DNA of 12,391 nucleotides from Caldifarciminota bacterium (lineage in GTDB: Bacteria; Hydrothermota; UBA3072; B12-G15), in assembly GCA_021163525.1 (NCBI GenBank), contig JAGGTX010000136.1, positions 1 to 12,391 on the forward strand, read 5' to 3'. Positions 1-12,391 of this stretch are shown here, in pieces. Position 1 is the first letter of the stretch; every line of letters begins with the position of its first letter. A model generated the notes under the pieces. It had not been told where the DNA came from and did not search any database. It saw only the letters and a program-made list of their open reading frames with translations. Position numbers and translations under genes: made by a program.

Positions 1-3000
1 ATATCCAGAATGCCTGTCTTGTTCATGGTGCATTCCAGAACCTTCAGGTTATATACAGGCTTGTGGATGATGCATACTGGCTTTATGGAGGACGGTCTCC
101 CATAAACTATCCAGCAAGGGAACTTGGTCCCACAGGTCTGTTTTTCCTTGTGCTGGATGATACGGCCTTTAGCAAAAAATGGATAGGGAAGTCAAGGGAA
201 TGGAGTATGAAGATACTTTCTAACAAGTCTCCTTACAATGTAACCATTGACCCTGTGGGTGGAATTACCCATGAGGGCACGGTTTATTCAGATGGGACAA
301 CATTTTGTCCACTGCTGTTCCTTAAAGCATTGTCAAGGATTGAGCCTGATGTTTTGAACAGTGATAGCCTCACACTTGTCAGGGATAGTCTCCCCCATGG
401 TTTTCTTCATATAATGCTTCCTGAACCGAATATAGATGGTGGGTTTTTACCATTTGCTGACAGGGGTGGGCTTGTAAAGGGGTCTATTGGGACATTGATT
501 CTTAATAATAATATGTTTAATGATAATCTTTCATGTTATATACTCAAAAGGGTGAATAACAATATACTCAAAAGGATATGGGAAGACGGGCCAGGTTCAC
601 CCTACACCCACATTCTTTTCATAAACAGTGATGCAGAACCAGTTCAAACAGATTCAACCCCTGATATGTATTTTCCGCATAATGGCTGGGTTTGCACAAG
701 GAGTGGGTGGGATACAAGCGATGTTTTTGTTGCCTTTAAAACAGGGAGTTTTCACAGCCACCAGCATAATGCAATGAACCACTTTATCTTCACATGGAAT
801 AAATACTATTTGATTACTGATGACATATTCTCATATAAAAATAAAGCGATAGACCACAATACACTTTTAAATGGTCGTGCAGAGGCCGAGGATAGCCAGG
901 GCTATCCACATTTCTGGCGGAGGGGAAAGCCATTGAAGGTTTTCAGTGATAGTGTAATATGTCTTTATGAAGGATTTGTTGATTCAAGAGTTCAATATAA
1001 TGAACCTTACCATGGTAGATGGATAAGGAAGGGTGTGTTTGTAAAACCCCTGAAGTCATTGGTACTGTATGATTGGGGAATTTCAGAGGATTCTACAGCC
1101 CTTAAATGGCGTCTTCGTTTCAGACCCCCTGGAAGTTCCTTTATCTCTATTCAACATGGTGATACAGCCTGGGATTATATATACAAGAACGATACAACAA
1201 AGAAATTCATTATGCGATTCCTCTATCCTGAAGATAAACATGTTGCAATGATTTCTGGAAAGATAAATGTGGGATTCTGGGAAGTGGTTGATACTTTAAT
1301 TCATGGAGGTCAAATTACTCGCCCGCCGGATAATATACCAGACACGACTTACATTTATCATGATACACCTAAAAAAGAGGTAGAATTTCTGAATATGCTT
1401 GGTTTTCTGGATGGTAAAAGATACAGTGTGAATTTGACGAGTTATGTTTTTAATCTCGGGGCACAGATAGAAAATTTTGTTGTGGTTTTTAGCAGGAAGG
1501 TTGATACTTTGATAAAATGTTCATATGTTTTCAGAAACAATGATTCAGTTCCCACATATCATTTTATACCAGATTTTGAATCTCTTACAGACTACTTTTG
1601 TGTAATAAACAATGATACTTCATTGATTAAGAAAGATACCATCTGGAGCGACGAAAATGGACTTATAAGTTTTAAATATGGACCTGCGCATGAGTATGAC
1701 TCTCTCCATGTTATGATTTCAAGGGATATAACACCTCCATCTGCAAAATTCAAACCCGATTGGATTGTTAAGGAAATGTGGGGGAAGAAATTTGCAGCAG
1801 GGGGTAAGTATCCATTTTTCCAGATAAGGGATGATATTTCTGGAAGTTTCTTTTACAGGGTATATGGTGGTAACGGTCTTCTTGGTTGGGGCAGGGACGA
1901 TGGTGAAAGTTTTGCCTTCACAGAGACAACCTTATCCGGTGTCTTGCTGAGGGTTGAGGCTTTTGATAGCATGTTCAACAAAGGTGTATACACTGCTCCT
2001 TATGGCTCAGTGGATATTGGGCCCCTGTATTGCCCACATTACAATGTTCTTAATAGCAATAACCAGAGGAAGACCACAGGTGGAGAAAGACCTGTTCTTG
2101 TGTATGAGGTGAATGGTTCAGTTATTCTTTCTGATTCTACTGACAAATGGAGAAACCATTATCTGGGAGATGGTCATTATCCCTGTGTATGCAGGGATGA
2201 TTCACTCACTCATATTGTTTATGCAAAGAATTCTATGGTGCTTGAACATCTTGTGTGGCCTTATACCGAAAGCAGGAGGGAGATGTTGATTGAAGAGATT
2301 TTTGCTGATACACTATACCACCACAGAATAGAACCCCCGTCATTCGTATTAAAGCATGATACCATATTCACCCTTGTGGGTGTGTTTTCATGGAAGAGGA
2401 TGGCCGAGGAGAATTGGAGTGCAAAATACAGGTTATTTCTTTTGGTCCTTCCATCCGATACTCTCCAGGGTGATACCTGTATAAAGATAGCGCATTATGA
2501 GAAGATCTTTGGTCACATACCCGATACACTGTTCTACTGTCCTTCAATAACCCATTATAAGAACGGAATATATTGTGTATGGAATGTCCCTGATGATTTT
2601 GATTCAACGGGTATATGGCTATATGATGTTTCCTCGGATAAAATAATGAGGGTTTCTGATACATCCTTCTCCCATTCTCCCTATGCTGGTCATTATGCAG
2701 ACGGTATAGATATTGTGTGGATCAATAATGGAAATGTCCTTCACAGGTTTTATAATGGTGTTCTTCATCCTGTGGACACAATCTGCATCGGGAATTTCAT
2801 AAATCCACATATAATAAATGGTAATGTAAGTTCATTCCAGAGGGATTCAACCATATATGTTTATTATTTCAACAGGAAGGAATGGGTTTGCATTGATAGT
2901 TTTGCTGGAACAAATCCATTTTTATTCTATGGTCCGGATAGCTCCATTGGTGTTATGTATAAGAGGCATATAACTGGTGGTTGGAAGATTTGTATGAGGA

Positions 3001-5645
3001 ACATAGGGAGATATCCATGGCACAAGATGGATGATATTGGCCTTCTCTATAACAACCAGAGGAAGGTTGTTGAGGATACAGGGAAGACATATGTATATTT
3101 TACAGATTCAGGGTATGTATACAGATGCTATTCAGAATCAATACCTGAATTTTCAAGGGACTGGTATGTCTGTGAAGGAACCTATCCTTCATGTGATGGT
3201 GGACATTTTATTATCATCAGGGGAGAGAGTTTGATTCTGGATGATTCAGTGGTATTGAAGGTCTTACCTGAAGGGTATATACCAGGTGCACCTGATATTG
3301 ATGAAGATAATGGAATTCTTTATATAGCATTATCACATATTCACAATGTAACAGTGGAAGATATAGCCACGCATTATTCCCTTGAGGTATGTAGATATGA
3401 GGGGCCAGAGAATTTTTACTGGACAACGGTGTATGATACTTTCAAGCTTACCAGTCCGATACCACCAAAATATATAGCAGGTCCTGATATTGTTGTGGAT
3501 AATGGTAAGGGATTTATAGCTTTTGACAATTTTTATGGTGTTTTTCTTGCATTCCTTTATGATGCAGGGGATTCAGTATCCTATATAGGGAATGGTGTTC
3601 ACCCATCACTATATCTTGAAGGGGATTATCTGAACCTTTTATTCAGTGCGAAACCCCTGATTAAACTGAGGAGGATAAACCTATCAACACGGCGTCCATC
3701 ACCGTATCAAATTGTTGGTAATGGTTTTTATCCTGTCTCAGGAAATCTGAATACCATCTTTTATGAAAGAGATGGTTATGTCTATTATAAAAATCTTTAT
3801 CCTGGTGAAGAAGTGGAGATTGATAAAGGAGGAAGTCCTCAATGTATATATAATGGGCCATCACAATATATATTATGTGCATACAACGGAAATGGAAGAA
3901 TGAAGATAAAGAAGATACCGATAAAACCTGTTACCTTTCTTTCTGGTAATGTTAAGGGGAAACTGGAAGGGGATTGTTATATAACCGGTGATATAACAGT
4001 TCCAGATGGAGACACGCTGATTCTTGAGGAAAATACAAAATTTATTATTGCAGATTTTAATGATAAAACAGGAGAAAGCGGGGATATAAAGGTAAGGGTT
4101 GATGGGGTGATGAAGGCCTCTGGTGTGGAATTCACAGGGGAAGGCTGGTATGGAATAGTATCTTCAGGTTATCTTGAATTAAGGAAATGCACCATTTCTG
4201 GTGCTGATACAGGGATAGTGTCAACAGGATACTCTAAAATCTACAAAAACAGGATAAATGCCGGGATAGGGATAGTTTCAAATGGATGTGATTCAATTAT
4301 TGGAAACAGGATTGATGGAAGTAAAAAGGGAATAATTGTGGAAAGAGAAGGAGAATTTATTGGTGCAAACATGTTGTCCAGCTGTGATACAGGAATGGTC
4401 ATAAAATCAAATGTGGAGATTTGCGGGAATGTCTTCAATGGATGTAAGGTGGATCTTGCAGTATTCTCTTCCAATCCCATTCTTGGTAATGCAGAAGAAG
4501 GAATAGGTGGCTGTAATGTATTTACAGGAGAAAGCCTATTTATCTCAGGTTCCTGGGATGGAACCCTGAAGGCTGAAGGAAACTGGTGGGCAGGGGATAG
4601 TGTTTTGGGAAAGATAAGTGGTGGGGATGTTGATATATCACCGGTTGCACTTTCTGGTAGACTTGAGAATAACACAACTCTCATGGGTAATCAGTATATA
4701 ACAGGGACCTTGAAGGTTCCAGAAGGAATATCCCTTGTGGTAAAACCTGGAACCAGATTGTTCTTTGTGAATAATTATAGCACAGAAGGAGATTCATTCA
4801 GTGGCCTTGAGATTTCAGGAAATGCAACGATAGGTCCTGATTGTTGGTTCCGACCTGCTGTTATCACAGATGAAGTTGAGTGGAAGGGTATTATTCTTCA
4901 CACCTCTGTATCCATTATGAGAAATAACATTGCTTGTGCGGAGACAGGAATTTATACAACATCGGTTTTAAGTATGATAAAGAGTTCTATTCTAAATTCA
5001 AATACAGGCGTCTATGTAGATACCAGTGGAATATGCACTATGCAGAAGGATACCGTTAAAGGATGTGATATTGGCATTATGGTAAAGGGAATGGTATCTG
5101 TGAAAAAGAGCGTTATTATGGATAACCATACAGGTGTATATGTTGATGGGAATGGGAACGCAGACATGGGTATTGGATGTGGTAAGAATATTATGGTGAA
5201 TGATGAATGGAATGTATACAACAATACGGAGAATGATATATATGCAAAGAAAAACTGGTGGGGAACCACCGATACCAGCGTGATAAACGAAAAGATATAT
5301 GATAGAAGGGACAACCCTGAAAAGGGAGAGGTTTTCTATATGCCCATACTTGAAGACATGACAGCACTATCAAAGGGAGACTTTTTTGTTCTTTTAACAC
5401 CCGAGATTGTGAAGGTGGAGAATAATATTGGTAGAGGAATATTTAAGATTAGGTTACTCCATCCCGGAGGCAGGGCTAAATTTGAGTTATTTGACATTAT
5501 GGGAAGAAGAATAAGTAAGAAGGAGATAGAGGTAAATCGGGGATTGAACAGTGTAACCCTTAATTTCAGTCTTCCTGATGGAATTTACTTTTTAAGGATA
5601 AAAGGTGGAAGGAATCGTTTCCATAAACTTATCCTGATAAAATAA
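1..5645 (+). CDS. Giant secreted heparinase II/III-like, propeller-like, beta-helix protein with T9SS-type C-terminus (5' partial)
   Basis: The frame has no stop back to base 3, so the gene begins outside the window. A GTG at 63 is only an internal candidate start, and any signal peptide is missing. Domains in order follow. About 63-1100 resembles the heparinase II/III fold (PF07940): an RSGW motif, a His-rich HSHQHN stretch at 753-770, then an ITDD segment and DHNTLLNG. About 2040-3940 is beta-rich and repetitive with no clear family; it looks like propeller blades, and NNQRK recurs at 2058 and 3051. About 3942-5350 holds two parallel beta-helix modules (NosD/pectate-lyase-like). The last 70 or so residues (LFDIMGRR, then LPDGIYFLRIKGG and a basic end) resemble a T9SS type A sorting domain. 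I infer a surface or secreted polysaccharide-degrading or -binding protein. The substrate is unknown. Family assignment is moderately sure; catalytic activity is less so. The stop is TAA, with no clear terminator after it. Confidence 0.85.
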   Translation, partial: IQNACLVHGAFQNLQVIYRLVDDAYWLYGGRSPINYPARELGPTGLFFLVLDDTAFSKKWIGKSREWSMKILSNKSPYNVTIDPVGGITHEGTVYSDGTTFCPLLFLKALSRIEPDVLNSDSLTLVRDSLPHGFLHIMLPEPNIDGGFLPFADRGGLVKGSIGTLILNNNMFNDNLSCYILKRVNNNILKRIWEDGPGSPYTHILFINSDAEPVQTDSTPDMYFPHNGWVCTRSGWDTSDVFVAFKTGSFHSHQHNAMNHFIFTWNKYYLITDDIFSYKNKAIDHNTLLNGRAEAEDSQGYPHFWRRGKPLKVFSDSVICLYEGFVDSRVQYNEPYHGRWIRKGVFVKPLKSLVLYDWGISEDSTALKWRLRFRPPGSSFISIQHGDTAWDYIYKNDTTKKFIMRFLYPEDKHVAMISGKINVGFWEVVDTLIHGGQITRPPDNIPDTTYIYHDTPKKEVEFLNMLGFLDGKRYSVNLTSYVFNLGAQIENFVVVFSRKVDTLIKCSYVFRNNDSVPTYHFIPDFESLTDYFCVINNDTSLIKKDTIWSDENGLISFKYGPAHEYDSLHVMISRDITPPSAKFKPDWIVKEMWGKKFAAGGKYPFFQIRDDISGSFFYRVYGGNGLLGWGRDDGESFAFTETTLSGVLLRVEAFDSMFNKGVYTAPYGSVDIGPLYCPHYNVLNSNNQRKTTGGERPVLVYEVNGSVILSDSTDKWRNHYLGDGHYPCVCRDDSLTHIVYAKNSMVLEHLVWPYTESRREMLIEEIFADTLYHHRIEPPSFVLKHDTIFTLVGVFSWKRMAEENWSAKYRLFLLVLPSDTLQGDTCIKIAHYEKIFGHIPDTLFYCPSITHYKNGIYCVWNVPDDFDSTGIWLYDVSSDKIMRVSDTSFSHSPYAGHYADGIDIVWINNGNVLHRFYNGVLHPVDTICIGNFINPHIINGNVSSFQRDSTIYVYYFNRKEWVCIDSFAGTNPFLFYGPDSSIGVMYKRHITGGWKICMRNIGRYPWHKMDDIGLLYNNQRKVVEDTGKTYVYFTDSGYVYRCYSESIPEFSRDWYVCEGTYPSCDGGHFIIIRGESLILDDSVVLKVLPEGYIPGAPDIDEDNGILYIALSHIHNVTVEDIATHYSLEVCRYEGPENFYWTTVYDTFKLTSPIPPKYIAGPDIVVDNGKGFIAFDNFYGVFLAFLYDAGDSVSYIGNGVHPSLYLEGDYLNLLFSAKPLIKLRRINLSTRRPSPYQIVGNGFYPVSGNLNTIFYERDGYVYYKNLYPGEEVEIDKGGSPQCIYNGPSQYILCAYNGNGRMKIKKIPIKPVTFLSGNVKGKLEGDCYITGDITVPDGDTLILEENTKFIIADFNDKTGESGDIKVRVDGVMKASGVEFTGEGWYGIVSSGYLELRKCTISGADTGIVSTGYSKIYKNRINAGIGIVSNGCDSIIGNRIDGSKKGIIVEREGEFIGANMLSSCDTGMVIKSNVEICGNVFNGCKVDLAVFSSNPILGNAEEGIGGCNVFTGESLFISGSWDGTLKAEGNWWAGDSVLGKISGGDVDISPVALSGRLENNTTLMGNQYITGTLKVPEGISLVVKPGTRLFFVNNYSTEGDSFSGLEISGNATIGPDCWFRPAVITDEVEWKGIILHTSVSIMRNNIACAETGIYTTSVLSMIKSSILNSNTGVYVDTSGICTMQKDTVKGCDIGIMVKGMVSVKKSVIMDNHTGVYVDGNGNADMGIGCGKNIMVNDEWNVYNNTENDIYAKKNWWGTTDTSVINEKIYDRRDNPEKGEVFYMPILEDMTALSKGDFFVLLTPEIVKVENNIGRGIFKIRLLHPGGRAKFELFDIMGRRISKKEIEVNRGLNSVTLNFSLPDGIYFLRIKGGRNRFHKLILIK
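538..585 (+). repeat. 24-bp tandem micro-duplication within the lyase region
   Basis: The 14-base string ATATACTCAAAAGG occurs at 538-551 and again at 562-575, a period of 24 bases. This duplicates the peptide ILKR eight residues apart without breaking the frame. The second half of each unit has diverged. It is probably an old slippage duplication with no wider role. Confidence 0.55.
2058..3940 (+). repeat. Duplicated beta-propeller-like half-units in the giant protein
   Basis: Two stretches start with the same peptide, NNQRK, at 2058-2072 and 3051-3065 (993 bases, 331 codons apart). Each continues in the same order: a short aromatic strand (VLVYE or YVYFT), a Gly-Val turn (GSV or GYV), a Ser-rich segment, a Trp, and then a YP pair before an acidic or Gly-rich turn. 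Similar strand-turn patterns recur later, for example YPVSGNLNTIFYERDGYVYY near 3730-3790. I read this as an ancient protein-level duplication of several blades. The blade count cannot be set by eye. Confidence 0.45.
3942..4652 (+). repeat. Parallel beta-helix module 1 (capped by NWWAGD)
   Basis: The module opens with SGNVKG, then YITGDITVPDGDTLILEENT, a cap typical of right-handed beta-helix proteins. Short rungs follow with the pattern 'x-G-I-V-x-x-G', for example DTGIVSTG and GIGIVSNG, then NRI and NVF Asn-turn rungs. It ends with NWWAGDS at 4581-4601 and a closing IS-G-G-DVDISPVAL strand. The layout repeats in the next module, 711 bases (237 codons) downstream. Confidence 0.6.
4653..5352 (+). 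repeat. Parallel beta-helix module 2 (capped by NWWGTT)
   Basis: This copy matches the order of module 1: SGRLE opening, YITGTLKVPEGISLVVKPGT cap, then rungs such as ETGIYTTS, NTGVYVDTSG and HTGVYVDGNG. It ends with NWWGTTD from 5253 and a closing GEVFYMPIL strand. The NWWG-to-IxD-to-YxPxL ending is a recurring feature of beta-helix surface proteins. Nucleotide identity to module 1 is low, so the duplication is old. Confidence 0.6.
5430..5645 (+). other. C-terminal T9SS type A-like sorting domain
   Basis: The last 70 or so residues form a small beta-sandwich pattern: FELFDIMGRRISKKEIE, an Asn-Arg-Gly turn, VTLNFSLPDGIYFLRIKGG and the basic tail NRFHKLILIK. This matches the usual order of type IX sorting domains (a hydrophobic strand with D-x-x-G-R, then G-x-Y-x-x-x-x at a conserved spacing, then a K-rich end). 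The usual leading NP motif is not obvious here. In the family the domain is cleaved during export across the outer membrane; whether this cell has the full T9SS cannot be seen here. Confidence 0.65.
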
Positions 5646-5697
5646 GACCACTTACTCTAATTTTAGATTCTGATTCTTCTGGAGCGGGGGCTCTCTA

Positions 5698-5726
5698 TTG
5701 ACTGATATATTCATTATGGTTATAAT
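5698..5726 (+). promoter_or_regulatory. Near-consensus sigma-70 promoter for the sirtuin operon, predicted leaderless
   Basis: The -35 box TTGACT (5698-5703) and the -10 box TATAAT (5721-5726) are separated by 17 bases, the ideal spacing. The usual start point is about seven bases past the -10 box, near 5732-5734, which is the sirtuin ATG itself. No Shine-Dalgarno sequence lies upstream of that ATG. A TAA stop at 5723-5725, in the sirtuin frame and inside the -10 box, prevents any further upstream start. Confidence 0.8.
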
Positions 5727-5731
5727 CTGGC

Positions 5732-6457
5732 ATGCAGGAAACACTTGAAAAACTCCAGGAATTGATTGATAATTCTAAATATATAGTTGCACTCAGTGGA
5801 GCAGGTATATCCACATCTGCTGGAATACCCGACTTTCGTGGTGAAAAAGGGATTTACTCACTCGGGCTTTATGACCCTTACAGGACATTTGATATTAATT
5901 ATTTCAAGGAAGACCCATCATACTTTTTCCGATTTGCAAGGGAGTTTCTTAAAATCTACGAAGGTGTAAAACCAACAAAGGGGCATATGTTTCTTGCTGA
6001 ACTTGAGAAAAAAGGGAAACTTAAGGTTGTAATAACGCAGAATATAGATGGCCTGCATCAGATGGCAGGTTCAAAGAATGTTATTGAATTGCACGGTAGT
6101 TTCAGGTCAGGTAGATGCCTTTCCTGTGGAAAGGTTTATGATTTTGAGTGGATGAGGAAAACCCTTCTTGAAACAGATGATCTCTACTGCAACTGTGGTG
6201 GTGTAGTAAAACCAGATGTTGTGTTCTTTGGAGAGCCTGTAATTGGTATAGATGAAGCACAGAGGCATAGCGTCATGGCAGACCTGTTCCTTGTTCTGGG
6301 TTCATCCCTTACTGTTCAACCAGCATCCATCCTTCCATACCTGACATCGGGAAGGGTTGTGATAATAAACAAGGGTGATTGTGCTTTTCCAGAGGAGAGG
6401 GCAGAGATAATCCTGAACGATGATATAGACAGTGTTGTTGAGAGGTTGAAATGGTGA
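5732..6457 (+). CDS. cobB: Sir2-family NAD-dependent protein deacylase (sirtuin, CobB/Sir2Tm type)
   Basis: At 241 residues this is the normal length of a bacterial sirtuin, a cytosolic enzyme that removes acyl groups from lysines using NAD+, giving nicotinamide and O-acyl-ADP-ribose. Visible landmarks are the NAD-binding GAGIS (23-27) followed by GIPDFRG, TQNID (102-106), catalytic His121 in ELHGS, and GSSL before the second Rossmann part. The structural zinc cysteines are C129, C132, C153 and C155, the second pair being C-x-C. Overall pattern, including GIY and RFAREF, resembles the Thermotoga class U enzyme. The Tyr/Arg pair (Y-x-x-R) of desuccinylase-type class III sirtuins is absent where I would expect it, so simple deacetylase activity is more likely. 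It is first in an operon and its end overlaps queT by 7 bases. The start is fixed by the in-frame stop just upstream. Confidence 0.95.
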   Translation: MQETLEKLQELIDNSKYIVALSGAGISTSAGIPDFRGEKGIYSLGLYDPYRTFDINYFKEDPSYFFRFAREFLKIYEGVKPTKGHMFLAELEKKGKLKVVITQNIDGLHQMAGSKNVIELHGSFRSGRCLSCGKVYDFEWMRKTLLETDDLYCNCGGVVKPDVVFFGEPVIGIDEAQRHSVMADLFLVLGSSLTVQPASILPYLTSGRVVIINKGDCAFPEERAEIILNDDIDSVVERLKW

Positions 6458-6933
6458 AAAGGTTTGCAAGGATTGCAATAATAGCCGCAGTTTATGTTGC
6501 ATTGACGGTTTTACTTGCACCTATAAGTTTTTACGCATTCCAGGTGAGGATTGCTGAGGCACTCACTGTTCTTCCATTTTTATTCCCCGAAGCTATATGG
6601 GGACTTTTCATAGGTTGTTTTATTGCAAATTTTTTTGGTGGGCTCGGGCTGGTTGATGTGACCGTGGGCAGTCTTTTAACACTTCTTGCTGCTGTTTTAA
6701 CACATCTGACTGCAAAGACCGGCAAGCCATACCTCGCACCCTTACCACCGCTGTTCATAAATGCCTTTGGTGTGAGTGCATATCTTGTGGTTTTGCTTGA
6801 ACCACCATCCCTCCCCTTCCATCTGCCACCGTACCTCCTTTTCGTTATCTCAATCTTTATTGGTGAGGCAATAGCAACCTATGGACTTGGGCTTCCCCTT
6901 CTTTACTTTCTGAAAAGAAAGGAGTGGAATTGA
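6451..6933 (+). CDS. queT: QueT-family ECF transporter S component (putative queuosine-precursor uptake)
   Basis: A 160-residue, very hydrophobic protein with about five or six membrane segments. The stretch QVRIAEALTVLPFLFPEA and the following GLFIGCFIAN and GSLLTLLAAVLT are hallmarks of the QueT family (PF06177). These S components bind a small substrate, thought to be a 7-deazaguanine queuosine precursor, and work with a shared ECF energizing module (A, A', T) encoded elsewhere. No queuosine gene or ECF module gene is in this window, so substrate is assigned by family only. ATG at 6451 has AGAGG (6441-6445) five bases upstream, inside the sirtuin gene. A GTG one codon later is an alternative. 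The 7-base overlap upstream and 4-base overlap downstream suggest translational coupling. No preQ1 riboswitch is possible directly upstream, because that DNA encodes the sirtuin. Confidence 0.85.
   Translation: MVKRFARIAIIAAVYVALTVLLAPISFYAFQVRIAEALTVLPFLFPEAIWGLFIGCFIANFFGGLGLVDVTVGSLLTLLAAVLTHLTAKTGKPYLAPLPPLFINAFGVSAYLVVLLEPPSLPFHLPPYLLFVISIFIGEAIATYGLGLPLLYFLKRKEWN
6918..6924 (+). promoter_or_regulatory. Ribosome binding site that selects a TTG start for the GGDEF gene
   Basis: AAAGGAG at 6918-6924 sits five bases before TTG 6930, a normal spacing. A GTG at 6924-6926, in the same frame, would overlap the last G of the site and leave no spacer, so TTG is the better start. The TTG then overlaps the queT stop as TTGA. 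Confidence 0.6.
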
Positions 6934-8846
6934 AGAGGTTTCTGTTTGTTATACCCTTAATTACATTTGTTCTCCTTCTTCTATTCCCTCTTCCTTTTAA
7001 ACTTCCTTATGTCTCACTTCTGCTTGAAGGGATATTCATCTTTCTCTTCTGGAAGTTTAGAAAGCCTGATTTTGTCACATCGCTTCTTATCACATCAACC
7101 ATCATAGAGATAGGTGGTGGGATACACTCCTTTGTTTATTTCTTATATATACCCTTTGCAGTTGTGAGTATTTACACAGGGGATTTTAACCCGATACCCG
7201 GGTTCGTTCCACTTATCCATTTATTCAGAGGACCTTCCTTACTTCCTGTAATAATACTTTACGGGTCTATTGTGCCATTTTATCTTCTGTTCACGACAAG
7301 GGAGATGAGGAGGAAGAAACTTGAAGAGTATGTTAAGGCGTTGAAGCAGACACCCATGAGTGCAACAGACCTTGAGAAATCAACAATCCAGAAGACCATT
7401 GAGACAGGGGATGCTGGAATACCGATGAAACTCTATGACAGGTATTCGCAGGCAATCAGGGAATTGCTCTGGAACCTTCATAATACAGTGAAACCCTACA
7501 GTACCGTTTTATTTTTAAGAAACAAAGAAGACGGGCTCTTCTATCTCAAATTTGGAAAATCAGAAGGAAGGGTTGTTCCTGACAGTGTGATAGAACAGGG
7601 TCCACTGCTCTATTTTATGAAGGGGACCGAACCATTATCAATTGATGCATATTCTGGTGGGAGCAGGAAACTCTCGTACTATGACACTGATGTTCCAATA
7701 AAATCACTGATTGCCTTCCCTGTAATTGTGGAGGATATTGTTGAAGGAATATTATGCCTGGATTCACTGGATGGAAGTTATTTTGATTTTGCGAAAAAGA
7801 CAATTGCCAGGAGTGTCGCAATGGAACTGGAGATAATGATTTCACTTTACAGATTCACACAGGCCTCAATGATTGAGGCATTCCACTTCAGTATAATCAA
7901 TAGACTTACAGGAGAGATTGCGTCAAAACTTGAAAGGGAGGAGATGTTTCAGAGTATTTTTGATGCACTTGGAGAGGCATACAGTGATGCCTATCCCATA
8001 ATCCTTTTAAGAACATCGGGGAACTTCCTTGTGATTGAGGGAGACGGAAGGCGATATTTGAAGGATATATCCGAAAGCATCATCCAGGGTGCTATTAAGA
8101 ACAATATTATTTTGATAAAAAACAATCTCAGGGCTGAGATGAAGCGACCTTTAATAGCAAAGGATGAGAGGGATTTTGGTGCAGTCTCAATACTCTTTGC
8201 ACCATTCAGGGGTCATGTTGATGGTGGAATCCTTCTCATTTCAGATAAGAGGAACAGGTTCAATGAGAAGGACAGCAGGGTGGTCTCACTTATTGCTGAT
8301 GTTACTGACACTGCCCTTGAAAAGGCTGCACTGTATGAAAAGGAGAAAATGAGGGCGGTGATGGATGGACTCACTGGTGTTTATAACCACAGGTTTTTCC
8401 AGGAATTTCTACAGAAGGAGATGGAGAAGGCAGAGAGGGAAGGTGAGGTGTTCTCCCTTCTCATGATTGATATAGACCACTTCAAAAAATTCAATGATAG
8501 GTATGGCCACCAGACTGGAGACCTTGTGCTGAAAGAGGTTGCAATGGTGATAAGGGATAGTTTGAGGGCATCTGACATTGTTGCAAGGTATGGTGGGGAG
8601 GAGTTTGCTGTGGTTCTTCCAGGTGTTGATAGGGATGATGCAATGATTGTTGCAGAAAAGATAAGAAAAACAATAGAAAAACACAACATTGTTCAGGAGT
8701 ATGGGAAAGAGGTATTGCATGTTACAGTGAGTATTGGGGTTGCAACACTCACATTTGGTATGACAAGAGACCAGTTGATTTCAGAAGCAGACAGGGCACT
8801 TTACAGGGCAAAAGGTGAGGGAAGAAACAGGATTGCCACCATATAA
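6930..8846 (+). CDS. Membrane-anchored diguanylate cyclase (N-terminal TM region, two GAF-like domains, GGDEF)
   Basis: The 638-residue product opens with about 130 hydrophobic residues forming four or five membrane segments, followed by a basic, charged linker (REMRRKKLEEYVKAL). Two GAF-like sensory domains follow: about 165-310 (closing with LIAFPVIVEDIVEGILCLDS) and about 320-465 (with ILFAPFRGHVDGGILLISDK). The last 165 or so residues are a GGDEF domain with DGLTGVYNHRFF, metal-binding IDIDHFKKFND and active-site GGEEF at 555-559, so it should make cyclic di-GMP from two GTP. RASD lies exactly five residues before GGEEF and matches the RxxD inhibitory site, implying product feedback. The GAF ligand is unknown. 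It is the last gene of the sirtuin operon. An alternative start is GTG 6924, adding two residues. Confidence 0.9.
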   Translation: MKRFLFVIPLITFVLLLLFPLPFKLPYVSLLLEGIFIFLFWKFRKPDFVTSLLITSTIIEIGGGIHSFVYFLYIPFAVVSIYTGDFNPIPGFVPLIHLFRGPSLLPVIILYGSIVPFYLLFTTREMRRKKLEEYVKALKQTPMSATDLEKSTIQKTIETGDAGIPMKLYDRYSQAIRELLWNLHNTVKPYSTVLFLRNKEDGLFYLKFGKSEGRVVPDSVIEQGPLLYFMKGTEPLSIDAYSGGSRKLSYYDTDVPIKSLIAFPVIVEDIVEGILCLDSLDGSYFDFAKKTIARSVAMELEIMISLYRFTQASMIEAFHFSIINRLTGEIASKLEREEMFQSIFDALGEAYSDAYPIILLRTSGNFLVIEGDGRRYLKDISESIIQGAIKNNIILIKNNLRAEMKRPLIAKDERDFGAVSILFAPFRGHVDGGILLISDKRNRFNEKDSRVVSLIADVTDTALEKAALYEKEKMRAVMDGLTGVYNHRFFQEFLQKEMEKAEREGEVFSLLMIDIDHFKKFNDRYGHQTGDLVLKEVAMVIRDSLRASDIVARYGGEEFAVVLPGVDRDDAMIVAEKIRKTIEKHNIVQEYGKEVLHVTVSIGVATLTFGMTRDQLISEADRALYRAKGEGRNRIATI

Positions 8847-8863
8847 AGGTGCCGGGCGTTCAT

Positions 8864-8879
8864 AGACCATGGGTCTTTT
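8864..8879 (+). terminator. Weak candidate terminator after the GGDEF gene
   Basis: AGACC and GGTCT form a 5-bp perfect stem with a three-base loop, followed by a short run of four T. It lies 17 bases after the stop and just before the next promoter. The stem is short and the T run is interrupted by GG, so termination would be weak; it may be chance. Confidence 0.3.
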
Positions 8880-8881
8880 GG

Positions 8882-8910
8882 TTGACAAGTTCCATATTTT
8901 GCTTTAAAAT
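8882..8910 (+). promoter_or_regulatory. Near-consensus sigma-70 promoter for the glycosyltransferase operon, predicted leaderless
   Basis: TTGACA (8882-8887), a perfect -35 box, is followed after 17 bases by TAAAAT (8905-8910). Seven bases past the -10 box is 8917, the A of the glycosyltransferase ATG. The six bases between are CCTCCC, the opposite of a Shine-Dalgarno sequence. A TAA at 8905-8907, inside the -10 box and in the frame of the gene, blocks any upstream start. Confidence 0.8.
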
Positions 8911-8916
8911 CCTCCC

Positions 8917-10020
8917 ATGAAAGTGGCTCTTGTGCATGATTATCTTAATCAGTACGGAGGTGCAGAAAGGGTTCTGGAGTGTTTTCTGGATATCTTTCCT
9001 GATGCGGATGTTTATACCTTGCTCTATGACAGGAGTAAACTATCAGATAGGCTGAAAGAGATACAACCGATTATCTCATTTCTCCAGAAATTACCATTCT
9101 CAAAAAAATTCTATGAGAGATACCTTCCCTTTTATCCCATTGCAATTGAAGGGTTTAATTTGCTTGACTATGATATAGTCCTTTCTGATTCAAGTGCATG
9201 GACAAAGGGTGTTTTCACGGATGAAAGCACACTCCATATATGCTACTGCCACAGCCCCATGAGATTTGCGTATGAAAACTTTCATGACTTCACTGTTGGG
9301 GAAAACAGGAATAAACTTGAAAAAGGTATCTTGAGACTCCTCATAAACTACTTCAGGATCTGGGATTACGCAGCAGCCCAGAGGGTGGATTATTTTATAG
9401 CAATATCTCACCACATAAAAAAGAGAATTAAAAAGTACTATGGGAAGGACTCTGTTGTTATATATCCTCCAGTTGATACAGATTACTTTTATCCATCCGA
9501 GAGAAAAAAAGAGGATTACTTCCTTGTGGTTGGAAGGTTTAAAGAGTATAAGAGGTTTGATATTGCCATTGAGGCATTCAACCAACTTGGTATCCCACTA
9601 ATTGTAATTGGGGATGGGCCCTTAAAGGGGAAACTTATGAGAATGGCCAGGAAGAATATCCATTTTACAGAGAGGGTTGATGATGCAACACTTCGTGCAT
9701 ATTACCAGAATGCACAGGCACTTGTCTTTACCCCCCTTGAAGACTTTGGTATCGTTCCTCTTGAGGCTCAGGCTTGTGGGACACCTGTTATTGCATATAA
9801 TAAAGGGGGTGCAAGGGAAACTGTTATAGAAGGAAAAACCGGTATATTTTTTGAGGAGCAAACCCCTGAATCACTGATTGAAGCAGTGAGAAGATTTCAG
9901 GGTATGAAGTTCAAAATGAAAGATATGGTGTTGAATGCAAAAAGATTTAATAGGGAACGCTTCAAAAAGGAGGTGTGGGAGTTTGTGATGGAAAAATACA
10001 GGGAGTTTAAGAATGCTTGA
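8917..10020 (+). CDS. Family 4 (GT-B fold) glycosyltransferase
   Basis: The 367-residue product has the normal length of a GT4 retaining glycosyltransferase, a cytosolic or membrane-associated enzyme that moves a sugar from a nucleotide donor to a growing glycan. The N-terminal acceptor half begins [10 protein letters not shown] and GGAER, the usual GT4 opening, and contains CYCHSPMRF. The C-terminal donor half starts with [20 protein letters not shown] and IVIGDGP. It carries the E-x7-E signature as E275 and E283 (EDFGIVPLE), then [17 protein letters not shown]. It resembles lipopolysaccharide O-chain or exopolysaccharide mannosyltransferases of the WbaZ type, but donor and acceptor cannot be read from sequence. 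It is first in its operon and overlaps the J-domain gene by 8 bases. Confidence 0.92.
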
Positions 10021-10615
10021 CCCTTTCAAATTGCTGGGTGTGGACAAGGATGCCTCACCAGAAGAGATAAGAAGGGCCTATTATAAACTGGCAAAGAAGT
10101 ACCACCCAGACCATCTACCAGAAGGTATTAAGGAGACATACATTGAACATTTTCTCAGGTTGACCTGGGCATACAAATTATTGATTGATAAAAAAAAGAG
10201 AGAAGCATACCTCAGGGATGTTGCACTTGGAGAATTTGAAAACGATGCAGAAAAACAGAGGCGTGAGGCAAGGGAAAAACTCTTCAAGGAAGGACTGATC
10301 ATCATAAGAAATAACCCTGTGAGGGCTGAAAAGTATTTGAAGATGGCCTATATACTTGATAAAACAAACCCATTGTTCATGAGTTACTATGGACTTGTTC
10401 TTGTGTTCCTCAACAAGGTGAAGGACGGGATTGAACTCATGGAAAGGGCCCTGCAAAAGGACAGCAACATCATTGAACTCCATTTGAATCTCGCAGAGGG
10501 GCTTTTTTCTGCCGGAAGAATAAGAGAAGCAAAAAGATACCTGAAGAGGGCATCAAGGATTGACAGGAAAAACTCAAGATTATTAAAACTACAGGAAAAA
10601 TTGAAAAGGAGGTAA
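10013..10615 (+). CDS. J-domain protein with C-terminal TPR repeats
   Basis: The 200-residue product starts with a J domain (about 3-65), including [20 protein letters not shown] and the HPD tripeptide at 31-33, which in the family stimulates the ATPase of a DnaK/Hsp70 chaperone. It lacks the Gly/Phe-rich, zinc-finger and substrate domains of true DnaJ. From about 95 to 195 it has TPR-like helix pairs, for example [33 protein letters not shown] and [18 protein letters not shown], a protein-binding scaffold. I infer a specialised co-chaperone or adaptor recruiting DnaK to a particular client. ATG 10013 overlaps the glycosyltransferase end; GGGAG (10001-10005) lies seven bases upstream. Confidence 0.88.
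10604..10612 (+). promoter_or_regulatory. Strong Shine-Dalgarno site for the Roadblock gene
   Basis: AAAAGGAGG at 10604-10612 is one of the strongest Shine-Dalgarno sequences in the window and lies inside the last codons of the J-domain gene. It is four bases from ATG 10617 and ten from a second in-frame ATG at 10623. Neither spacing is ideal, so either start is possible. Confidence 0.65.
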
Positions 10616-10616
10616 T

Positions 10617-10994
10617 ATGGAGATGGAGGGTAATGTCTATATTACCAGGTTGAGTGAATCAACTGCAAGGGTAAAGGGATGTATTGCAGGTGGTATTGTG
10701 GGTATAGATGGTATTGCAATAGCTGAATTCAAGGGAGAGGATGAATTTGACACAACCATAGCCTCGGCTGAACTCGCATCTATCATCGCAGATTCCAGGA
10801 GAATAATTGAAGACCTTAAAGGTGGGGCATTTCAGGAATCCATAACAAGGTCCGAAGATTTAACCCTTGTATCCCGTCAGGTAAACGAGGAATTCTTTGT
10901 GTATCTTGTGTTAAAGGGTAATTTTCAGAACCTTGGTATGGCAAGGTATGAGGTGAAAAAACTGGCAGAGGAGTTTGCTGAAGCACTCTCCTGA
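10617..10994 (+). CDS. Roadblock/LC7-domain protein
   Basis: The 125-residue product matches a single Roadblock/LC7 domain (PF03259): IDGIAIAEFKGEDEFDTTIASAEL near 30-55, an amphipathic helix (SIIADSRRIIEDL), and then the strand pair DLTLVSRQV and FFVYLVLKG followed by a C-terminal helix. Bacterial members such as MglB act as dimeric regulators of a small Ras-like GTPase, commonly in polarity or motility. No such GTPase gene is in the window. The gene sits 1 base after the J-TPR gene and the ComEC frame starts within its last 20 bases, indicating cotranscription. Function is unassigned. Start could be ATG 10617 or 10623. Confidence 0.75.
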   Translation: MEMEGNVYITRLSESTARVKGCIAGGIVGIDGIAIAEFKGEDEFDTTIASAELASIIADSRRIIEDLKGGAFQESITRSEDLTLVSRQVNEEFFVYLVLKGNFQNLGMARYEVKKLAEEFAEALS

Positions 10995-12282
10995 TATTAA
11001 ATCCCCAGCCTTCTTTGTCTTCTGTTTTCTAATTCTGGGAAGTGCCCTGGGGATAATCTTCCCCTTTAAGGTATTTTTAATCACTCTGATTCCTGTTTTT
11101 ATTCTCTCCCTCTGTTTTATCATCCTGAAAAAATGGGACCTATTCATTATTTTAACCCTTGTGTTATCCTCCTTTTTCTATACAGAGAAAAGTGCAGAAT
11201 TATCCCGCAAAAATCCCGTTCACCTTTTTGGTCTAACAATAGAGAACAGGATAATAAGTTTTTCAGGGAACACATATTCAGTTAAAGGCAAAAAACTGGA
11301 GGATGGACTTATAGTGGATATTGTGGGAGATGTGTATTCATACAGGAACTTCAACTACTTAAAAATTAAGAATCTGCGGGTAATCTCAACCTTCTTCTCA
11401 CCCATTTTCAACTGGAGAAAAGGCATAATAAATTCAATCAAAACATCACTCCCTGGCGTAATTGGTGATATTGGAATAGCACTATTACTGGGTGAGAAAA
11501 GTGCAATGCCAGATTTTATAAAAGAAAGGTTCCGTTCCTGTGGAGCAGCCCATCTCCTTGCAGTGAGTGGCCTTCATACTGGCATAATCTTCCTCATTCT
11601 TACTGTGCTCCTATCAATTCTGCCCATAGAGAAAAACTTCATCCCTGTCATTGCATCAGCACTACTGATACCATATCTATTTTTAACAGGTTTCAGGGTA
11701 TCGGTTGTCAGGGCATTCATCATGTTGTTTATCTACTCACTGGGGGACCTGCTCCAGAGAAGGGCAAATCCACTGAATGTGGTTGGTGTTGCTGGATCAA
11801 TTCTGCTTCTTATCAATCCATTAACAATAAAGAGTATTTCGTTCCAGCTATCATTCCTCGCTGTAACAGGTATAATCCTCTTATTAGATGCATTCAATGA
11901 CCTTATTCCACACAAAGGGAATATTCTCCATAAATATATCCTCTATCCAGCATTCATCACAACATCAGCCCAGGTTTTTACATTCCCTGTTGTATTCTAT
12001 AATTTTGGATACATCCCCCTTTACTCTGTATTCGCCAATATAATCCTTGTTCCCCTTACGAGTTTGTTCATCTCCGGGATGATATTGATGGTCTCACTCC
12101 CCTTTTTAAGACCACTCACCTCATCAGGCGTATGGTTTATTGGGATGATTTTCAACAAAATAATGATGGCCTTCCAGCACATGCCATACTCTGTGATAAC
12201 TGGAAGGCCATCTATCTATGTTTTTCTTATTTATCCCTTACTTCTTCTCCTGCTCTTACTCAGGTTCAGGAACTCTCCCTGA
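10975..12282 (+). CDS. comEC: ComEC/Rec2-type DNA-uptake channel, short form without metallo-beta-lactamase domain
   Basis: The 435-residue, strongly hydrophobic membrane protein has two N-terminal membrane segments (about 12-70), an OB-like external domain (about 75-145, matching DUF4131) and the ComEC/Rec2 core, with HLLAVSGLHTGII (VSGLH at 197-201), GFRVSVVRAFIM and ISFQLSFLAVTGIILL. In the family ComEC carries single-stranded DNA across the inner membrane during natural transformation. The usual C-terminal metallo-beta-lactamase domain, present in full-length proteins of 700 residues or more, is absent: it ends directly after the last membrane segment. The only ordinary start codon is TTG 10975, one base after an AGAGGAG site, so the true start could be CTG 10978; the next GTG would lose two membrane segments. 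It overlaps the Roadblock gene by 20 bases. Confidence 0.85.
   Translation: MLKHSPDIKSPAFFVFCFLILGSALGIIFPFKVFLITLIPVFILSLCFIILKKWDLFIILTLVLSSFFYTEKSAELSRKNPVHLFGLTIENRIISFSGNTYSVKGKKLEDGLIVDIVGDVYSYRNFNYLKIKNLRVISTFFSPIFNWRKGIINSIKTSLPGVIGDIGIALLLGEKSAMPDFIKERFRSCGAAHLLAVSGLHTGIIFLILTVLLSILPIEKNFIPVIASALLIPYLFLTGFRVSVVRAFIMLFIYSLGDLLQRRANPLNVVGVAGSILLLINPLTIKSISFQLSFLAVTGIILLLDAFNDLIPHKGNILHKYILYPAFITTSAQVFTFPVVFYNFGYIPLYSVFANIILVPLTSLFISGMILMVSLPFLRPLTSSGVWFIGMIFNKIMMAFQHMPYSVITGRPSIYVFLIYPLLLLLLLLRFRNSP
12153..12212 (-). terminator. Inverted repeat and T-rich tract inside comEC, candidate terminator for the convergent gene
   Basis: GATGGCCTTCCAG (12165-12177) and CTGGAAGGCCATC (12200-12212) are perfect 13-bp complements, with CACA/TGTG able to add a further 4 bp inside the 22-base loop. 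Read on the minus strand, the stem is followed at once by ATTATTTTGTTG, a typical T-rich tail, and lies 54 bases past the minus-strand gene's stop. The plus strand is also T-rich beyond the stem (from about 12219), but several bases away. The repeat is in coding DNA of comEC, and a structural role in that mRNA is an alternative. Confidence 0.55.
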
Positions 12283-12391
12283 ATCTATTCTCAAGTTTTT
12301 TCAACACCTGTGGCATGGTTGTATATTCCATCTCACCAAGTGGAAGCCTGTGGGGTTCAAAGGAACCCAGCCTCCTGAAGTAATCCGCAAT
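12266..12391 (-). CDS. C-terminal end of an unidentified convergent gene (partial)
   Basis: On the minus strand a frame is open from the right edge for 41 codons and ends with TGA at 12266-12268. It reads IADYFRRLGSFEPHRLPLGE and ends with MPQVLKKLENRFRESS. The sequence has balanced, protein-like composition, with an amphipathic basic helix at its end, and its codon use resembles that of the neighbouring genes. I do not recognise the family. Its last 17 bases overlap the 3' end of comEC tail to tail. The start lies outside the window. Confidence 0.6.
   Translation of the reverse strand: MADYFRRLGSFEPHRLPLGEMEYTTMPQVLKKLENRFRESS

Follow-up and report, generated by a model that had tools for sequence, protein, structure and literature searches.

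A predicted leaderless promoter at the head of a glycosyltransferase operon in a WOR-3 (Caldifarciminota) bacterium, and the recurrence of its signal

On leaderless mRNAs the ribosome takes a 5′-terminal AUG, as described by Zhong et al. (2025; PMC12340547). The genes termed TA-led by Zheng et al. (2011; PMC3160421) carry a TANNNT box about 12 bp upstream of the start and no Shine–Dalgarno sequence, and the box is taken as a leaderless promoter; in that survey of 953 bacterial genomes such genes are described as widespread but not dominant in bacteria. The −10 motif of Deinococcus–Thermus, again TANNNT, lies about 6–7 bp before the open reading frame and is described beside a separate GGAG class (PMC12340547). 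Experimentally it is reported to be a promoter −10 region and it is described as yielding leaderless mRNA; in D. radiodurans it is attributed to nearly one third of the genes, and the motif alone is reported to be sufficient (PMC12340547).

We analysed a stretch of 12,391 nucleotides from a Caldifarciminota bacterium, referred to below as the window. It contains a glycosyltransferase gene of family 4 (GT4 kind; 8917–10020, forward strand) with Pfam matches to Glycos_transf_1 (E = 2.5e-31) and Glyco_transf_4 (E = 4.5e-11), and a TANNNT box, TAAAAT, ends 6 bp before its start codon. In the position of this box and in having no Shine–Dalgarno sequence, the site resembles the TA-led genes as they are characterized in PMC3160421.

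Predicted promoter elements, operon and a second site in the window

The −35 hexamer TTGACA (8882–8887), a spacer of 17 nt (8888–8904), the −10 hexamer TAAAAT (8905–8910) and the discriminator CCTCCC (8911–8916), which is probably not transcribed, lead directly into the start codon ATG (8917–8919), all on the forward strand. This is exactly the arrangement, at the same coordinates, that an earlier sequence-only reading of the locus had described. The two hexamers match the sigma-70-type consensus in 11 of 12 letters, and the spacer of 17 falls within the 16–18 that are needed. Counting on from the −10 hexamer, A8917 is base seven, so that standard spacing places the predicted +1 on the A of the ATG, as had been proposed. 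Across the −10 box and the discriminator the reading frame is TAA-AAT-CCT-CCC-ATG; the in-frame stop that had been noticed within the −10 box is indeed present at 8905–8907, 12 nt upstream of the ATG. A Shine–Dalgarno core (GGAGG-like) was sought 5–10 nt upstream of the ATG and none was found, the preceding sequence being CTTTAAAATCCTCCC, and the gene does not qualify as a Shine–Dalgarno-led leadered gene.

The sequence-only reading had also ascribed an anti-Shine–Dalgarno character to CCTCCC, and this claim is not upheld. The hexamer occurs at one of the 39 sites of the genome with a gap of 6 (see below) and lies upstream of the predicted +1. As a general anti-Shine–Dalgarno element it is unsupported, being so rare and presumably untranscribed, though all six bases are conserved in a same-genus relative. 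It probably has no meaning for translation and is best read as an untranscribed promoter discriminator rather than a translation signal. It is unchanged in this relative although the spacer and the bases further upstream have diverged.

The glycosyltransferase gene and the three genes that follow it lie on the same strand, with ends that overlap or abut. The second gene, encoding a J-domain and TPR protein (10013–10615), overlaps the glycosyltransferase stop and has the core GGGAG upstream. It is followed by a Roadblock/LC7-like gene (10617–10994; 22.8 bits, just below the 23-bit cut-off) with a full Shine–Dalgarno sequence, AAAAGGAGG, and by a gene for a ComEC/competence-like membrane protein (10975–12282; PF03772, E = 1.7e-54), the last operon gene in the window. 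The glycosyltransferase gene has neither the full sequence nor the core. The bases at the predicted 5′ end of the message (8917–8976) have a folding z-score of −1.79, and 10 of 200 shuffled sequences fold at least as well. The glycosyltransferase, J-domain/TPR and Roadblock-like genes are neighbours both in the genus and in two genomes of the same class (window 8917–12282; L032, L033, L114 and L115).

When both strands of the window are searched for sites with at most one mismatch from TTGACA/TATAAT and a spacer of 16–18, two are found, at 5698 and 8882, and both directly adjoin a gene start. The former is a second predicted promoter of the leaderless type, TTGACT-17-TATAAT-CTGGC-ATG (5698–5734, forward strand), before a Sir2 gene that starts at 5732. 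A second hit in the window had been claimed in the sequence-only reading, and it is present; its gap is 5, not 6. The −35 hexamer, the −10 hexamer and CTGGC of this promoter are all identical in the same-genus relative (G001, contig L270). A QueT-type queuosine precursor transporter (6451–6933) lies between the Sir2 gene and a gene for a GGDEF protein, an order that is repeated in L270. Further upstream, 63–5645 encodes a protein of at least 1860 amino acids with a weak C-terminal match to Por_Secre_tail (24.1 bits, cut-off 27), a match that suggests a possible type IX-like secretion.

Recurrence in the genome and across the phylum

The glycosyltransferase gene is not special in this respect, for the signal is found again at many places in the genome. 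In the assembly to which the window belongs (G000; 244 contigs totalling 1.38 Mb, with a completeness of 75.6%), the pattern TTGACA-N16-18-TANNNT-N4-8-ATG has 63 matches, one site being counted twice, against a single match for the reversed pattern. Among the 62 distinct sites, the gap between the −10 box and the ATG is 6 in 39; gaps of 4, 5, 7 and 8 are found in four, seven, eight and four sites, respectively. The base directly before the ATG (−1) is a pyrimidine, T or C, in 54 of them, and the discriminator sequences otherwise differ. A sample of 342 kb (60 of the 244 contigs plus the window) holds 93 promoter-like sites, 16 of which have an ATG at gap 6, whereas five first-order Markov resamplings of the same sample gave on average 49.2 promoter-like sites and 0.8 cases of an ATG at gap 6. 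These counts agree with the earlier remark that two hits in one window make coincidence less likely. A peak at gap 6 was also sought for GTG and TTG starts in the 342 kb sample and was not found (two and zero cases).

Larger gaps were searched genome-wide up to 25. Windows of equal width at gaps of 9–13, 14–18 and 21–25 contained 20, 24 and 29 raw matches, which left 12, 16 and 23 distinct sites once each second ATG of a leaderless site and every nested duplicate had been discarded. A Shine–Dalgarno core is present in 1 of 12, 9 of 16 and 19 of 23 of these, respectively. The gap counts and the cores together point to two promoter-to-start arrangements, one leaderless and the other with a short leader and a strong Shine–Dalgarno sequence. 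Promoters of this second class have very short leaders in which a strong core, frequently AAAAGGAGG, immediately precedes the start.

Half of the 62 genome sites (31 distinct sites) fall in the loci that were examined, and 25 of these open a reading frame that has at least 60 codons or runs off the end of the locus; the background in the 342 kb sample is 2875 of 12,636 ATGs (22.8%). Twenty of the 24 proteins other than the glycosyltransferase of the window were compared with Pfam and 19 have a match at E ≤ 0.001, one of them (L017) only below Pfam's own cut-off. The proteins include Rho, AlaRS, glutamine synthetase, an Omp85/POTRA protein, a UPF0004/radical SAM protein and the small subunit of exonuclease VII; in Rho, AlaRS, glutamine synthetase, the UPF0004/radical SAM protein and the exonuclease VII subunit the Pfam match starts no more than 12 residues from the start proposed here. 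At least four of the 31 sites do not stand at the head of a protein gene: two appear to lie inside a gene (L028 and one in L004), and two precede tRNAs, tRNA-Val and tRNA-Arg (L006:1539–1616 and L031:333–405), which begin 5 and 9 bases downstream of the A in the ATG. The spacing at both tRNA promoters fits a normal start point, the ATG there being incidental.

A strict test scores 8 of 78 operon-first genes of the genome as leaderless, one of them also having a Shine–Dalgarno core, against 0 of 156 out-of-frame decoys. A core is present in 40 of the 78 (39 with the core only) and neither signal in 31; internal genes give 2 of 119 leaderless and 82 of 119 with a core. Leaderless genes are a minority of the operon-first genes by this test. 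The sequence-only reading had proposed a search for a −10 box before the operon-first genes of the same genome bin; the box is there in excess over the decoys, and most operon-first genes are not leaderless. A different rule, a −10 box at gap 4–8 of one heuristic start, gives 10 of 78. Among the relatives, the strict test yields 11 of 90 in G001 (decoys 2 of 180), 12 of 66 in G018 (1 of 132), 4 of 81 in G022 (0 of 162), 7 of 97 in G045 (0 of 194) and 1 of 36 in G046 (0 of 72). All these fractions are rough, the choice of start being heuristic and G001 having been sampled through contigs with pattern matches.

The pattern is present in every one of 60 genomes of the phylum, the present one included, with 2 to 245 matches on both strands, and most of them have tens of matches compared with 0–12 for the reversed control. 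Four genomes (G034, G038, G054 and G058) are at or near the control level, and family f8 is low. Within the phylum, counts in families f8, f18 and f27 range from near the control level to more than 200. This variation among families suggests that either leaderless starts or strong −35 boxes have been gained and lost. Absence of leaderless starts from f8 can be rejected, as the f8 genome G018 reaches its 12 of 66 operon-first genes when only three of the six −35 letters are required; the pattern counts therefore understate leaderless starts. A further 20 genomes were reached through the protein-search loci, and several of them are apparently the same phylum again: G063 has its matches at the same places as G039, and the counts of G060, G064 and G068 equal those of G009, G032 and G014. 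Genomes whose records are titled as other phyla have fewer matches per megabase than the 46 of G000, as in a Paenibacillus genome with 37 matches against 18 for the reversed pattern (7.9 Mb), and an excess is still visible in several, such as 20 against 0 in an Armatimonadota genome (6.8 Mb) and 15 against 0 in a Portnoybacteria genome (0.7 Mb). The signal is thus not confined to WOR-3 (Caldifarciminota).

The predicted start point of the message and alternative readings

Very probably, 8882–8919 is a promoter of the primary sigma factor whose +1 is the A of the glycosyltransferase ATG, giving a leaderless mRNA. This is the best-supported reading because of the peak at gap 6, the conserved footprint, the start backed by homology and the lack of a Shine–Dalgarno core. 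The leaderless promoter that the earlier reading had proposed for the operon is in this sense sustained, as a prediction from sequence, spacing and conservation.

We infer an active promoter, a precise +1, initiation by 70S ribosomes at the 5′ AUG and co-transcription of the four genes, as follows. The primary sigma factor (sigma-70/RpoD type) would recognize TTGACA and TAAAAT and the start point would lie at the seventh position past the −10 hexamer. Transcription by RNA polymerase would yield a leaderless mRNA with a 5′ AUG that spans the glycosyltransferase, J-domain/TPR, Roadblock-like and ComEC-like genes. For the glycosyltransferase, translation would begin at the 5′-terminal AUG, on a 70S ribosome together with initiator tRNA, and the downstream genes would start from their own Shine–Dalgarno sequences. 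No match to 16S rRNA was found in the genome bin itself. In the same-order relatives G005 and G003 the 3′ end of the 16S rRNA reads GGATCACCTCCTTTC, the canonical anti-Shine–Dalgarno tail, and G011 and G018 of the phylum share this tail up to ...CACCTCCTTT; the text search read one strand, and four further loci gave no tail. With such a tail in its relatives, the leaderless and Shine–Dalgarno routes would coexist.

A real promoter may instead start transcription 1–5 bases before the ATG, within CCTCCC, giving a near-leaderless message that again has no Shine–Dalgarno sequence. Start-site choice in bacteria varies by a base or two, and the gap differs from 6 in 23 of the 62 sites. In the same-class genome G009 the orthologous gene is preceded by TTGACA-16-TAAAAC at a gap of 10, so that its leader would be a few bases long. 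The gap distribution has a sharp mode at 6, however, and 54 of 62 sites carry a pyrimidine at −1; both are consistent with a transcript that begins at the A of the ATG, and we regard a start within CCTCCC as unlikely. In another same-class genome, G008, the ortholog is preceded by TTGACT-16-TAAAAT-ATGCGT-ATG, with a gap of 6. Many other homologs have a Shine–Dalgarno core or neither signal, and with signals this varied the leaderless start appears to be a local trait of the clade and not of the protein family.

Much less likely still is that the glycosyltransferase is made mainly by read-through from a Sir2–QueT–GGDEF unit, with coupling or reinitiation across the intervening bases and a promoter that is minor or inactive. 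The GGDEF gene lies upstream on the same strand, 70 nt away, and neither a hairpin search nor folding identified a convincing terminator between its stop and the promoter. A weak hairpin of five pairs followed by a short T-run is present at 8864–8876 (forward strand), with one found against a mean of 0.5 in shuffled sequences and a folding z-score of +0.70. A gap of 70 nt without a Shine–Dalgarno sequence is a poor setting for reinitiation. Against read-through also stands the conservation of the promoter elements in G001, where the upstream sequence is not the GGDEF gene. The glycosyltransferase, J-domain, Roadblock-like and ComEC-like genes follow one another there in the same order, while Sir2–QueT–GGDEF is on another contig (L270), with the GGDEF gene cut by the contig end, and no GGDEF match was found in the 216 bases upstream of the glycosyltransferase gene. 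The promoter had been called independent in the sequence-only reading, and this description is supported, as G001 retains it with the downstream operon and without an adjacent GGDEF gene.

The conservation of the predicted leaderless promoter was followed in G001, the one same-genus relative available. The closest named record to the glycosyltransferase is QNDZ01000076.1 (isolate B12_G15), in which the glycosyltransferase is 91% identical and the sequence upstream of it is identical to G001 contig C76. Compared with this single relative, the −35 hexamer, the −10 hexamer and CCTCCC are each identical at 6 of 6 bases, the spacer has the same length with 10 of 17 bases identical, and the 25 bases further upstream agree at 6 of 25; the hexamers (12 of 12) are more conserved than the spacer. 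The examined G000 sequence holds 33 leaderless candidates, nine of which have a partner start in the examined G001 sequence, and the mean identity of these nine pairs is 0.54 for −60 to −42, 0.98 for the −35 region (−36 to −30), 0.76 for the spacer, 0.96 for the −10 hexamer and 0.83 for the discriminator; they are a biased sample, part of the sequence on both sides having been chosen for carrying the pattern. Two pairs do not carry this bias, that of the glycosyltransferase, found by protein, and that of Sir2, whose TTGACT is outside the search pattern. In 34 Shine–Dalgarno pairs (from 251 candidates) between the two genomes, identity is flat at 0.86–0.95.

A match arising by chance in AT-rich DNA, or a wrong start with a downstream, Shine–Dalgarno-led start in use, is in our view largely refuted and has a negligible probability: the window does contain many weak promoter-like matches and the aligned first codon is unusual in 10 of 80 homologs, but a chance origin is rejected by the 63 matches against 1 for the reversed pattern, the peak at gap 6, the 16 cases against 0.8 in the resamplings and the 8 of 78 operon-first genes against 0 of 156 decoys, and a wrong start by the homology of the N-terminus. 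In the 80 homologous loci kept, from 181 encoding a relative, the alignment begins at residue 1 or 2 of the query, and the codon aligned with Met1 is ATG, GTG or TTG in 70. This supports ATG 8917 as the likely true start of the protein. A start downstream of Met1 is disfavoured because it would remove the conserved N-terminus.

Relation to known leaderless systems

A literature search of limited reach, with most subscription papers and all preprints outside it, found no report of leaderless starts for WOR-3/Caldifarciminota. As a tentative generalization, which we consider plausible rather than probable, promoters in WOR-3 (NCBI: Caldifarciminota) may favour two distances to the start codon, one giving an exact AUG start and the other leaving a very short leader that carries a near-perfect AAAAGGAGG, with few in between and with the leaderless share gained and lost between families. 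If this is true, the start sites of transcription and translation would be locked together at many WOR-3 operon heads. Gene finders that model only Shine–Dalgarno starts can misplace leaderless ones, which matters for annotating the phylum, and a further lineage is added to the debate on an ancestral or an adaptive origin of leaderless initiation. With the cultivation of a WOR-3 strain reported in 2025 (PMC12285271), the leaderless prediction is directly testable.

The arrangement at the glycosyltransferase gene is a known kind of signal, that of the TA-led genes and of the Deinococcus −10 motif. Compared with the TA-led genes as defined in PMC3160421, the sites counted genome-wide here are also required to have a perfect −35 hexamer TTGACA. 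The counted sites differ from the Deinococcus motif, as described in PMC12340547, in having this strong −35 element, and the share of 8 of 78 operon-first genes in the strict test stands against the nearly one third of genes given there. In combining leaderless and Shine–Dalgarno starts within one genome, the bacterium is like the genomes for which leaderless transcription is predicted by GeneMarkS-2, as presented in PMC9581028.
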